Assembly: GCA_016930255.1 (NCBI GenBank)
Contig: JAFGHB010000074.1
Span: forward strand, 1 to 59,969
Direction of reading: 5' to 3'
From: Methanomicrobia archaeon
Lineage (GTDB): Archaea > Halobacteriota > Syntropharchaeia > Alkanophagales > Methanospirareceae
Length of the DNA stretch: 59,969 nt
The translations under genes and the position numbers were made by a program. The notes below the pieces were generated by a model, which was not told the origin of the DNA, ran no database searches, and was given only the letters and a program-made list of their open reading frames with translations. This document shows positions 1-59,969 of this stretch, piece by piece (position 1 is the stretch's first letter; each line of letters starts with the position of its first letter).

Positions 1-1259
1 ACTTCGTACTCTAATGATTTAAATGCTAAATCTCTAATTTTGTCATAGTAGCTAGGAGTGAATATGAGTTCTAGACTTTTTCCAGTTGTGATCATAAATT
101 TTTTAAATAGAATAGTGCTTAGCTCGTTATAACTTGTGGAGGATAATATCCTTTTGCTCAAGAACTCCCCCTTAAATGTAGTCTCTGGCTCCCAACCAAT
201 AAGAGCCACATTAGCATAGTTTTTAACACTTTCGAGCAAGCTAATTTCATGGAAATGAACGAGAGATAACATGCCATCGGTAAGATAAACCGCACTCTCT
301 GCGTAGTCAACGAGAAAATCTTGGGTTATTTCGAACTGCTGGTGTGCTGTTCCCTTTTTTTTTGACACTTGTTGAGCAATTGTTGGAGTCTCATCTATAC
401 CCGGGAATATAAAGGTAAAAGTACTAATAGGGTCATGCTTTTTGTCGATAGCTGCAACCACGGCTCGGGAATCCAGACCACCGCTTAAAGATACAGCTAT
501 TTTATGGCTCCCTCTCATCCTTCGCTCAACTGCTTGCTTAAATAGTTTAACTAATTCCTCTGCATAGTATTCTTCTGGATGATTTTGATCTGTTTCCTCG
601 TAGTTAAATTCCCAATACTGCTCTAATGATGTTCTTCCTCTTTGCCAAGTTAAGATGGAAGCTGGAGGTAGCAGATTAATTCCCTTAAAGAACGTTTTGT
701 CCCCTAACAAATGACTAAAAGCAAAGAACTCAGCCAATGCTTCGTCATTTATTTCTTTCTTAAACGTTTTATCCTGTAGAATTGCTTTTACCTCAGACGC
801 AAAGAGCAGTCTTCCGTTATCCTCCGTATAATATAAAGGTCGTAATCCGTATCGGTCATTTACAATTAATAACTTCTGATTTTCCATATCTAATAATGCA
901 ATAACAAAAGAGCCGTTTAATTTTTCAACGAATGTATCACCATATTCCCCATAAAGATGTAAACAAAATTCTGGATCGTTATTAAAATAAAATTTATGCC
1001 CTTTTTGTTTTAACTCTTCCTTCTCTTTTTCATAATCGAAGATTTCACCGTCCATAAAAATGCATAAATTTTCATCTTCGTTGTAAATTGGCTGGGGTTC
1101 AGGATTTAAAATCCCCAAATGCACTCGGGCAAGTGCAAAATTGTCTTTGATGAAATTATCTATCTTATACCATGATTCGTGTTTTATCACACTAATCATG
1201 CTACTTAAAATGTTCTCATTTGTGTTCCACTCATCGGCGATACCGACTATTCCTGGCAT
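1..1259 (-). CDS. Asparagine-synthase-like protein, 3' end cut by window edge
   Basis: Read directly from the minus strand, this frame stays open from an ATG at 1259 to the left edge, so only the C-terminus is missing. The N-terminal half looks like a class II glutamine amidotransferase fold (ARVHLGILNP, then MDGEIFDYE, equivalent to the NGEIYN segment). The second half has the ATP-pyrophosphatase loop SGGLDSR, encoded near 464-485, typical of AsnB synthetase domains. The start reads MPGIVGI: the Cys-2 nucleophile that releases ammonia from glutamine in AsnB is replaced by Pro. The protein may therefore use free ammonia or amidate/cyclise a glycan or peptide substrate. Such paralogs are common in surface-polysaccharide clusters, which matches the neighbours. 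The DNA is AT-rich compared with genes after 3.5 kb. The family is certain; the substrate is not. Confidence 0.8.
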   Translation of the reverse strand, partial: MPGIVGIADEWNTNENILSSMISVIKHESWYKIDNFIKDNFALARVHLGILNPEPQPIYNEDENLCIFMDGEIFDYEKEKEELKQKGHKFYFNNDPEFCLHLYGEYGDTFVEKLNGSFVIALLDMENQKLLIVNDRYGLRPLYYTEDNGRLLFASEVKAILQDKTFKKEINDEALAEFFAFSHLLGDKTFFKGINLLPPASILTWQRGRTSLEQYWEFNYEETDQNHPEEYYAEELVKLFKQAVERRMRGSHKIAVSLSGGLDSRAVVAAIDKKHDPISTFTFIFPGIDETPTIAQQVSKKKGTAHQQFEITQDFLVDYAESAVYLTDGMLSLVHFHEISLLESVKNYANVALIGWEPETTFKGEFLSKRILSSTSYNELSTILFKKFMITTGKSLELIFTPSYYDKIRDLAFKSLEYE

Positions 1260-1323
1260 TCTAAAAACCTCCAATTTCTGATGGTTTTCTGTGCACTACT
1301 CCCCCCTCTGATAACAAGTGACT

Positions 1324-2874
1324 TCATTTCTCCATCAAGCCCCTCCTTAGAAGTTCCTCATAATTGAGTTTATACACGGATAAATGCTGCTCAAAGTATT
1401 CACTCTCGCTTTTTTCTCCGGTGTAAATCTCAAAAGGCGCACTTGGAAGCTTCGTCCAATAATAGGAAGAATAAACACGCTCGTATCCCCCATCTTCTAA
1501 CCGCTCCTCAAGTCCCCCTCGCCCATCTATAATTAGGAATACTTTTGATGCCTCTGTACTACTCGATAAATCCCTTAAATCTGCTAGGGACACCAGAGAA
1601 AGATCATTAGGGAGCTCACCTACTTCTGCTTTCAATCCGTTCAATTCCGAATACCACCGAAGCTGAGGATCGTACCTGTCTGGCGTCAGAATCAGGATTT
1701 CATCTCCATGGTCAGTGCCAGCTAAATAATCTACAACATCTTTCGTACATGTGTAACCAAGGTCTCCGTGGTAGGATAAGAACACAAAAGAGACGGGCAT
1801 CGTAGAGAATATTACCACTATTGCGACTATAGTTCCTATCTTTTTTCGAGACTTCTGCTCCAATGCAAACGCATCTTTAAAACTAAAAACGCCTTTAGAT
1901 GCTAAGATCGCAAAGGGCACCGCCAACGGAAGTATGTAATATTCATGGCTAGGTGGCGTTCTTGCAAGTACAAACGCTCCGTACGCTACTAGCCAAATTA
2001 CTAATATAGTCCTCAAATCCCTCGATTTATACAGCTCGTACAACGTAAATAGCAAAACCAACGGGGATATCCCAACGAGTAATCCTCCTAAAGTATTGTT
2101 CCAGTTGGAAAACAACGATGTCCTGTGCAAGGCTACCCCGTAAACAAGCTGCGCAATACCTGAAGTGCCACCGTTGACTATGTGATATATCAAATAAACC
2201 AATATCGGAATAAATCCTATCAAAACGGGAATAACTGATCTCTTCAAAACTTCTAATCGCACATCTTTAACAAAAATTACCCAAACCCCTACAATTGCCA
2301 GTATCAAAATCGAAGGCTGCTTTGTAAACAAAGCCAATCCGAAGAATATTCCAAACGGTATAAAGCTCTTTTTGTGGTTATAAGCATAAACAAAACATGC
2401 GATCGAAGCCGTCATGAACGCAGTCATTACCATGTCGGTCTGAGCCTTTCCAGAAAGACGCACCACCCATGGAATGACTAAAAAAAATAACGAAGAGAGT
2501 ATCGCAACATTTGGGTCAAAAAGCTCTTTTGCCAATAGATAAACGAAAAAAACCGCGAATATCGCCGCGAAAATGGAGGTCAGCCTCGCATTTATATCAG
2601 AAATGCCAAATAGCTTGAAAAAAGCAAACACAATCCATGAGTAAAAAGGCGGAACCGCCCAGTTTATGCTCCCTCCTCGCTCTTGAATCAAAAGTGAATG
2701 GTCGAAATAGCCTTTTGCTATGAGCGAGTAGTGCCCCTCATTCCAGCCATGGATAGGGTAAGAGGATAATGTAGCAAGGTAAAACCTTACTATAAGATAT
2801 GAAATGCAAGCTGTGATTAGTATCAGTTCACTTTGGCATTCTCTTAGCATCTTTTTATTTCGCATCAGTCTCAT
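1324..2874 (-). CDS. GT39/ArnT-like membrane glycosyltransferase
   Basis: About 516 residues with roughly ten to twelve hydrophobic segments in the first 370 residues and a soluble C-terminal domain. The first extracytoplasmic loop has an acidic GWNEGHY motif followed by a conserved aromatic and glycine-rich stretch, as in the PMT_2/ArnT group of polyprenyl-phosphate-sugar-dependent glycosyltransferases (GT-C fold). It probably moves a sugar from a lipid carrier to a glycan or protein on the outer face of the membrane. The longest frame starts at 2916, but that start lies deep in the preceding methyltransferase. I prefer the ATG at 2874, which follows a GGGTG/GGGAG purine run and leaves a 20-nt overlap. 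The ATG at 2865 is also possible. Same strand and likely operon as 2855-6323. Acceptor unknown. Confidence 0.75.
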   Translation of the reverse strand: MRLMRNKKMLRECQSELILITACISYLIVRFYLATLSSYPIHGWNEGHYSLIAKGYFDHSLLIQERGGSINWAVPPFYSWIVFAFFKLFGISDINARLTSIFAAIFAVFFVYLLAKELFDPNVAILSSLFFLVIPWVVRLSGKAQTDMVMTAFMTASIACFVYAYNHKKSFIPFGIFFGLALFTKQPSILILAIVGVWVIFVKDVRLEVLKRSVIPVLIGFIPILVYLIYHIVNGGTSGIAQLVYGVALHRTSLFSNWNNTLGGLLVGISPLVLLFTLYELYKSRDLRTILVIWLVAYGAFVLARTPPSHEYYILPLAVPFAILASKGVFSFKDAFALEQKSRKKIGTIVAIVVIFSTMPVSFVFLSYHGDLGYTCTKDVVDYLAGTDHGDEILILTPDRYDPQLRWYSELNGLKAEVGELPNDLSLVSLADLRDLSSSTEASKVFLIIDGRGGLEERLEDGGYERVYSSYYWTKLPSAPFEIYTGEKSESEYFEQHLSVYKLNYEELLRRGLMEK

Positions 2875-3538
2875 ACTCCCACACCCTTTTAGCGTAAATG
2901 AATGCTTGCTTGCCAAATATTTTATGGCAAAGTGGAAACTTAAGATATAATTTCAGAAGGAAGACTGATTTTGGAAGTTTATTTTTCGTAGTATAAGGCA
3001 AAAATTTTGGTCTACACTCTACAACTTTGAACCCGTTAATTTCTAAGATTTCAGACAAGCTTCTATCATCTAAAGGGGTTATATGATCAAAAAACATCCA
3101 GTAATCTTTGAAGCAAAATCTGATATTAGGCTGTAAAATCAAGAATTTTCCTCCCCCTTTTAGAACTCTGTAAACTTCTCTGATTGTTTTTATAATGTCT
3201 TCCTTGCTCAAGTGCTCAAGAAAATTATTGGCAAACACTAAACCGATACTTTTGGTTTTGATTTGTTTCATATCGGTAGAGCTAGCCATAACTATCTCAA
3301 CATCATTCCCAGCAAATTTTTTAACGTCAGGATTTAAATCAAGAGCAATTTTTCTCTTTGCTTCGATATTATTTATGAATTCACAGTATCCAGCACCAAT
3401 TTCAAGGATGGTCACATCTTCTGGGATGTATTTCTGAAAAAATTCTGAACAAAGCACCTGATACATTTCCTGTCGGAATTCAACATCTTCGCCAAATCTT
3501 CTGCGATACATTTCTTGATACGTGTCACTTGTTCCCAT
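2855..3538 (-). CDS. SAM-dependent methyltransferase (Methyltransf_11 type)
   Basis: A 227-residue class I methyltransferase. Motif I is visible as ILEIGAGYCEF near residue 45, followed by the acidic residue ending the second strand (ALDLNPD). VFANNFLEHL gives the post-motif region and EVYRVLKGGGKFLIL the motif typical of Methyltransf_11/ubiE-like proteins. Its place between two membrane glycosyltransferase genes suggests methylation of a surface-glycan sugar, but the substrate cannot be read from sequence. It overlaps the upstream GT2 fusion gene by 14 nt and the downstream GT39 gene by about 20 nt, so translational coupling is likely. AT-rich like the preceding two genes. Confidence 0.8.
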   Translation of the reverse strand: MGTSDTYQEMYRRRFGEDVEFRQEMYQVLCSEFFQKYIPEDVTILEIGAGYCEFINNIEAKRKIALDLNPDVKKFAGNDVEIVMASSTDMKQIKTKSIGLVFANNFLEHLSKEDIIKTIREVYRVLKGGGKFLILQPNIRFCFKDYWMFFDHITPLDDRSLSEILEINGFKVVECRPKFLPYTTKNKLPKSVFLLKLYLKFPLCHKIFGKQAFIYAKRVWEYETDAK

Positions 3539-5255
3539 CTTTATTCACCCCAGCCCTTACCTTAAAATACCCCCTCGACGCAAACCCTATATGAACTGCA
3601 GAAATCGCCCCGAAAATATAAATTATTACGCCCCTTGCAATATGATCGACCAATGCTATTGATGTCCCGACACTGGTAGACACACCGAACAATGCAAGGA
3701 CACCCGTAATTGATGCTTCATGTATCCCGATACCCGCGGGCGTCACCGGAAGCGCCTGCGCTATGAACGCTGCGATGCCCGAAACGGTCGCAAACAAAAA
3801 GGGAAGATCAATATTGATTGCTCTTGCAGCGAAAAAGATACTGAAAATCTCAAAGAACCAGATCGGTAACGAGAGCACGAAGCAGAGTAATAGTGCTGCT
3901 GCATTCCCACGTATTTCATCTAACCCGGCCTTTAAGAGCGCAACAGACTCGCCTATACTCGGGAATCTCCTTCCCAGCAACTTTACGAAAGATTTCTCGA
4001 ATTTGTAGACCATTAAGAGCGCTATAAGCAATGCGACGGCAATTCCAAGCGATAGGGCGATCAGCCAGAGGAATTGTGGTCGATAGAACAGAGTCGCGGG
4101 CAACGCCAATAAAAAAGCAAGTGCTATCAGATCGAATATCCGTTCTACCACGATTGTCGAGAGGCTCATGCCAAGCGGCTTCCCTTCAGTTGTCTTTAAC
4201 GCCACACCTCGTGCGATATCACCTACTCTGGCAGGCAATAAATAGTTCAAAAACCAGCTGAACATGATGCATTTGAAGAGTATCCCGCGTGACGCCACGT
4301 ATCCAGCGCTTCTCAACAGAACGCTCCACCGCCACGTTCGCAGCACAAAGGTCAAGAGAATTGCCCCACAACAGAACGCCACCCAGGAGAGCGAAACCGT
4401 CCGTAAAAGGCCAAAAACCTCCGAGAAACCGGATAAGGTGAAAATACCAGCTAAAATAAGTACGCCAAGGAGCAGTGCTAGAAGAACACCGAGCCACGAA
4501 CCGCACACGACCGCGCGGAATAAATCAGCCAGAGCGATGAGATTGCCCCAGACGAAGAGCTTGAGCAATCGCTTACCATACACGAGCCCGTTCTCCGATA
4601 ATTTTAACTTCGCCTCGCCTCGCTCTCGGCCATGCCAGGTGACTGGCACCTCTGCGCTCTTAAAGCCCAGAATATGTGCTTTCAACGGCAACTCCACAGT
4701 AAGGTCAAATCCTTCTGCCTCCAAGTGCTCAATACCGATCGAATCCACTACCTCCTTCCTGTATGCTTTAAAGGCGTTGGTTACATCCTTATGTGGTATT
4801 CCGAAGAGAAAGCGGACGGTGTTGTTAAAAATTCGATTTGCAAAGAGCTTCGCTGCTGGATAATCCTCTGCAGAACCGCCTTTTATAAAACGCGAGCCAT
4901 AAGCAACATCATACCCCGCCTCTAGCTTCTCCACCAGTTTTGGAATGTCATGAGGAGTGTCAGACAAATCTCCCATGATCGGAATGATGACATCGCCTTC
5001 AACGTGCTTGAAACCCTCCTTTAGTGCATTTCCAAATCCAGGTACGCTTGATCGGTGTACCGGTTTAATATGCGGATTCTTACGTGCTAGCGCATCAATA
5101 ATAAACGGTGTGTTATCCGTGCTGTTATCATCTACCAAAACGAGTTCATGGTCCTCTGTCACAGCATGATTTTCTAAAGTCGGTACTAACCGCTCTATTA
5201 ACCGCTCAATATTCCCTTCTTCGTTATGCGCAGGCACTACGCACGAAATCTTCAT
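3525..5255 (-). CDS. GT2 glycosyltransferase fused to LPG-synthase-TM/flippase-like domain (AglD-like)
   Basis: 576 residues in two parts. Residues 1-225 are a GT2 dolichyl-phosphate sugar transferase domain: VVPAHNEEGN at the start, the nucleotide-binding DDN at 42-44, and GDLSD (D96, D99) as metal-binding motif. Residues about 235-560 hold eight or so membrane helices of the lysylphosphatidylglycerol-synthetase TM family (UPF0104), with the RVGDIARGVAL and PAGIGIHE motifs typical of that family. The same architecture is known in Haloferax AglD, which charges dolichol phosphate with the final N-glycan mannose. The likely role is to make, and perhaps help translocate, a polyprenyl-phosphate-linked hexose for the AglB pathway. 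The gene starts 28 nt after the epimerase stop at 5283. Donor sugar unknown. Confidence 0.85.
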   Translation of the reverse strand: MKISCVVPAHNEEGNIERLIERLVPTLENHAVTEDHELVLVDDNSTDNTPFIIDALARKNPHIKPVHRSSVPGFGNALKEGFKHVEGDVIIPIMGDLSDTPHDIPKLVEKLEAGYDVAYGSRFIKGGSAEDYPAAKLFANRIFNNTVRFLFGIPHKDVTNAFKAYRKEVVDSIGIEHLEAEGFDLTVELPLKAHILGFKSAEVPVTWHGRERGEAKLKLSENGLVYGKRLLKLFVWGNLIALADLFRAVVCGSWLGVLLALLLGVLILAGIFTLSGFSEVFGLLRTVSLSWVAFCCGAILLTFVLRTWRWSVLLRSAGYVASRGILFKCIMFSWFLNYLLPARVGDIARGVALKTTEGKPLGMSLSTIVVERIFDLIALAFLLALPATLFYRPQFLWLIALSLGIAVALLIALLMVYKFEKSFVKLLGRRFPSIGESVALLKAGLDEIRGNAAALLLCFVLSLPIWFFEIFSIFFAARAINIDLPFLFATVSGIAAFIAQALPVTPAGIGIHEASITGVLALFGVSTSVGTSIALVDHIARGVIIYIFGAISAVHIGFASRGYFKVRAGVNKDGNK

Positions 5256-5282
5256 CTTGTCTTCACAATTTCAATATAAAAA

Positions 5283-6323
5283 TCAAAAAAGGGCCTTATT
5301 CGCCCTCACCCACTCCACTAACTTCTCAACACCTTCTCTCGGATTGACTTCTGGTCTCCATCCCAGCTCTTCCTTCGCTTTTGATATATCTGAGATATAT
5401 ACCTTCTGGTCGGAGGGTCGCCAGTTAGAATAACCCACTTTTGTCCGTTTGCTCGTTATCTCTTCTACGGAATCCAAAAGCTCCAGAAGGGATAAAGTGT
5501 TTTCATACCCGCCGCCGATATTGAACACTTCCTGCTTTGAATTACTAGTGATAAACAAATCGTAAACTTTAACTAAATCATTAATATACAAAACATCTCT
5601 AACCTGTTTTCCATCGCCATAAATCGTGATCGGCTTACCTAACAATGTCGCAATCGTGAACCACGCAACCCACCCTTGGTCTTCAACACCAAATTGCCTT
5701 GTTCCGTAGATGCAACTCATCCTGAAGACTCCGGTTTTCAAGCCATAAACACGTGCGTAATCCTGCACGTAGATATCACCCGTAAATTTTGAGGCCCCGT
5801 AGGGCGTATGTTCGCACAAATCGGTCGGAAAATCCTCTGGTATCCCTTCCCGATAGATATCATCAGCAAATTCATATCTCTTCGAGGATTCAAGAACCGC
5901 TATTTTGTTAACGTTATCGCCGTAAACTTTGTTCGTCGAGCAGTAAATCAGACAGGGATTGACTTCACTTAATCGTGCTGCTTCTAACACATTAAAGGTT
6001 CCAAGTGCATTAATCTCAAAGTCGGTTTTTGGATTCTCTAGGGATGTGGTCACCGCCGTCTGCGCCGCTGTATGAATAAGTACATCCACATCCTTCGCTA
6101 ATTCTGTTAGTTTATCCGCATCTCGAATATCACCCTTGATTAACTCGATCATTTCGTACTGCTTGAGATAATTCCAGTTATACAGCACATCTACTGCTTC
6201 ATAGCCCAAAAGCTCCGAACGAGAGAGATTATCAAATACCACAACATCGTCGCCCTGTTTTGCATAATATTCCGCAACATGGCTTCCCACAAAGCCCGCG
6301 CCGCCCGTTACTAATATTCTCAT
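5283..6323 (-). CDS. NAD-dependent epimerase, CDP-paratose 2-epimerase (RfbE)-like
   Basis: A 346-residue extended short-chain dehydrogenase. The Rossmann motif GGAGFVGS is at residues 7-14, the catalytic Ser/Thr region CSTNKVYGD near 128-136, and YGASK at 175-179. The strings AAQTAVTTSLENP, DFEINALGTFNVLEA and FRMSCIYGTRQFG are hallmarks of the CDP-paratose/CDP-tyvelose 2-epimerase branch, more so than of UDP-glucose 4-epimerases. It probably forms a deoxyhexose-type nucleotide sugar for surface glycans. No CDP-glucose pathway partner (RfbF, RfbG, RfbH) is in the window, so substrate specificity is uncertain. Its ATG overlaps the TGA of the upstream epimerase (ATGA, 6320-6323), showing coupled translation. 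Confidence 0.75.
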   Translation of the reverse strand: MRILVTGGAGFVGSHVAEYYAKQGDDVVVFDNLSRSELLGYEAVDVLYNWNYLKQYEMIELIKGDIRDADKLTELAKDVDVLIHTAAQTAVTTSLENPKTDFEINALGTFNVLEAARLSEVNPCLIYCSTNKVYGDNVNKIAVLESSKRYEFADDIYREGIPEDFPTDLCEHTPYGASKFTGDIYVQDYARVYGLKTGVFRMSCIYGTRQFGVEDQGWVAWFTIATLLGKPITIYGDGKQVRDVLYINDLVKVYDLFITSNSKQEVFNIGGGYENTLSLLELLDSVEEITSKRTKVGYSNWRPSDQKVYISDISKAKEELGWRPEVNPREGVEKLVEWVRANKALF

Positions 6324-7441
6324 CTTTCCACCAACCCCCTTTTCAAGAGTTCCTTATGCGCCACCTTGAACTTATCCTCTGCTTCTTCTCGCTCGCCCCA
6401 TTTCACAAATTCTTGCATTCCCGTTTCAAAATCGACCGTTGGCTTGTAGCCCAGCTTTTTCGTGAGCTTCGTAATGTCCGCAAAACAATGTCGTATATCA
6501 CCCGCTCGGTATTTTTGTGTTATTTCTGGTTCCAGCACTTTATCCTTGTTATACAAACCTAAAAGTACTTGCGCAATATCTAAAATATTCGTTGGGTTCC
6601 CCGTTCCCACATTGAATGCTTCATAATTTGCAGTTGCGTTTTCCATTGCTAATAGGTTTGCCTCCACGATGTCGTGAACAGAAACGAGATCGCGCGATTG
6701 CAAGCCTTCTTCAAAAATCAACGGAGGATTGTCATTCTTTATTCTAGAGGAAAAAATCGCGCAGACGCCCGTATAGGGATTGTTAAGTGATTGTCGTGGT
6801 CCATAGACATTAAAATAGCGAAGTGCAACAGTAGGAATGCCGTATGCCCTACCAACGGTTAAACACATCTCTTCCTGGTCCCGTTTCGTGATAGCATAAA
6901 TCGACGTCGGTTGTAATGGCTTATCTTCGCTCGTAGCGATTGGGTGTACGATTTTACCGCAATTTGGACATCGCATTTCCCATTCTCTTCTCTTTAACTG
7001 CTCCTCTGTTCTCAGCTTCGGATGTACGATACCGCAATCTTCGCATTCATATGCGCCTTCGCCGTAAATGCTCATCGAAGAGGCAACAATCACTTTTTTC
7101 ACTGAATGCTCTTCGTTCACTAACACATCCAGCAGCTTTGCCGTCGCCATCGTGTTCACGTCCACGTATTTCTCGACCTGATACATGCTCTGACCAACGC
7201 CTACCGCAGCAGCTTGATGAAACACTACCTCAGTATCTTCGACCGCCTTAGCTAGAACCCGTTCATCTCGGATATCTTCAAAACGATAGGTTGCCTTTTT
7301 GTTAAGATAATCTGGCTTTCCTTTTGTATGGACCTGCGGCTCCAGGTTATCGAGCACCAATACTTCGCTGCCCTTCTCCACGAGCTTATCCACCAGATGG
7401 CTTCCAATGAACCCTGCGCCGCCCGTTACTAAAATTTTCAT
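6320..7441 (-). CDS. NAD-dependent epimerase with zinc-ribbon insert, dTDP-L-rhamnose 4-epimerase-like
   Basis: 373 residues. It has the Rossmann motif GGAGFIGS at 7-14, SSMSIYGEG near 121-129 and the YAITK catalytic pair (Y182, K186). Between them sits an insertion with two CxxC pairs (C133/C136 and C158/C161) that should bind zinc. This insert and the context QLKRREWEMRCPNCGK characterise the dTDP-L-rhamnose 4-epimerase group, which makes dTDP-6-deoxy-L-talose; that substrate is a family-based inference. It is the first gene of the leftward glycan operon and is divergent from aglB across a 377-bp gap. No rmlABCD genes are present in the window to supply dTDP-rhamnose. Confidence 0.75.
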   Translation of the reverse strand: MKILVTGGAGFIGSHLVDKLVEKGSEVLVLDNLEPQVHTKGKPDYLNKKATYRFEDIRDERVLAKAVEDTEVVFHQAAAVGVGQSMYQVEKYVDVNTMATAKLLDVLVNEEHSVKKVIVASSMSIYGEGAYECEDCGIVHPKLRTEEQLKRREWEMRCPNCGKIVHPIATSEDKPLQPTSIYAITKRDQEEMCLTVGRAYGIPTVALRYFNVYGPRQSLNNPYTGVCAIFSSRIKNDNPPLIFEEGLQSRDLVSVHDIVEANLLAMENATANYEAFNVGTGNPTNILDIAQVLLGLYNKDKVLEPEITQKYRAGDIRHCFADITKLTKKLGYKPTVDFETGMQEFVKWGEREEAEDKFKVAHKELLKRGLVER

Positions 7442-7818
7442 GATCGATCGCTCCCTCCTATTCTATTAACCCGTTAGAAATGGTTTGCATTTATAGCTTT
7501 CTGCTTGAGCGAAAAATAATTCGAACTCTCAATTACCAATAGCTACCGCTGTTTGGCGGTTAGGAGTGGAATAACGCAGTTGAGCGGCCGTATAATTCTG
7601 CCAACTCAATCATGCTCCCTTCCGCTTTTTCCGTCGTCTTGACTTGACCTACAACGCCTTGATCTGACAAAGTTGTTTAGTATATTGCAACGATGCCTTC
7701 GTAAATATCCTTGTGCGATGTTTTTTCCGAGATCCTGCAGTAGTGCCAGTTATTATATCTTATTCTGGGGGGCTCAGTCAGAAAACCAAAAGCACTTTTA
7801 TATCAAGGAGGATACTTA
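7442..7818. other. Divergent intergenic region between glycan operon and aglB
   Basis: A 377-bp gap with no plausible coding frame. It should hold the leftward promoter of the epimerase operon and the rightward promoter of aglB. Visible items are a short inverted repeat (ACCGC/GCGGT, about 7543-7558), a CTTGACTTGACC stretch near 7634-7645 related to the pentamer repeats seen elsewhere in the window, and the TATA-like sequence listed separately at 7751. Nothing else stands out. Confidence 0.6.
7751..7759 (+). promoter_or_regulatory. Candidate TATA box for aglB
   Basis: TATTATATC lies 60 nt before the GTG start of aglB. Archaeal transcription would begin about 25-28 nt downstream, giving a leader of about 35 nt that contains a strong AAGGAGG ribosome binding site at 7805-7811. 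A second AT-rich block (TTTTATAT, about 7796-7803) is too close to the start to serve a leadered transcript. Pattern-based only. Confidence 0.35.
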
Positions 7819-10800
7819 GTGATAGGAAGAATGCAACGACAGCATGAACAAGCGGAAAAGCGAGCACGCAAAATCGGGATGAAGATTCCCGTACCGCCCC
7901 TCGGCGTAGAAATTGCTACGCTACTGTTCATCTTTCTCGGTGTGGAATCGCTCATTTCACTGCTGCTCGCTCCCGATAGATTGAACGCACAGGGCTATTT
8001 ACATATCGTTGCTCTTGCTGCGTTCCCCCTTGCCTACGGGATCTGGGCAGAGAAGAGATGGGGCTTTTATGCCACGCTTATCTTGATCGAACCTCTTCTG
8101 TTAATCTATCCATTCATCGTTGCCTTCAGCCCGTACTTTGGCATCGAATACAATTGGATATCCGTGCTCTCATTTGTCGCGGTGGGTTTGGCCGTTCTTC
8201 CTCTCCTCATCACAAACGAGCGCTATGCCGATTTGTTTAAAGGGACAAAATTGCAAATGGTCTTTGAAAAGCTCCCGTTTTTCAACGTGCTTTTCATTAT
8301 CTTCGGGCTTGCCCTCGTTATTAGAACGGTATTACCTTACGATACCGTCTTCAAAGATACCGTACGGTTCGCCTCTGATGATGCGGTATTTCATATGCGA
8401 TTGGTTGAGAACGCTTTATTCGGTGACCATTTTCCGTCTCGACCGTTCTTCGATGCCTATACCCTCTTCCCGCACGGAACGTATCTCCATTTTGCACCGC
8501 TCTTCGAGCAAATTATCATCTTCGCTACCTGGATTATTAGTCTTGGTGCACCGACGAAAGCGGTAATGGAAGCCGTCGGTGCATATTTCCCTGCTATACT
8601 TGGATCTTTGGTCGTTTTTCCCGTGTATATCATCGGCAAGGAGCTTTACAACAAATACGCGGGTTTTGTAGCTGCGGTATTAGTTGCAACGCTGCCGGGG
8701 CAGTTCCTCTCTCGTTCTATCATCGGGTTTACCGATCACCACGTTGCGGAAGCATTACTGAGCACCATACTGATGATGATTCTTATAATAGCGCTGAAAC
8801 GCGCGAAGGCTGATATATCTGAAGGAGATATGTTGAGTTGGTTCGAGAAAAAACCCAAAGAGTGGCTGAAGAGCAAGAACTCCCCCTTCCTCTGCTATAT
8901 CGCCCTGATTGTATTTCTCTTTTACGTGATACCGTGGGCGTGGTGGGTTTTTCTCGCGTTTATCCTCTTCCTTCTCGCACCGCTCATATTCACCGTCTGG
9001 AAAAAGCCTGATTCATATCTTCTTTACACCTGCTTAGCAGGTCTGGCTCTTGGATTTTATCTCCTCACCTGGTTTGCTGGGTTGGTCTTCATTTTCGTTA
9101 TCTTCGCATACGGCGTTATTCACTATACTATAAACGGCCTGCGTGGCGAGTCAAACGAATATATTTGCGTTACGCTCATTCCGGTATTCCTCATTGCGCT
9201 GCTGATGATCCTCCCGTTCTTCGGGCGCCCGTTCCCCTACGATATCCGGCATGTCGCTACGTTAAGCATGGGCATCATCGTTTTTTCCATTCCGCCCCTG
9301 TTCAAATACCTTACTACGAAAGTCGGATACCGACACGAGTTCGCAAGCGAAGAGCGCGGTAAAGCTGAGCCCAATAAGCCACAAACAAGTGGAACCGAGT
9401 ACGTGTGCCCGATCTGCGGTAAGAAATCAAAAACCGTTGGGATCGTAGAGCATATAAAACGGAAACATAGTAGTGAAGGTGAGTCAAAAAGCAACCGCAA
9501 AGTGATTAAACAATTCTTCGCTGACCATCCCGAGCTAAGCGCCGCTAAAAAATCAGGAATTGAGTCTATAAGTGGCTCGTCTCCGTTGGAAAAGATCGCC
9601 CACTACGAGTTCCTCTTACCTAGCCTTACGGTGCTCGTACTCTTTGTTCTGTCCTGGGTATTCTTCCCGTCAATATTAAACGCTTTCAACTGGTTCTCGC
9701 CCAGTGGCGTGCTCCTGACTATAGCGGAGAACCATCCAATGGACACGGAAACGGCCTGGATATGGTTTGGAATGCCGTTCTTCGTCTCACTCTTCGCCAT
9801 GGCACTCCTGGTTATAAACGTCGTGAAGCGAGACAGGTCGGAAGAGGTTTTGCTATTGGTGTGGAGCGTTATCATAATGATTTCAGTTGGAGGATTTGGG
9901 GTATTTGGCATTGAAACCATCGGAATGAATCGGTTCGCTTATTATTACACCGTCAATGCCGCGATCCTTACGGGATTCTTTGCTGCCGTTGCTTTTGACG
10001 CATTAACAGATATCGGCGAATCAGAAAAAAAAGAAGAATCTGCAGCAACCATTCAATCCGCTAAGAAGGGGGCAAAAGCGAAAAGCAGTGAGTCAACGCT
10101 TGATTTACGGCTTATCGTCTTTGCATTCGCCATCATGGCCATCGCCATCTTGGGCCTCATCCAGGTTGGCATTGAATCTCTCATTCCACTTGCTGGTATC
10201 GTCGCGATTTTCTTTGTCTGGATGCATGTGGCAAACACAAAGAAAGCGACTATAGAGAGACCACTCAGAAAAACGCTTGCCATCTTGCTCATTATGGTTA
10301 TTGTATTCTATCCGTTCCCCTTGAATGCCATTGCCAAGCCCTTTCCCTCTACCTCAAATCTACCGTTAAGTGCAGCTTACGCCATAAATACCGCCGAGCG
10401 GGGTATTGGCGCGGACGAAAACTGGTATGAAGCGCTGCGCTGGATGCGGAACAATACGCCAGAGCCCGGTGTTGATTATTATGGATTGTATGATGAACCT
10501 CCCCTAAATGACACCACTGGTGCCAGAGAGGATTATAACTACCCTTCATCAGCATATGGTGTCATGAGCTGGTGGGATTACGGCCACATGATCACTTGGA
10601 TTGCACATCGTATCCCAAACGCCAACCCGTTCCAGCAAGGTATCGGTAAGCCAATAGGAGAAGACCCTCCCGGAGCTAGCACGTTCTTTATATTAAACAC
10701 CGAAGAAGAGGCCAACGAGGTCGCCGACACACTCGGCGTACGATACGTGATCAGCGACTTCATGATGGCTGATATATGGAACGCCTACTACAACAAGTAC

Positions 10801-11709
10801 GGCGCGATGACCGTCTGGGCTGGTGACCCGGAACGGTACAGTAGCCTCTCGTACTATTATACCACGATGGAGGCACGGTTACATATGTTCGACGGTGCCC
10901 AAACCGATGTGAATGGCATGATCGTCCCCGCATTGGCTCACTATCGTCTGGTGCACGAAGCACCGACGTTTGTCCTCCCCATGATCATTATGGATGAGAA
11001 TACCGGAGCGATGTATTGGAGAAGTTTCTCCGCGGATTATAGTACAACCGCCACCCAAGCGCAGATTCTGCACGGGCATCTCTTCGATCTCCCCGTCGGC
11101 CCCTGGATCGAAGACCCCCTGAATGAGGAAGAGCTGCCTGAGATGTTAACGATGGCCTTTAATTCCTCTGGCATCCCGTTCTCTGAGCAGAGCACCGTGA
11201 GCAAGGTGAGTGAGGGCCAGTGGACGATCCGTGATGAGATCAACAATAACATATTCATCATTAACAAGGACGATGGTCAGTTGCAGGTTTATCTCTATGG
11301 AGTCAAGACCGGGCAGTCGAATGTCAAAGCATGGACGCCCGAATACATCCAGCCCGTGAGTTTCGTGAAAGTTTTTGAATACGTCGAGGGCGCACGAATA
11401 GAAGGGACTGCTTCTAATGGCTCTTTGATTACGATATCGACAGATATAACCACGAACTATGGAAGGACATTTACGTATGCTTTGGATACCACAGCCGCAG
11501 CTAATGACTCATATGAGTTTATCGTGCCGTATTCAACCGAAGGCCCTATGGATGGGGGTACGAATTTTGATGTCTCTGTCGCCCCGTACACACTAAAGGC
11601 AGGTCATTTCGAGAATGATACGATCGTATGGGATGTCGAGAAGGAGGTCCGAATCACCGAAGAAGAGGTTATAGATGGGAGAACGATACGAGTAGACCTC
11701 CTGGAGTGA
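7819..11709 (+). CDS. aglB: Oligosaccharyltransferase AglB (STT3 family) with zinc-finger insertion
   Basis: 1296 residues, longer than most archaeal AglB proteins. It transfers lipid-linked glycans to Asn-X-Ser/Thr sites on the outside of the membrane. The N-terminal half has about 13 membrane helices; the first external loop carries SDDAVFHMRLVENALF with the metal/substrate-binding acidic residues, and FTDHHVAEA follows. The catalytic signature WWDYG is at residues 918-922 (10570-10584), followed by a large soluble domain. Two additions are odd: a hydrophilic insertion around residues 505-590 holding a C2H2 zinc-finger pattern (C530, C533, H545, H550), and a lysine-rich loop near residues 735-755. 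The start is GTG at 7819, supported by AAGGAGG 8 nt upstream. It stands alone but is flanked by glycan-precursor genes. Confidence 0.93.
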   Translation: MIGRMQRQHEQAEKRARKIGMKIPVPPLGVEIATLLFIFLGVESLISLLLAPDRLNAQGYLHIVALAAFPLAYGIWAEKRWGFYATLILIEPLLLIYPFIVAFSPYFGIEYNWISVLSFVAVGLAVLPLLITNERYADLFKGTKLQMVFEKLPFFNVLFIIFGLALVIRTVLPYDTVFKDTVRFASDDAVFHMRLVENALFGDHFPSRPFFDAYTLFPHGTYLHFAPLFEQIIIFATWIISLGAPTKAVMEAVGAYFPAILGSLVVFPVYIIGKELYNKYAGFVAAVLVATLPGQFLSRSIIGFTDHHVAEALLSTILMMILIIALKRAKADISEGDMLSWFEKKPKEWLKSKNSPFLCYIALIVFLFYVIPWAWWVFLAFILFLLAPLIFTVWKKPDSYLLYTCLAGLALGFYLLTWFAGLVFIFVIFAYGVIHYTINGLRGESNEYICVTLIPVFLIALLMILPFFGRPFPYDIRHVATLSMGIIVFSIPPLFKYLTTKVGYRHEFASEERGKAEPNKPQTSGTEYVCPICGKKSKTVGIVEHIKRKHSSEGESKSNRKVIKQFFADHPELSAAKKSGIESISGSSPLEKIAHYEFLLPSLTVLVLFVLSWVFFPSILNAFNWFSPSGVLLTIAENHPMDTETAWIWFGMPFFVSLFAMALLVINVVKRDRSEEVLLLVWSVIIMISVGGFGVFGIETIGMNRFAYYYTVNAAILTGFFAAVAFDALTDIGESEKKEESAATIQSAKKGAKAKSSESTLDLRLIVFAFAIMAIAILGLIQVGIESLIPLAGIVAIFFVWMHVANTKKATIERPLRKTLAILLIMVIVFYPFPLNAIAKPFPSTSNLPLSAAYAINTAERGIGADENWYEALRWMRNNTPEPGVDYYGLYDEPPLNDTTGAREDYNYPSSAYGVMSWWDYGHMITWIAHRIPNANPFQQGIGKPIGEDPPGASTFFILNTEEEANEVADTLGVRYVISDFMMADIWNAYYNKYGAMTVWAGDPERYSSLSYYYTTMEARLHMFDGAQTDVNGMIVPALAHYRLVHEAPTFVLPMIIMDENTGAMYWRSFSADYSTTATQAQILHGHLFDLPVGPWIEDPLNEEELPEMLTMAFNSSGIPFSEQSTVSKVSEGQWTIRDEINNNIFIINKDDGQLQVYLYGVKTGQSNVKAWTPEYIQPVSFVKVFEYVEGARIEGTASNGSLITISTDITTNYGRTFTYALDTTAAANDSYEFIVPYSTEGPMDGGTNFDVSVAPYTLKAGHFENDTIVWDVEKEVRITEEEVIDGRTIRVDLLE

Positions 11710-12090
11710 ACTTTTCTATCGTTTTTCTTAACGGGTTTCCCCGTCACTCGTGGTTTATAGATGGAGTTAGTGATTATTTACACGCCTTTATTACTCCACC
11801 ATGCATGCTCATTGCTGCACCTGCGACAGCTCAATGTTGGTTTTCTGCCTTTTTGCACGTTTAAAGATCTTTTTTGCCCGTCTGCTCACACCGAGGTCAG
11901 TTTCCTATAGCTTTTTATAATATGACGACTTGGTAATAGTATAACACATCGTAGGAAGAATGAACATCCCTAGAATGGAAAGAGAGGGAAGGAAGGAAGA
12001 GAGTTATTGTACTTTGGGTTTCGTGACTTTCGGGACCGATAGCGAGAGCTTTAATTCCTTTTTCGTTCAGAGGTGATGATGAGATAAAAA
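11710..12090. other. Intergenic region before TFB, with aglB terminator and long TFB leader
   Basis: 381 bp without a convincing gene. T-rich tracts just after the aglB stop (about 11712-11740) can terminate aglB. CTTTTTATAATA at 11911-11922 is the best TATA-like sequence for TFB; if used, the leader would be about 140 nt and include a purine-rich GGAAGGAAGGAAGAGAG-like stretch near 11985-12003. A GAGGTG ribosome binding site lies at about 12070-12075. Confidence 0.45.
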
Positions 12091-12999
12091 ATGAGTGAGA
12101 GAATACGGAAATGTCCCGAATGTGGATCGAAAAGTATTGTGGTAGATTCTAAGCATGCTGAACTTTATTGTGCTGACTGTGGGGTGGTATTAGTCGAGGA
12201 TATCGTTGACCTCGGCCCCGAATGGCGTTCTTACGACGAAGAGCAAGCTGCTAAGAGGATACGTACCGGCCCACCTATGAGTTATCGGATACACGACAAG
12301 GGGTTGGGTACACCGATGCCTGGGCTGCCGGCACGCACGAAACGATTGCGAGGCATAAGCATCGACTCCAGTGATAAGACCCTTGCCCTCGCGCTCGTGG
12401 AGATCGACCGGATGGCGTGTGCACTGAAGTTGCCAAACAACATCAAGGAGGAGACGTCGGTATTGTACCGAAAGGCGATGAAGAAGAGTCTGATTAAGGG
12501 GCGGAGTATCGAGGAACTGGTCTCTGCGATGCTTTATATTACGTGCCGACGGTATGAAGTCCCGCGAACGCTCAAGGAGATCGCGGCGGTCTCAAGGAGT
12601 CCCCTGAAAAAGATACGAAGGGCATATATCTTCCTTATAAGGAAATTGGAGATAAAGCTCGCTCCGGCCGATCCTGCGCTTTACATCCCCCGCTTCTGCT
12701 CTAACCTTGGGTTGAGCGAGGAGATCCGGGAGCGTGCGATAGAAATACTGAAGGATGACAAGGGTACCGGCGTGGCGAAGGGCTGGGGGCCGATTGGTAC
12801 CGCCTCGGCCGCAATTTATATCGCGGCGATTTTAAGTGGCGAGAAGATAACGGAGAAGGAGATAGCCAAAGTCGCGGGCACCACGGAGATTACCATTCGG
12901 GATAGATACAAGGAGCTGGTGAACCGATTAAACATAGATATCCTTTCGCCATACGCGTCGCGAGAAGGGGGTAATCTTATGGGTCTGGGGATTACGTAA
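12091..12999 (+). CDS. tfb: Transcription initiation factor IIB (TFB)
   Basis: 302 residues with the full TFB plan. An N-terminal zinc ribbon (CPECG at 8-12, CADCG further on, about residue 28) docks RNA polymerase. The B-reader/linker region contains LGPEWRSYDEEQAAKR and RTGPP. Two cyclin-like repeats (about residues 105-200 and 205-300) bind TBP-DNA and the BRE. Length matches other archaeal TFBs. The ATG at 12091 is preceded by GAGGTGATGATGAG. Whether this is the housekeeping or an additional TFB paralog cannot be told from one window. Confidence 0.95.
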   Translation: MSERIRKCPECGSKSIVVDSKHAELYCADCGVVLVEDIVDLGPEWRSYDEEQAAKRIRTGPPMSYRIHDKGLGTPMPGLPARTKRLRGISIDSSDKTLALALVEIDRMACALKLPNNIKEETSVLYRKAMKKSLIKGRSIEELVSAMLYITCRRYEVPRTLKEIAAVSRSPLKKIRRAYIFLIRKLEIKLAPADPALYIPRFCSNLGLSEEIRERAIEILKDDKGTGVAKGWGPIGTASAAIYIAAILSGEKITEKEIAKVAGTTEITIRDRYKELVNRLNIDILSPYASREGGNLMGLGIT

Positions 13000-13126
13000 T
13001 TTTACTGCACTGCCTCTACAAGCAGTTAAGCCACCGACGAGTATGATTTTTGCCCTTTACACTGCGCATTCATTTCAGCCACATAGATGAGACGGATTGC
13101 TGAATTGAGGAACGAAACGGGGGGAG

Positions 13127-13642
13127 ATGAAAGCGATAATAAGTGTATTCGATAAGGCAGGAGTGGCAGAATTCGCAAAAGCCCTGCATGAGCAAGAAAT
13201 AGAGCTGCTCGCAACCGAAGGCACTGCACGGACGATTTCAGCAAGTGGAATGCCGGTAACCAGAGTTTCCGACTTCACGGGCTTTCCAGAGCTGCTCGGC
13301 GGGAAGGTGAAGACGTTACATCCTCGCATTCACGCTGGGATCGCAACCGGGGAAATAGGATTCGTGGTCGTGAATCTTATACCTCTAGACCTTGCATCCA
13401 CATCCAAAAAGCCGTTGGATAAGATGGACATTGGCGGTGTCGCTATGCTCCGTAACGGGATAAAGAACTTTGAGCACGTCGCGGTTATCGTAGATCCTTC
13501 ACGATATAATGAGATAATTGAAGAATTAAGACGGGAAGGAACAGTCACTCGCGACATGAAGCTGCGTTTAGCAAGGGACGCTTTGGAATACCTACGGGCC
13601 TACGATTCAAAGATCGCCGGGCTGTTAGAGCGGATGGAATAG
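13127..13642 (+). CDS. purH: Stand-alone IMP cyclohydrolase (PurH N-terminal, MGS-like domain)
   Basis: 171 residues matching only the MGS-like cyclohydrolase half of bifunctional PurH; the AICAR transformylase half is absent, as in several archaea that carry the two activities on separate proteins. Visible family motifs are ISVFDKAGVAEFA, ATEGTARTIS, KTLHPRIHAGI with the conserved Lys, and DIGGVAMLRNGIKN with the conserved Asp and Lys. The family's catalytic Tyr in NLYPF is Ile here (NLIPLD), a notable substitution. A GGGGGGAG run touches the ATG, which is unusually close for a ribosome binding site. The gene is convergent with the GT2 gene at 13662. It should close the last ring of IMP in purine synthesis. 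Confidence 0.8.
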   Translation: MKAIISVFDKAGVAEFAKALHEQEIELLATEGTARTISASGMPVTRVSDFTGFPELLGGKVKTLHPRIHAGIATGEIGFVVVNLIPLDLASTSKKPLDKMDIGGVAMLRNGIKNFEHVAVIVDPSRYNEIIEELRREGTVTRDMKLRLARDALEYLRAYDSKIAGLLERME

Positions 13643-13661
13643 TACGTCGATCGTTTCCTTT

Positions 13662-14558
13662 TTATTTTAATAGCCTCTCTTCGATCCTGTCCAATTTCTT
13701 CGTCAGATAATCGATAATGAGCCCGATAGAGATGAGTTGTATGGCGATCAAAATGAGAAAGGTCGTAAGAAGGGGGTAATACTCGTGCGTTAATCCGCCG
13801 AACGTGATTTGTTCGTAAACGGCGATTGAACCCGTTATCAATCCTACCACAATAAAAAAGAACGAAGGGAGCATAATCATCTTTGCGAGCAGTGAGGTCT
13901 CAGAAAATGCCACGGATAGCAACGCCGCGAACATTTTGTAGCCGTCCCGGATTGGTCGTAATTTTGATTTCCCCACGCGTTCCCGGTACTCAATGGGAAT
14001 TTCGACGATTTTATAGCCGTGCTTCGCCGCTCGCACCGTCATCTTCGTCTCGAATTCTAAACTCTTCGCATTGACGTTCAATTTGTCAAACATCTCCCGC
14101 CTGAATGCTCTGAATCCCGTCTGGCTATCGGTGATCGTCATACAACTTATATACGCAGCGAGAAAGGAGAAGATGTGATTTCCCAGTTTATTTAACAACG
14201 GCATGTTCCGCACATCTCTGAGCCGCGAGCCCAGGACTAAATCCGCGCCCTTTTCAATCTCCGCTATACAATCGGGTACATATTTCGCCGGATAAGTGTA
14301 ATCAGCATCGGTGAAGATAACAATGTCGCCCGTTGCGTGTTCGACACCTGTTCGTAATGCAGCAACTTTCCCTCTGTTCGTCTCGTGTTTGTACAATTTA
14401 ACGTCATCATAGCTCGCTGCCACCTCAAAGGTCCGATCTGAAGAGCCGTCATCAACGACGATTATCTCGTCAACTTTATCCGAATATTCATCAATGACTA
14501 AGGGTAACCCCTTCTCTTCATTATACGCCGGAATTATCAGCGATGTTTTTAATCTCAT
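13662..14558 (-). CDS. GT2 polyprenyl-phosphate glycosyltransferase (AglJ/DPM1-like)
   Basis: 298 residues. The GT2 domain shows IIPAYNEEKG, DDG at 36-38 and the metal-binding DAD at 84-86, followed by SQTGFRAFRR and a VGKSKLRPIRDG segment typical of dolichol-phosphate sugar synthases. Two membrane helices close the protein (about residues 228-252 and 262-285). It likely transfers a sugar from a nucleotide donor to a polyprenyl phosphate at the inner membrane face, the first step in AglB-type glycan assembly. It is the last gene of the ugd-galU-uxs operon, so the donor may be one of the UDP sugars made there (inference). Confidence 0.85.
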   Translation of the reverse strand: MRLKTSLIIPAYNEEKGLPLVIDEYSDKVDEIIVVDDGSSDRTFEVAASYDDVKLYKHETNRGKVAALRTGVEHATGDIVIFTDADYTYPAKYVPDCIAEIEKGADLVLGSRLRDVRNMPLLNKLGNHIFSFLAAYISCMTITDSQTGFRAFRREMFDKLNVNAKSLEFETKMTVRAAKHGYKIVEIPIEYRERVGKSKLRPIRDGYKMFAALLSVAFSETSLLAKMIMLPSFFFIVVGLITGSIAVYEQITFGGLTHEYYPLLTTFLILIAIQLISIGLIIDYLTKKLDRIEERLLK

Positions 14559-14567
14559 TTCTTCTCT

Positions 14568-15572
14568 TTATTTAAAATACCGGATCGTCCGTTCTAACCC
14601 GTCCCTCAATTCTATCTTGGGCTCCCAACGTAAAATCTCTTTTGCTTTTGATATGTTGGGTTTCCTTCGCGGCGGGTCGTCTTTTGGCAACGGATAGAAG
14701 TGCAGCTCCGAAGACGATTCTGTGAGCTCTTTTATCACGCTCGCAAGGTCTAAAATGGTCATCTCTTCTTCGCTCCCGATGTTTACGATCGCCCCTTCTG
14801 CATCGTCTAAGAACGCAAGTCTGAGCAGCCCCTCTACCTGATCGGTAACGTAACAGAAGCTCCGTGTTTGTGTTCCGTCCCCGAAAATAGTAAGCGGCTT
14901 ATCGCCCAATGCCTGCTCGATGAATCGGGGAATGACCCGCCCGTAAACTCCCTCTGCCCTCATCCTCGGGCCGTAGGTATTAAAGATTCGTGCTATTCGT
15001 GTATCTAAACCATGCTGCATCCTGTATGCAATCACATACGATTCTCCACAGCGTTTTGCCTCATCGTAGCAGCTTCTCGGCCCTATTGGATTTACATTGC
15101 CGCGATACTCTTCTGACGTCGGTATCTCTGTCTCTGGAGGCGCACCATAGATCTCGGATGTCGAAGTGTAAAGGAACCGTGCTCCATGCTTCTTCGCTAT
15201 ACCCAGAGCGATCCATATTCCCAGGGTGTTCGCCTTTAAAATCTGGATAGGGTATTGCTCGAACTCAAAAGGAGACGCCCTACTTGCAAGATGCATGACG
15301 ATGTCCAGTGGTTCATCGAAGAAAATAGGTTGTGCGATGTCATGCTGGACGAACCTGAAATTATCCTTGTCCAGCAGATGTGATATATTGACTTTCAAGC
15401 CGCTGACGAGATTGTCCAGACAAATGACGCTCGCTCCCTCCTCTACAAGCGTTTCAGAAATCCAGGAGCCTAAAAAGCCTGCTCCTCCGGTAACCAAGAC
15501 GCGCTTGCCTTCAATATCTTCGCTTATAGTGCCGAGATCTTTATGTATTTCTTCGATCTCTTTTGTCTCCAT
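14568..15572 (-). CDS. UDP-glucuronate decarboxylase (UDP-xylose synthase)-like
   Basis: 334 residues of the extended SDR family. An N-terminal tail of about 22 residues precedes the Rossmann motif GGAGFLGS. HLASRASPFEF, STSEIYG, NPIGPRSCYDEAKR and ARIFNTYGPRM are characteristic of UXS enzymes, which oxidise and decarboxylate UDP-GlcA to UDP-xylose with tightly bound NAD. The catalytic Tyr-Lys pair lies in the YDEAK motif near residue 168. The gene follows galU by 12 nt and ugd lies upstream, so substrate supply is encoded in the same operon. A C4-epimerase reaction is less likely given the UXS-specific motifs. Confidence 0.85.
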   Translation of the reverse strand: METKEIEEIHKDLGTISEDIEGKRVLVTGGAGFLGSWISETLVEEGASVICLDNLVSGLKVNISHLLDKDNFRFVQHDIAQPIFFDEPLDIVMHLASRASPFEFEQYPIQILKANTLGIWIALGIAKKHGARFLYTSTSEIYGAPPETEIPTSEEYRGNVNPIGPRSCYDEAKRCGESYVIAYRMQHGLDTRIARIFNTYGPRMRAEGVYGRVIPRFIEQALGDKPLTIFGDGTQTRSFCYVTDQVEGLLRLAFLDDAEGAIVNIGSEEEMTILDLASVIKELTESSSELHFYPLPKDDPPRRKPNISKAKEILRWEPKIELRDGLERTIRYFK

Positions 15573-15584
15573 CTTTAGCCACCT

Positions 15585-16406
15585 TTAATGAATGCCTGCA
15601 ATGAAACTTTTGAGCGCTTCTTTAAATCGTTCATCTCCTAAAGAAAGTTCAATATTCGACTTTATCCAGTCAAGCTTGTTCCCGATGTCATATCTCCTGC
15701 CCCCGTAGACGTAAGCGTATATCTTCTCGCTCGTGAGACGTAACGCATCGGTAAGTTGGATTTCATTCCCTTTCCCTGGCGGCGTCTGCTCAAGTGCATC
15801 AAAAATCGCGGGGGTCAAGATATACCTACCCAGGATTCCCAAATTTGAGGGCGCCTCTTCGGGCGAAGGTTTCTCCACTAAATCCTCAACGAGGTACGTA
15901 TCTCCCTCAATCTCCTTTCCTTTTATTATCCCATAGCTGCTCAGTTTCTCTTTTGGCACCTCTTCAACAGCAATAATCGCAGCCTTAAATTCCTCGTATT
16001 TCTCGATTAACTCCGCGGTACACGCGGGGATTGTAATCGTATCGCCTAAAAGCAGAGCAAACGCCTCGTCACCTACAAAACTCTTCGCGTGGTAAACCGC
16101 ATCTCCCAGCCCACGAGGCTCCTTCTGCCGCGTATAAAAGAGATTGACTCCTTTCATCAGCTCGTCGATCTCGTCTAAAAACTTGTTGTTCAGTTCGCTT
16201 TTACCAAAATGATCCTCTATCGCCCTTTTACCCTTCCCCGTTACAATCAGGATATCAGTTATCCCTGACGCTATCGCTTCTTCCACCACGTATTGTATAA
16301 CGGGCTTATCAACGACAGGAAGCATCTCCTTGGGCTGTGCTTTCGTTGCGGGTAAAAATCGTGTTCCTAAACCCGCTGCCGGGATAACCGCCTTTTTTAT
16401 CCTCAT
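15585..16406 (-). CDS. galU: UTP-glucose-1-phosphate uridylyltransferase
   Basis: 273 residues. The nucleotidyltransferase signature AAGLGTRFLPATKAQPKEML is at the N-terminus, with GLGDAVYHAKSFVGDEAF and VEDLVEKP further on, all as in bacterial-type GalU. It forms UDP-glucose from glucose 1-phosphate and UTP. The longest frame begins at a GTG at 16415, but the ATG at 16406 forms a TGATG overlap with the ugd stop and gives the standard N-terminus, so I chose it. The order ugd-galU-uxs makes a linear pathway glucose-1-P to UDP-Glc to UDP-GlcA to UDP-Xyl. Confidence 0.93.
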   Translation of the reverse strand: MRIKKAVIPAAGLGTRFLPATKAQPKEMLPVVDKPVIQYVVEEAIASGITDILIVTGKGKRAIEDHFGKSELNNKFLDEIDELMKGVNLFYTRQKEPRGLGDAVYHAKSFVGDEAFALLLGDTITIPACTAELIEKYEEFKAAIIAVEEVPKEKLSSYGIIKGKEIEGDTYLVEDLVEKPSPEEAPSNLGILGRYILTPAIFDALEQTPPGKGNEIQLTDALRLTSEKIYAYVYGGRRYDIGNKLDWIKSNIELSLGDERFKEALKSFIAGIH

Positions 16407-17668
16407 CACCAACACACCCCCTCATAAATCGCAGCCTCTTTCTTGGCTTTCTCAACCCTTCTTCCATCTATCACGATCTTACCCGTATAGTTTAAACTCT
16501 CGAACTCGCGCCATTCCGTCACAATCAACACGGCGTCGGTGTCGAGCACCGCCTCGGGTGAAGCGCACTCCATCTGAGGATACCGCTTTTTGAAGGCATC
16601 CATCGCTTTGGGGTCATAAACCACCACATGAGCCTCTTCTTCAATCAATCGCTCGATAATCGGAACCGCTCTGCTTTCGCGAATATCGTCCGTATCTGGC
16701 TTGAACGTTAAGCCTAAAACACCTATCTTCCGCCCTTTTAACTCAGGAATATGCTTTTTGAGGACCGTGACCAATCTTAAAGGCTGTTCATCGTTCGCGG
16801 TAATCACCGCTTTCAGAATCTGTGGCGTTTCGCCTAGCTCTTCTGCTTTCGCTATCAAGGCTCTGACATCTTTAGGAAAACAAGAACCCCCGAATCCGAT
16901 GCCCGCTCTGAAAAATGACGGATTTATCCTGCCATCAAGCCCCACTCCCTTGAATACGTCGTAGGCATCTATTCCCAATCTCTTGCAGATATTACCTATC
17001 TCGTTTGCAAAGCTAATTTTGGTAGCAAGGAACGAATTACTGACGTATTTGATCATCTCGGCCGTCTTTATGCCAGTACTCAGCTTAGGACCGCTAAAAG
17101 GTTGATAGAGCTCTTCCAGAGTCCGTTTTGAGCGCTCATCTTCCACACCAAAAACGATTCTATCGGGTTTGAAGAAATCTTCAACTGCACTGCCTTCCCT
17201 GAGGAATTCGGGATTCATTGCGAGCCCAAAATCATCGCCTGCTTTTTTATGTGATACGCTTTCGATTATCGGTCTTACGACTTCTTCTGTCGTTCCCGGT
17301 ACAACGGTGCTCTTGACGACCACCACATGGAAGTTTGTCTTCTTTTCGAGAACCTTGCCTATATCTTCCGCCGCAGATTTGATATATTTGAGATCAATCG
17401 ACCCGTCAGCCTTCGAGGGCGTGCCCACGCATATAAAGGTGATATCGCTATATTCGAGTTCTCTGTAATCCACGGTTGCGTGAAGTCTCCCTTTGTTTTT
17501 CACAATGAGTTCCTCCAAACCTAGCTCGAATATCGGCGATCTTGCCGAGTTTAGGGTATTAATCTTCTCCTCATCGATATCAACGAAAAGTACCTCATTC
17601 CCCAGTTCGGCAAAACCTGCTCCTGTTACGGTGCCAACATAGCCGCACCCGATTATGCTGATTTTCAT
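16406..17668 (-). CDS. ugd: UDP-glucose 6-dehydrogenase
   Basis: 420 residues from the ATG at 17668, which gives the canonical MKISIIGCGYVGTV start; a longer frame to 17713 adds 15 unsupported residues. The Rossmann motif GCGYVG is at 7-12. GFGGSCFPKD contains the catalytic Cys (C263), NPEFLREGSA contributes the substrate pocket, and LGLTFKPDTDDIRES belongs to the C-terminal domain. It oxidises UDP-glucose twice to UDP-glucuronate with two NAD+. It is first in the leftward operon and coupled to galU by a TGATG overlap. A TTTTTATAAAAAG element at about 17768-17780 may be its promoter, leaving a leader of 75-80 nt. Confidence 0.94.
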   Translation of the reverse strand: MKISIIGCGYVGTVTGAGFAELGNEVLFVDIDEEKINTLNSARSPIFELGLEELIVKNKGRLHATVDYRELEYSDITFICVGTPSKADGSIDLKYIKSAAEDIGKVLEKKTNFHVVVVKSTVVPGTTEEVVRPIIESVSHKKAGDDFGLAMNPEFLREGSAVEDFFKPDRIVFGVEDERSKRTLEELYQPFSGPKLSTGIKTAEMIKYVSNSFLATKISFANEIGNICKRLGIDAYDVFKGVGLDGRINPSFFRAGIGFGGSCFPKDVRALIAKAEELGETPQILKAVITANDEQPLRLVTVLKKHIPELKGRKIGVLGLTFKPDTDDIRESRAVPIIERLIEEEAHVVVYDPKAMDAFKKRYPQMECASPEAVLDTDAVLIVTEWREFESLNYTGKIVIDGRRVEKAKKEAAIYEGVCW

Positions 17669-17843
17669 GCTATTTTGTTTTTGTGTGGTCCTACAAAGTG
17701 TTAGAATAATCATTTATCCCTGCCCCTTCATCAAACAGGCCATCTAACACCAATCAACATCATGCTTTTTCTTTTTATAAAAAGCCTTGTAAAAGAAAAG
17801 ATCGCTGTGCGTGTGTGTGTTCCGATTCGATTAAACGTGCATT

Positions 17844-19727
17844 CTAAGCGAACTCAAAGGGCGGTATGTGATCCCCATAGTCCTTCTGCGCATCGATGAG
17901 CCTTTCTCGTTGCTCTTCCAAGACCGTAAAGAGCTCTTGCGGCGTATCAGGAACTTCTGTCTTGTAGAACTCCGTCACGCGCTCGATCTTCGCTAAGTTC
18001 TCCGCGATCCGCACCGTGAATTGTTCGACGTAATCCTCTAGGGGATATTCCTTATCAAGTACCGCTTTAAACAGCTGCTTGAGGTCGTCGTATTTCGGTA
18101 TGAGTCCGGTAGGCGTCTTTATAGCCTCAACTTCATTATGTGAGCGCCGTTCCATCCATTTGAGCCAGACCGCTTTGTCCGTTTTATCGTTCACGAATCT
18201 GCCCGCCGCGTCTCGTAAGAAGTAATTCACGGAGAATATACGAGGCGGCTTTTGCAATTTCGTGTCGAATTTTAGATGGTGCGTTATATAGTCACCAAGG
18301 GGAATGGAGAGGAAATCGAGGTTTGACATTGGGTTGATTTTTCGCACTCCTTCTTGCCCCAACGTTGCCGCGGTCGTTTCTGACTCCAGTGCCGCGCCCA
18401 TGGTAATAACCCCGTGCACCCAATCAAAGGATTCTTCTACCGGCACTTTCGTGTCTGAGTCGCGTCCACCGTAGATTATCCCGCCGATAACGACGCCATC
18501 AGGATTGTCAAGTTCGGGGTCCACGTTCTCTAACCGCTTCATGTCCAGAGTGAACCGTGCATTTGGATGTGACGGCGGTATCTCGTTACCCTCGGCATCC
18601 TGCTTCCCAAGCTGCCATGCTCCCGAATGGTTGAACCCTCTTTTAGGCGGTTTGCCATCCTTACCAATCCAGTAGACACCCTTTTCTTCCGTGACCAGGA
18701 CATTAGAAAAAATGACCGCGCCCGGGCTATGGAGTGCGCCCCAGATAATGCGGTCATCCCGGGAGTTTACGCCCTGTATAATGCCAAATATACCCTTCTC
18801 CGGGTTTACTGCACGTAGCACGCCCGCTTTTGCCCGTAAGTACGCGATATCATCACCAACGATGCTCTCCCCTTTTATCATCGACGTAGAAGTCTTGCCA
18901 CAGAGCGAAGGAAAGGCGCCGGTAAAGTACGTTATCCGGTCACTTGGGCCGTGCACACCCATGATGAACATGTGCTCAGTGAGCCACCCTTCTTGTGACG
19001 CTCTCTTTATTGCAGGGCGCATAGCCAGCTTCTTGAGGCCTATCGTATTGCCGCCGTACTGCGTATTCGCAGTGTACACCGTTTCATCCTCAAGATCGAT
19101 ATACACCCGCCGTTTAGCAATATTCTTTGAGGTCTTCCGCTCGTCCAGTTCGCCTGCGGAATGCACGAACTTTAAGAACCGCGCCGCTTTACCCAATCGC
19201 ACGAATTCCTCGTAGCCCTGCCGATACAGCAGGTCTTCCGAATGCGCCACATAGCCGGAATCGGTGAGCTGGAGACAGGGGATAGAAAACTCCGAATTGA
19301 GCGGCCCCAAACAGAAGAAGCGCACAAACAACTGATGCCCCTGCATGATGTCTTTCAGTATCTCACGAATCTCTTTGAGCCCCTCCGCTCTATCCATCGC
19401 GTTTATATTCGAGCCTAAATCAACACCTTCCGGTAGAAGGAACTTCGTATTCTTCTTATCCCGTGCTTGGTCATAATAGCCGTCGAAATGGACCGTATGC
19501 CCGCTCAACGCAAGCTCCATTTCCTCTCCAGCTCTTATCGCTTCTTGCCTGACATGCTGGATATCTTCCGGCGAATCCGTGCAGACGAACACCCTATCCG
19601 GATTGCACAGCTCGACGTACGTAGCAATAAAATGATGAAGCTCGGGGTTAGCGATCTTCATAAGTTTCTGATAATTTTCAGCCCCTAATCGGCCCTTCAG
19701 CACATTCATGGTCTTCTCATCTTCCAT
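17844..19727 (-). CDS. pckG: Phosphoenolpyruvate carboxykinase (GTP)
   Basis: 627 residues, in the range of GTP-dependent PEPCK. The nucleotide-binding loop reads FPSLCGKTSTS at about residues 271-281, including the reactive Cys of this family, with GDDIAYL nearby supplying a metal ligand; the R-loop and C-terminal domains align in order. It converts oxaloacetate and GTP to phosphoenolpyruvate and CO2, feeding gluconeogenesis. It is divergent from the lrp gene at 19836, with 108 bp between starts. The downstream T-rich stretch (CTTTTCTTTTAC, 17784-17800 on the minus strand) can terminate transcription. The Ser in CGKTS instead of CGKTN is a minor departure from bacterial and animal enzymes. 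Confidence 0.93.
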   Translation of the reverse strand: MEDEKTMNVLKGRLGAENYQKLMKIANPELHHFIATYVELCNPDRVFVCTDSPEDIQHVRQEAIRAGEEMELALSGHTVHFDGYYDQARDKKNTKFLLPEGVDLGSNINAMDRAEGLKEIREILKDIMQGHQLFVRFFCLGPLNSEFSIPCLQLTDSGYVAHSEDLLYRQGYEEFVRLGKAARFLKFVHSAGELDERKTSKNIAKRRVYIDLEDETVYTANTQYGGNTIGLKKLAMRPAIKRASQEGWLTEHMFIMGVHGPSDRITYFTGAFPSLCGKTSTSMIKGESIVGDDIAYLRAKAGVLRAVNPEKGIFGIIQGVNSRDDRIIWGALHSPGAVIFSNVLVTEEKGVYWIGKDGKPPKRGFNHSGAWQLGKQDAEGNEIPPSHPNARFTLDMKRLENVDPELDNPDGVVIGGIIYGGRDSDTKVPVEESFDWVHGVITMGAALESETTAATLGQEGVRKINPMSNLDFLSIPLGDYITHHLKFDTKLQKPPRIFSVNYFLRDAAGRFVNDKTDKAVWLKWMERRSHNEVEAIKTPTGLIPKYDDLKQLFKAVLDKEYPLEDYVEQFTVRIAENLAKIERVTEFYKTEVPDTPQELFTVLEEQRERLIDAQKDYGDHIPPFEFA

Positions 19728-19803
19728 CGGTTATCCTCCATTTCATTCGCTTTCCTCTCGTTTGGTTGGGTAAGCGTAACCAAAAGGAATAGAAAGATAG
19801 CTA

Positions 19804-19811
19804 TTTATAAA
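19804..19811 (+). promoter_or_regulatory. TATA box of the lrp gene, predicting a leaderless mRNA
   Basis: TTTATAAA is centred 28 nt before the ATG at 19836. Archaeal start sites fall about 25-28 nt from the TATA centre, so transcription should begin at or within a few bases of the ATG. No purine-rich ribosome binding site precedes the start, which agrees with leaderless translation. Confidence 0.55.
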
Positions 19812-19835
19812 CTTTTCGATATTTATTTTTAACAA

Positions 19836-20315
19836 ATGGCGGAAATGAAGCTGAAAAATAAGGACAAATGCATACTTCGGGCGCTGCTGGAGAACGGGAG
19901 GTATTCGTATTCGGAGCTGGGGCGGAGGTGCGAAGTAAGCCGCCAGGTGGCTTTGGAACGCGTGAAGAAGCTATCTGAAAGGGGTGTTTTAAAGAGCTTT
20001 TCGGTCTCTTTAGACGCGGAAAAACTCGGGTTCGCTTTTCAAGCCTACATGCTCATGATCGCGAAGCCTGAGGGGAAGCTGCGAGAAGAACTCATTGAAT
20101 TCCTGCGTACGAGTGAGCATGTGCGTAGCATCCATCTCCTCTTCGGCCGGTTTGACTTCTTTATGGAGCTCCTATTCAAGGATAAAGAAGAAATGACCCG
20201 GTTCTTAAGGGCGCTACAGTCTTTTGACGCCGTCGAGCGGACGGAAACATTCATAGTGAATCAAACGATAAAGGATAAACCAGAGGACGCGTTTTTAGCG
20301 TGTTTACGCACATGA
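19836..20315 (+). CDS. Lrp/AsnC-family transcriptional regulator
   Basis: 159 residues. An N-terminal winged helix-turn-helix (residues 7-65, ILRALLENGRYSYSELGRRCEVSRQVALERVKKL) is followed by an Lrp ligand-binding/dimer domain (about 68-145) of RAM type. It probably acts as an octamer or dimer sensing an amino acid or central metabolite. It is divergent from pckG and overlaps the DHPS-like gene through ATGA (20312-20315), so it may regulate either gene or itself; that is inference from position. Ligand unknown. Confidence 0.88.
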   Translation: MAEMKLKNKDKCILRALLENGRYSYSELGRRCEVSRQVALERVKKLSERGVLKSFSVSLDAEKLGFAFQAYMLMIAKPEGKLREELIEFLRTSEHVRSIHLLFGRFDFFMELLFKDKEEMTRFLRALQSFDAVERTETFIVNQTIKDKPEDAFLACLRT

Positions 20316-21856
20316 GGGTCGTGTTAGCTACCGGACGGAAAGCGGAAGAGATGGTTAAAGCTGCGGTGAAAGCTGCGACTGTGAGTGCGCCCCAGATAAC
20401 CTGCGAAGTGCTTACGCAGAGCTTGAATATCGCCGCTTTTTCCACGCCTCGTTCGCTAAAGAAGGCACTTGAGAACTGTGATGCATCCGAAAAGATAGGT
20501 AGGGATCTCATTTTGGTTTCCGGGTTTTGCACAGCGGATTTCAGCGATTTAGAGAAGGAGATAGCCACACCAATCAGATTGGGACCCCGACATGCGTACG
20601 ACATCGACGAGGCATTACAGTTCGTAGAAGAGGTGGAGTTCTCGCCACATACGCCTGCTGATGTCTTCCTGGCTGAGAAGCGGCGAGCAAATGCGAAACA
20701 GCAGCTGGACGAGTTAGAACGTAGAGTACGTGAGACATTCTCCGTAAAGGGCGTGAAAATCGGTGGCGGCGCACGAATGAAGGTCTGTGCAGAACTCGTG
20801 GACGCAACGCTGATGACCGAGGATGCGATAGCGCGAATGGTAGAGCACTACCTGAAGAGCGGCGCGGACATTCTGGATATCGGCGTTCATATCGGCGCGA
20901 CGCACGCAGAAGTGGATAGTGCGGTACAAGCCGCATTGGCGTTCGCACCGGACGTTCCTATCTCCATTGATACGCTGGATCCCGAGCTCATACGCGTGGG
21001 TATCGAAAACGGCGTGGATATGGTGCTCAGCTTGAATAAAGATAATATCCCTGCGGTGGGTGATGTAGTAGCAGAAAGGGACGTAGCAGCGGTCGTAATT
21101 CCTGACAGCGAAGGTACACACGAGAGTCTCGAGAGCTTGCTTGCAAACCTGAAAATGGCGGAAGAGCACGGCATAACGCGCATCATTGCCGATCCCCTCT
21201 TGAACACCATTGGCTACGGAATTGCGGAATCCTTGTACAACTATTATCGGTTTAGATTGCAAGAAAGGGATACGCCGCTTTTCTTCGGCATTGGCAACGT
21301 TACCGAGCTTACGGACGCGGATTCGATAGGGATAAACGCGACCCTGGCAGGCATCGCCTCTGAACTGTGCGCAGATATCCTCTTCACTACAGAATGCAGT
21401 GATAAAGCGCGCGGGAGCGTAAGAGAGCTGCGGATAGCGTCGGAGATGATGATACTCTCGAAGGCACGCGGCAGTGCGCCGAAGGATGTCGGAATCGATC
21501 TTTTAACGCTCAAGGAGAAGCGAAGAAAACCCGTCAAGAGCATCCCTCATGACGAGAAGTTTATCGTGGCGACGAGGAACGAAACGTGGAATCTTGACCC
21601 TAAAGGCTGCTTCAGGATCTCTATTGGGGAGGTAGACGGCGCCGGTAAGGAGGACGATAAGATGATCTGCGCGCAGCATTCGCCTTCCGGCAGGCGGATA
21701 ATAGGGAAGAGCGCGCAAGAGATAATGGATACCATCCTGCGCTTGGATCTGGTTTCACGACTCGAGCACGCTTCATACCTGGGCAAAGAGCTGGCAAAAG
21801 CCGAACTCGCGCTACGATTGGATCGGAGTTATGAGCAAGACGAAACGCTCTTTTAA
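20312..21856 (+). CDS. Dihydropteroate synthase-like protein (archaeal pterin pathway)
   Basis: About 514 residues from the ATG at 20312, which overlaps the lrp stop as ATGA; a GTG at 20300 would add four residues. The N-terminal ~150 residues are an archaeal-specific domain. Residues about 150-400 form a TIM barrel of the dihydropteroate synthase superfamily (DILDIGVHIGATHAEVD, PISIDTLDPELIRVGIENG, IADPLLNTIGYGIAESL, FFGIGNVTEL). The last ~115 residues are a separate domain. This DHPS-related family occurs in H4MPT-using archaea and is implicated in tetrahydromethanopterin synthesis, but the canonical folate DHPS reaction is not assured because p-aminobenzoate is used differently in that pathway. 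MptE, an earlier pathway enzyme, is at 46311. Confidence 0.8.
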   Translation: MRVVLATGRKAEEMVKAAVKAATVSAPQITCEVLTQSLNIAAFSTPRSLKKALENCDASEKIGRDLILVSGFCTADFSDLEKEIATPIRLGPRHAYDIDEALQFVEEVEFSPHTPADVFLAEKRRANAKQQLDELERRVRETFSVKGVKIGGGARMKVCAELVDATLMTEDAIARMVEHYLKSGADILDIGVHIGATHAEVDSAVQAALAFAPDVPISIDTLDPELIRVGIENGVDMVLSLNKDNIPAVGDVVAERDVAAVVIPDSEGTHESLESLLANLKMAEEHGITRIIADPLLNTIGYGIAESLYNYYRFRLQERDTPLFFGIGNVTELTDADSIGINATLAGIASELCADILFTTECSDKARGSVRELRIASEMMILSKARGSAPKDVGIDLLTLKEKRRKPVKSIPHDEKFIVATRNETWNLDPKGCFRISIGEVDGAGKEDDKMICAQHSPSGRRIIGKSAQEIMDTILRLDLVSRLEHASYLGKELAKAELALRLDRSYEQDETLF

Positions 21857-22022
21857 TAGCCGGGCGTACGACGGTACGTCGCCAGAAAATACATTACGTA
21901 ACCGAGGTCTGTTTTTGGATTGAAGAACTTTTCGCCTAGAGCTGCAATATTGCTGGATCATGAGGGATAATAGTGAGTGAGATAAAAGAAGAAGCTCTAC
22001 AATCAGGTTATGTGTTACGTTA

Positions 22023-22047
22023 CTTGACTTAACTTGATTTAACTTAA
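22023..22047 (+). repeat. ACTTR pentamer repeat upstream of the histidine kinase
   Basis: Five consecutive pentamers ACTTG-ACTTA-ACTTG-ATTTA-ACTTA end 19 nt before the kinase start. ACTTG is the reverse complement of the CAAGT unit repeated at 54646-54695, so the two intergenic sites share a unit in opposite orientation. The function is unknown; slippage-generated or protein-binding repeats are both possible. Confidence 0.6.
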
Positions 22048-22066
22048 CGATGAAGGAATTATTGGA

Positions 22067-25000
22067 ATGGAAAAAAAGAAAGAGACCGCTCGTGGTGGTG
22101 TAAAGCTTGAGGCGAAGCTTCTTGTGTTACTCGGCATGGTGGTAGCCAGCGTGCTCACTGCGCTTTATGCTGGCTTTGTCGAGCAGGTAACCATTGTTTA
22201 TACCCACTTTTTCTATATCCCTATCCTGTTAGCCGGCATGTGGTACAGGAGGAAGGAGGCTGTTGCCGTTGCGCTATTTCTCGGCATCGTGCACATTCTC
22301 ATAACGTATTTCTCGCCAGCCCCGCTTACCGCGAATGAATTTGGAAGAGCTGCTATTTTCGTCCTCGTTGCGTACGTTATCGGGTATGTGAGCGAGCAAA
22401 GGGCTGAACGCGAGGATGCGGTGCGAGAGCGCGAGGAACGATATAGCACCTTCTTGGATTCAACATCGGAATTGTCATTTCTAAAAGACGACCAGTTCAG
22501 ATTTATACTCGTCAATAAAGCTCTTTCCGAATACTTTGGGAAGAAGGCAGAAGAAATCATCGGCAAGACGGATTTTGACTTCATGCCCGAACCTGCAGCT
22601 GAACAGTGCAGAAACACCGACAAAAAAGCCATCGCGGCAGGAACTGTTGTGGTAACCGAAGAACAAGCTGGTGATCGAATATTAGAAACCCTGAAATTCC
22701 CGGTCAGACTCGGTGACAACAAGATCGGCGTAGGTGCATACATCCGGGACATCACCGAGCAGAAGCGGATGGAGGATGCGCTGCGGGAGAGCGAAGAGAA
22801 AGTACGTTTAGTCACCGATCAGATCACGGATGTTGTATGGAGCATGGATTTAAAAGAAAACTTCACCTTCGTAACACCTTCTATCGAACGAATAACAGGA
22901 TACACGGTTGACGAAATCCGCTCACTAACGTTCAATCAACTCCTAACTCCGGAATCTTATAAGACCGCAATGGAGCTCATTAATCAGCGCATGAAAGTGG
23001 AAAACCATAAACCAGTGACGATGGAACTGGAACAGATATGTAAAGATGGATCTAGGGTGTGGTGTGAAATAACAGCTATCTTCGTGGTAGATCAAAATAA
23101 CCGCCCCACTGGAATAGTTGGAGTAACGCGTGACATCAATGAACGCAAGCAGGCAGAAGAAGCGATGCGGGAGAGTGAAAAGAGGTATCGTAGTCTCTTT
23201 GAGGATTCTCCCATTGCTCTGTGGCTGGAAGATTTCTCTGCTATTAAGAACTTTTTCGATTCATTACGAGCGTCGGGCGTCAGCGATTTTAGGGCCTATA
23301 GTGAGCACCACCCTGAAGTTGTTGCCACCTGTGCAACTCAGATGAAGGTGCTTGATGTGAATGTGGCAACCCTTACGTTGTATAACGCGAGGAGCAAGGA
23401 AGAGTTACTGGGCGGTTTAACCTCCATTTTCGTTCCAGAGTCATTCGATGCATTCCGAGAGAACCTTATTGCTCTGCTTGAAGGAAAAACCGATTTTGAA
23501 ATTGAGGCTATCAATCAGACGCTGACTGGCGAGATGCTTGACCTTATCGTCCAGTGGTCTGTGCTTCCCGGCTATGAAGATTCGTGGTCTCGGGTGTTGG
23601 TTTCCTCTGTAGACATCACTGACCGGAAGCGGGCAGAAGCGGCACTGCGCGAGAGCGAAGCCCAACTGTCCAACGCCATGGAAATCGCTCAACTGGGGTA
23701 TTGGGAGTATGACGTAGCTAAAGACCTGTTTACTTTCAACGATCACTTCTACGCCATTTTTCGCACCTCGGCTGAGCAAGTCGGCGGCTATACGATGTCA
23801 TCTGCTCGTTACGCTCAACTTTTCGTGCATCCCGACGATAGAGAGGTAGTCGGTATCGAGATTCGGAAAGCCATTGAAACCACAGATCCCCATTTCAGTC
23901 GCCAACTGGAACACCGCATTATCTATGCCGACGGCGAGATCGGCTACATCACCGTCCGCTTCTTTATCCTCAAAGATAATCAGGGTCGTACGGTCAAGAC
24001 TTACGGCGCGAATCAAGACATCACCGAGCGCAAACGGATGGAAGACGAACTCCGGCGATCGGAAACCCTGTACCGGACCTTCTTCGAAGCTACTGGTGTC
24101 CCTACCGTGATTCTTGACGAGGACGGGACCTTTTATCAGGTAAACGCAGAAGGCGCGAAAATCTCGGGATTCACCAAAGAGGAGCTGGAAGGCAAGAAGA
24201 GCTGGACCGAGTTCATCGCGAAAAAAGAAGATCTTGAGATGATGCGAGAAATCCACCGATTACGAAGAACCGATCCCGATCAAGCTCCCATGAACTATGA
24301 ATTCCTGTTCAAAGACCGCTACGGAAATCTTCGGAACATCTACGTGACCGCTACACTCATCCCCGGAACAAAACGGAGTGTGGTATCCTTTGCGGACCTT
24401 ACCGAACGGAAGCGTGCAGAGGATGCGCTCAAGGAGAGCGAAAAAAAGTACAGAACTTTTGTAGACACTGCAAGCGATTTAATGCTCATTGCGGACAAAG
24501 ATGGAAAGATTACTGATGTAAATCAATCAATGGCCAGAACGTTAAGATATTCCGGAGAAGAACTGCTTGGAATGCCTATTACTCAGCTTTTAAGTAAGGA
24601 ATCGTTGGAAAAAGATTTCAAACCAAACTGGGAGGAATTCATCACAGAAGGAAAAATCAGTCTTGGAACTACTTTTGCAACAAAGGATGGGGAAGAGATT
24701 TACGGTGAAATAAAGGTTGTTGCTGTTTATGATAGTGACGGCGAGTATGCAGGAAGTAGAGCGGTATTTCGCGACCTCACCGAGCGCAAGCAAGCAGAGG
24801 AGGAGCGAGATCGTATTCTTAAAGAGCTTGAAGCAAAGAACCGCGAACTCGAACGATTCACCTACACCGTCTCTCACGATTTACGGTCGCCACTCGTTAC
24901 CATACAGGGATTCACCGGTATGCTCCAAAACGATTTAGAACGGGATAACAAAGAGAAAGCGAAGACCGATTTGCAGTACATAGCAAACGCAACGACAAAG

Positions 25001-25507
25001 ATGGACCGCCTTTTACGTGATACACTGCAGCTCTCTCGTATCGGGCGCATAGCAAATCCACCCGAGGATGTGCCGTTTGGAGCAATTGTTCAAGACGCAC
25101 TGGAGCAGACTACAGAGCAGATAAAGTCGAGTGGCGTTGAGGTATCCGTGGCCGAGGACTTGCCTACGGTTCACGTGGATCGGATGCGGATAGCAGAGGT
25201 GCTGGTGAACCTTATTGGGAATAGCGTGCGGTACCGGGGCGAACAACCGCATCCGAAAATTGAGATCGGGTATCGCACAGAGGATAAAGAAACCGTGTTC
25301 TTCGTGAAGGATAATGGCATCGGTATAGATAAAACAGAGCACGAGAAGGTCTTCGAGCTGTTCTATCGTGTGGACGCACATGGTGAAGGATCGGGTGCCG
25401 GGCTCGCGATCGTGAAGCGGATCATCGAGGTGCACGGCGGTCGAATCTGGATGGAATCGGAGATAGGCAAAGGCACTACGGTCTGTTTTACGCTGCTCGT
25501 GGTGTGA
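22067..25507 (+). CDS. Membrane-bound multi-PAS sensor histidine kinase
   Basis: 1146 residues. About four membrane helices (residues 15-108) are followed by six PAS/PAC units at roughly 125-240, 245-365, 370-515, 525-655, 660-785 and 790-910, several ending in the DITERKR(M/A)E-type linker. The HisKA box reads YTVSHDLRSP with phospho-acceptor H937. The HATPase domain shows the N box (NLIGNSVRYR), G1 (DNGIGID from D1082) and G2 (GSGAGLAI near 1107). It should autophosphorylate in response to a redox, ligand or membrane signal read by the PAS domains. No response regulator or REC domain is nearby, so the output is unknown. Repeated PAS units are typical of large methanogen kinases. Confidence 0.92.
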   Translation: MEKKKETARGGVKLEAKLLVLLGMVVASVLTALYAGFVEQVTIVYTHFFYIPILLAGMWYRRKEAVAVALFLGIVHILITYFSPAPLTANEFGRAAIFVLVAYVIGYVSEQRAEREDAVREREERYSTFLDSTSELSFLKDDQFRFILVNKALSEYFGKKAEEIIGKTDFDFMPEPAAEQCRNTDKKAIAAGTVVVTEEQAGDRILETLKFPVRLGDNKIGVGAYIRDITEQKRMEDALRESEEKVRLVTDQITDVVWSMDLKENFTFVTPSIERITGYTVDEIRSLTFNQLLTPESYKTAMELINQRMKVENHKPVTMELEQICKDGSRVWCEITAIFVVDQNNRPTGIVGVTRDINERKQAEEAMRESEKRYRSLFEDSPIALWLEDFSAIKNFFDSLRASGVSDFRAYSEHHPEVVATCATQMKVLDVNVATLTLYNARSKEELLGGLTSIFVPESFDAFRENLIALLEGKTDFEIEAINQTLTGEMLDLIVQWSVLPGYEDSWSRVLVSSVDITDRKRAEAALRESEAQLSNAMEIAQLGYWEYDVAKDLFTFNDHFYAIFRTSAEQVGGYTMSSARYAQLFVHPDDREVVGIEIRKAIETTDPHFSRQLEHRIIYADGEIGYITVRFFILKDNQGRTVKTYGANQDITERKRMEDELRRSETLYRTFFEATGVPTVILDEDGTFYQVNAEGAKISGFTKEELEGKKSWTEFIAKKEDLEMMREIHRLRRTDPDQAPMNYEFLFKDRYGNLRNIYVTATLIPGTKRSVVSFADLTERKRAEDALKESEKKYRTFVDTASDLMLIADKDGKITDVNQSMARTLRYSGEELLGMPITQLLSKESLEKDFKPNWEEFITEGKISLGTTFATKDGEEIYGEIKVVAVYDSDGEYAGSRAVFRDLTERKQAEEERDRILKELEAKNRELERFTYTVSHDLRSPLVTIQGFTGMLQNDLERDNKEKAKTDLQYIANATTKMDRLLRDTLQLSRIGRIANPPEDVPFGAIVQDALEQTTEQIKSSGVEVSVAEDLPTVHVDRMRIAEVLVNLIGNSVRYRGEQPHPKIEIGYRTEDKETVFFVKDNGIGIDKTEHEKVFELFYRVDAHGEGSGAGLAIVKRIIEVHGGRIWMESEIGKGTTVCFTLLVV

Positions 25508-25622
25508 AGCGAGAAAAAGAGCACGGCGAACAAGAGAAGGAAGTTGTACGTCCCATAAAAGAGGACGAATGTGCTTTTAAATAAGAACGAGTACTAAAAG
25601 AAAAGAGGATACCGCAGGAACG

Positions 25623-26618
25623 ATGACGCGAACGAAAGATATACTCGCCGGCTGGCTTGAGCTTTCTGGATTCCCAAAGTTCACAACTTCCATGATTCCC
25701 TTTCTCCTGGGCGCGGTCGTCGCCTGGGTCGAAGACCCCGGTACCTTTGACGGCCCGGTACTCGCAATCTCGTTGCTTGCCGTATTCCTGATTTCCGAGT
25801 TCTGCTTTGTGCTCAATGCGAGCAGCATCTACGCCGATCTAAAGCGAAAAGGATTCGATCCCGATCATATCGCGGGCGCAAGCAGGCTTCATAATACCGC
25901 GGCCAGCGGCCGATTCAACGCATTCGCGAAGGGGCTGATAACGGCGAAGCAGGCGGATATCGGCGCGTATCTCTGTGTCGTGGCTGCGATACCGCTCGGC
26001 GTGCTCTTGCAGTTCCGTTTCCATACCGGGATTCTGACGCTGCCCATCGGTCTCATCGGTATCTTCATTGCGTACGCTTATTCACGCGGCCCGCGGCTCT
26101 CGTACCACGGCCTGGGCGAAGTAGCGATAACGACCGGTGTAGGCTGGATAACGGTCTTCAGCGGCTACTATCTGCAAGCAGGCCACGTGAGCTGGCTCCC
26201 GACGATCGTCGCCCTGCCCTGGGTGATCGACGTCTTCAAGCTGAAAATAACGCGCGAAATACCGGATTTCGAGTGCGACGGGTTAATAAACCGCAGGAAC
26301 CTGGTTGTTCGCTGGGGCAAGCACGTGGCGGCCAGCCTGTATCTACCGCTGACACTGTGCTCCTGGCTCACATTTATCCCCCTGCTCTTCCTCGATATCG
26401 GCATCCCCTACCCGCTTTTTCTGCTGCTCGTGCTACCGATGTACTTCACGGCAAAGAGCTTTCGGCTCATACCAGCATTTAAAAGCAGTTTGAACAAAGG
26501 GAGCAGCAAAGAGGCAATCAAGAAACAAGTCAAAGCGATAACGAAGAATGCCTTCACGGGCATGATTCTGATTCCTGTTGCACTCATCGTGATTCTTGGG
26601 GTTGCGGCGGTGCTGTGA
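25623..26618 (+). CDS. UbiA-family prenyltransferase
   Basis: 331 residues with about eight membrane helices. The first Asp-rich motif is divergent: N65, D72 and D79 in NASSIYADLKRKGFD instead of NDxxDxxxD. The second is clearer as REIPDFECDG (DxxxD), followed by VVRWGK. The family attaches a polyprenyl chain to an aromatic or other small acceptor (menaquinone, ubiquinone, haem O or archaeal lipid). The MenA-like features suggest a quinone or lipid intermediate, but no other quinone genes are here. It lies alone between the kinase and the HEAT gene. Confidence 0.8.
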   Translation: MTRTKDILAGWLELSGFPKFTTSMIPFLLGAVVAWVEDPGTFDGPVLAISLLAVFLISEFCFVLNASSIYADLKRKGFDPDHIAGASRLHNTAASGRFNAFAKGLITAKQADIGAYLCVVAAIPLGVLLQFRFHTGILTLPIGLIGIFIAYAYSRGPRLSYHGLGEVAITTGVGWITVFSGYYLQAGHVSWLPTIVALPWVIDVFKLKITREIPDFECDGLINRRNLVVRWGKHVAASLYLPLTLCSWLTFIPLLFLDIGIPYPLFLLLVLPMYFTAKSFRLIPAFKSSLNKGSSKEAIKKQVKAITKNAFTGMILIPVALIVILGVAAVL

Positions 26619-26761
26619 GCGTAAAAGAAGTCTTAAAGGACGATTCACCACGGTATCTAGATAAGCCTGACCCTGCGACCTTCTTTTCTTGTAAATCACG
26701 AGAAAAATGGAAACATACTTAACGCACGTGTGCATTAGTTCAGGATAAGGTGGTATGAGTT

Positions 26762-28726
26762 GTGGTGATAGATCAGGCAGAAATTCACCGGAAAAGCGAG
26801 AGTGGAAAAGTCGAGGAACGCAGAGAGGCACTCAAGCACCTTAAAAGCGATTTTGCTGATTTGCCTGACAAAGCTGCGGCATGGCTCGACCTCCACCGGC
26901 TCACCGGCGACGAAAACGGAGATGTGCGTTGGAGAGCAGCGGATGCACTAGGCGCGGCCTTTACCCACGTTCCTGACAAAGCTGCGGCATGGCACGATTT
27001 GCATCGGCTAATGGACGACGAAGACTGCCTTGTGCGGTTGGTAGCCGCGAATGCACTGGGCGCCACCTTCCCTTATGTCCCTGACAAAGCTGCGGCATGG
27101 CACGATTTGCATCGGCTCGCGAACGACGAATACAGCGATGTGCGGTTGGTAGCCGCGAATGCACTGGGCGCGGCCTTTACCCACGTTCCTGACAAAGAAG
27201 CGGCATGGCACGATTTGCATCGGCTCACGAACGACGAATACAGAGATGTGCGGTGTGAAGCCGCGAATGCACTGGGAGCCACCTTCCCTTATGTCCCTGA
27301 CAAAGCTGCGGCATGGCTCGACCTTCACCGGCTCACCGGTGACGATGCCCGTTCTGTGCGCGGGAGAACTGCGGGTGCACTGGGCACGGCGTTTACGCAC
27401 GTCCCTGACAGAGAAGAGGCCTGGGACAACCTCCACCGGCTCACCGGCGACGAAGACAGTGATGTGCGCGTTCAGGCGAATTACGCGCTCGGCAGAGCTT
27501 CTATACTCAAGGCCACCGAGGCAAAAACTGAAGAAGATTTCCGCAAAGAGATTGAAAATGCTTTATCCTTTTTTGAACAAACCTCACATGAATCGTGGCT
27601 TTACGAAAACCCTGCAAGATTCTGTCTTCCGTTTTACCGCTCTTTTTATATGATTACGTTCAAGAAACAGGAAGCGGAAGCTGAGGTGCAGAGCTATCTT
27701 GCCGAGGCTAAAAACGAAACGTGGGGCTCAGAGAGTAAAGAAAAACTCCTCGAAGCCGTAGAAAATCTCGCGGATGCTCTTAGAGAAGTTCAGGATGCGT
27801 CAAAAATGGATTTCGACATGATGAAAAGCGATCTCAAAGCGTACAAGCAATACTGTGATCGGGCTGCGGATCTCCTCCGCACCACCGAAGAAAAAGCACC
27901 CACGGCATCGAAATTGATCAAAAGGGGACTGCCGATAATCAATCGGAAGATACAAGAATTACTTGCTGAAATTGACAAAAAGGCGAAAATTCTCTGCGAT
28001 GCTGCAAGCGGCACAAAAGCCGAAGACTACGTTTACCCCACCTGCAAGGAAGTTCGAGAGCTCATCAAGATAAGGAACGAAGATGAGTTAGAAAAACGTG
28101 TTGAAGCGCTCATTCCTAATCTACGATTCATGGGCGAGAGCCTTCCGGAAGCTGAGCGAATTTTTGTTCTCAACAAAGTTGAAACCATTTCATCTGCAGA
28201 ATATCTCGAGGATAAATTAGGACTGCTAAATGAAATCATCGTTTATGTGACACCGCATATCCGTCTTTCAGAAAAAATCGATGAGCTACTGGGGTATGTT
28301 CGAAGAATAGAGTCGTCGTGTAATCAAATTATACGGGATATCGAAGAAAAAGGTGTTACGCTCAAAGCGGAAGATAAACACGAGTTGAAAACGTTAGCTG
28401 ATGATTTAAAAGCGGCTAACAAAGAGCAGCTCACTCAGTTCGCACAAGAATTCATCAAACTGCTTGAAGACCCCGAAATCCAGCAGGAATTGGAGAAGCA
28501 TGCACCGAAAGAGAGATCACGAATAAAGAGAGCGTTTTCGACTATAGGAAGAATAGCCAATGAACTCGGAATTGCAGTGAGTGCTGCCGTAACTGCTGAA
28601 GGGCTCCTTCCCCAGATTGAGGCTATTATGGCCCAGATGGGGGTTATTAGCCACATAAATCCGGCACTCGCCGCGGCACTCATCCTGATACCCCTCGTCG
28701 CACTCAAGGAACGGACGTTGAAATGA
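26762..28726 (+). CDS. HEAT-repeat protein with helical region and hydrophobic C-terminus
   Basis: 654 residues. Residues about 35-250 contain six tandem 36-residue helical repeats with the consensus VPDKAAAWxDLHRLTxDExxDVRxxAAxALGAAFTH, a longer variant of HEAT/PBS-lyase units. Residues 250-590 are charged and probably coiled-coil or helical bundle. The last 70 residues include two hydrophobic stretches (about 598-620 and 628-648) that could insert in a membrane. The function is unknown; HEAT solenoids usually bind proteins. Translation starts at GTG 26762, supported by AAGGTGG 8 nt upstream. The gene is convergent with the NDH-2-like gene, 48 bp away. Confidence 0.75.
   Translation: MVIDQAEIHRKSESGKVEERREALKHLKSDFADLPDKAAAWLDLHRLTGDENGDVRWRAADALGAAFTHVPDKAAAWHDLHRLMDDEDCLVRLVAANALGATFPYVPDKAAAWHDLHRLANDEYSDVRLVAANALGAAFTHVPDKEAAWHDLHRLTNDEYRDVRCEAANALGATFPYVPDKAAAWLDLHRLTGDDARSVRGRTAGALGTAFTHVPDREEAWDNLHRLTGDEDSDVRVQANYALGRASILKATEAKTEEDFRKEIENALSFFEQTSHESWLYENPARFCLPFYRSFYMITFKKQEAEAEVQSYLAEAKNETWGSESKEKLLEAVENLADALREVQDASKMDFDMMKSDLKAYKQYCDRAADLLRTTEEKAPTASKLIKRGLPIINRKIQELLAEIDKKAKILCDAASGTKAEDYVYPTCKEVRELIKIRNEDELEKRVEALIPNLRFMGESLPEAERIFVLNKVETISSAEYLEDKLGLLNEIIVYVTPHIRLSEKIDELLGYVRRIESSCNQIIRDIEEKGVTLKAEDKHELKTLADDLKAANKEQLTQFAQEFIKLLEDPEIQQELEKHAPKERSRIKRAFSTIGRIANELGIAVSAAVTAEGLLPQIEAIMAQMGVISHINPALAAALILIPLVALKERTLK
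26867..27514 (+). repeat. 108-bp tandem repeat encoding 36-residue HEAT units
   Basis: The GACAAAGCTGCGGCATGG block recurs every 108 bp, with units starting at 26867, 26975, 27083, 27191, 27299 and 27407. Units 2-5 are nearly identical at the DNA level over long stretches, including silent positions, pointing to recent duplication or gene conversion. Assembly collapse or copy-number variation between strains is possible here. Confidence 0.85.
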
Positions 28727-28774
28727 AGGGAGTTTTTCCTTAAAATCCACAACACGCAACAGCGAGCAGCAGCT

Positions 28775-29902
28775 TCATCGAAACCGTCTCATGTAGCGCC
28801 ACTCGACAAATTTCTTGATATGGTACGCAAAAGGCTTAAACATGCGTCTGCCTGAGAATGCCACGGCTTTATCTGCACCCATTGATATTAAGGCACGCGG
28901 ATTCGCTCTAGTGTTCTTGGGCTTGTAGGCGCTCAATTCCTGGTTGTTCAGTGTACGGAGGATATTCTTCGCCGCGGTTTTGCCCTGATACTCCGCCTCC
29001 TCGACGTTCTGGCCCGAGCAGACACCGTCACGTTCGAAGTACGCGGTATCGCCAACGGCAAACACCTCTTCCATGCCTTCCACACGGAGATACTGATCCA
29101 GTTTCAGCCAGCCCTTCACCTTTGGAAGATTGAGTCGCTCCAGCAGGCTGTTCGGTTTTATCCCCGCGGTCCAGATAATTAGATCGTACGGGAGTTTCTG
29201 TCCGCTTTTGAACGTTATCTTGTGCGCGCTTACCTCCTGCACCGCCGTCTCCGTCAACGCTTCCACGCCGCGAGCACAGAGGAACTCCTCGACGCAGTCT
29301 GCTACTTTGTCATAGGGACAGGCGGGGAGCATTCGCGGCATCATCTCGACGAGGCAGATTCGGGCGTCTAAGGCTAAGCGTCGAGCCTTGAAATAATCGA
29401 CCAGTTCACCGGCTACTTCCACTCCGCTCAGGCCTGCTCCGATAACCATAATAGTCGGCTTTTGTGCATGCTCAAGGGCAACAACTGCGTCCCTGGTCGC
29501 TAACGTCGCCTGTAAGGTATGCACGGTATGCGAAAACTCCTCTGCCCCGGGGATGCCGAAAAACGTCTGTTCCGCGCCGAGCGCGATGACGAGGAAATCG
29601 TACGCGATGTCATTTTCTTCGCCCTGGATCATGTCTCTGGTCTTCACGAGTTTCGCCTGGAAGTCAATATCCACAACCTCTGCGTGTACGAATCGCGCAC
29701 TATTCTTCGCTGCGAATCGGTTCAAATCGCTCGAGATCTCTTCCGGGGTGACTTTTCCGCTCAAAAGCTCCGGATAGGCCGGCTGGTACTCAAATCGTGT
29801 GCTACGGTCTACTAAGATAAGGTCGAGATCTTTTGTATGCTTTCGTAATGTACGTGCGACTTCCACGCCGCCGAATCCGCAGCCCAGCACGACAACCTTC
29901 AT
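28775..29902 (-). CDS. NDH-2-like FAD-dependent NAD(P)H dehydrogenase
   Basis: 375 residues with two dinucleotide-binding folds: GCGFGGVEVA at 8-17 for FAD and GAGLSGVEVAGELVD near residues 156-170 for NAD(P)H. The C-terminal FAD-contact motif EVFAVGDTAYFE follows. There is no redox-active CxxC, so it belongs to the type II NADH dehydrogenase group rather than to the disulfide reductases. A short basic C-terminal helix (VEWRYMRRFR) could attach to the membrane. The electron acceptor may be a membrane quinone or methanophenazine (inference). It is divergent from the DRG gene with 92 bp between starts. Confidence 0.85.
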   Translation of the reverse strand: MKVVVLGCGFGGVEVARTLRKHTKDLDLILVDRSTRFEYQPAYPELLSGKVTPEEISSDLNRFAAKNSARFVHAEVVDIDFQAKLVKTRDMIQGEENDIAYDFLVIALGAEQTFFGIPGAEEFSHTVHTLQATLATRDAVVALEHAQKPTIMVIGAGLSGVEVAGELVDYFKARRLALDARICLVEMMPRMLPACPYDKVADCVEEFLCARGVEALTETAVQEVSAHKITFKSGQKLPYDLIIWTAGIKPNSLLERLNLPKVKGWLKLDQYLRVEGMEEVFAVGDTAYFERDGVCSGQNVEEAEYQGKTAAKNILRTLNNQELSAYKPKNTRANPRALISMGADKAVAFSGRRMFKPFAYHIKKFVEWRYMRRFR

Positions 29903-29994
29903 AGTAAAACAATATCAACGCCCATCTATCTATAATTTAATGGTAAACCCCGTTTCCCGCAGATTTATTGAGATCATCGCGTGTGTGAGTGAGC

Positions 29995-31092
29995 ATGACC
30001 ATCGAAGATGAGATCAAGGACATAGAGGACGAAATACGGACGACTTCGTACAACAAGGCGACTATGCACCACATCGGGCGGCTCAAAGCGAAACTTGCCA
30101 GGCTGAAGGATGATTTGCAAAAACGGGCGACCGCGAAATCCGCGAGTAAGGGGGCAGGTTACGCAGTTAAGAAATCTGGCGATGCTACGGTCGTCATGGT
30201 GGGTTATCCTTCCGTTGGCAAATCTACACTGCTCAATTGCCTTACCGGCACTAACGCCGAAGTTGCCGCGTACGATTTCACCACGGTCGACGTGATTCCG
30301 GGCACGCTGATTTACAAAGGTGCACGAATACAATTGCTCGATGTCCCAGGTCTTATTTCCGGCGCTGCGGCGGGACGTGGACGCGGAAAAGAGGTGCTCT
30401 CGATAATCCGAAACGCAGATCTCATTCTTATCATTGTGGACGTCCTGCATCCGCAGCAGTACGATACGTTGGTAAAAGAAGTATACGACGCAGGCATTCG
30501 AATTAATGCGAAACCGCCTGAGATTACCATCCGTAAAGCGAGTCGCGGCGGCATCACCGTTAACAGCACCGTCGACCTCGAACTTGATGAGAGGATGATC
30601 AAAGCGGTATTAGCAGAGTACAAAATACACAATGCTGAGGTTCTTATACGCGAACGCATCACACTCGATGAGCTTATTGACACGGTCGCGGGAAACCGGA
30701 AATACATCCGTGCACTCACGATCTTGAACAAGATGGATCTGGTAAATCCCACGCAGCTCCGGGCTCTCAAGCATCAGTTCCCCGACGCCGCGGTGATTTC
30801 CGCCGCGGTCGGGATAAACACCGACGCACTGAAAGATAGGATCTATGACGAGCTGGAATTCATAAGCATTTATATGAAGCCGCACGGCGGATCGCCGGAT
30901 ATGGATAACCCGCTGGTTATAAAGCTGGATTCCACGATCGCTGACGTCTGCTCCACCATTCATCGTGATTTCATCGAGAAGTTCCGCTATGCACGCATCT
31001 GGGGCGCGTCCGCGAAGTACGGCGGCCAGCGTGTCGGGCTCTCGCACGTGCTTGTCGACGGCGATGTGGTGAGCATCGTGACGCGACGATAA
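29995..31092 (+). CDS. drg: DRG-family GTP-binding protein with TGS domain
   Basis: About 365 residues from the ATG at 29995; an in-frame GTG at 29989 is an alternative start. A coiled N-terminus is followed by the Obg/DRG G domain: G1 GYPSVGKST at about 70-78, G2/switch FTTVDVIPG, G3 DVPGLI, G4 NKMD and G5 SAA. Residues about 290-365 form a TGS domain. DRG proteins are conserved in archaea and eukaryotes and associate with ribosomes and translation; cellular role in archaea is only broadly defined. It is monocistronic or co-transcribed with dapB, 53 bp downstream. Confidence 0.93.
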   Translation: MTIEDEIKDIEDEIRTTSYNKATMHHIGRLKAKLARLKDDLQKRATAKSASKGAGYAVKKSGDATVVMVGYPSVGKSTLLNCLTGTNAEVAAYDFTTVDVIPGTLIYKGARIQLLDVPGLISGAAAGRGRGKEVLSIIRNADLILIIVDVLHPQQYDTLVKEVYDAGIRINAKPPEITIRKASRGGITVNSTVDLELDERMIKAVLAEYKIHNAEVLIRERITLDELIDTVAGNRKYIRALTILNKMDLVNPTQLRALKHQFPDAAVISAAVGINTDALKDRIYDELEFISIYMKPHGGSPDMDNPLVIKLDSTIADVCSTIHRDFIEKFRYARIWGASAKYGGQRVGLSHVLVDGDVVSIVTRR

Positions 31093-31145
31093 AACAAACC
31101 GCACCGCTTAGCTTATAAACAACGGTGAGCTATGTTTAACTCATC

Positions 31146-31943
31146 ATGGCAATAAAAGTAGCGGTAGCAGGCGCCAAGGGGAGGACGGGCGGTCAAATCG
31201 TGCAGGGCATTTTAGAGAGCGAGACGATGGAGCTGGTGGCTGGTTTCGACCTTCATGGCGTGGGTGACGAGCTGGCGCCCGGCGTGAACGTGTCAAGTCC
31301 TGAGGAGATGGAGAAGGTGCTCACGGCGGTCAAGCCGCAGGTGCTCGTGGATTTTACGGACGCTACAGCCGCCGTCGAGAACATAAAAGTCGCCGCGCGT
31401 AATCACGTCAAGCTCGTGGTTGGCACGACGGGTTTTTCACCGGAGCAGTTTAAAGAGCTGGAAGAGGCTATTGCGGGTAACGTCCCTGCTATTATTTCCC
31501 CGAACTTCTCCATCGGTGTGAACGTCTTTTGGAAATTGATTGCAGAAGCTGCGCGACAGCTTCACCCCTATCAGTACCACATGGAGATCATCGAAATGCA
31601 TCATGCGCATAAGAAGGACGCGCCGAGCGGAACAGCGTTGAAAGCCGCGGAGATTTTAGCCAACTATCCCGCAGAGGGTGCGAGATCGTTTGTTTATGGC
31701 CGACAGGGTATAACGGGCGAACGCACGAATGCGGAGATCGGAATCCATGCAGTACGCGCGGGCGAGATCGTTGGCGAGCATACCGTATTGTATGCGGGCA
31801 AAGGAGAACGCCTGGAGATAACCCACCGTTTACAGAGCCGCGAAGCACTCGCTCGGGGTGCAATCAAGGCTGTTGAATGGATCAGCGGTAAAGAAAGCGG
31901 CCAGATATACTCGATGGACGATATGCTGAGTGAACTGGGATAG
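31146..31943 (+). CDS. dapB: 4-hydroxy-tetrahydrodipicolinate reductase
   Basis: 265 residues. The NAD(P) motif GAKGRTGGQI is at residues 9-18, VGTTGFS near residue 95, and the substrate-binding signature EMHHAHKKDAPSGTAL near 148-163 contains the catalytic His pair and Lys. GERTNAEIGIHAVRAGEIVGEHTV follows as in other DapB proteins. It reduces the DapA product in lysine/diaminopimelate synthesis. No dapA or other lysine gene is adjacent. Length is normal for the family. Confidence 0.95.
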   Translation: MAIKVAVAGAKGRTGGQIVQGILESETMELVAGFDLHGVGDELAPGVNVSSPEEMEKVLTAVKPQVLVDFTDATAAVENIKVAARNHVKLVVGTTGFSPEQFKELEEAIAGNVPAIISPNFSIGVNVFWKLIAEAARQLHPYQYHMEIIEMHHAHKKDAPSGTALKAAEILANYPAEGARSFVYGRQGITGERTNAEIGIHAVRAGEIVGEHTVLYAGKGERLEITHRLQSREALARGAIKAVEWISGKESGQIYSMDDMLSELG

Positions 31944-32003
31944 AGTTACACTAAACCAAGCGCTTTATCATTCTATTTATTGTAACCGGAGGAAGGAGGT
32001 AAA

Positions 32004-33008
32004 ATGAGTGGGAATAAGAAGGTGAAGGATTTAAAAGTCGGCAGCTCGGTAGATTCCTCGTTTCTCGTAATGGAGAAGGAGCTGAGGGAATTCATCACGA
32101 AAGGGGGCTACTATCTCCAGGTGAAATTAGGCGACAGCACGGGCAGTATATGGGCGCGGTGCTGGGATCGGGCGGAGGCCGTTGCGTCGCGGTTCGAACT
32201 CGGGGATATTGTGCGCGTAAAGGGCGTCGTGGAATCCTTCAAGGGGCGCTTACAGGTGATCTTCACGCCAGACGGAATCGCACGAAGCACGAAAACCTAC
32301 GATATCACGGAATACCTGCCACGGACTTCGAAGGATATCGACCGCCTATTCGATGAGTTAGTAAAGACGGCGGAAAGTATGGAGAACGAGAATTTAAAGC
32401 GTGTGGTTTTCGCCTTCCTCAATGACGCCGCGTTTGTAACTTCATTCAAAAAAGCTCCGGCCGCTAAGATACATCACCACAGTTATATCGGCGGGCTGAT
32501 CGAGCATACGCAGTCTGTTGCGGCGATTTGCGAGACCATCGCCCAGCTTTACCCTGAGCTTGATCGTGACTTGCTGCTTGCGGGCGCCATCCTGCACGAT
32601 ATCGGAAAGACCGAGACGTACGAGTATACCTTCCGAATAGACATAACAGAGGAGGGCGGGCTTGTTAACCACATCGTGCTGGGCTACCAAAGGGTGGAGG
32701 CAAAAATAAAGAGACTGAAAGGCTTCCCGGAGGAACTTCGGCTGCGATTGCTGCATCTCATCCTGAGCCATCATAAGCACGGCGAATGGGGCTCCCCGGT
32801 GAAGCCGCTGTTCGCAGAGGCGGAAGCGTTATGTTATGCGGATATGCTCGATTCACAACTCAAGGAGTTCCTGCAGCTCCAGAAGCGCGAGGAAGAGAAA
32901 GGTAAAGAGGGCATCTGGAGCGATTTTAGCTGGCGATTGGATCGGTTCCTCTATCTGGGCACAGATAAGGGGAAAAAACAATTACAAGGATCGAAGAGGC
33001 AAGAATAG
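32004..33008 (+). CDS. OB-fold plus HD-domain exoribonuclease (YhaM-like)
   Basis: 334 residues. The N-terminal ~110 residues form an OB fold (VKDLKVGSSVDSSFLV, YYLQVKLGDSTGSIWARCWD, GDIVRVKGVVESFKGRLQVIF). Residues 150-300 are an HD metal-dependent domain (HHHSYIGGLIEHTQSV, ILHDIGKTETYEYT, LSHHKHGEWGSP). This order is that of the YhaM 3'-to-5' exoribonucleases. It probably degrades RNA or single-stranded nucleic acid in the cytoplasm, with the OB fold gripping the substrate. A GGAGGAAGGAGG-like purine run precedes the ATG at 32004. Confidence 0.85.
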   Translation: MSGNKKVKDLKVGSSVDSSFLVMEKELREFITKGGYYLQVKLGDSTGSIWARCWDRAEAVASRFELGDIVRVKGVVESFKGRLQVIFTPDGIARSTKTYDITEYLPRTSKDIDRLFDELVKTAESMENENLKRVVFAFLNDAAFVTSFKKAPAAKIHHHSYIGGLIEHTQSVAAICETIAQLYPELDRDLLLAGAILHDIGKTETYEYTFRIDITEEGGLVNHIVLGYQRVEAKIKRLKGFPEELRLRLLHLILSHHKHGEWGSPVKPLFAEAEALCYADMLDSQLKEFLQLQKREEEKGKEGIWSDFSWRLDRFLYLGTDKGKKQLQGSKRQE

Positions 33009-33020
33009 AATAATAGCGGA

Positions 33021-33884
33021 ATGCACACCGATAGCATGACTACTAAAACGAAAAACACAGACGCAAACGCAAAGAACACGAGCTTGTTAAAGCTGCTAAA
33101 ACCAGCCGATTTGCTCTCTATCCTCAACGCGCTCTTCGGCTTCGCTGCGATACTATTCGTGCTTGATGGCACAAGCGTTACCGAACGAGCACTGGAAAAT
33201 GCGCTTATCCTGATTTTACTCGCGGTCGTTGCTGACTGCTTGGATGGCACGGTAGCGCGGAAGATGGGAAGCTCCCCAATCGGCAAATATCTCGATTCGC
33301 TTGCCGATATGGTCTCCTTCGGTGTTGCGCCGGCGATTGCCGCCTATGTGCTCTTCAAGAGCCATTTACGGGTTCCCACCACGTATACTGGTGTTGTACT
33401 GGCAGTATGCAGTGCTTATGTAGTATGCGGCATGCTCCGGCTCGCACGATTTGACGCAAAACCTTTCTTTCAAAAAGAATGCTTCACCAAGGAAACAACA
33501 ACTCTTAACACAGGTTCCCTTTTTGGGAAAGAAAAGGTGTCTGACGGCTTTTTCGAGGGCTTCCCCATTACCGGCAGTGCGACGTTTTTAGCTTCGTTCA
33601 TGCTCCTGACCATCGAACTACAACCACAGGTTCCCATCCCGTTAAGCGTTCCTATTCTTATAGGACTAATAGGCCTGCTCTGCCTCTTGATGACCAGCAG
33701 GATACGATACCGGAACATACGAGATAAACGAATAACAATACCGGCAGGGATGGTGTTTTTAACACTGTTCGCCCTTTATATCACGTCTTCGGCATTTATT
33801 TATCCCGCAATCGCTGTGGCCGTATTAACAGCGTTTTATATTTGCAGCCCCTTATTATATAAGAAAAGGGAAAATTTTATGTGA
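33021..33884 (+). CDS. pssA: CDP-diacylglycerol/CDP-archaeol serine phosphatidyltransferase-like
   Basis: 287 residues with about eight membrane helices. The CDP-alcohol phosphotransferase signature DGTVARKMGSSPIGKYLDSLAD carries the conserved Asp and Arg residues; the one-residue shorter spacer before Gly is usual in archaeal members. DMVSFGVAPA places it in the PssA subgroup, so it should make archaetidylserine from CDP-archaeol and serine. It starts 12 nt after the HD-nuclease gene and is probably co-transcribed with it. The first 20 residues are hydrophilic, and a second ATG at 33036 is possible. Confidence 0.87.
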   Translation: MHTDSMTTKTKNTDANAKNTSLLKLLKPADLLSILNALFGFAAILFVLDGTSVTERALENALILILLAVVADCLDGTVARKMGSSPIGKYLDSLADMVSFGVAPAIAAYVLFKSHLRVPTTYTGVVLAVCSAYVVCGMLRLARFDAKPFFQKECFTKETTTLNTGSLFGKEKVSDGFFEGFPITGSATFLASFMLLTIELQPQVPIPLSVPILIGLIGLLCLLMTSRIRYRNIRDKRITIPAGMVFLTLFALYITSSAFIYPAIAVAVLTAFYICSPLLYKKRENFM

Positions 33885-33927
33885 ATCCTGTTGTTTATAT
33901 GAGTGCAGATCAAATCGGGAGCAGATT

Positions 33928-36330
33928 ATGAAATACGTAAAGTGGTTTGAAGAGGTGGGGACCGGAGATGTCGCCCTTGTTGGGGGTAAAAACGCATCTC
34001 TCGGGGAGATGATACGGAATCTGCAAGGGAAGGGCGTGAGCGTTCCGTCCGGGTTTGCTATCACTGCAGAAGCGTACAAATACGTGATAGAGGAGGCCGG
34101 CATACGTGAGATACTCAGCGAGACACTGGCGGATTTGGATACGCACGATATGGAGAATTTGAAAACGCGAGGCCGTAAGATACGGGAGATGATACGAAAT
34201 GCACCGTGTCCCGAGGATCTTAAGGATGAGATACGAGCAGCTTATCGTGAGATGGAGCAGAGGTACGGAGAAAATGTTGACGTCGCGGTGCGAAGCAGTG
34301 CAACGGCAGAAGATCTCCCGACCGCAAGTTTCGCAGGGCAGCAGGAGACGTACCTGAATGTAACGGGTGAGGATGAACTGTTGGAAAAGGTTATGGATTG
34401 TTTCGCTTCTCTATTCACTGATAGGGCACTATCCTATCGCGTTGATAATGGCTTTGACCATCTCAGCGTCTATCTCTCGGTTGGCGTGCAGAAGATGGTT
34501 CGCTCTGATCTAGCCTCTGCTGGTGTGATGTTTTCCATAGATCCTGAATCTGGTTTCAGAGATGCGGTTTACATAACGGGCGCATATGGATTGGGCGAGA
34601 ACGTCGTGCAGGGTACGGTCAATCCTGACCAGTTTTATGTCTTTAAGCCAACGTTGAAGAACGATTTCCGCCCCATAGTGGAGAAGAAACTGGGCGCGAA
34701 GAGACTGAAACTGGTTTACAAGGAGACAGGGACCGAGCAGAAAGAAGTCACGAAGGAAGAGCAGAGGAAATTTGTGCTGAGTGATGATGAAGTACTCACG
34801 CTCGGCCGCTGGGCTTGCATTATTGAAGAACATTACGGGATGCCAATGGATATCGAATGGGCAAAGGATGGACTGACCAATGAACTCTTCATTGTCCAGG
34901 CGAGACCTGAAACGGTACATTCACAGAGCGATCTCGCGGGCTTAGTGACATACGTGCTTGAAGAGAAAGGTAAATTGCTCGTTCAAGGCGAGGCGGTGGG
35001 TAAAAAGATTGGTTCTGGCGAGGTGAATATAATAGAAGATGCAAACGATATCAACAAATTCAGGTCAGGGCAGGTTCTAGTCACGACGATGACCGATCCT
35101 GACTGGCAGCCGATAATGAAAATAGCTGGTGCAATTGTTACGAACAAAGGGGGAAGAACCTGCCATGCCGCTATCGTTTCCCGGGAGCTTGGGATACCCT
35201 GTGTGATCGGGACTGATAATGGTACAGAGGTTTTAAAAGGGATAAAGGAGGTTACAGTCGATTGTACGGAAGGCATAGGGCGGATATATGAAGGGAAGTT
35301 GAAATATCGCGTGGACACTTTAATAACAAAGAACCTTCCACGACCGTGCACTCAGATAATGATGAATGCCGGAGTGCCGGAAAATGCATTCGCCCAAGGT
35401 CAAATTCCAAATGATGGTGTAGGGCTGGCCCGCGAGGAGTTCATTATCAATTCTTATATCGGCATACATCCGCTGGCGCTGCTTGACTATGAGGAGCTGA
35501 AGAGCCAGGCACAAGGAGACGCGAAGATTACGAGTATTATTAATGAGATAGACGAGCGTAGCGCATCGTATGCGGACAAAGTGCAGTTCTTCATCGATAA
35601 TTTGGCAATGGGCATCGCAAAGATCGCCTCGGGATTTTATCCCAATGACGTTATCGTGCGATTATCAGACTTCAAGACGAACGAATACGCCAATCTGGTC
35701 GGCGGGTATCTGTACGAGCCAGAGGAGAGCAATCCCATGATCGGGTGGCGAGGTGCTTCCCGCTATTACGATACGAAATTCAAACCGGCATTCGGGTTGG
35801 AATGTGAAGCGATAAAGAAGGCGCGGGAAGAGATGGGGCTGACCAATATCAAGGTGATGGTCCCATTCTGCAGGACGCCGGAAGAAGGCAGGAAGGTAAT
35901 AAAGACGATGGATGAGTTCGGCCTGAAACAAGGGGAGAATGGATTGGAAGTGTACGTAATGTGTGAGATCCCCTCGAATGTTATTCTAGCAGATGAATTT
36001 GCAGAGGTGTTTGACGGGTTCAGCATAGGCTCGAATGACCTGACGCAACTGACACTGGGGCTTGATAGAGATTCAGACCTTGTAGCGCATCTATTTGACG
36101 AACGGAACGAAGCGGTGAAGCGGCTGGTGAAGCATGTCATCAAGGTTGCGCATGAGCACGAGCCCAAACGGAAGATAGGGATTTGTGGACAGGCACCGAG
36201 CGATTTCCCCGAGTTCGCCGAGTTCCTGGTGGAGTGTGGGATCGACTCGATGTCGTTGAACTCGGATGCTGTTATTTCAACGCGATTAAATGTCGCGGAA
36301 GTAGAGAAGCGAATTGGAAAATGTACGTAA
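33928..36330 (+). CDS. ppsA: Phosphoenolpyruvate synthase
   Basis: 800 residues with the three-domain layout: ATP-grasp nucleotide-binding domain (about 1-340, GGKNASLGEM, AVRSSATAEDLPTASFAGQQ), phosphohistidine domain (about 370-450, GGRTCHAAIVSRELG with H413) and the PEP/pyruvate TIM barrel (about 480-800, NSYIGIHPLAL, MVPFCRTPEEG, GSNDLTQLTLGLDRDS, ICGQAPSD). It turns pyruvate, ATP and water into phosphoenolpyruvate, AMP and phosphate for gluconeogenesis. Its last 10 bases overlap the start of rpo7 in another frame, an odd neighbour that still implies coupled expression. Confidence 0.96.
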   Translation: MKYVKWFEEVGTGDVALVGGKNASLGEMIRNLQGKGVSVPSGFAITAEAYKYVIEEAGIREILSETLADLDTHDMENLKTRGRKIREMIRNAPCPEDLKDEIRAAYREMEQRYGENVDVAVRSSATAEDLPTASFAGQQETYLNVTGEDELLEKVMDCFASLFTDRALSYRVDNGFDHLSVYLSVGVQKMVRSDLASAGVMFSIDPESGFRDAVYITGAYGLGENVVQGTVNPDQFYVFKPTLKNDFRPIVEKKLGAKRLKLVYKETGTEQKEVTKEEQRKFVLSDDEVLTLGRWACIIEEHYGMPMDIEWAKDGLTNELFIVQARPETVHSQSDLAGLVTYVLEEKGKLLVQGEAVGKKIGSGEVNIIEDANDINKFRSGQVLVTTMTDPDWQPIMKIAGAIVTNKGGRTCHAAIVSRELGIPCVIGTDNGTEVLKGIKEVTVDCTEGIGRIYEGKLKYRVDTLITKNLPRPCTQIMMNAGVPENAFAQGQIPNDGVGLAREEFIINSYIGIHPLALLDYEELKSQAQGDAKITSIINEIDERSASYADKVQFFIDNLAMGIAKIASGFYPNDVIVRLSDFKTNEYANLVGGYLYEPEESNPMIGWRGASRYYDTKFKPAFGLECEAIKKAREEMGLTNIKVMVPFCRTPEEGRKVIKTMDEFGLKQGENGLEVYVMCEIPSNVILADEFAEVFDGFSIGSNDLTQLTLGLDRDSDLVAHLFDERNEAVKRLVKHVIKVAHEHEPKRKIGICGQAPSDFPEFAEFLVECGIDSMSLNSDAVISTRLNVAEVEKRIGKCT

Positions 36331-36986
36331 AGATACGAGCATTAGATGTCGTAAGAACGCCGCCGGAACGGATGGGTGACGAGTTGCAGGTAGTCGTAAA
36401 GGAGATGCTCCAGGAGAAGCTGGAAGGGCGATTGGATAAGAAGATCGGGATGTTTATTGCGATCCTGGACGTCGTGGACATCAAAGAAGGTCGGATAATG
36501 ATAGGAGACGCCGGCGTTTATTATGAGACCGTTTTTGATGCACTCATTTTCCGACCGAGGATGCAGGAGATCGTCGAGGGCGCCGTGGTGGAGATTGTTG
36601 AATTTGGCGCTTTCGTGGAAATCGGGCCGTTGGATGGTTTGTTACACATCAGCCAGATCACCGACGAATACATCTCGTATGACGAGAAGAATGCGAAGCT
36701 CGTGACGAAGGAGACCGGCAGGACGTTGGGCGAGGGCGATAAAGTACGGGCTCGACTCGTCGCCATTTCGCTCAATGAGCGAGATCCCAGTGATAGTAAA
36801 ATCGGATTGACGATGCGGCAGCCTGGCCTGGGCAAAATAGAGTGGATTGAAGAGGACATGGAGAAGGAGAAGCGGAAAGAGAAGGCAAGCAAGCACGGGC
36901 AGGCGACAGAAGCGAAGGAAACGAAGGAAGTGGAAAAGGCAGAGGAAGGGCACGAGCGCGAGAATAAGGAGAGCAAGCAGGAATAA
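36321..36986 (+). CDS. rpo7: DNA-directed RNA polymerase subunit Rpo7 (E')
   Basis: 221 residues from the ATG at 36321, giving the canonical MYVKIRALDVVRTPPERMG start. The longer open frame from 36183 only reads through the ppsA 3' end. Residues 1-80 form the RNP-like tip domain and about 82-180 the S1/OB domain (GAVVEIVEFGAFVEIGPLDGLLHISQI). Together with Rpo4 it forms the polymerase stalk that assists promoter opening and binds nascent RNA. The last ~40 residues are a very charged Lys/Glu tail not needed for the core fold, making it longer than the usual ~190 residues. spt4 follows with a 1-nt overlap. Confidence 0.93.
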   Translation: MYVKIRALDVVRTPPERMGDELQVVVKEMLQEKLEGRLDKKIGMFIAILDVVDIKEGRIMIGDAGVYYETVFDALIFRPRMQEIVEGAVVEIVEFGAFVEIGPLDGLLHISQITDEYISYDEKNAKLVTKETGRTLGEGDKVRARLVAISLNERDPSDSKIGLTMRQPGLGKIEWIEEDMEKEKRKEKASKHGQATEAKETKEVEKAEEGHERENKESKQE

Positions 36987-37171
36987 TGGAGAAGGCGTGT
37001 AGGGATTGCCACAGGATAATCGAGAGCGGCAAGGCGGTGTGCGCATGCGGCTCGAACTCGATGAGCCAGGACTGGAGCGGGTATGTTGCGATTATTGATG
37101 CGGAAGGCTCGGAGATCGCGAAAAAATTAGAAATAAAGAAAGCGGGAAAGTATGCATTGAAAGTGAGGTGA
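36986..37171 (+). CDS. spt4: Transcription elongation factor Spt4 (RpoE'')
   Basis: 61 residues with a zinc ribbon (CRDCHRII near the N-terminus, CACGS around residue 19) and the SxDWSGYVAIIDAEGSEIAKKL core that marks archaeal Spt4. It partners Spt5 at the clamp of RNA polymerase to raise processivity. TAATG links it to rpo7, and rps24e follows after 23 bp; this rpo7-spt4-rps24e-rps27ae order is the common archaeal arrangement, so the identity is secure despite the short length. Confidence 0.93.
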   Translation: MEKACRDCHRIIESGKAVCACGSNSMSQDWSGYVAIIDAEGSEIAKKLEIKKAGKYALKVR

Positions 37172-37194
37172 AGAAAGAGGGGTAGACAAATAAG

Positions 37195-37503
37195 ATGGAG
37201 ATAGAGATAACAGAAGAGAAGAAGAATCAGTTGCTGAGACGGAAGGAAGTCAAATTTACGCTGCATCATGACGGCGCGTCGCCGAGCAGGGAAGTAGCAC
37301 GGAAAGCCTTGATAAAGGCGCTTAAGTGCACTTCAAACCTCCTCGTTATAGATAAGATGGATACGGAGTTCGGGAAGCGAGAGACCGTTGGCTATGCAAA
37401 GGTATACGAGGATGAAGAGCGGCTGAAAGAGATCGAGCGAGAGCATATACTGAAGCGGAACTTTGCTGCAGGTGCGGGAGAAGAGGAAGGCGAAGGCGAA
37501 TAA
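37195..37503 (+). CDS. rps24e: 30S ribosomal protein S24e
   Basis: 102 residues matching S24e: MEIEITEEKKNQLLRRKEV, then the SREVARKALIKAL and GYAKVYEDEERLKEIE segments. An acidic Glu/Gly-rich tail (last ~10 residues) is a small local extension. It belongs to the small subunit body and to the rpo7-spt4-rps24e-rps27ae cluster. The downstream rps27ae starts 15 nt after the stop. Confidence 0.95.
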   Translation: MEIEITEEKKNQLLRRKEVKFTLHHDGASPSREVARKALIKALKCTSNLLVIDKMDTEFGKRETVGYAKVYEDEERLKEIEREHILKRNFAAGAGEEEGEGE

Positions 37504-37518
37504 AGGAGAATAAAGGAA

Positions 37519-37683
37519 ATGGCCGCAATACATGATTTTTACGAGGTAGTTGAAGAAAAAGGCAAGGTAACGGCACGCAGAAAGCGGAAGGTATGCCCAC
37601 GGTGCGGCGCCGGGGTGTTTTTAGCAGAGCATAAAGACCGGTATTCCTGTGGTAAATGCGGGTATACCGAATTCAGGAAGTAA
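37519..37683 (+). CDS. rps27ae: 30S ribosomal protein S27ae
   Basis: A 54-residue protein read directly from sequence. It begins [17 protein letters not shown], then a basic TARRKRK stretch and a four-Cys zinc ribbon (CPRCG, 14 residues later CGKCG), ending GYTEFRK. This is the archaeal S27ae, homologous to the C-terminal part of the eukaryotic ubiquitin-S27a fusion but without ubiquitin. The ATG at 37519 is preceded by AAAGGA. It is the last gene of the rightward transcription/translation operon. Confidence 0.93.
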
Positions 37684-37805
37684 TAGCCTGCCTGGGCGGA
37701 GGAGCGCACGTGAGTACAATATAAGTACTCTTCCTCTCACCCGTTCTTTCTATTTTTGCAATCTGATTTGTTCAATCCGTAACAGAGTATAGCATAGCAT
37801 AAACA

Positions 37806-38087
37806 TTACAGCATTCTCGGACTTTTTATGTACCCATCTTCCTTCTTGGGCGCATTCCGCAGCACTTCCGACTGCTCTAACGCTGCCTTCGGTTCGTCCT
37901 GCCTGACCACATCCGTTATGCCAATGACGTGATAGGTCGGCTCGACATCGGTGGTATCCACCTCGTCTAAAACCGTGAAATAATCCAATATCGAGCTTAA
38001 TTGCTGCTCGAATAGCACCTTCTCCTCTTCGCTCAGTTTTATCCGCGCTAACCAGCCGATGTGCTCTATCTCCTCTTTCTTAATCAT
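37806..38087 (-). CDS. gatC: Glu-tRNA(Gln)/Asp-tRNA(Asn) amidotransferase subunit C
   Basis: 93 residues: IEHIGWLARIKLSEEEKVLFEQQLSSILDYF and the EVDTTDVEPTYHV core, then a C-terminal arm that wraps GatA (LRNAPKKEDGYIKSPRML). GatC stabilises the GatAB complex that amidates misacylated tRNAs. gatA and gatB are not adjacent, so the genes are dispersed. It is convergent with rps27ae over 122 bp and divergent from the nucleotidyltransferase gene at 38176. Confidence 0.9.
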   Translation of the reverse strand: MIKKEEIEHIGWLARIKLSEEEKVLFEQQLSSILDYFTVLDEVDTTDVEPTYHVIGITDVVRQDEPKAALEQSEVLRNAPKKEDGYIKSPRML

Positions 38088-38145
38088 AACGCACTTCTTC
38101 TTTTTAGAAAAAAGAACCCCTGTACTAAAAGAAAAACATGAATTC

Positions 38146-38154
38146 TTTTTAAAG
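38146..38154 (+). promoter_or_regulatory. TATA-like box for the sugar nucleotidyltransferase gene
   Basis: TTTTTAAAG is centred 26 nt before the ATG at 38176, again predicting a leaderless or near-leaderless mRNA. No Shine-Dalgarno-like sequence is close to the ATG. This supports 38176 as the start instead of the open frame extending back to 38059 across gatC. Confidence 0.45.
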
Positions 38155-38175
38155 CTTCTTTCTATAAGAGTGACG

Positions 38176-39132
38176 ATGACAAGGGCAGTAATACTCGCAG
38201 GAGGCTACGGAACACGGCTCAGGCCGCTTACGTTTAGTACGCCGAAGGCGATGATTCCGCTCGTCAATCGACCGGTAATCGATTATATCCTGGACTATTT
38301 GGCGGGGTATGGCTTGAAGGAGTTTGTTATCACCACGAATTACCTGAGGGAGCAGACGATAGCGTATCTCAACAGCAGCAGGAAGGATATGAAGATCACT
38401 TATCCCGAGGAACCGTCGCCGTTAGGAACCGCAGGCTCGGTTAAAAACGCCGGAGTAACCGAGACGATAGTGATCATACAGGGCGACAATATCACGGAGA
38501 TAGACGTAGGAAAGCTAGTGGCGTTCCACAAAGCGCACGAAGGACTGGTGACCATTGCGCTTCTGCCCGTGCCGAATCCGTCTTTATATGGGATCGCTGA
38601 ACTAGATTCCACTGGTAGAATACGGCTTTTTAAGGAGAAACCTGCTCCGAATGAATGCTTCTCCAATCTTGCAAATACTGGCTTGTATATCATAGAACCG
38701 GAGGCGATGGAGTACGTGCCAGAAGGCCGTGCATTCGATTTCTCCAAGGACTTATTCCCCCTGCTCGTAGCGCAACGCGAGGTTTACGGGTGCGTGGTTG
38801 AAGGATTCTGGACAGACGTAGGCAATTTGGAGGGCTATCTGGATGCAACCCAGTGGATATTGGAGCGTAAAGGTGCTGAATGCGCAGCTACTGCGGAGAT
38901 AAAAGAGGGCGATATTCAGGGCACTGTTGCCATTGGCGACCATGCGACGATTGAAAATTCCGTGATACGAGGCCCTGCAGTTATCGGCAACCATGCAACG
39001 GTACTCAACAGCAAACTGTATAATTCAGTGCTTTTCCCCGGAGCGCAGGTGGCTGAAACCACGCTCCATAATTGCGTAATTTGCCAAGATGCCGTGATAC
39101 AGAGAGCAGAGATTACCGATTGTATCAGATAA
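38176..39132 (+). CDS. Sugar-1-phosphate nucleotidyltransferase with C-terminal hexapeptide repeats
   Basis: 318 residues from the ATG at 38176. The nucleotidyltransferase signature AGGYGTRLRPLTFSTPKAM is at the N-terminus, with IIQGDNI as the metal-binding region and FWTDVGNLEGYLDA near residue 215. Residues about 240-318 contain left-handed beta-helix repeats (IGDHATIENSVIRGPAVIGNHATVLNSKL). The family includes mannose-1-P guanylyltransferases, glucose-1-P thymidylyl/uridylyltransferases and the archaeal dual sugar-P nucleotidyltransferases. The exact nucleotide and sugar cannot be fixed. It is not next to the glycan clusters, so it may serve general sugar-nucleotide supply. Confidence 0.88.
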   Translation: MTRAVILAGGYGTRLRPLTFSTPKAMIPLVNRPVIDYILDYLAGYGLKEFVITTNYLREQTIAYLNSSRKDMKITYPEEPSPLGTAGSVKNAGVTETIVIIQGDNITEIDVGKLVAFHKAHEGLVTIALLPVPNPSLYGIAELDSTGRIRLFKEKPAPNECFSNLANTGLYIIEPEAMEYVPEGRAFDFSKDLFPLLVAQREVYGCVVEGFWTDVGNLEGYLDATQWILERKGAECAATAEIKEGDIQGTVAIGDHATIENSVIRGPAVIGNHATVLNSKLYNSVLFPGAQVAETTLHNCVICQDAVIQRAEITDCIR

Positions 39133-39206
39133 AGGTTGCATACGCGTGTAGCGAATACAAATGCTTGTAGACTCAATCTATCTGTACAGGGAACGAAGCC
39201 GACCGA

Positions 39207-39979
39207 ATGATCGCGCGATATTTTAAAGGCATTCAGCCGCACATAAACCTCGCGGAAATAGCAGCGGAGATTGCTTTTTTACCCGGTGCACCAGAGCGAG
39301 CGTTGGAGATCGCCAAGAACTTCTCAAACTGCACGCGGGTAACAGCGCAGCGGGAATTTGTCACGTACAAAGGTGAGCTTGAAGGGAAGGAGGTCTGTGC
39401 GACTTCAACGGGTGTTGGATGCCCGTCTGCGGCGATCGTGGTGGAAGAGCTTGCGAATTGTGGGGTGAAGACGTTTATACGAGTGGGCACAACCGGTGCA
39501 ATTCGGCAGGATATAGAACTTGGCGAGGTGGTAATACCGGAAGCTGCGGTGCGGGACGACGGCACGACGAAAGAATACATTGGCAATGGAGATCCCGCTG
39601 CTGTTGCGACCCCGGAAGTTGTTGCCGCGTTACGGAAATCAGCAAAGGAGACAGCAGTAAGACACCGTGTAGGAACCGTGCGGACGAATGACGCTTTTTA
39701 CGGTGCGTCTGATTTCGAAGGTGTGATGACGCGCTACCAGCATTAGGGATAGTGAGCTTTGATATGGAATGCTCCGCTATTTTCACCGTTGCCGCACTGA
39801 GAGGGTTACGTGCGGGTGCCGTGCTGGGCGTCGTTGGCAATCTGGCTAACGATGAGCACGCATATAAAGACGAGAAGCAGGAACCGTTGGCCTGTGTATA
39901 CAAAAAGAAGGCGGAAGAAGCGGTAGAAAATGCGATCACGGTTGCGGTTGGTGCGGTAAACTACTTGGATGCGGTTTAA
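39207..39979 (+). pseudogene. Uridine phosphorylase-like gene with a -1 frameshift
   Basis: The nucleoside phosphorylase fold is split over two frames. Frame one, from ATG 39207, encodes the purine/uridine phosphorylase features STGVGCPSAAIVVEEL and RVGTTGAIRQDIELGEVVIPEAAVR and DAFYG, then hits TAG at 39744. A second frame takes over at about 39737-39743 (ALGIVSFDMECSAIF) and runs to the stop at 39979, containing the catalytic MEC segment. One missing base near 39738-39742 restores one continuous protein of about 256 residues, the usual length. It is either a pseudogene, a sequencing or assembly indel, or, less likely, a recoding site. When intact it would cleave uridine to uracil and ribose 1-phosphate. 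Confidence 0.85.
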
Positions 39980-40045
39980 ATGGCATCCGTGTAGAAGCGT
40001 CTTCTCTTCTCGAAAGCGAAAACGCATTTCTAGTTATTTGTTCGT

Positions 40046-40975
40046 TCACCTCACCGGATCCAACCACTTCATGTACTTCTCCTCGCGCGCCTTGAGCACA
40101 TTGAAGAACTTCTTTTGCAGCACGCCGGTCACTTCGCCCTTCTTACCGCTGCCTATTGTTACGTTGTCGATCTCGCGTATCGGTGCCATTTCCGCTGCCG
40201 TACCGGTAAAGAAGACTTCGTCTGCATTCAATAATTCATCCTTCGATATGAGCTTCTCCACCACTTCGTAGCCCATATCGTGCGCAAGCTCGATGACCGA
40301 AGCCCGTGTGATTCCTGGCAGAATAGACGACCCCGCTTCCGGCGTGTACAGAGTTCCATCCTTCACAATGAAGACGTTCTCACCCGGGCCTTCAGCCACA
40401 TAGCCCTTGGTATCAAGCAGTATCGCCTCGCCAAAGCCTCGTCCTTTCGCGTCCAACGACGCCAAAATCGAATTAAGATAGTGGCCCACCGCCTTTGCGG
40501 TAACCGGCAAGGTGCTGGGATCTATTCGTCGCCATGACGAGATCGTGCAGCGTATACCACCTTCAGCCGCCTCATCGCCAAGATAAGCACCCCAAGGCCA
40601 CGCCGCAACAGCGCAATCCACCGGGCACTCCGTGGGGTTCAGCCCCAAGTGATGGTACCCGAAGAACGCAATTGGCCGTATGTAGCACGCATCAAGACTG
40701 TTGATACGAACCGTTTCCTTTATCGCCTCCCCCAGCTCGTCCCGTGTATATGGAATTTCCATCTGGTAGGCCTCCGCGGACCGATACATTCTCTCTACGT
40801 GCTCTTTCAGCCTGAAGATGAACGATCCCTTCTCCGTTGCATAGCACCGAATACCCTCGAATACGCCAGATCCATAATGCAAGCCGTGTACAAGAACGTG
40901 CACTTTCGCTTCCTTCCACTCTACAAACGCACCGTTCAACCATATTTTTCCTTCGCCGGTAAAAGCCTCTGCCAT
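40046..40975 (-). CDS. ilvE: Branched-chain amino acid aminotransferase
   Basis: 309 residues from the ATG at 40975. Fold-type IV PLP enzyme signatures are in order: GLHYGSGVFEGIRCY, RLKEHVERMYRSA, AKAVGHYLNSILASLDAKGRGFGEAILLD with the PLP Lys, GPGENVFIVKDG and PGITRASVIELA, then FFTGTAAEMAPI. It makes leucine, isoleucine and valine from 2-oxo acids with glutamate. It is monocistronic in appearance and ends 67 bp from the phosphorylase stop. Length is typical. Confidence 0.95.
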   Translation of the reverse strand: MAEAFTGEGKIWLNGAFVEWKEAKVHVLVHGLHYGSGVFEGIRCYATEKGSFIFRLKEHVERMYRSAEAYQMEIPYTRDELGEAIKETVRINSLDACYIRPIAFFGYHHLGLNPTECPVDCAVAAWPWGAYLGDEAAEGGIRCTISSWRRIDPSTLPVTAKAVGHYLNSILASLDAKGRGFGEAILLDTKGYVAEGPGENVFIVKDGTLYTPEAGSSILPGITRASVIELAHDMGYEVVEKLISKDELLNADEVFFTGTAAEMAPIREIDNVTIGSGKKGEVTGVLQKKFFNVLKAREEKYMKWLDPVR

Positions 40976-41037
40976 CAGTATCACCCCTCGTATTATTGTC
41001 TTTTTAGTATAAACACTTTTCTCTTAAGAATACCCGG

Positions 41038-41934
41038 CTAAAAGGATAAGATCGGTCTGTTGTTTATCTGCCGCTTTATTACCTTCCCTTCAAGCTTTAA
41101 TTCGTGCCAGGCCGCGCGTAATCGCTCCTCCTGCTCTTCGTCGCCCACTAACGCGACAAACGAGGGGCCCGTACCGGATAGACTCACGCCCTTTACACCG
41201 CACTCCAACGCCTTGAGCATCGGCTCAGGATCAAAATGCAGCGCCGCGCAATATAAAAAGCCATTTAACGTCATCGCCTCTTCAAATCTGCCATTCATTG
41301 CCCATTCATACGCGCGATCCACCCACGGAGCGATCAATCGCGACCGGTTCACATCGGTATCCGCGGTAAATGCTGTTGTTCGCGGCACGAAGATAAGAAC
41401 CTTAGAATCCCTCTCCTCGCGTTTTAGCAGCTCACGCTTCTTATTGTCCGTGATCACGATCCCCCCGAGCGCAGAAGCGCAGGCATCGTCAAACGCGCCG
41501 GTTATGGACACGCCGACATCCAGAGCAGCGTCGACACCCAGTCGTATCGCCTCCAATGTCCCTATTGCGCCTTTCGCCTCTTCTCCGATTGCATCCAGCG
41601 TAGCAACGATCGTAGCATTGGCCGCCGCGCTGCTGCTCTTCAGCCCGCTTCCAATTGGGATCTCACTCCGCGTCTTTACCTGTGCACGTAACGGTAGATT
41701 AAACTTAGTCAGCACCAACTCCACGCATCGCTCTATTAGCCGCGTATCCGCCCGAATTCCAGCCGCCTGTTCTATAGTCCCTTCAATCCCTTTGAAATCC
41801 CCGCCGAGCTCCACTTCCGCATACGTCCACAAATCGATACCGAAAGCAGAGCCCTTGTAGGTCGCTATTGCGTTGATTATGGTCCCTGCTCCACTTGCTT
41901 TGCCACGCCCTTTCCCGCTTCTCCCTGTGCCCAT
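41038..41934 (-). CDS. aroK: Shikimate kinase, archaeal GHMP type
   Basis: 298 residues. The N-terminus GAGTIINAIATYKGSAFGIDL and the ATP-binding loop PIGSGLKSSSAAANA define the archaeal GHMP-kinase shikimate kinase, unrelated to bacterial AroK. SLSGTGPSFVALVGD is the third GHMP motif. It phosphorylates shikimate in aromatic amino acid synthesis, using phosphoenolpyruvate-derived precursors. The ATG at 41934 has an AGGGGGT site about 9 nt upstream. The N-terminal MGTGRSGKGRGKAS is longer and more basic than usual. No other aro genes are adjacent. Confidence 0.94.
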   Translation of the reverse strand: MGTGRSGKGRGKASGAGTIINAIATYKGSAFGIDLWTYAEVELGGDFKGIEGTIEQAAGIRADTRLIERCVELVLTKFNLPLRAQVKTRSEIPIGSGLKSSSAAANATIVATLDAIGEEAKGAIGTLEAIRLGVDAALDVGVSITGAFDDACASALGGIVITDNKKRELLKREERDSKVLIFVPRTTAFTADTDVNRSRLIAPWVDRAYEWAMNGRFEEAMTLNGFLYCAALHFDPEPMLKALECGVKGVSLSGTGPSFVALVGDEEQEERLRAAWHELKLEGKVIKRQINNRPILSF

Positions 41935-42191
41935 GCTTTTGCTACCCCCTGTGCCTTCCAGACTTCTCTGTATGCCGTGCTCAAAGCGGATTGATAACTA
42001 ATGATAGTGATAATAGAGGCGAGTGTAAATAAGCCTACTTTAAAGGAGTCCTTACCAAAAAGAACCGGCAACCAAATTTTTACGGGATAGTAGCATACCT
42101 CTGTCGTACATACCCTTTTCTTATTACGGCCCGCATTACAATTATACCTGAAACTATTCAATTAGCCGCTATAAATTCAGGGGGCGTAGAT

Positions 42192-43334
42192 ATGAACGTA
42201 TTGGTCTTCTTCAAGCCAGACATAAAGAAGCTGGAGGCAAAGAGTGATGTTACAGGCCTGACAAAGGCGTTAAAGGATGGAGATAAAACGGTTCGGTGGC
42301 GAGCGGCAGAAGCTCTGGGAAAGATAAAGGATATACGGGCAATAGGACCGCTCATTCAAACGCTTAAAGATAGGGATGACGCTGTTCGCGCGAGTGCCGC
42401 GTGGGCTCTTGGAAAGAGACGAGTGGAACGAGCGGTAGAGCCCCTCATTCACGCTCTGGAAGATAAAAGAGGGATTGTTCGCGCGAATGCCGCATGGGCC
42501 CTTGGCGAGATACAAGAGGGTAAGGCGGTAGAGCCTCTTATTCAGACTTTAGAAGATACTGAAGAGGATACAGTGGTGAGACGTCGGGCAGCAGAAGCGC
42601 TGGGTGAGATAAAGGATGTCACGGCGGTAGAGCCCCTCATTCAGATGTTCAAAGATGACGACGACGATCTTCGACGGTCGGTAACAGAGGCTCTTAGAAA
42701 GATAGGCACGCCTGCGGTCGAACCCCTCGTTCAGGCTCTGGAAGACGAAGATGAAGCCGTTCGCTCTGGTGCAGCAGCGGTTATCGAGACCCTAAAAGAG
42801 GCCGATACGTTTGAGCAAGAGAAACGCGAATTGAAAGTGCGTGATCTCAAACCAAAAACACGAGTGCCCGAGTTAGACGATTTGCAGTGGTATAACAAGG
42901 GACTCGATCTATACGAGCGTGGTAAATATGAAGAGGCGATACGATGCTTTGATAATGCATTAGAGAAAAATCCAGACTCTTATCACGCATTAAACAGGAA
43001 AGGAATAGCTCTGGATGTGATTGGTAAGTATAAGGAGGCCGTAGACAGTTATGATGCGGCTTTGAAGCTCAACCCCGGCGATGCGAGGGCTTTGAATAAC
43101 AAAGGACTCGCTCTGAGGCATCTTGATAGACTTGAAGAGGCTATAGAATGCTATGAGAGCGTCTTAAAGCTGGACCCCCGGGATGGAAGTGCGTGGAATA
43201 ACAAAGGAGTTGCGCTGTATGAACTTGGCAGCTATAACGAGGCGATACGATGCTACGATAAGGCACTGGAAATAAATCCGAGGGATGTTGATGCGATCTA
43301 TAATAGAAAATTGTGTTTGGAGAACGTCAAGTAA
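42192..43334 (+). CDS. HEAT-repeat and TPR-repeat fusion protein
   Basis: 380 residues. Residues about 15-205 are six HEAT/PBS-lyase units of 31-34 residues (consensus [27 protein letters not shown]). Residues about 220-380 are four TPR units of 34 residues ([29 protein letters not shown] and relatives). Both halves are protein-interaction solenoids; there is no catalytic or membrane segment, so it is likely a cytoplasmic scaffold or regulator. It starts at an ATG after GGGGG-type purines (42180-42185). The partner is unknown. It is a different repeat class from the HEAT protein at 26762. Confidence 0.85.
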
Positions 43335-43412
43335 AATCCCTGTTTAGTACGACCTCTTGCCGTTCCTCACTGCTGATTATAACCCTAATTGGAGCAATAA
43401 AAACAGGCTTTG

Positions 43413-43429
43413 CTCTTAAAGTCGAAAAA
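43413..43429 (+). repeat. 17-bp direct repeat, left copy
   Basis: CTCTTAAAGTCGAAAAA is repeated exactly at 44661-44677, the two copies bracketing the orphan gene 43584-44609 and its hairpin. A partial related sequence (TATATGGATTATAAAGTCG, 43576-43594) lies at the 3' end of that gene and resembles the right flank. The pattern suggests duplicated termini or a recombination footprint. Confidence 0.7.
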
Positions 43430-43530
43430 ATCAGGAACCGTAGAACTGGAACTATTTTTTTGATTGATAATACTTTTCTCCCTTGAAGAAAACCGAAAAG
43501 CTTTTATATGCGCTGTTAACATTATAAATA

Positions 43531-43577
43531 ATTGAGATTGGTCCCCACGGGGGTTAATCTCCTTCAATATTTTTTTA
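43531..43577 (+). terminator. Hairpin plus T-run (factor-independent-type terminator)
   Basis: GAGATT (43534-43539) and CCCC (43543-43546) can pair with GGGG (about 43550-43553) and AATCTC (43556-43561), and the stem is followed by a seven-T run at 43570-43576. It lies between the convergent HEAT-TPR gene and the orphan gene, so it can end the rightward transcript. The arms are long for an archaeal terminator, and a structured small RNA cannot be excluded. Confidence 0.55.
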
Positions 43578-43583
43578 TATGGA

Positions 43584-44609
43584 TTATAAAGTCGTTTGTT
43601 TATTTTTCTCGTCCATCAATTTGTACGCTTCTTCAACGCTTAAAACCTTGATTTCTCTGGAAGGATTTAGCCGCTCTACAAACTTCATTTTTGAATATCC
43701 TTCTTCATCCAAGCATATTATACAATCCCCCTTCTGTAAGGCAATCTGTTGGTTTACAAGATCTTCAAAGGATACCGATCCGCCCTCTTTTCCCGCAAAA
43801 TTTAAAAGTGATTGAAAGAAATCAGTCTCCCTAATAATCTTATTGTCTACCTCCTTAGATTTATGGATAAGAATAAGTGGATGGGGGAAGTGCCGTTCTG
43901 TTTTTAAGGAATGAGGATAGTCAGAAGCCAAATATTCGATCTCCGCATCTCCTACGAATTCTGTCTTGACAAATGCTGGTGTCCTATCTTTTAGCTGTTC
44001 GAATATTTCTTTAGCGTCAAAATGATGAACTGTTTTTCCAAGATATCCGCAAATGAGGTCACATAAAGAGATGCAAGGATAGGTTAGATCTCCGTAGGGG
44101 ACTATATTTATCTTCTCAGCTTTTTTTCCTATGAATTTCCATGCCTTGGTTATCTTTCCCGATATTCCATCTAAAGCGACATGTCCTGTAGTATCGAGAT
44201 AATTCCAATAATATCTCCAAACAGGTATAATAGGATAATAATTATGTAGCGTTTTTTCTAGAAAATCAAGTCCGTCTATTTGACCTTTAATAGTGTCTAC
44301 TTTATCAAACAAGAAGGTATCTGTTACGTAAATCCGCGTAACATTTTCAATTTTTAATAAACGTTCTGTTAATCCTACGTGTGCTTCATGTAGGTCGTAT
44401 GACGGTATTAGTTTTATGATATCTTCAGTTTTTAAAACGAATCGAGGCAGATTTATGTTATACTCTTCATAAAAATTCTTTATGATTTCAAAATAGTGCC
44501 TTCTAAATTCTGATTGCCCTTTGATTTCTACTGCGACCCCCGTAAGATTAACAAATTTGCCCCTCCGGATTATTCCAGAATCTGCAGCAACTATACAATC
44601 GCTGAGCAT
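43584..44609 (-). CDS. Orphan protein, possibly DUF3800/RNase H-like
   Basis: 341 residues that I do not recognise with certainty. The N-terminus CIVAADSGIIRRGKFVNLTGVAVE resembles the first acidic strand of DUF3800-type RNase H-like folds, and PCISLCDLICGYLG recalls their late alpha helix with a conserved Asp. In between are mixed helical and strand segments; the C-terminal part (CIICLDEEGYSKMKFVERLNPSREIKVLSVEEAYKLM) is separate. The gene is much more AT-rich than its neighbours and lies between two exact 17-bp repeats, pointing to acquisition by transfer. It may be a defence or mobile-element accessory gene, but that is inference. Confidence 0.65.
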   Translation of the reverse strand: MLSDCIVAADSGIIRRGKFVNLTGVAVEIKGQSEFRRHYFEIIKNFYEEYNINLPRFVLKTEDIIKLIPSYDLHEAHVGLTERLLKIENVTRIYVTDTFLFDKVDTIKGQIDGLDFLEKTLHNYYPIIPVWRYYWNYLDTTGHVALDGISGKITKAWKFIGKKAEKINIVPYGDLTYPCISLCDLICGYLGKTVHHFDAKEIFEQLKDRTPAFVKTEFVGDAEIEYLASDYPHSLKTERHFPHPLILIHKSKEVDNKIIRETDFFQSLLNFAGKEGGSVSFEDLVNQQIALQKGDCIICLDEEGYSKMKFVERLNPSREIKVLSVEEAYKLMDEKNKQTTL

Positions 44610-44660
44610 AATACATGAAATATTTTTTAAGTATTTAAACTTACTGCTATATGGATTTTA

Positions 44661-44677
44661 CTCTTAAAGTCGAAAAA
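44661..44677 (+). repeat. 17-bp direct repeat, right copy
   Basis: This is the exact second copy of CTCTTAAAGTCGAAAAA, 1,248 bp from the left one, in the same orientation. It is preceded by TATATGGATTTTA, which also resembles the sequence at the 3' end of the orphan gene. It lies just upstream of the orphan gene's start, so a promoter or regulatory role is also possible. Confidence 0.7.
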
Positions 44678-44734
44678 TTGATGGACTTCAGGTGCAAACG
44701 CTCATGAGGGGTAAAACCATGAAAAACCGGCAAA

Positions 44735-44743
44735 TATTTATAC
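44735..44743 (+). promoter_or_regulatory. TATA box for the CoA-disulfide-reductase-like gene
   Basis: TATTTATAC is 52 nt before the ATG at 44795. Initiation about 27 nt downstream would give a leader near 28 nt holding the GAAGGAGAAGGAG ribosome binding site (about 44779-44791). The fit of the two signals supports both the promoter and the start. Confidence 0.5.
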
Positions 44744-44794
44744 ATTCAGTTCATATCCTTTGTTTGTCATTAAGAAAAGAAGGAGAAGGAGAAA

Positions 44795-46189
44795 ATGACG
44801 AAAGAGATTGTTATTGTCGGTGGTGGGGTCGCCGGGATATTCGTCTTGCGGAACTTATTTGCGAAGAAGGACGACGTGGAAGAAGGACTGCACATCACGC
44901 TTATAAAGCGAGAGAAAAGCGGCTGGGTCTCCACTTGTGGATTGCCGTTCGCGTTACGTGGGTGGTATGAACTCGAGAGGACGGAGATACAGAAACCACA
45001 GTTTTACCTCGAACAAGGCGTTGATTTCAAAGCTGATAGCGATGTGACGAAAATCAATCTGGAGGAGAAAAACGTGGTACTGAAGACGGGAGACAAGCTC
45101 AACTACGATTACCTCGTCATAGCGACGGGAAGGAAACAATCGGTGAAAGAGACGACACTTGACGGCGTTTTTACGTTTAATAACGAAGATGACGCGTGTC
45201 TAATAGAAGAGACTCTGAACGCAAGAGAGGTAAAAAACGCGTTTGTTCGCGGTCGTGGCATTATAGGCTTGCAATCGGCAGTTGCGTTTGCCGAACGAGG
45301 CATCAAAACCACTATTCTTGGCGGACCACCTTCATTGCTGCCTTCGAGCTTGGATCCCGATATGGGCGACCTTGTCAAAGAGCGACTGGAGAAAGAAGGT
45401 ATGCGGTTTATTCTTGATCGGCGAGAGATAACCGCGATACGAGGAAAAGAAGGCTGGGTGAAATCGGTGGTGATCGGCGAGACGGCCGAGGAGAAAGAGG
45501 AAATCCCAGCAGAGATTGTGATCATTGGGAAATGGATGGTCCCTGAAACAGACCTCACAAAGGACACGGGAATCGCGATAGGGGAAACCGGCGGAATCGT
45601 TACTGATCGGTCGATGCATGTGAAGAGAGGAAGACACACGTTGGACACTGTGTACGCCCTTGGTGACTGTGCAGAGGTTGTTGACGGCATCACCTATCGC
45701 TCGAAACTGAATCAAATGGCCTCCACAGCGGTCGTTCAGGCGCGAGTCATCGCTGACAACATACTCAGCGATATCCAAGACCTCCCGAGTTTGTATTCCT
45801 CCTATGAATACTGTATCAGTCCAACCGTAGCGGACATCGGTGGCGGTCTCCTGATGGGCTCCGTGGGTGTGACTACCGATGCCGCAAACCGTGCAGGAAT
45901 AAAAACAATCAGTGGTAAGGCCACGAAGCTCATCAAGGCGCGCTACTTCCCCGGTGCGACATCGCTGACCCTGAAACTGATCTTCGATGCATTCACCAAG
46001 AAATTGATAGGCGCGCAGATGGTCGGTGAAGCCACGGTTGCCGAACGAGTGAACGAATTTGCCGTTGCCATCCGCACGGGTATGACCGCAGCGGAACTCC
46101 GAAATATGGAACGGTGCTTCGACCCGTCACTTGCGCAATTGGAGGACGTAACAGTAGACGCTGCAAAAAACGCCTTAGAGAGTGCATAA
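44795..46189 (+). CDS. CoA-disulfide reductase/NADH oxidase-like flavoprotein
   Basis: 464 residues. FAD motif GGGVAGIFVLRNL at 8-20, the single redox Cys in STCGLPFALRG near residue 48 that marks CoADR/Nox enzymes, the NAD(P)H motif RGRGIIGLQSA near 150, and the VYALGDCAEV FAD motif near 290. A dimerisation domain occupies the C-terminal third (ATSLTLKLIFDA, GAQMVGE). These enzymes reduce CoA disulfide, polysulfide or oxygen with NAD(P)H. In an anaerobe a thiol or sulfur role is most likely. The usual active-site form is CxxP with a Tyr; here CGLPF replaces the common CGIPY. Substrate not determinable. Confidence 0.87.
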   Translation: MTKEIVIVGGGVAGIFVLRNLFAKKDDVEEGLHITLIKREKSGWVSTCGLPFALRGWYELERTEIQKPQFYLEQGVDFKADSDVTKINLEEKNVVLKTGDKLNYDYLVIATGRKQSVKETTLDGVFTFNNEDDACLIEETLNAREVKNAFVRGRGIIGLQSAVAFAERGIKTTILGGPPSLLPSSLDPDMGDLVKERLEKEGMRFILDRREITAIRGKEGWVKSVVIGETAEEKEEIPAEIVIIGKWMVPETDLTKDTGIAIGETGGIVTDRSMHVKRGRHTLDTVYALGDCAEVVDGITYRSKLNQMASTAVVQARVIADNILSDIQDLPSLYSSYEYCISPTVADIGGGLLMGSVGVTTDAANRAGIKTISGKATKLIKARYFPGATSLTLKLIFDAFTKKLIGAQMVGEATVAERVNEFAVAIRTGMTAAELRNMERCFDPSLAQLEDVTVDAAKNALESA

Positions 46190-46310
46190 GCTTACTCAAA
46201 CAGAAATCCAACCTTTTTCCTTTCTTTTTTTCTAGTTCGTTTACGTTGTGCCTTTTTGGAACTTTGGAGAACCAGAAGGCCATAGTATAGGAATGGGATG
46301 CAAGGCATGC

Positions 46311-46976
46311 TTACAAAATCTCACCAATCAACCGCTTCGCCCACGTCAGCTTCTTCTTCTTCCGTGCAGTTACCTGCTCATCCTCGAAATCGAACCCGAT
46401 CAGTTCGATACTACGCGCACCACATTCCTTCGCCAGGAACACACACCGATCGCCATCGGTGAACCCACCGAAGTTGTACACGTTATGCAGTGGCTTACTT
46501 TGCGTTGTGCAGAGCACGTTCTCGGTTAATGCGGGCAGCACCTTCTTCAGCATGGGGATATTATCCCCGTGCGCGTGCACCACGAGTATCGAGCCAAGCC
46601 GGTTTGCGGTAATAATATCCGGAATCGTGCCGTCAAGGTCGGTGCATACGATGTCCGGTATGATAGCATTGCGCAGGAGAACGGAAGTGGCACCATCCGC
46701 CGCTATCACCACAAAATCACGAGCCAAGAACGAGCCCTCAAACTCGCTCTCCTTAGCCCTTAGTTCGCGTTCCAGGCAAGGAGCATTGCCGCAGATGAGC
46801 ACTCGTTTTCCTCTTATAAGCGCTTCTATTTCCTCTCTTACGATGTTCTCCGCACTCGTTTTCCTCGACGTCATCAGCTCAGAAGCCACCCTCGCCGCTT
46901 CTTCATCCTTCGCTCTGTCAAAACCAAAATCCTTCAGGATCTCCCTATAGATCGGCTCCCAGTTGCTATACTTCAT
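46311..46976 (-). CDS. mptE: 6-hydroxymethyl-7,8-dihydropterin pyrophosphokinase, archaeal MptE
   Basis: 221 residues of the archaeal DUF115/MptE family. Key stretches are the VLICGNAPCLEREL loop near residue 60, VVIAADGATSVLLRN, PDIVCTDLDG, VVHAHGDNIP and the late NFGGFTDGDRCVFLA segment. It transfers pyrophosphate from ATP to 6-hydroxymethyl-dihydropterin, replacing bacterial FolK, on the way to tetrahydromethanopterin. It matches the DHPS-like gene at 20312 functionally but is 26 kb away. The gene stands alone on the minus strand. Confidence 0.92.
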   Translation of the reverse strand: MKYSNWEPIYREILKDFGFDRAKDEEAARVASELMTSRKTSAENIVREEIEALIRGKRVLICGNAPCLERELRAKESEFEGSFLARDFVVIAADGATSVLLRNAIIPDIVCTDLDGTIPDIITANRLGSILVVHAHGDNIPMLKKVLPALTENVLCTTQSKPLHNVYNFGGFTDGDRCVFLAKECGARSIELIGFDFEDEQVTARKKKKLTWAKRLIGEIL

Positions 46977-47073
46977 TGCTCGCGTCCGTGAAAACAGAAA
47001 GATTAATCAATGTAAATGGTCTTTACGAAGATATAAAAGATGCATCTCAAAAGAGAGTAGTGTAGAAAGATAG

Positions 47074-48627
47074 ATGACCGCTGAGAAAAGATCACCCAAG
47101 CGCAAGACGAAACAAAAAAGCAAAAGCGAAGAGAAGGGGAAAGAGAAAGGCATAGAATTAGAAAAAGTAGATATGAGAGGAAAAGACAGGGTGTTGCAAG
47201 TGATCTTCGGCTGTGGACGAATCGGCTATGCGATAGCAAAGGAGTTGCGAGGGAAGGGTTTGGATGTGCTTATCGTGGACATCGATGAGAAGAAGGTGGA
47301 ATTACTCAAGGACGAAGGGTTCATTGCGTTTGTCGGAGATATAAACGACCCTGAAGTGACGCGAAAGGTCCTAAGCGAAGGAGTTGCGGAAGCGTTTTTT
47401 ATCGTAAGTAACGACTGCACCGGGAACAAGCAAGCACTGAAGAATGTGAAGAAAGATGCCCCTCAGGCTCGTGTAGTCGTGCGTGCGGTCGACCCTACAG
47501 ATAAAGAGGATTTGAAGGAGTTAGGCGTTGATGTGGTCCTCTCCATCCCGGATATAACCGCAAAAACTGCAATAGGGGATTTAGAGAGCGTAAAGTCACG
47601 GATGAAAGCAAAACAATTGGTTACAATGATAGAGGAGCTAAAAGAGCACGAAGAAGAGCGATTGGGTATTGTGGTTCACGACAGCCCTGATCCTGACGCA
47701 ATAGCTTCCGCTCTTGCACTCAAACACATAGCAAAGCACGTAGGTGTATCTGCGGATATAACGTACCGCGGGGAGATAGGACATCATGTGAATCGCGCTT
47801 TCGTGAATATCTTAGGGATAGAGATGGTCCGGATAGAGCGCGAGGACGATTTGAAAGGCTACAGTAAGTTGGCGCTTATAGACGCCAGTGTTCCTGGTAT
47901 GAATAATCCCTTGCCACCAGAGGGTAATATAGACATCATCATAGACCATCATACCGCGAATAACAAAGGGAAGGTAAACGCCGATTTTTTCGATATCAGA
48001 CCAGATACCGGTGCAACGTCCACGATACTGACAGAATATCTGCGGGAATTGGAAGTACCCGTGGATAAGGTGCTGGCGACGGCGCTTTTGCATGGAATAA
48101 GAACGGATACCAGTGGCTTCAAGCGCGAGACAAACCCCGCAGATTTCTCCGCCGCAGCGTTCCTCCATGTAAAGGCTGATAAAGACCTCCTAGACCAGAT
48201 AGAAACGCCGCCTATGTCCACAGAGATGTTAAACGTCGTCGGCGATGCGATCTTAAACAAGAAGATAAAGGGGAGCTACTTAATCACGAATGCAGGCATG
48301 GTGGCGAATCGTGACGCTATCCCTCAAGCAGCTGATTATCTGCTCAATCTGGAAGGAATCGCGACGGTGGTCGTAATAGGACTCTACGAGGATAAGGCAT
48401 TCATTTCCGGGCGGAGCAAGGACATCCGGGTGAATATAGGCGATGCTTTTGCACGCGCGTTCGGGGATATCGGCTCCGCGGGTGGCCACGCCTCGATGGC
48501 TGCTGCGCAGATACCGCTCGGCATCTTCAGCGGGCTCAAGGACAAAGAGACCATTATGCAACTTGTCGAAGATGCGGTGACAAAGCGATTCCTAGCGGTG
48601 ATGATGAAAGAGGAATCGAGCGAATAA
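47074..48627 (+). CDS. RCK-N (TrkA-N) plus DHH/DHHA1 phosphoesterase fusion
   Basis: 517 residues. After a 35-residue Lys/Glu-rich head, residues about 40-150 are an NAD-binding RCK_N domain (IFGCGRIGYAIAKEL). Residues about 195-380 form a DHH phosphoesterase domain with metal motifs HDSPDPDA (H202, D203, D206, D208) and the DHH triad (D291-H292-H293). DHHA1 with GSAGGHASMAA follows near residue 470. DHH enzymes hydrolyse oligoribonucleotides or cyclic dinucleotides; RCK domains sense NAD(H) or cyclic di-AMP near potassium transport. This pairing is known in archaea, and a c-di-AMP or nanoRNA phosphodiesterase under redox control is my inference. Confidence 0.85.
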   Translation: MTAEKRSPKRKTKQKSKSEEKGKEKGIELEKVDMRGKDRVLQVIFGCGRIGYAIAKELRGKGLDVLIVDIDEKKVELLKDEGFIAFVGDINDPEVTRKVLSEGVAEAFFIVSNDCTGNKQALKNVKKDAPQARVVVRAVDPTDKEDLKELGVDVVLSIPDITAKTAIGDLESVKSRMKAKQLVTMIEELKEHEEERLGIVVHDSPDPDAIASALALKHIAKHVGVSADITYRGEIGHHVNRAFVNILGIEMVRIEREDDLKGYSKLALIDASVPGMNNPLPPEGNIDIIIDHHTANNKGKVNADFFDIRPDTGATSTILTEYLRELEVPVDKVLATALLHGIRTDTSGFKRETNPADFSAAAFLHVKADKDLLDQIETPPMSTEMLNVVGDAILNKKIKGSYLITNAGMVANRDAIPQAADYLLNLEGIATVVVIGLYEDKAFISGRSKDIRVNIGDAFARAFGDIGSAGGHASMAAAQIPLGIFSGLKDKETIMQLVEDAVTKRFLAVMMKEESSE

Positions 48628-48676
48628 GTATGCGCACGCACGTACCTTCGTTCTCGCTTTTCTTATCGTTTTCTTT

Positions 48677-48967
48677 TCAGAGTTTCACCATCTGAGCATG
48701 CGGTACGCCATCAACAAAAATCACACAGGCTTCGTCGATAAAATCGTTGTCGACGGCGCATTTTATCGTGCGGTTACCCACTAAATTCGCTATTGTCGCA
48801 CGCTGTAACGACGTGATTACTTCACCTTCCGTCGCTTCTTCGCCTTTGTAAAATCGTTCAGAGATTTTCAGAGAGAGTTCTCCTTCTTCAAAGCTCTTCC
48901 CCAGCAAATCCCTGTCGCATACTGCTACCAGCAGCCCGGACGCCGAGTTGTATTCTTTGACATACAT
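48677..48967 (-). CDS. DUF424 family archaeal protein
   Basis: 96 residues of a small archaea-specific family (DUF424). It starts MYVKEYNSASGLLVAVCDRDLLGKSFEEG, continues LKISERFYKGEEATEGEVITSLQRATIANLVG and ends IDEACVIFVDGVPHAQMVKL, with motifs spread over the whole length, so it is complete. No enzymatic motif is visible; function is not known. It is convergent with the RCK-DHH gene (49 bp apart) and divergent from tRNA-Ile. Confidence 0.88.
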   Translation of the reverse strand: MYVKEYNSASGLLVAVCDRDLLGKSFEEGELSLKISERFYKGEEATEGEVITSLQRATIANLVGNRTIKCAVDNDFIDEACVIFVDGVPHAQMVKL

Positions 48968-49040
48968 CGCTTTGCTCGCTCACCCTAGTAAGCAAAAGGA
49001 TACGATATCTTAAAGGTAAAAGTTATAAGGTTCACGATAG

Positions 49041-49046
49041 TATAAG
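49041..49046 (+). promoter_or_regulatory. TATA box for tRNA-Ile
   Basis: TATAAG 38 nt before the mature 5' end of the tRNA would set transcription about 10 nt upstream of the tRNA, giving a short leader for RNase P to remove. Pattern-based. Confidence 0.4.
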
Positions 49047-49078
49047 ATTGTAGAAAGAGATAGTGCTCGGAAGGCGTG

Positions 49079-49153
49079 GGGCTCGTAGCTTAGCCTGGTT
49101 GGAGCGCTCGGCTGATAACCGAGAGGTCCGGAGTTCAAATCTCCGCGGGCCCA
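49079..49153 (+). tRNA. tRNA-Ile (anticodon GAT)
   Basis: 75 nt fold into a cloverleaf. The acceptor GGGCTCG (49079-49085) pairs with CGGGCCC (49146-49152) with one G-U, and A153 is the discriminator. The anticodon arm CTCGG-CTGATAA-CCGAG (49107-49123) carries GAT at 49114-49116. The T arm is CGGAG-TTCAAAT-CTCCG (49129-49145). CCA is not encoded, so it is added after transcription. No intron is present in the anticodon loop. Confidence 0.96.
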
Positions 49154-49232
49154 TCATACTCACTTCTTAAAACGAGAAGAAGCGCTTGGTCAAGGGAAGA
49201 GTAGGTACAAAGGTGAACAAAGAGGAAGAAAG

Positions 49233-49628
49233 ATGAAGATCGAGACGAGGGTGATTTTGATCGCGCCGGATTCTGAGATAACGCCCGGACAGTTGAAGAG
49301 CAAGATCCTGTCGATCCTCAGTGAGGATACAAGCCTGACCGACACCGGTGTCCGGGTAAAAGAGACCTGTTACGGCGCGTTACTGGAAGGCGAAGCAACG
49401 AGGGTACGTGAGATCGCGGAAGAGGTGAGGAAGATGGATCCGAACGGAATCTTTTCAAAGCCGCGCGGGTTCCCTATCGGAGACGCACGAATCTGTAGAG
49501 CAACGAGGAAAGGCGGCCCCCGGCCCGGTTTCCATCAATTAGAGCTTGAATATCAACTGCTTCCTAAAGTGCGGGTAGCATTGAACAAAATAGGAAAAAA
49601 GAACAAAATCGGTGGTCAAAGTGAGTGA
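49233..49628 (+). CDS. Methanogenesis marker protein 6
   Basis: 131 residues matching methanogenesis marker 6: VILIAPDSEITPGQLKSKIL, VKETCYGALLEGEATRVREIAEEVRKMDPNGIFSKPRGFP, ARICRATRKGGPRPGFHQLELEYQLLP. The family is found almost only in organisms with methyl-coenzyme M reductase and is linked to its maturation, with no proven biochemical step. It is the best single pointer to methane or alkane metabolism in this window. The gene overlaps the next frame by 17 nt, forming an operon with orf104 and fae-hps. Confidence 0.9.
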   Translation: MKIETRVILIAPDSEITPGQLKSKILSILSEDTSLTDTGVRVKETCYGALLEGEATRVREIAEEVRKMDPNGIFSKPRGFPIGDARICRATRKGGPRPGFHQLELEYQLLPKVRVALNKIGKKNKIGGQSE

Positions 49629-49926
49629 AGAAGAAGGCAACGAAGAGGAACTTAACGACGAGGAGAGCGTGTTTCATAAGAAACTGAAGATAAAATTAAA
49701 GGAGAAGGGAAAGGAAGGGAGGATAACGTTGCTTAAGGATTATCTGGATTATCTGATACGGGCGAATAAAACCCTTCCTCCAGATTTTCCCACGTTTGTA
49801 CGGGAGATTATGGGTTTGGATGAGCGGGGCGGGTTTCTCCACATACGGATATGGCACGAGAACAGCGAGCTGGTCAATTTCGCGACGGCACGGGGTTACG
49901 AGTACAAAATAGATATCTATGATTAA
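49612..49926 (+). CDS. Hypothetical 104-residue protein between mmp6 and fae-hps
   Basis: I do not recognise this protein. It has an acidic N-terminus (residues 5-20, [14 protein letters not shown]), a basic [15 protein letters not shown] stretch and a compact C-terminal part with [56 protein letters not shown]. Starts GTG 49612 and GTG 49621 are both possible. It overlaps mmp6 upstream and fae-hps downstream (ATG 49919) without gaps, so it is almost certainly translated as part of the operon. A role tied to Mcr maturation or C1 flux is guilt by association only. Confidence 0.75.
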
Positions 49927-51118
49927 CGAGGAGGAGTTCCTGGTGGGCGAGGCTCTTATGGGAGAAGAGCCAGAAATAGCGCATATTGATCTGATTATAG
50001 GCAGTAAGAGATCTGCTGTGGGCGCAGCATTTGCCTCTGCGCTTGCCCAGCCTCGACAAGCACACACGCCGATCCTTGGCGTCATCCGACCTAATCTTCC
50101 GACCAAACCAGCGACGCTGATCGTACCGAAGGTGAGCATACGAAACCTCGCAGATGCGGAGAAGATGTTTGGACCTGCTCAAAGTGCAGTTGCCAAGGCC
50201 GTTGCGGACGCAGTGGAAGAAGGCATTATACCGAAAGCGCAGGTGGAAGACCTCGTGGTTATCGTTTCCGTCTTCATCCATCCCCGAGGCAAGGATTATC
50301 AGCGGATCTATCGATACAACTATGCCGCGACAAAGCTCGCACTCTCACGAGCGATTCAGAAGTTCCCGGATATCGATAAAGTTTTAGAAGAGAAAGATAA
50401 ATCAATACATGCTATGATAGGATTCAGGATAAATAATCTTAAAAAACCGCCCTATCTGGAGGTTGCACTGGACATTCCAGACTGGAGGCGGGTAGAAGGG
50501 ATTATCAGGGCCTTACCCAGAAGTGACGCAATCATAATCGAGGCGGGCACACCGCTCATCAAGCGGTATGGCGTTGAAGTGGTGCAGAAGATCCATCAGT
50601 TGAGGCCCGAGACGGTTGTGCTTGCTGATCTCAAGACATTGGACACGGGCAACTTAGAAGCGCGGATGGCTGGCGATGCAACCGCCGACGTGATCGCGTT
50701 TTCGGGATTAGCGCCCGTGAAAACGATGGAGAAGTTTATCGATGAGTGCAAGAAAGTTGGCGCGCTCTCGCTGATGGACACACTGAACGTGCAAGACCCG
50801 GTGGCGGTACTCGAGAAGCTCACGGTGAAGCCGAACATTGTGGAATTGCATCGAGCAATCGATGTGGAACAGGCACAGGAGAGTGCATGGGGCGATATCG
50901 GTGAGATACGCCGCGTGTGTGGGAACAACGTACTCGTTGCGGTCGCCGGCGGCATACGTGTGGACAAGGTAGAAAAAGCTCTTGAATCCGGGGCGGATAT
51001 TCTCGTGGTTGGTCGCGCGATTACCGCGGCAAAGGATGTGAACGGAGCAGCGCGAGCGTTCCTGCAGCGGATGGGTGTCGAAGAGGTGGATCAGTTCAGG
51101 GTTATGACTGATTTTTAG
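49919..51118 (+). CDS. fae-hps: Bifunctional formaldehyde-activating enzyme/3-hexulose-6-phosphate synthase
   Basis: 399 residues. The Fae part (residues 1-~165) condenses formaldehyde with tetrahydromethanopterin ([41 protein letters not shown]). The Hps part (~170-399) is a TIM barrel of the orotidine-5'-phosphate decarboxylase superfamily ([69 protein letters not shown]). Archaeal Fae-Hps fusions mainly run in reverse, turning hexulose 6-phosphate into ribulose 5-phosphate and capturing released formaldehyde. It needs H4MPT, whose synthesis genes are also in the window. The start overlaps orf104 by 8 nt. Confidence 0.95.
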
Positions 51119-51127
51119 AAAGAACAG

Positions 51128-51706
51128 ATGAGTTCTCTCGACGCCGTAAATGATCGATTATCGTTTGCCTGGAGACGGTTGAAAGACCTAGAAGAGTTAA
51201 CAAGAGATGGTGAAGATCTTGGAGGAGCTGATCCTAAAGAAAGACAGCAGTTGATCCAGGAGTTCTTCTTCCACTTATTGGGTGCTACGGAGTTCCTTGC
51301 ACAGGTAGTCAATACTTCAAAGAGTCTCGGAATCGATACGGAGAAAGTGACAATAAACCGAGTTTGTGTTGAGCTGAATAAAAAAGACCCAAATGATCCA
51401 ATAAAGACCATATTAGAGAACCTGCATCCACCAACTTCTAGACAGCCGTTACCTTCAGATCCGTATTCCGAAGAGGGTTGTCACTATAGGATTGTGGTAT
51501 ATAGGAACCGAGTTTGTCACCATGGAAATAACCCCTTTTGTTTTACGGTTTCTTGTGGCTCACCAAGTGAGGACCCCTCAACTAGTTTACTCCTTGATCC
51601 TAGGGATGAAACTCATGATGCCTCGAAAGAATCTGCTATTTCTGAACTAAATCGTTTTTATGAATTAGTTGATGAAAAATGTCAGCAAGTTCTGGCAATG
51701 CTCTAA
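51128..51706 (+). CDS. HEPN-motif candidate protein of unknown function
   Basis: 192 residues without a known family name. The N-terminal half is helical (RLKDLEELTRDGEDLGG, LIQEFFFHLLGATEFLAQVVN). A motif RNRVCH (R126-N127-R128-V129-C130-H131) fits the Rx4H signature with Asn after Arg, as found in HEPN RNases, toxins and CRISPR/defence proteins. The C-terminal helix (ESAISELNRFYELVDEKCQQVLAML) could complete a four-helix bundle. It follows fae-hps by 9 bp and has slightly higher AT content. No antitoxin-like (MNT) gene is adjacent. A HEPN assignment rests on one motif and must be tested structurally. Confidence 0.6.
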   Translation: MSSLDAVNDRLSFAWRRLKDLEELTRDGEDLGGADPKERQQLIQEFFFHLLGATEFLAQVVNTSKSLGIDTEKVTINRVCVELNKKDPNDPIKTILENLHPPTSRQPLPSDPYSEEGCHYRIVVYRNRVCHHGNNPFCFTVSCGSPSEDPSTSLLLDPRDETHDASKESAISELNRFYELVDEKCQQVLAML

Positions 51707-51778
51707 ACGATCGCATAATCTAGTCGAAGGATGTCCAGAATTCAGTACGAGTAAAGAGGTTAGTTCTTGATTTAGAAA

Positions 51779-52423
51779 TTAGTCCTTCCTTTCCAGCACC
51801 ATCTTGATCTTCTTCAAGCGCGTGAAATTCTCGCGTTCCATCTCTTCCAATCGCATCTGGATGTATTTCCGCGTCGTTTTCAAGCGCGGGATCATGACGT
51901 ATTCAAGCGCATTGACACGCCGTTTCGTCTTCTCCACCTCGCCTGCAAGATTCCGCACCGCTTCCTCGAGCTCCGCGAGCTTGATTATCTTCTCCAACGC
52001 CTCTTCGAAACTGCGCGCACATTTGTCCACCGCGGCAGAGGAATCCACAAAGCCGTAGCCGCGATCCGTAACGTTCCGCGCTAACTCGCTCTTCAATTCC
52101 AAGATGGGCACACTCACGCCCATAATACTTCGTGACGAAAACTCCAGTGAGATCTCCTGCGGCGTCATCAGCGATAATTGCCGCACTTCATCCACGCCTA
52201 ACCGCGCCTGTGCGAGTATCAAATAATTAAAAGCCTCCTGTAACTTCTCTTCCGCTTCCTTCCGGGCACCCCGTACCTCGCCCACGACATCCAGGAACTC
52301 AGCAATCAGCGCATCCCGCTTCTCTCGTAGCAAATCGTGCCCCTTCTCCGCTAATTTCACCCTTCTACGCAGGTACAACAATTCCATCCTCGTGGGGCTT
52401 ACCCCTTCTATTATCTCCGGCAT
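51779..52423 (-). CDS. atpD: A-type ATP synthase subunit D
   Basis: 214 residues of the V/A-type subunit D, the central rotor shaft: PTRMELLYLRRRVKLAEKGHDLLREKRDALI near the N-terminus and KRRVNALEYVMIPRLKTTRKYIQMRLEEMERENFTRLKKIK near the C-terminus, mostly long coiled-coil helices. It connects the catalytic head to the membrane ring. The other atp genes are absent from the window, so subunit D is separated from the operon, or its position is at an operon end not covered here. It is convergent with the HEPN-like gene. Confidence 0.93.
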   Translation of the reverse strand: MPEIIEGVSPTRMELLYLRRRVKLAEKGHDLLREKRDALIAEFLDVVGEVRGARKEAEEKLQEAFNYLILAQARLGVDEVRQLSLMTPQEISLEFSSRSIMGVSVPILELKSELARNVTDRGYGFVDSSAAVDKCARSFEEALEKIIKLAELEEAVRNLAGEVEKTKRRVNALEYVMIPRLKTTRKYIQMRLEEMERENFTRLKKIKMVLERKD

Positions 52424-52559
52424 ACTCCACTCACTCTACCACTAAGATATAATACGAGCAGGTATTAGTATTTAATTTCTATTCTATTCTACTCCGCGAC
52501 GAGCGAGGCGAGAGACACGCAGATTCGGTTTAATCCTGTTGGACAGGGAACTACCAAAG

Positions 52560-53150
52560 CTATGTACCCATACCAACGCCTTTCTCCACCAAATAGATAC
52601 CATCCTGAAAGACGCGCGGGTCATACCCTCTTATCCTCGTCGTCTGCTCTATGTCTGCCGCAGTCTGCCCCACCGCCTCCTTGTTAATGCCGGAAACCAC
52701 GATCTCTCTGCCTTTCAGTTCCACTTTCACGCCTTCCACAATCTTCGCCATCCGCGGCTTCCGTTCACCCAAGAAGTTCGAGACGGAAAGGGCGTCGCCC
52801 TCCTTTGTCAGCGCGATCTGCATGGGAAAATGCGCGTGTACAACCGCCAACTTATAGAAAAAGCCTTCCGTCACACCGGTAATCATATTCCTAATGTGTG
52901 ATGCGTACGTCCCCACAATGGCTTGCATCTTCTTCCTTGACGTGCCACAGTGTATAACAACCGCGTTGCCCTCATCAGCCTTTTGCTCTATTTGGAACCG
53001 CACGCCGGGGTACCACAATTCTCGCTCTATCGCCCCTTTCGGGCCTTCCACCTTAATAACCGCCTTTCCCGTTAGCGTGACAGTCACCCCTTCAGGAATC
53101 GGTACAGTAACGCTAATACCTTCGTCCGTATCTTCCGTCGAATCGGTCAT
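52560..53150 (-). CDS. rpl6: 50S ribosomal protein L6
   Basis: 196 residues with both L6 repeats: IPEGVTVTLTGKAVIKVEGPKGAIERELWY in the first half and VEGVKVELKGREIVVSGINKEAVGQTAADIEQTTRIRGYDPRVFQDGIYLV at the C-terminus, the latter being the classic L6 signature. It is longer than the usual ~178 residues because of an acidic N-terminal extension of about 12 residues. L6 normally lies in the spc operon between S8 and L32e; here its neighbours are atpD and hisD, so it has left that operon. A functional single copy is assumed. Confidence 0.95.
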   Translation of the reverse strand: MTDSTEDTDEGISVTVPIPEGVTVTLTGKAVIKVEGPKGAIERELWYPGVRFQIEQKADEGNAVVIHCGTSRKKMQAIVGTYASHIRNMITGVTEGFFYKLAVVHAHFPMQIALTKEGDALSVSNFLGERKPRMAKIVEGVKVELKGREIVVSGINKEAVGQTAADIEQTTRIRGYDPRVFQDGIYLVEKGVGMGT

Positions 53151-53217
53151 CTTTAATTACCACCACTTCGTTTTTTATTTAGTTCAGAGTCGAATAGGAT
53201 AGAATAGATAAAGCACC

Positions 53218-53226
53218 TATATAAAT
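53218..53226 (+). promoter_or_regulatory. TATA box for hisD
   Basis: TATATAAAT is centred 38 nt before the ATG at 53260. It would start transcription around 53249, leaving a leader of about 11 nt. This favours the ATG at 53260 over the TTG at 53239. Confidence 0.45.
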
Positions 53227-53259
53227 TTTAAACGCTTCTTGTACGTCGTTGAACGGAAA

Positions 53260-54516
53260 ATGATAAGAGCGATAAAGGAAGTGCGTGAGAGCAAGGAATT
53301 GCACAGTCGCATATTCGACTTAGCGGCTGTTATGCCACTTGCAAAGGAGATAATCGCTACGGTGAAGAGCCGCGGGGATGCGGCACTGTTGGACTATACC
53401 GAAACGTTCGACCGCGTAACCCTGACAGAGATAGAAGTGAAGCCGGACGAACTCGAAGCCGCAAAAGAGCGCGTCGATGACGAGATGGTACGGTGTATCG
53501 AAGAGGCGGCAACGGCGATACAAAATTTCCATTACCGGCAGAAGAAGCGCGCATGGTTAGAGGAATTTAAAGAGGGCCTCTTCCTCGGTGAGATGTACGT
53601 GCCGTTTGACGTGGTCGGCGCGTATGTCCCGGGCTCGTATTTCAGCAGCGCGTTAATGTGCGTAATTCCCGCGAAGATCGCCGGCGTACGTGAGATTGTG
53701 GTTTGCACACCTCCGGGAAAGGACGGGAACGCAGATCCGCTAACGTTGGTAGCTGCGAAGATCGCCGGTGCGACGAAGATCTGTAAGGTTGGCGGCGCTC
53801 AGGCGATTGCCGCGCTCGCTTTTGGTACTGAAACGATTCCGAAGGTGCAGAAGATAGTGGGACCCGGGAACGTGTACGTAACCGCAGCAAAGATGGCCGC
53901 ACGCGAAGAAGGTGTTGAAATTGATTTCCCCGCGGGGCCGTCGGAGGTGTTGATCATCGCCGACGAAACGGCGAACCCTTCGTTTATTGCCTCGGATATG
54001 CGTGCACAAGCGGAGCACGGCGAGAAGTCACAGGCAGTTCTTCTTACAGACTCCGCACGCTTGGCTGCAGACGTGGAGCGCGAAATCGCCGCGGATACCG
54101 CCGACGAAACGCGCAGCAGATCGCAATATTGGATAATGGTCGGTGCGAGCATGGAAGAGTGCATCGAATTTTCAAACGAGTATGCACCAGAGCATCTAGA
54201 ACTAATAGTGCGGACGCCAATGGACGTTCTGAAGCGCATCAAGAATGCAGGATCTGTGTTCATCGGCAATTATGCGCCAGTAGCGGCCGGTGATTACGCA
54301 ACCGGTGCGAATCATGTGCTGCCAACTGCAGGCTACGCGAAGCTCTTCTCCGGGCTTGACGTCGACCACTTTATGCATCGAATCACCTTACAATGGCTGG
54401 ATAAGGGCGGTTTAGAGAAGATAAAGGACGTCATCGTGCGGTCGTGCAGGGCAGAAGGCATGGAAGCGCATGCACGGTCGATAGAGGAGCGGTTTTTGCC
54501 GGATTCCTCTATCTGA
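53260..54516 (+). CDS. hisD: Histidinol dehydrogenase
   Basis: 418 residues from ATG 53260, beginning MIRAIKEVRESKEL; the longer frame from TTG at 53239 adds seven residues. Motifs in order: YVPGSYFSSALMCVIPAKIAG, VGGAQAIAALAFGT, VGPGNVYVTAAK, FPAGPSEVLIIAD with the substrate-binding Ser, QAEHGEKSQAVLLT, YAPEHLEL with the catalytic Glu-His pair, and GLDVDHFMH with a metal-binding residue. It oxidises histidinol to histidine in two NAD+ steps. No other his genes are adjacent, consistent with dispersed archaeal his genes. Confidence 0.96.
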   Translation: MIRAIKEVRESKELHSRIFDLAAVMPLAKEIIATVKSRGDAALLDYTETFDRVTLTEIEVKPDELEAAKERVDDEMVRCIEEAATAIQNFHYRQKKRAWLEEFKEGLFLGEMYVPFDVVGAYVPGSYFSSALMCVIPAKIAGVREIVVCTPPGKDGNADPLTLVAAKIAGATKICKVGGAQAIAALAFGTETIPKVQKIVGPGNVYVTAAKMAAREEGVEIDFPAGPSEVLIIADETANPSFIASDMRAQAEHGEKSQAVLLTDSARLAADVEREIAADTADETRSRSQYWIMVGASMEECIEFSNEYAPEHLELIVRTPMDVLKRIKNAGSVFIGNYAPVAAGDYATGANHVLPTAGYAKLFSGLDVDHFMHRITLQWLDKGGLEKIKDVIVRSCRAEGMEAHARSIEERFLPDSSI

Positions 54517-54645
54517 CTAAATGTTACGCCGAATCCACTTTGGCCAGTCGTCTTCTGATGTTGATCGAATAACACGGCACCAGCTATTTTAGTGCGCACG
54601 TTTACTTGGAGGGTGTCTCCGATCGGGAGGGTAACAAAGTCACAC

Positions 54646-54695
54646 CAAACCAAGCCAAGCCAAGTCAAGTCAAGTCAAGTCACGCAACGCCACGC
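54646..54695 (+). repeat. Degenerate CAAGT pentamer tandem repeat
   Basis: Ten consecutive pentamers: CAAAC, CAAGC, CAAGC, four exact CAAGT, then CACGC, AACGC, CACGC. The array lies in the hisD-aminotransferase gap, about 95 bp before the aminotransferase start and upstream of its TATA box. Its core is the reverse complement of the ACTTG repeats before the kinase at 22067. A shorter GATGGATG-type repeat also occurs just downstream (54752-54779). Confidence 0.7.
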
Positions 54696-54718
54696 AGTAA
54701 AGTATAAGTTGATGAAAT

Positions 54719-54727
54719 TATTTAAAC
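54719..54727 (+). promoter_or_regulatory. TATA-like box for the aspartate aminotransferase gene
   Basis: TATTTAAAC is 62 nt before the ATG at 54789. Start about 27 nt later gives a leader of about 39 nt, or about 21 nt if the ATG at 54771 is used. The CAAGT array lies immediately upstream. Confidence 0.4.
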
Positions 54728-54788
54728 CTGATAAGCGCGTGTCTTTACGGCGTGATGGATGGACAGATAGATGGATGGTGTAAGATGC

Positions 54789-55925
54789 ATGCTATCAAAA
54801 AGAGTGGATAGAATAGCGGAATCAGCAACGATAAAAATGGGGCAGTTAGCAGAGCAATTACGGGCGGAGGGGAAGGCGGTACTGAACTTCACCCTCGGTG
54901 AGCCTGACTTCAGAACCCCGGAGCACATATCTGACGCAGCGAAGCAGGCCATGGACCTTGGCTACACGCACTATACGAGCAGCGCAGGCATCACCGAGTT
55001 ACGGGAAGAGATCGCGAAGAAGATACGCGAGGAGAACAAGGTCGAGGCGAGCGTAGAGAAGGTAATCGTAACGCCGGGCGGCAAACAGGCGATTTATGAA
55101 GTGATGATGAGCCTTTTGGATGAGGGCAATGAGGTGCTCTTGCTCGACCCGAGCTGGGTTACCTTTGAAGCCGCGGTGAAACTGGCAGGCGGGCAGCCAC
55201 GCTGGGTGAAGCGGTTAGAAGAAGCGTTGACATACGAAGCGCTGGGATCCGCAATATCGGACAAAACGAAACTGCTGGTGATAAACAGTCCAAACAATCC
55301 CGCGGGATATGTTCTTAGCGATCACGAATTGAAAGTGGTCGCCGACTTCGCGGTCGAGCACAACCTACTCGTGCTCTCTGACGAGATCTACGAGAAGATC
55401 CTCTATGGACGAAGGCATACGAGCATCGCTTCGCTTGGCGACATGCAGGAGCGAACAATAATCATCAACGGCTTCTCGAAGACGTATGCCATGACTGGCT
55501 GGCGAATCGGGTATGCTGTTGCGCCCCCTGAGATACTGAAAGGGATGCTGAAGATCCAACAGCATTCGGTAAGCTGTGCATCGTCCATATCGCAATATGC
55601 CGCGTTAGCTGCGCTTCGCGGGTCGCAAGATTGCGTGGCTGAAATGGTCACGGAGTTCAAACGGCGCAGGGAGGTAATTGTGAAGCGGCTGAACGCTATG
55701 GGGCTGCACTGCGTCAACCCCGAAGGCGCTTTTTATGCGTTTGTTAATACCTCAGATCATGGCGACGATGTGGCGTTCACTGAGCGGTTGCTACAAGAGG
55801 CGTATATCGTTGTTACACCGGGCTCGGCATTCGGAAGCGCAGGTAAAGATTACGTGCGGTTCTCATTCGCAGCGTCTATGGAAGACATCGTAGAAGGGTT
55901 GGATCGAATCGAAAAGATGATCTGA
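54789..55925 (+). CDS. aspC: Class I/II aspartate aminotransferase
   Basis: 378 residues from ATG 54789 (MLSKRVDRIAESATIKM), the usual N-terminus of this group; ATG 54771 adds six residues. Fold-type I PLP motifs: LGEPDFRTPEHI, GYTHYTSSAGITELREEIA, NSPNNPAGYVLS, LVLSDEIYEKI and SKTYAMTGWRIGY with the PLP-binding Lys, then YVRFSFAAS carrying the substrate carboxylate-binding Arg. It exchanges amino groups between aspartate, glutamate and oxo acids; aromatic or prephenate activity is possible in archaeal relatives. A bidirectional terminator follows at 56003-56062. Confidence 0.9.
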   Translation: MLSKRVDRIAESATIKMGQLAEQLRAEGKAVLNFTLGEPDFRTPEHISDAAKQAMDLGYTHYTSSAGITELREEIAKKIREENKVEASVEKVIVTPGGKQAIYEVMMSLLDEGNEVLLLDPSWVTFEAAVKLAGGQPRWVKRLEEALTYEALGSAISDKTKLLVINSPNNPAGYVLSDHELKVVADFAVEHNLLVLSDEIYEKILYGRRHTSIASLGDMQERTIIINGFSKTYAMTGWRIGYAVAPPEILKGMLKIQQHSVSCASSISQYAALAALRGSQDCVAEMVTEFKRRREVIVKRLNAMGLHCVNPEGAFYAFVNTSDHGDDVAFTERLLQEAYIVVTPGSAFGSAGKDYVRFSFAASMEDIVEGLDRIEKMI

Positions 55926-56002
55926 CAATAGATACTTCTCGAAACGTAAGGAAAGCCACCTCACTCAGACAGTGAAGTTATTGTAACCTACAAACAGAAA
56001 AA

Positions 56003-56062
56003 GAATAAAAAAAAAATAACAGAAAAGGGGAGAGAAAAAAAAGGCCCCTTTTTACTTTTTAC
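56003..56062. terminator. Bidirectional terminator between convergent genes
   Basis: AAAAGGGG (56023-56030) and CCCCTTTT (56045-56052) can form an 8-bp stem around a 14-nt loop. On the plus strand TTTTTACTTTTT follows, ending the aminotransferase transcript. On the minus strand a long T tract (complement of the A run at 56007-56017) follows, ending the surface-protein transcript. Confidence 0.6.
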
Positions 56063-56073
56063 GTTTTGTGCTT

Positions 56074-58434
56074 TTACTGCTTCCTTCTCAGTACCAAGTA
56101 CGCCACTGCGAACAGTCCTGCAATTGCGAACACTGCTCCGAAACCTGGCTCTTCAGGCGTTGGGGTTGGTGTTGCTGTTGCTGCTGGCGTTGTCACAGGC
56201 GTTGGTGCTGCGGTTGGTGCTGCGGTTGGTGCTGCGGTTGGTGCTGCGGTTGGTGTTGCTGATGGTTTGCCGCACGCCGCACAGTTCGGATCAGGATCAC
56301 ACGGATCTTCTGGGTCGCTGCCCTGCAGCCACTCCACTATGTCAGAGTAGCCGTCGCCATCGGTGTCGAGTGCTGGTCCTCCGGAAACCCCTCCCACGGG
56401 ACCCGATTTTTTATTAACCGTGGTTGTCACCGTAACACTGGCAGTCTTGTTTGCATCACCCTGCGACGTTGCATTTACTGTTGTCGCGAAGATTCCTGCA
56501 GCGCCACCGGTCACGGTTAATGTAACATCCTTGGTTTCAGCCGCCGCTAACGTCACTTCTGGATTTATACTCAGCGTTCCCGGTCCTGACACTATTGTTA
56601 GATTAATTGTATCCTCGGTATTTCCCGTATTCTCCACCGTTAAGGTGTACGTTACCGTCTGCCCTTCCGTGATAATCGCTGTGGTCTTATCTGGTGTGAG
56701 CGTAACGCCGTACTGTTTCGCCACAACCGTGGTCGTCACCGTAACACTGGCGGTCTGCTCTGAGGCCTGTGACGTTGCATTCACCGTTGTCACATAATTG
56801 GTAACATCGGTACCATTAACAGACAACGTAACCATCTTACTCTCACCCACTGCTACAGCCACTTCCGGATTGATACTCAGCGTTCCCGGTCCTGACACTA
56901 TTGTTATGTTGATTGTGTCATTTACGTTCCCCGTGTTCGTCACCGTTAAGGTGTATGTTGCCGTCTCACCTTGCACAATCGTCTTCGCGTTCTCATCAAC
57001 GGTGAACTCGAAGCCGTAGACCTCGGGAACGGTATATTGTGCCGTATCATTTGCCGTATTACCAGCCTTATCGGTCACCACTACTTCCACATCGTGCGTT
57101 CCCGGTAAGAATTCGGCCTTTATCGTTCCATTCCACGGACTGTTCTGCTTCGTCAGTTGCTGGCCATTTGCCGTCACCATTGCGACACCACTCAATGCAT
57201 CCGTGGCATTAACGGTTACAAGTATGTCTCCCTTTGGATCGGGCGTGGTTGGATCAAGGTCCACAGCAATAATCTGTGGATTGACAATGTCTTTCCTCAC
57301 GGTCAAATTCTTCGTTGTCTCAACATTTGGCGTCTCGTTCTTGTCCACCGAGTAGTACCAGATCGTCGTCTCGTCCTCTGCAGCTACCGTCACCTTGAAA
57401 GTCTGCTCGGTGATATCCGAAACCAGCCCTGCATCCGGACCGACAGCGGTTGTGTTGTTTACCGTTGTCCACGCTCCTTCGCCCGACGTCGTCGAGAAGT
57501 TAGTGTAAGCAACGCCGCTAGCATCAGTGCGAAGAAAGGATAGCATCACCGGCGAATTTGTCCAGTTCAATTGATGCTCCGTCGGTATTGGACTCGGCTC
57601 ACCAGGCAAATTAGGCGCGGTCACCGCTGTTGTCGGTGCTGTAGTGTCGATCGGGCATGCATTCTCGGCATCCGGTGTTGGCGTGTCCATCTTCGTGAAG
57701 TCTGCCGCGTCATCATCGGTGTCAACACCGTTCGGACATCGGCCCGTTGATTTACCCGCGTCCGGTGCCGGCGCATTGCCAGAAGTACCATATCCGACCT
57801 GATCGATAATCCCACCGCTATCGTTCTTCAGTATGATGATATCGCCGCCATTATTCAGCCACCCACTTGCAATGCTATAAACCGCGTAATCGCCTACTGC
57901 GATGGTTCCCAACGCTGTGAGTGATTTGCTGTTACCAACCTCATCCTCCAGTGTCCACCCGGTCAGATCAACCGCCTCTGCGCCTTTGTTGTACAGCTCT
58001 ACCCATTCCGTGGTGTTGTCCGCGACGAACTCGTTTATCACGACCACAGGTGCCGCTGGCGGTGCTTGGAGGGTCATAGTAGGCGCTTCATCCGCACCGA
58101 CGCCTGATATCGTTACAGATACAGGTCCTGCGGTGTAGCCATCACCCGTGTCGATTACCATTACGTATAGCACATCATCGACCGTAGCCGCATAACCTGC
58201 GATTAACTCAGCATCAACTACATATTTGTTGGCCTGATATTGACCTATCGTAGCCGTCGTACTGTTAGTTTCGTCTATGTAATATAAAAGTACCGTATGT
58301 CCATCTGCCGGTGTGCTATCCGCCGCATCGTTAACCGTTCCACCAATCCAATACGATGCTAATGCTTCTCCTGTCAGTAGTGCCAGAAAGGCCACTGCAA
58401 GAACCAGTACAAAAACAGTTCTCTTCTTTATCAT
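56074..58434 (-). CDS. Secreted surface protein with lamin-tail domain and PGF-CTERM anchor
   Basis: 786 residues. A signal peptide (about 1-26) is followed by a ~80-residue module shared with the next gene (SYWIGGTVND), a lamin-tail domain (about 106-190, VVINEFVADNTTEWVELYNK), Ig-like or bacterial-adhesin-like segments (about 265-460), two ~95-residue domains with the TATYTLTVTNTGNVNDTI pattern (about 475-675), an EF-hand/dockerin-like calcium loop (DTDGDGYSDIVEW), a Thr/Pro/Ala linker (TAAP repeats), and a C-terminal PGFGAVFAIAGLF helix followed by RRK. That tail is the PGF-CTERM signal for archaeosortase A, which cuts it and attaches a lipid. It carries many Asn-X-Ser/Thr sites, plausible targets for AglB. 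It is cell-surface or S-layer-associated. Confidence 0.9.
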   Translation of the reverse strand: MIKKRTVFVLVLAVAFLALLTGEALASYWIGGTVNDAADSTPADGHTVLLYYIDETNSTTATIGQYQANKYVVDAELIAGYAATVDDVLYVMVIDTGDGYTAGPVSVTISGVGADEAPTMTLQAPPAAPVVVINEFVADNTTEWVELYNKGAEAVDLTGWTLEDEVGNSKSLTALGTIAVGDYAVYSIASGWLNNGGDIIILKNDSGGIIDQVGYGTSGNAPAPDAGKSTGRCPNGVDTDDDAADFTKMDTPTPDAENACPIDTTAPTTAVTAPNLPGEPSPIPTEHQLNWTNSPVMLSFLRTDASGVAYTNFSTTSGEGAWTTVNNTTAVGPDAGLVSDITEQTFKVTVAAEDETTIWYYSVDKNETPNVETTKNLTVRKDIVNPQIIAVDLDPTTPDPKGDILVTVNATDALSGVAMVTANGQQLTKQNSPWNGTIKAEFLPGTHDVEVVVTDKAGNTANDTAQYTVPEVYGFEFTVDENAKTIVQGETATYTLTVTNTGNVNDTINITIVSGPGTLSINPEVAVAVGESKMVTLSVNGTDVTNYVTTVNATSQASEQTASVTVTTTVVAKQYGVTLTPDKTTAIITEGQTVTYTLTVENTGNTEDTINLTIVSGPGTLSINPEVTLAAAETKDVTLTVTGGAAGIFATTVNATSQGDANKTASVTVTTTVNKKSGPVGGVSGGPALDTDGDGYSDIVEWLQGSDPEDPCDPDPNCAACGKPSATPTAAPTAAPTAAPTAAPTPVTTPAATATPTPTPEEPGFGAVFAIAGLFAVAYLVLRRKQ
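56204..56251 (-). repeat. 12-bp repeat encoding the TAAP linker
   Basis: GGTGCTGCGGTT is repeated four times exactly (56204-56215, 56216-56227, 56228-56239, 56240-56251). On the coding strand it encodes the Thr-Ala-Ala-Pro linker before the PGF-CTERM anchor. Exact copies suggest slippage; linker length may vary between strains. Confidence 0.85.
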
Positions 58435-58503
58435 TTTTTTCTATTTTTCACCTCCTTTATGTTTCATTACATCGTTACTCCTCTGGTAATTTTGTGCCCA
58501 CGA

Positions 58504-59766
58504 TCAAACAGGCACCCATATAGTAGTTGAATCAACCCATACTTCATAGCCTTCTCCTGGCACGATATCAAAGTCATCCCCTATTCCACCAAACATCGAA
58601 AGCCAACCTTCTGAGGTTTGGTTATCTGGGTCCCATCGGTTCACCGTGGTGCAGCTGCCTCCTATTGCCGCCATCAATGACGATGCATTAGCCATCGTTG
58701 TATCGTATGGTAGTCCAATCCAGTTCCTGCCGGTGCTGCCCGCCTTTTTGATGAGATCGATTTGACCAATATCCACAGGTTCGCCAGTCAGGTTAAACGT
58801 TGTATCTGCGTCAACCCATACCTCATAGCCTTCTCCTGGCACGATATCAAAGTCATCCCCTATTCCACCAAACATCGAAAGCCAACCTTCTGAGGTTTGG
58901 TTATCCGGGTTCCATCGGTTCACCGTGGTGCAGCTGCCTCCTATTGCCGCCATCAATGACGATGCATTGGTTATCTCGTTGGTAAGCGGTATGCTAATCC
59001 AATTCCTGCCGGTGCTGCCCGCCTTTTTGACGAGTATGTAGTCGAGCGTGACAGCTTGTTCCTCTGTAACCGTAAGAGGGATACTTATCGACGTATTAGA
59101 ACTGCCCTTGGTATCGGTGGCGTTCACGGTAAGGCTGAAATTCCCAATCACACTTGCGTTTGTCGTGCAATTGTAAACAGTTGTATCTGCCGTAAGATTA
59201 GTCATTGCGTACATCGTAAACCGATACGTCGAACCATTCATTGGTACCCACATTCCCCCGATTGGGGTGAGATTGATAGTAACGGTGTCAATATCGAAAT
59301 ATGTCGTGGTCACCCTCACCCGTAATTCGGTAAATTCGGTATTGACAACTATCTCTCCTGGAATTGCCTCGGGATCCGAGACGATCGGTGGTGGTGGGAT
59401 CTGAAGAGTCATATCCGGCGCTTCATCCGCACCGACGCCTGATATCGTTACAGATACAGGTCCTGCAGTGTAGCCATCGCCCGTGTCTATTACTTTTACA
59501 TATAGCACGTCATCAACCTGTGCCGCATAACCGGGAATTAGTTCAGCATCAATCACATATTTATTAGGTAGGGTTTGACCAATCGTGCCTTGTACGCCAT
59601 TACCTTCGTCTCCAAGCAGATATACAAGCGCGGTATGCCCGTCTGCTGGTGTACCATCTGTCGCATTGTGAACGGTCCCACCAATCCAATATGATGCTTC
59701 CGCTCCTCCAGTTAGTGCTACAAAAGCCGCTACTAAGACCAGTGCAAAAACAATTTTCTTTTTCAT
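58504..59766 (-). CDS. Secreted surface protein with duplicated C-terminal domain, no anchor seen
   Basis: 420 residues. A signal peptide (about 1-25, MKKKIVFALVLVAAFVALTGGAEA) and a ~95-residue SYWIGGTVHN module are nearly shared with the neighbour (58434 gene). A middle region with Ig-like strands (about 130-235) follows. Two ~93-residue copies of a domain containing KKAGSTGRNWI, SLMAAIGGSCTTVNRW and FDIVPGEGYEVWVD complete it. It ends at TTIWVPV without a PGF-CTERM or transmembrane anchor, so it may be released, or held by interaction with anchored partners. Several N-glycosylation sequons are present. The domain's role is not known to me. Confidence 0.85.
   Translation of the reverse strand: MKKKIVFALVLVAAFVALTGGAEASYWIGGTVHNATDGTPADGHTALVYLLGDEGNGVQGTIGQTLPNKYVIDAELIPGYAAQVDDVLYVKVIDTGDGYTAGPVSVTISGVGADEAPDMTLQIPPPPIVSDPEAIPGEIVVNTEFTELRVRVTTTYFDIDTVTINLTPIGGMWVPMNGSTYRFTMYAMTNLTADTTVYNCTTNASVIGNFSLTVNATDTKGSSNTSISIPLTVTEEQAVTLDYILVKKAGSTGRNWISIPLTNEITNASSLMAAIGGSCTTVNRWNPDNQTSEGWLSMFGGIGDDFDIVPGEGYEVWVDADTTFNLTGEPVDIGQIDLIKKAGSTGRNWIGLPYDTTMANASSLMAAIGGSCTTVNRWDPDNQTSEGWLSMFGGIGDDFDIVPGEGYEVWVDSTTIWVPV
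58532..59030 (-). repeat. 279-bp near-identical tandem duplication in surface-protein gene
   Basis: The blocks starting at 58532 and 58811 are offset by exactly 279 bp (93 codons) and differ at only a few positions over their first 160 bp, then share the GTGCTGCCCGCCTTTTTGA end. This low divergence, including synonymous positions, indicates recent duplication or gene conversion. Confidence 0.9.
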
Positions 59767-59868
59767 CTTTCTTCTTTGTGTTACCTCCTATTCTTTATTA
59801 TATTCTCCCCTCACTTATCTTCTTTCTCATATATCATTCCTCACTTCTCTTGATGTGTTATATGGCAT

Positions 59869-59969
59869 TCAAACTGGTACCCACGTCGTATTTGCGCTGA
59901 CCCATATTTCGTAGCCTTCTCCTGCCACTACATCGAAGTTCGTTCCCGTGCCACCAAACAGCGAAACCC
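59869..59969 (-). CDS. Partial surface-protein paralog, cut by the right edge
   Basis: Read on the minus strand, the window end encodes VSLFGGTGTNFDVVAGEGYE, then IWVSANTTWVPV and a TGA stop at 59869-59871. This is the C-terminal part of the same 93-residue domain that ends the 58504 gene (FDIVPGEGYEVWVD and TTIWVPV). It is therefore the third member of a tandem set of surface proteins; the rest lies outside the window. Confidence 0.85.
   Translation of the reverse strand, partial: VSLFGGTGTNFDVVAGEGYEIWVSANTTWVPV

Follow-up and report, generated by a model that had tools for sequence, protein, structure and literature searches.

Among the closest described systems is the oligosaccharyltransferase AglB of A. 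fulgidus (PDB 7e9s, 3waj, 5gmy). According to the available part of PMC8342417, enzymes of this family have 13 transmembrane (TM) helices, and the A. fulgidus AglB carries its TIXE motif on external loop 5 (EL5, residues 331-374). In the scheme proposed there, the gap between TM8 and TM9 is where the lipid-linked donor comes in, and TM9 moves. In Haloferax, one and the same protein, the S-layer glycoprotein, receives its N-glycans through AglB and is cleaved by ArtA (PMC4245038 and PMC8241124, in the portions available), and ANME-1 archaea have been reported to be without archaeosortases A and C and without S-layer domains (available part of PMC5244752).

Here we describe a lineage-specific module on an otherwise ordinary AglB, together with its link to proteins that accompany archaeosortases; both appear to be new. 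To our knowledge, the coordination of archaeal N-glycosylation with archaeosortase processing, or with delivery to the export machinery, is not settled. Among the titles and abstract beginnings listed for matching open-licence PMC papers, we found no description of a finger on AglB or of its archaeosortase link, and in PMC9263693 the term 'zinc finger' occurs only within a reference title.

The aglB gene and the insert in its membrane part

The window, meaning the whole stretch of 59,969 nucleotides that was analysed, is contig C74 of the genome we call G000. It contains aglB with the following features.

7819..11709, + strand: aglB, archaeal oligosaccharyltransferase of 1296 aa with a GTG start (Pfam/NCBIfam matches, structural match)
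9244..9321, + strand: predicted transmembrane helix 8, residues 476-501 (H337-362 of model m28804dad14d1)
9325..9594, + strand: hydrophilic insert, residues 503-592 (~90 aa), in the TM8-TM9 turn (AglB alignment)
9397..9471, + strand: best-conserved core of the insert, residues 527-551 (EY-CPICGKKS-GI-EHIK-KH; pN/pS and pairwise identity)
9406..9468, + strand: Cys2His2 finger, C530-x2-C533-x11-H545-x4-H550, residues 530-550
9406-9408, 9415-9417, 9451-9453 and 9466-9468, + strand: codons of the finger ligands C530, C533, H545 and H550
9487..9525, + strand: post-finger helix, residues 557-569 (KSNRKVIKQFFAD; H58-70 of the insert model), which matches the partner tails described below
9613..9663, + strand: predicted transmembrane helix 9, residues 599-615 (H460-476 of model m28804dad14d1)
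9718..9729, + strand: TIXE motif T634-I-A-E637 on external loop 5 (alignment to A. fulgidus AglB 322-450)

The 7819-11709 frame exceeds the Pfam cut-offs for AglB_core (102.3 bits, cut-off 27), STT3 (83.3, cut-off 24.5) and AglB_L1 (72, cut-off 23.6). It also passes NCBIfam TIGR04154, whose name includes 'archaeosortase A system-associated', with 564.7 bits against a cut-off of 450. The TIXE motif reads TIAE (residues 634-637), and the C-terminal domain contains the WWDYG motif as SWWDYG. Residues 140-855 were modelled with AlphaFold2 (m28804dad14d1; 42 sequences, mean pLDDT 74.4, pTM 0.77), and the model matches A. fulgidus AglB 7e9s_A with Z 31.8 and rmsd 3.7 over 462 aligned residues, which points to an AglB-type membrane fold. 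Among the nearest named matches of this AglB are MAGs labelled 'Methanosarcinales archaeon' and 'Methanophagales', at 57-75% identity, and G000 is related to Methanophagales / ANME-1. By its domains, motifs and predicted fold, the protein is a predicted sugar-transferring AglB of an ANME-1 clade. It shares its enzyme family, its membrane fold and a TIXE motif on EL5 with the A. fulgidus AglB. There, the finger between TM8 and TM9 is missing, and the stretches that flank residues 469-598 of our protein lie only 57 residues apart.

The same genome carries a second AglB (C51:21687-24284, a 911-residue frame), in which a profile of the inserts (A2, below) found no match. Beside aglB, at 6320-7441 on the - strand, is an epimerase-like sugar enzyme that starts with MKILVTGGAGFIGSH. 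It has two internal CxxC pairs (ECEDCG...CPNCGK) that form a zinc-ribbon-like insert.

An earlier note on this DNA had read C-x2-C-x11-H-x4-H at residues 530-550 of AglB, within a hydrophilic insertion between membrane helices. The reading is exact: residues 530-550 are CPICGKKSKTVGIVEHIKRKH, encoded by 9406-9468, and both the alignment and the model place the insertion between two helices. In most other aligned AglBs, the anchors flanking the insert are 1-3 residues apart. The protein contains a single match to the pattern C-x2-C-x9-13-H-x3-5-H, and none of 20,000 shuffled versions had one. The frame had been called intact and not an obvious artefact, and indeed the insert with its four ligands recurs in 9/9 aligned orthologues and in a tenth genome (G059). 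Chance and assembly artefact are ruled out as sources of the finger by the shuffles and by the ten genomes that carry the insert.

Helix 476-501 is numbered TM8 because EL5 comes after TM9 in the A. fulgidus AglB. The TIXE motif at residues 634-637 marks EL5 and the helix preceding it is TM9, so the insert lies in the cytoplasmic TM8-TM9 turn. By alignment, model and published topology, the finger faces the cytoplasm. The earlier note had placed it on that side and had named an outside-facing loop as grounds for giving up the idea; the alignment, the model and the superposition on 7e9s agree with the topology in the available part of PMC8342417, and the loop does not face outside. An external placement is ruled out by the TIXE/EL5 alignment, the membrane model and the 7e9s superposition. 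Since the donor is proposed to enter between TM8 and TM9 (PMC8342417, as available), the module is attached to the presumed donor gate.

AlphaFold, which the earlier note had suggested as a check, predicts a beta-beta-alpha finger with strands at 527-529 and 536-538 and a helix at 539-550. The fold appears both when the insert is modelled by itself and in the model of the membrane part (residues 140-855); the two are predictions of moderate confidence. Mean pLDDT is about 79-82 in the finger-holding blocks of both models. A second predicted helix starts at 557, and its block has a mean pLDDT of 63-81 in the insert model. Foldseek searches with the insert model returned nothing at E <= 0.001, with C2H2 chains among the top rows at E about 1, and VIA-align gave two rows below Z 3 (KCMF1; Z 2.8 and 2.6). 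We consider the finger to be genuine and probably zinc-stabilised.

Classical C2H2 fingers have a spacing of x12 between the Cys pair and the His pair. None of the curated Pfam C2H2 families was matched above its cut-off, the best being zf-Di19 with 24.5 bits against 27.5, and the first insert member matched no Pfam family above cut-off at all. The AglB finger therefore appears to fall outside the named Pfam C2H2 families. Its best sequence matches, though sub-threshold, are the eukaryotic zf-Di19 (PF05605) and ARS2/SRRT (PF04959) fingers, with which it shares the Cys2His2 set and the beta-beta-alpha prediction. It differs from them in its x11 or x9 spacing, in being a single finger and in having its own C-terminal helix. 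Closer to hand are the N-terminal C2H2 fingers of ANME-1 TPR proteins (L116, L141 and others), which come from the same organisms and share the pattern CPxCG...EH...H and the x11 spacing. Their helix starts with NL, however, where the AglB insert has GI; they lack a match to the post-finger helix, and their profile match to the AglB insert is weaker.

Conservation and history of the insert

All four ligands are kept in each of the 10 insert-bearing AglBs, which come from three genera of ANME-1, a group of methane-oxidising archaea; in the AglB of G003 (L008), the spacing is x9 in place of x11, two residues fewer. Over nine orthologues, pN/pS was 0.175 for residues 527-551 and, in the remaining insert, 0.50 before this core and 0.42 after it. 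The STT3 membrane part gave 0.224 and the C-terminal domain 0.280 for the same orthologues; with pS at 0.51-0.59, near saturation, all of these ratios are rough and of comparative use only. Mean pairwise identity was 0.81 for the finger and 0.58 for the rest of the insert, and 1 in 20,000 column permutations was equally extreme. Several residues that are not ligands, including K535, G541 and I542, are invariant in the orthologue alignment. Among the AglBs examined, none keeps the long loop with a broken Cys/His set.

We removed the insert before building an AglB tree of 32 rows. L037 and L038 stood in for their duplicates L010 and L019, which were left out, and the L003 sequence was taken only up to an in-frame TAG. 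(L031-L038 largely repeat genomes held under G handles, and same-contig duplicates were counted once.) The 10 finger-bearing rows need two changes on this tree. Read together with the alignment, it points to a single gain, at the base of a clade of 11 rows, and to a single loss, in L037. This ANME-1-LC sequence is nested inside the finger clade; its finger is gone and a fragment resembling the post-finger helix remains, so the finger is dispensable there. STT3/AglB proteins had been said not to carry such a module usually, and this description holds, with the finger confined to 10/32 rows in one clade and missing from the solved AglB in the alignment.

At the same TM8-TM9 turn, the AglBs L020 (G017) and L023 (G015) have unrelated Gly-rich loops of 35-36 residues with no Cys/His. 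The turn appears, from the sequences, to tolerate insertions more than once. A separate peculiarity concerns the AglB L003 (G001) / L031, which has an in-frame TAG near residue 703 and is otherwise intact, giving frames of 704 and 592 aa. The position is seemingly Gln in L117 (GQNRFAYY), and the TAG may be a sequencing error, a pseudogene or recoding.

Relatives of the insert beside archaeosortases

Profile A2, built from AglB inserts alone, was run on two sets of 59 and 51 genomes, 74 of them distinct, at E <= 0.01, and matched 10 AglBs and 16 places outside AglB. In 13 of these 16, the match is the C-terminal tail of a small membrane protein that is encoded next to an archaeosortase or fused with it; one of the 13 adjoins a broken archaeosortase fragment. 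The remaining three are an orphan finger of the same type, a TPR protein and a frame with three stops. We call the small membrane proteins archaeosortase partners; this is a working name, as those tested miss the cut-off of 35 bits for NF041730 (XrtH-associated), with 19.3 (L106), 19.0 (L107), 20.9 (L114) and 14.8 bits (L189). A combined profile (A4) was run on 392 genomes of the phylum and gave 27 places of at least 53 bits, 10 AglBs and 17 others. Below these came a contig-edge fragment in G125 (30.6 bits), and the next matches, at most 25 bits, covered mainly the finger. Because A4 contains archaeosortase tails that it later matched, the evidence for homology is the A2 search and the post-finger test below.

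The surroundings of the 17 places and the G125 fragment give 18 stretches. Three are fused to an archaeosortase, and 11/18 follow immediately downstream of an archaeosortase in the same orientation. In L164 an archaeosortase is nearby with another partner copy in between, and the frame of the finger differs from that of the membrane part; in L160 the accompanying archaeosortase is only a broken fragment. No archaeosortase was seen around L176, the G125 fragment, which lies at a contig end. In L162 (841-4074, - strand), the orphan finger is in frame with the start of a protein that we take, from its sequence, to be an isoleucyl-tRNA synthetase, and the remaining part of an archaeosortase partner is absent upstream. 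All of the archaeosortases tested (8/8) passed TIGR04178 (cut-off 23 bits), with 52.0 (L114), 50.5 (L119), 46.2 (L121), 56.2 (L165), 53.7 (L170), 46.3 (L171), 43.2 (L173) and 55.3 bits (L189).

When A2 was compared profile to profile with the partner tails, the probability was 98.8 over 44 columns, helix included, for families that had themselves been chosen by A2; the control, A2 against the TPR-protein fingers, gave 86.1 over 33 columns, mostly finger. We also searched 23 tails with a profile of the post-finger stretch. Partners took all of the ten best rows (best E 3.2e-6); of the TPR controls, six were listed at E >= 1.1 and two were unlisted. The best control equals or outscores five of the 15 partner tails, so the post-finger helix is unequally preserved. 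Taken together, the comparisons indicate that the shared unit is the finger plus the following helix and that the AglB insert is homologous to the partner tails.

The partners come from ANME-1 and two other archaeal families and resemble XrtH_assoc (NF041730). They differ from AglB in carrying the module at the C-terminus rather than within a loop, and the host is not a glycosyltransferase. Several of the tails follow the last membrane helix by way of basic linkers, from which we infer that they are cytoplasmic. Charge separates the two forms as well: the basic AglB finger has a net charge of +4 or +5 in 9/9 proteins, in contrast to the near-neutral finger of 15 partners (mean -0.5). The AglB and partner fingers may therefore bind different things.

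Across 51 genomes of the window's family, the finger occurs on AglB in 10 and on a partner in 9, with none carrying it on both. The chance of zero overlap is 0.12, which is not significant, and the 51 genomes are related; a claim of simple mutual exclusion was dropped for these reasons. The zero overlap gives no support for a joint action of the two fingers within a cell. In G000 itself, the archaeosortase partner (L189) is without a finger. At this locus (G000:C63, 2217-3497), an archaeosortase stands beside the finger-less partner, and a PGF-CTERM gene lies just upstream.

Set beside the published statement that ANME-1 is without archaeosortases A and C (PMC5244752), archaeosortase-family matches above cut-off were found in 46/51 genomes of the family, with subtypes assigned for part of them. 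G000 has three matches to TIGR04178 and 11 PGF-CTERM matches above cut-off. At 56074-58434 on the - strand, the window encodes a secreted protein of 786 aa with a PGF-CTERM signal (TIGR04126, 28 bits against 24.5). Judging from this signal, the protein is likely an archaeosortase substrate in the same window as aglB.

Possible roles of the module

The module is found on two enzymes of one pathway, and we therefore infer that it is best read as a docking module. In this reading, to which we give a probability of roughly one half, the AglB finger and the partner tails form a cytoplasmic zinc-stabilised docking module of surface-protein maturation. The finger plus helix in the TM8-TM9 turn would bind a cytosolic or membrane-peripheral protein, and through docking the enzymes of N-glycosylation and C-terminal sorting would reach their substrates or the export site. 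The earlier note had proposed binding to nucleic acid, the ribosome or another protein. Its finger-like module, unusual for AglB and cytoplasmic, has stood up, while the second home on the archaeosortase partners had been missed. 'Another protein' is the better fit of the three because the same module sits on archaeosortase-associated membrane proteins with non-basic fingers.

One alternative is that the basic finger binds rRNA or other RNA and keeps AglB close to ribosomes during translation, so that glycosylation is co-translational. The cytoplasmic side and the strictly basic charge of the AglB finger would suit such a role, as would a weak Pfam resemblance to Ribosomal_L37ae (two of nine members, best E 0.002), but the homologous partner fingers are near neutral and the first member matches no Pfam family above cut-off. 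The positive-inside rule predicts positive charge on cytoplasmic loops, and so the charge of this loop is also expected without a role for RNA. We regard RNA docking as unlikely, though the basic AglB form is compatible with binding to RNA, the ribosome or acidic lipid. A different idea starts from the position of the module in the turn joining TM8 and TM9, at the presumed entry of the donor lipid (PMC8342417, available part). The module could tether or stiffen this hairpin and control the entry of lipid-linked oligosaccharide; zinc or redox state might be the signal, or the module might bind donor-making or donor-flipping enzymes. Such control is quite improbable given that the archaeosortase partners carry the module as a C-terminal tail and have no such gate, that the L037 enzyme is without the module and that the finger is flanked by weakly constrained linkers (pN/pS 0.42-0.50).

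The loss of the finger in L037 and the Gly-rich loops at the same place in other lineages (L020, L023) would also agree with a self-contained zinc-binding fold that shields a long loop from proteolysis and has no binding partner. We give this explanation little credence, since the constraint on the finger exceeds that on the STT3 membrane part, invariance extends to the non-ligand residues K535, G541 and I542, and one particular other protein of the pathway has the same module. The docking reading can itself be taken further, to a mobile cytoplasmic zinc-finger module that marks two membrane systems with no other kinship, AglB and the archaeosortase partners, and brings both to a single cytosolic scaffold where export takes place. 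Whether AglB or the partner carries the module would then vary between ANME-1 lineages, and the assembly would be an archaeal counterpart of the eukaryotic translocon-bound glycosylation complex, with its hook on the donor-entry gate of AglB. This extended version is speculative, and we hold it as a rather doubtful possibility.

If the module were only structural, it would be a lineage-specific decoration of limited interest. The AglB insert also lends itself to probing, in a natural variant, the donor gate formed by TM8 and TM9. A module common to AglB and the archaeosortase partners would, through its binding partner, offer a concrete handle on how archaeal N-glycosylation is coordinated with archaeosortase processing or with delivery to the export machinery.

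Follow-up and report, generated by a model that had tools for sequence, protein, structure and literature searches.

The orphan gene analysed here and a probable hairpin RNA at its 3′ side make up a previously undescribed pair, related to the DUF3800 protein-small RNA pairs that themselves await an explanation. Both lie within a unit of 1,296 bp (~1.3 kb, 43406-44701) in the window, by which we mean the whole stretch of 59,969 nt from a Methanomicrobia archaeon (assembly GCA_016930255.1, contig JAFGHB010000074.1). This unit is probably a compact, mobile two-gene module whose genes converge, one encoding a DUF3800-like protein of RNase H fold and the other the hairpin RNA (Table 1). The protein family and its fold, the conserved acidic residues, a covarying RNA with a promoter box at a fixed spacing, the tight co-inheritance of RNA and gene, their sporadic distribution and the change of locus were all computed here.

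Table 1. Position, strand and basis of the features assigned to the unit in the window.
Feature	Position	Strand	Basis
Left end of the unit (GGCTTTGCTCTTAAAGTCGAAAAAATC), containing repeat copy 1 (43413-43429)	43406..43432	+	Same end in G019, in G014 and at G000:C11
Predicted BRE/TATA promoter box of the small RNA gene (GAAAAGCTTTTATA)	43495..43508	+	Box end 25 nt ahead of the hairpin
Predicted ~45-nt small RNA: hairpin (43534-43561), then T7 (43570-43576, likely terminator)	43532..43576	+	Conservation, covariation
DUF3800-like RNase H-fold protein, 341 aa	43584..44609	-	Alignment, AlphaFold, Foldseek, dN/dS
Likely promoter box (GTTTAAATAC region) for the protein gene, whose start codon is ~21 nt away	44630..44641	-	Inferred by reading of the sequence
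Repeat copy 2, a subterminal motif at the right end	44661..44677	+	Exact 17-mer match
Degenerate right terminal inverted repeat (GCGTTTGCACCTGAAGTC vs GGCTTTGCTCCTAAAGTC)	44684..44701	-	4 mismatches of 18

The first-pass annotation had called the gene product unrecognised, and so it remains: the gene has no curated family, and searches of Pfam, NCBIfam, PHROGs, PADLOC and the PDB sequences yielded nothing convincing for the protein. Weak matches to Specificity_I, pyruvate kinase, Trp-tRNA ligase, EF-hand and others were isolated and unsupported, the ABC-transporter matches G342 and G363 (E 0.002-0.004) were false, and phage matches at E 0.6 were disregarded. Single-sequence scans of genome contigs and viral contigs returned no relatives; those described here were recovered via six-frame profile searches. 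Given as fractions of the species sampled, homologues were found elsewhere in the same phylum, in 16 of 394 haloarchaeal genomes and 3 of 59 genomes of another class, in addition to one Halobacterium plasmid. In the taxonomic family of the window, the gene is present in three of the 51 genomes, all belonging to one genus; gene content and kinship suggest that the window's host is an ANME-1-like methane archaeon. The protein family is archaeal, scattered and outside the curated collections (Pfam, NCBIfam, PHROGs, PADLOC), and the gene is under purifying selection, with a dN/dS of about 0.15. Most of its members are solo genes whose surroundings are unrelated to each other; some lie beside recombinase or type I restriction genes (neighbours judged by eye), and no consistent defence-island context was seen across members. 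The homologue on the Halobacterium plasmid pGSL19_54.9 (L113 8001-17083) has both ParA and a type I-B CRISPR-Cas operon within a few kb.

The alignment of 21 sequences revealed the invariant residues W131, D147, G151, P171, G173, D174, P178 and D184, along with a nearly invariant D10 and a likewise kept S181; the conserved acidic residues are D10, D147, D174 and D184. With these 21 relatives, AlphaFold predicted an RNase H fold with a pLDDT of 91.4 and a pTM of 0.91; with 5 close sequences the pLDDT was 39. Structural similarity search using Foldseek gave a DUF3800 protein as the top match among the viral models of BFVD (E 1.2e-5, probability 1.00) and Tk-RNase HII as the top match in the PDB (E 9.7e-4, probability 0.98). 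Comparison with archaeal DUF3800 by hhalign gave E-values of 2.4e-4 to 8.5e-4; four control families with no relation to it gave 0.12-0.30. Judged by its probability of 24-44%, the match to DUF3800 is weak. In this alignment, which leaves the strand-1 region outside, D147 and D184 are aligned with the Asp and AD motifs of DUF3800. Of the full DUF3800 motif set, comprising DESG in strand 1, a later Asp and a (Q)xAD helix, D10, D147 and D184 are conserved in the family, and the ESG and Q are not. Since the PF12686 model fails to detect the family, with no match at E<=1 among the 21 members and none in G000, G014 and G019, we call the protein DUF3800-like rather than a member of DUF3800. The two share the RNase H fold and probably a D...D...AD-type motif, but the new protein lies below PF12686 detection and, at ~340 aa, has an extra C-terminal region compared to DUF3800 of ~200-270 aa. 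The protein is a putative metal-dependent nuclease. Published work on DUF3800 itself predicts an RNase H fold showing a catalytic rearrangement and connects these proteins with putative ncRNAs (PMC10910872), and some type VI-F and V-A2 CRISPR loci are accompanied by DUF3800 (PMC12669027).

A strong hairpin had also been recorded by the first-pass annotation. Its presence is borne out (GAGATT-GGT-CCCC-ACG-GGGG-TT-AATCTC, 43534-43561), but its role as a probable partner RNA gene was overlooked. On sequence grounds the hairpin is best read as, and probably is, a separate small RNA gene on the strand opposite to the protein gene, the two being convergent, with the stop codon of the protein gene at 43584. 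Nearly every member has a hairpin beyond its stop codon, usually at a distance of 10-60 nt. Alternatively, it might be just the 3′ UTR of the protein gene or a bidirectional terminator, with no partner RNA at all, which we consider unlikely. Its location 22-50 nt beyond the stop codon of the window's gene, followed by a T-run on the + strand, would suit such a role. Folding energy alone leaves the strand unfixed, as 12 loci favour the proposed strand and in 8 of the 21 the sense strand folds better, which is again compatible with a UTR. However, archaeal terminators are mainly U-tracts, and the hairpin is more conserved than the coding sequence: across the three copies of the genus, 38 nt of the RNA stretch are identical, whereas the genes there are ~86% identical. 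Moreover, among the 51 genomes the RNA stretch was found, allowing up to 3 mismatches, only beside the protein gene.

The hairpin also covaries across distant archaea, which argues further against a mere UTR or terminator. In ten members, a common nine-pair stem is 83% paired, compared to at most 57% when slid, and shows 12 two-sided changes versus 5.0 +/- 1.8 in shuffles. The covariation score is 0.42 against 0.22 +/- 0.04 for shuffled alignments, and none of 500 shuffles reached the observed value; the alignment being small, this covariation supports the stem rather than proving it. The same holds against the UTR for a promoter box on the opposite strand at a fixed spacing. At nine of ten single-hairpin loci, the best BRE/TATA-like box on that strand lies 21-25 nt before the hairpin, whereas 3,000 shuffles gave at most five of ten. 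This shuffle test was restricted to the ten simple loci because the hairpin starts at multi-hairpin loci involved judgement; over all 21 loci, where the starts are thus partly a matter of judgement, 17 boxes are found at 21-27 nt. With Rfam covariance models at gathering score, no match was obtained in 12 family loci and no relevant match in the window region; matches above E 1 in the window were disregarded. Members from the non-haloarchaeal class (L110 and L148) have another hairpin in common, with a loop of AGACCA and a 12-bp stem, located farther from the gene.

This convergent arrangement is common to the Rfam-curated DUF3800-X sRNA genes, a further point against the UTR or terminator. 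Canonical DUF3800 loci of archaea served as a positive control: of 20 such loci, 13 carry DUF3800-X (RF02984). In all 13 the RNA is at the 3′ end of the gene and runs on the other strand, and for 9 of them the best TATA-like box is located 20-23 nt upstream. The control indicates that archaeal DUF3800-RNA pairs characteristically have a convergent layout in which the RNA has a promoter of its own. The archaeal DUF3800-X RNAs (L150-L176) are always convergent and mostly have a TATA-like box ~20-23 nt upstream, and by their sequence features DUF3800-X in these archaea is probably an independently transcribed sRNA. The strand of the new RNA is a prediction that draws on promoter spacing and on the analogy to DUF3800-X. 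The DUF3800-I to -XI RNAs, which reportedly go back to Weinberg et al. 2017, and the new RNA are alike in being small, structured and convergent at the 3′ end of the gene, with a promoter box ~20-25 nt upstream. The new RNA differs in having another, shorter hairpin that matches no Rfam family.

An RNase H-like nuclease, a conserved RNA adjoining its gene on the 3′ side and a mobile unit also call to mind TnpB and the omega RNA of IS607 or IS605 elements, so that the protein might be an RNA-guided nuclease of this kind with the hairpin as its scaffold. IS607 TnpBs, whose RNAs are RAGATH-18-derived, offer a precedent for discovering RNA-guided nucleases through RNA motifs that adjoin a nuclease gene (PMC11061315). 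We regard such a relationship as improbable in the present case. The protein has no TnpB family match, and no guide-bearing RNA was found on the sense strand. From the hairpin to the terminator the RNA does not vary from one species to another, and no variable guide was seen. In addition, omega RNA overlaps the sense 3′ end, whereas the RNA of this family is convergent with the gene. As the RNA is constant and has no variable part, a structural cofactor or inhibitor is favoured over a guide.

Type III toxin-antitoxin systems (ToxIN, CptIN, TenpIN) offer a different likeness, which concerns possible function, in that they too combine a protein and a small structured RNA as a mobile pair. In these systems, however, an array of repeats forms the RNA and precedes the toxin gene in the same orientation. 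By contrast, the present protein has an RNase H fold that is not of ToxN type, and the RNA is a single convergent hairpin with no upstream RNA repeats.

Taking the protein and the hairpin as a two-gene module, we propose that the protein, encoded on the - strand, would be a metal-dependent nuclease, and that the ~45-nt hairpin RNA on the + strand would be made from its own archaeal promoter and ended by the T-run terminator. The constant hairpin RNA would bind the protein and set its activity as a cofactor or inhibitor, and the pair might act like a selfish toxin-antitoxin or defence module; the RNA binding, the nuclease activity and the defence or toxin-antitoxin role are all inferred. More tentatively, and as a possibility we regard with some doubt, the family may represent a previously unrecognised class of RNase H-fold nucleases under RNA control, distributed thinly but widely among archaea. 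Each would be paired with a tiny hairpin RNA convergent with its gene, and the pair would work as a transferable toxin-antitoxin or antiviral module. DUF3800 proteins and their RNAs are known to occur together in genomes, with no function assigned to the association so far. That a second, strongly diverged protein family combines an unrelated hairpin with the same convergent layout and promoter spacing suggests that selection keeps the pairing itself. The members are small, some come from culturable haloarchaeal lineages, and the predicted 5′ end of the RNA and the catalytic residues are precise enough for direct testing.

The unit is mobile, as was surmised from the letters alone: sister species hold it at another locus, which is empty in a third species. 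In the window its neighbours are a GHMP kinase gene and a flavoprotein gene, two genes that lie side by side in G014, G015, G016, G018 and G019, whereas in G014 and G019 the unit sits between moaC and cysC, a junction that has no unit in G016 (98% complete). Its core-gene neighbours therefore differ among congeners, and both sites exist unit-free in other species. The HEAT/TPR repeat gene that adjoins the unit in the window (42192-43334) is likewise absent from the GHMP kinase/flavoprotein interval of five congeners, so the window's site gained, or the other genomes lost, two things. The insertion in G014 is surrounded by an exact direct repeat of 18-19 bp (AGCTTTTCTATTTTTTTCG), of which G016 has one related copy. 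The AT-rich composition reported for the gene and its sharp change are confirmed, with 35% G+C in the unit versus 49% in the window and 50% in a genome sample, and the gene is AT-rich at both chromosomal places.

The exact 17-bp direct repeats said to flank the gene are likewise real (CTCTTAAAGTCGAAAAA), and no other exact copy occurs in the 2.23 Mb assembly. Extended in register, the pair covers ~30 nt at 83% identity (43409-43438 and 44657-44686). In a shuffle test allowing up to 3 mismatches, two matches in the window were attained by 3 of 100 shuffles; two exact 17-mers are much rarer than what this test measures. A supposed partial third copy at 43576-43594 proved to be a mere 13-nt match (TATATGGATTATA / TATATGGATTTTA) and was given no weight. 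Both repeats represent fragments of a longer motif, GGCTTTGCTCYTAAAGTCGAAAAATT...GACTTTAGGAGC, that belongs to the ends of the element. An insertion scar, that is, an empty site with one repeat copy left, had been anticipated, but relatives lacking the unit at the window's site carry no repeat copy; the repeats were therefore rejected as a target-site duplication or attachment site. At the window's unit no target-site duplication was seen, and homology to relatives picks up again at about 44722. In G019 and G014, where the unit occupies a locus other than the window's, the full motif (end sequence GGCTTTGCTACTAAAGTCGAAAA) adjoins it immediately on the left. When inverted terminal repeats were tested, the left end was clear and the right end degenerate, and no further copy of the terminus was present in the ~289 kb genome sample.

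The same end motif bounds a 1.25-kb segment at G000:C11 (L091 1485-2750, motif ends 1494-2741), whose GGCTTTGCTC ends are inverted and which is flanked by a 9-bp duplication (GTGCCTACG); it also contains several subterminal repeats. Its cargo is different, consisting of two short ORFs (79 and 218 aa) without a known family, and the protein gene of the unit is absent; the segment is likely a mobile element carrying other cargo. This absence bears on whether the protein is the transposase or a homing enzyme of the element, with the hairpin and repeats as its recognition sites. RNase H folds do occur in DDE transposases, and the unit moves and carries end motifs. Nevertheless, we give this assignment little credence, because the same ends enclose a segment without the protein gene and no end motif was seen outside the loci of the window's genus. 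Moreover, the haloarchaeal members are solo, their pairwise DNA homology stops within ~80 nt of the gene, and nearly all carriers have one copy per genome. For the protein-RNA pair, we propose that it would be carried between archaea on mobile-element ends mobilised in trans. The gene copy in G014 has one in-frame TAG codon (L054 268-270) and is split across two contigs with a 12-base overlap, possibly through decay or an assembly fault.
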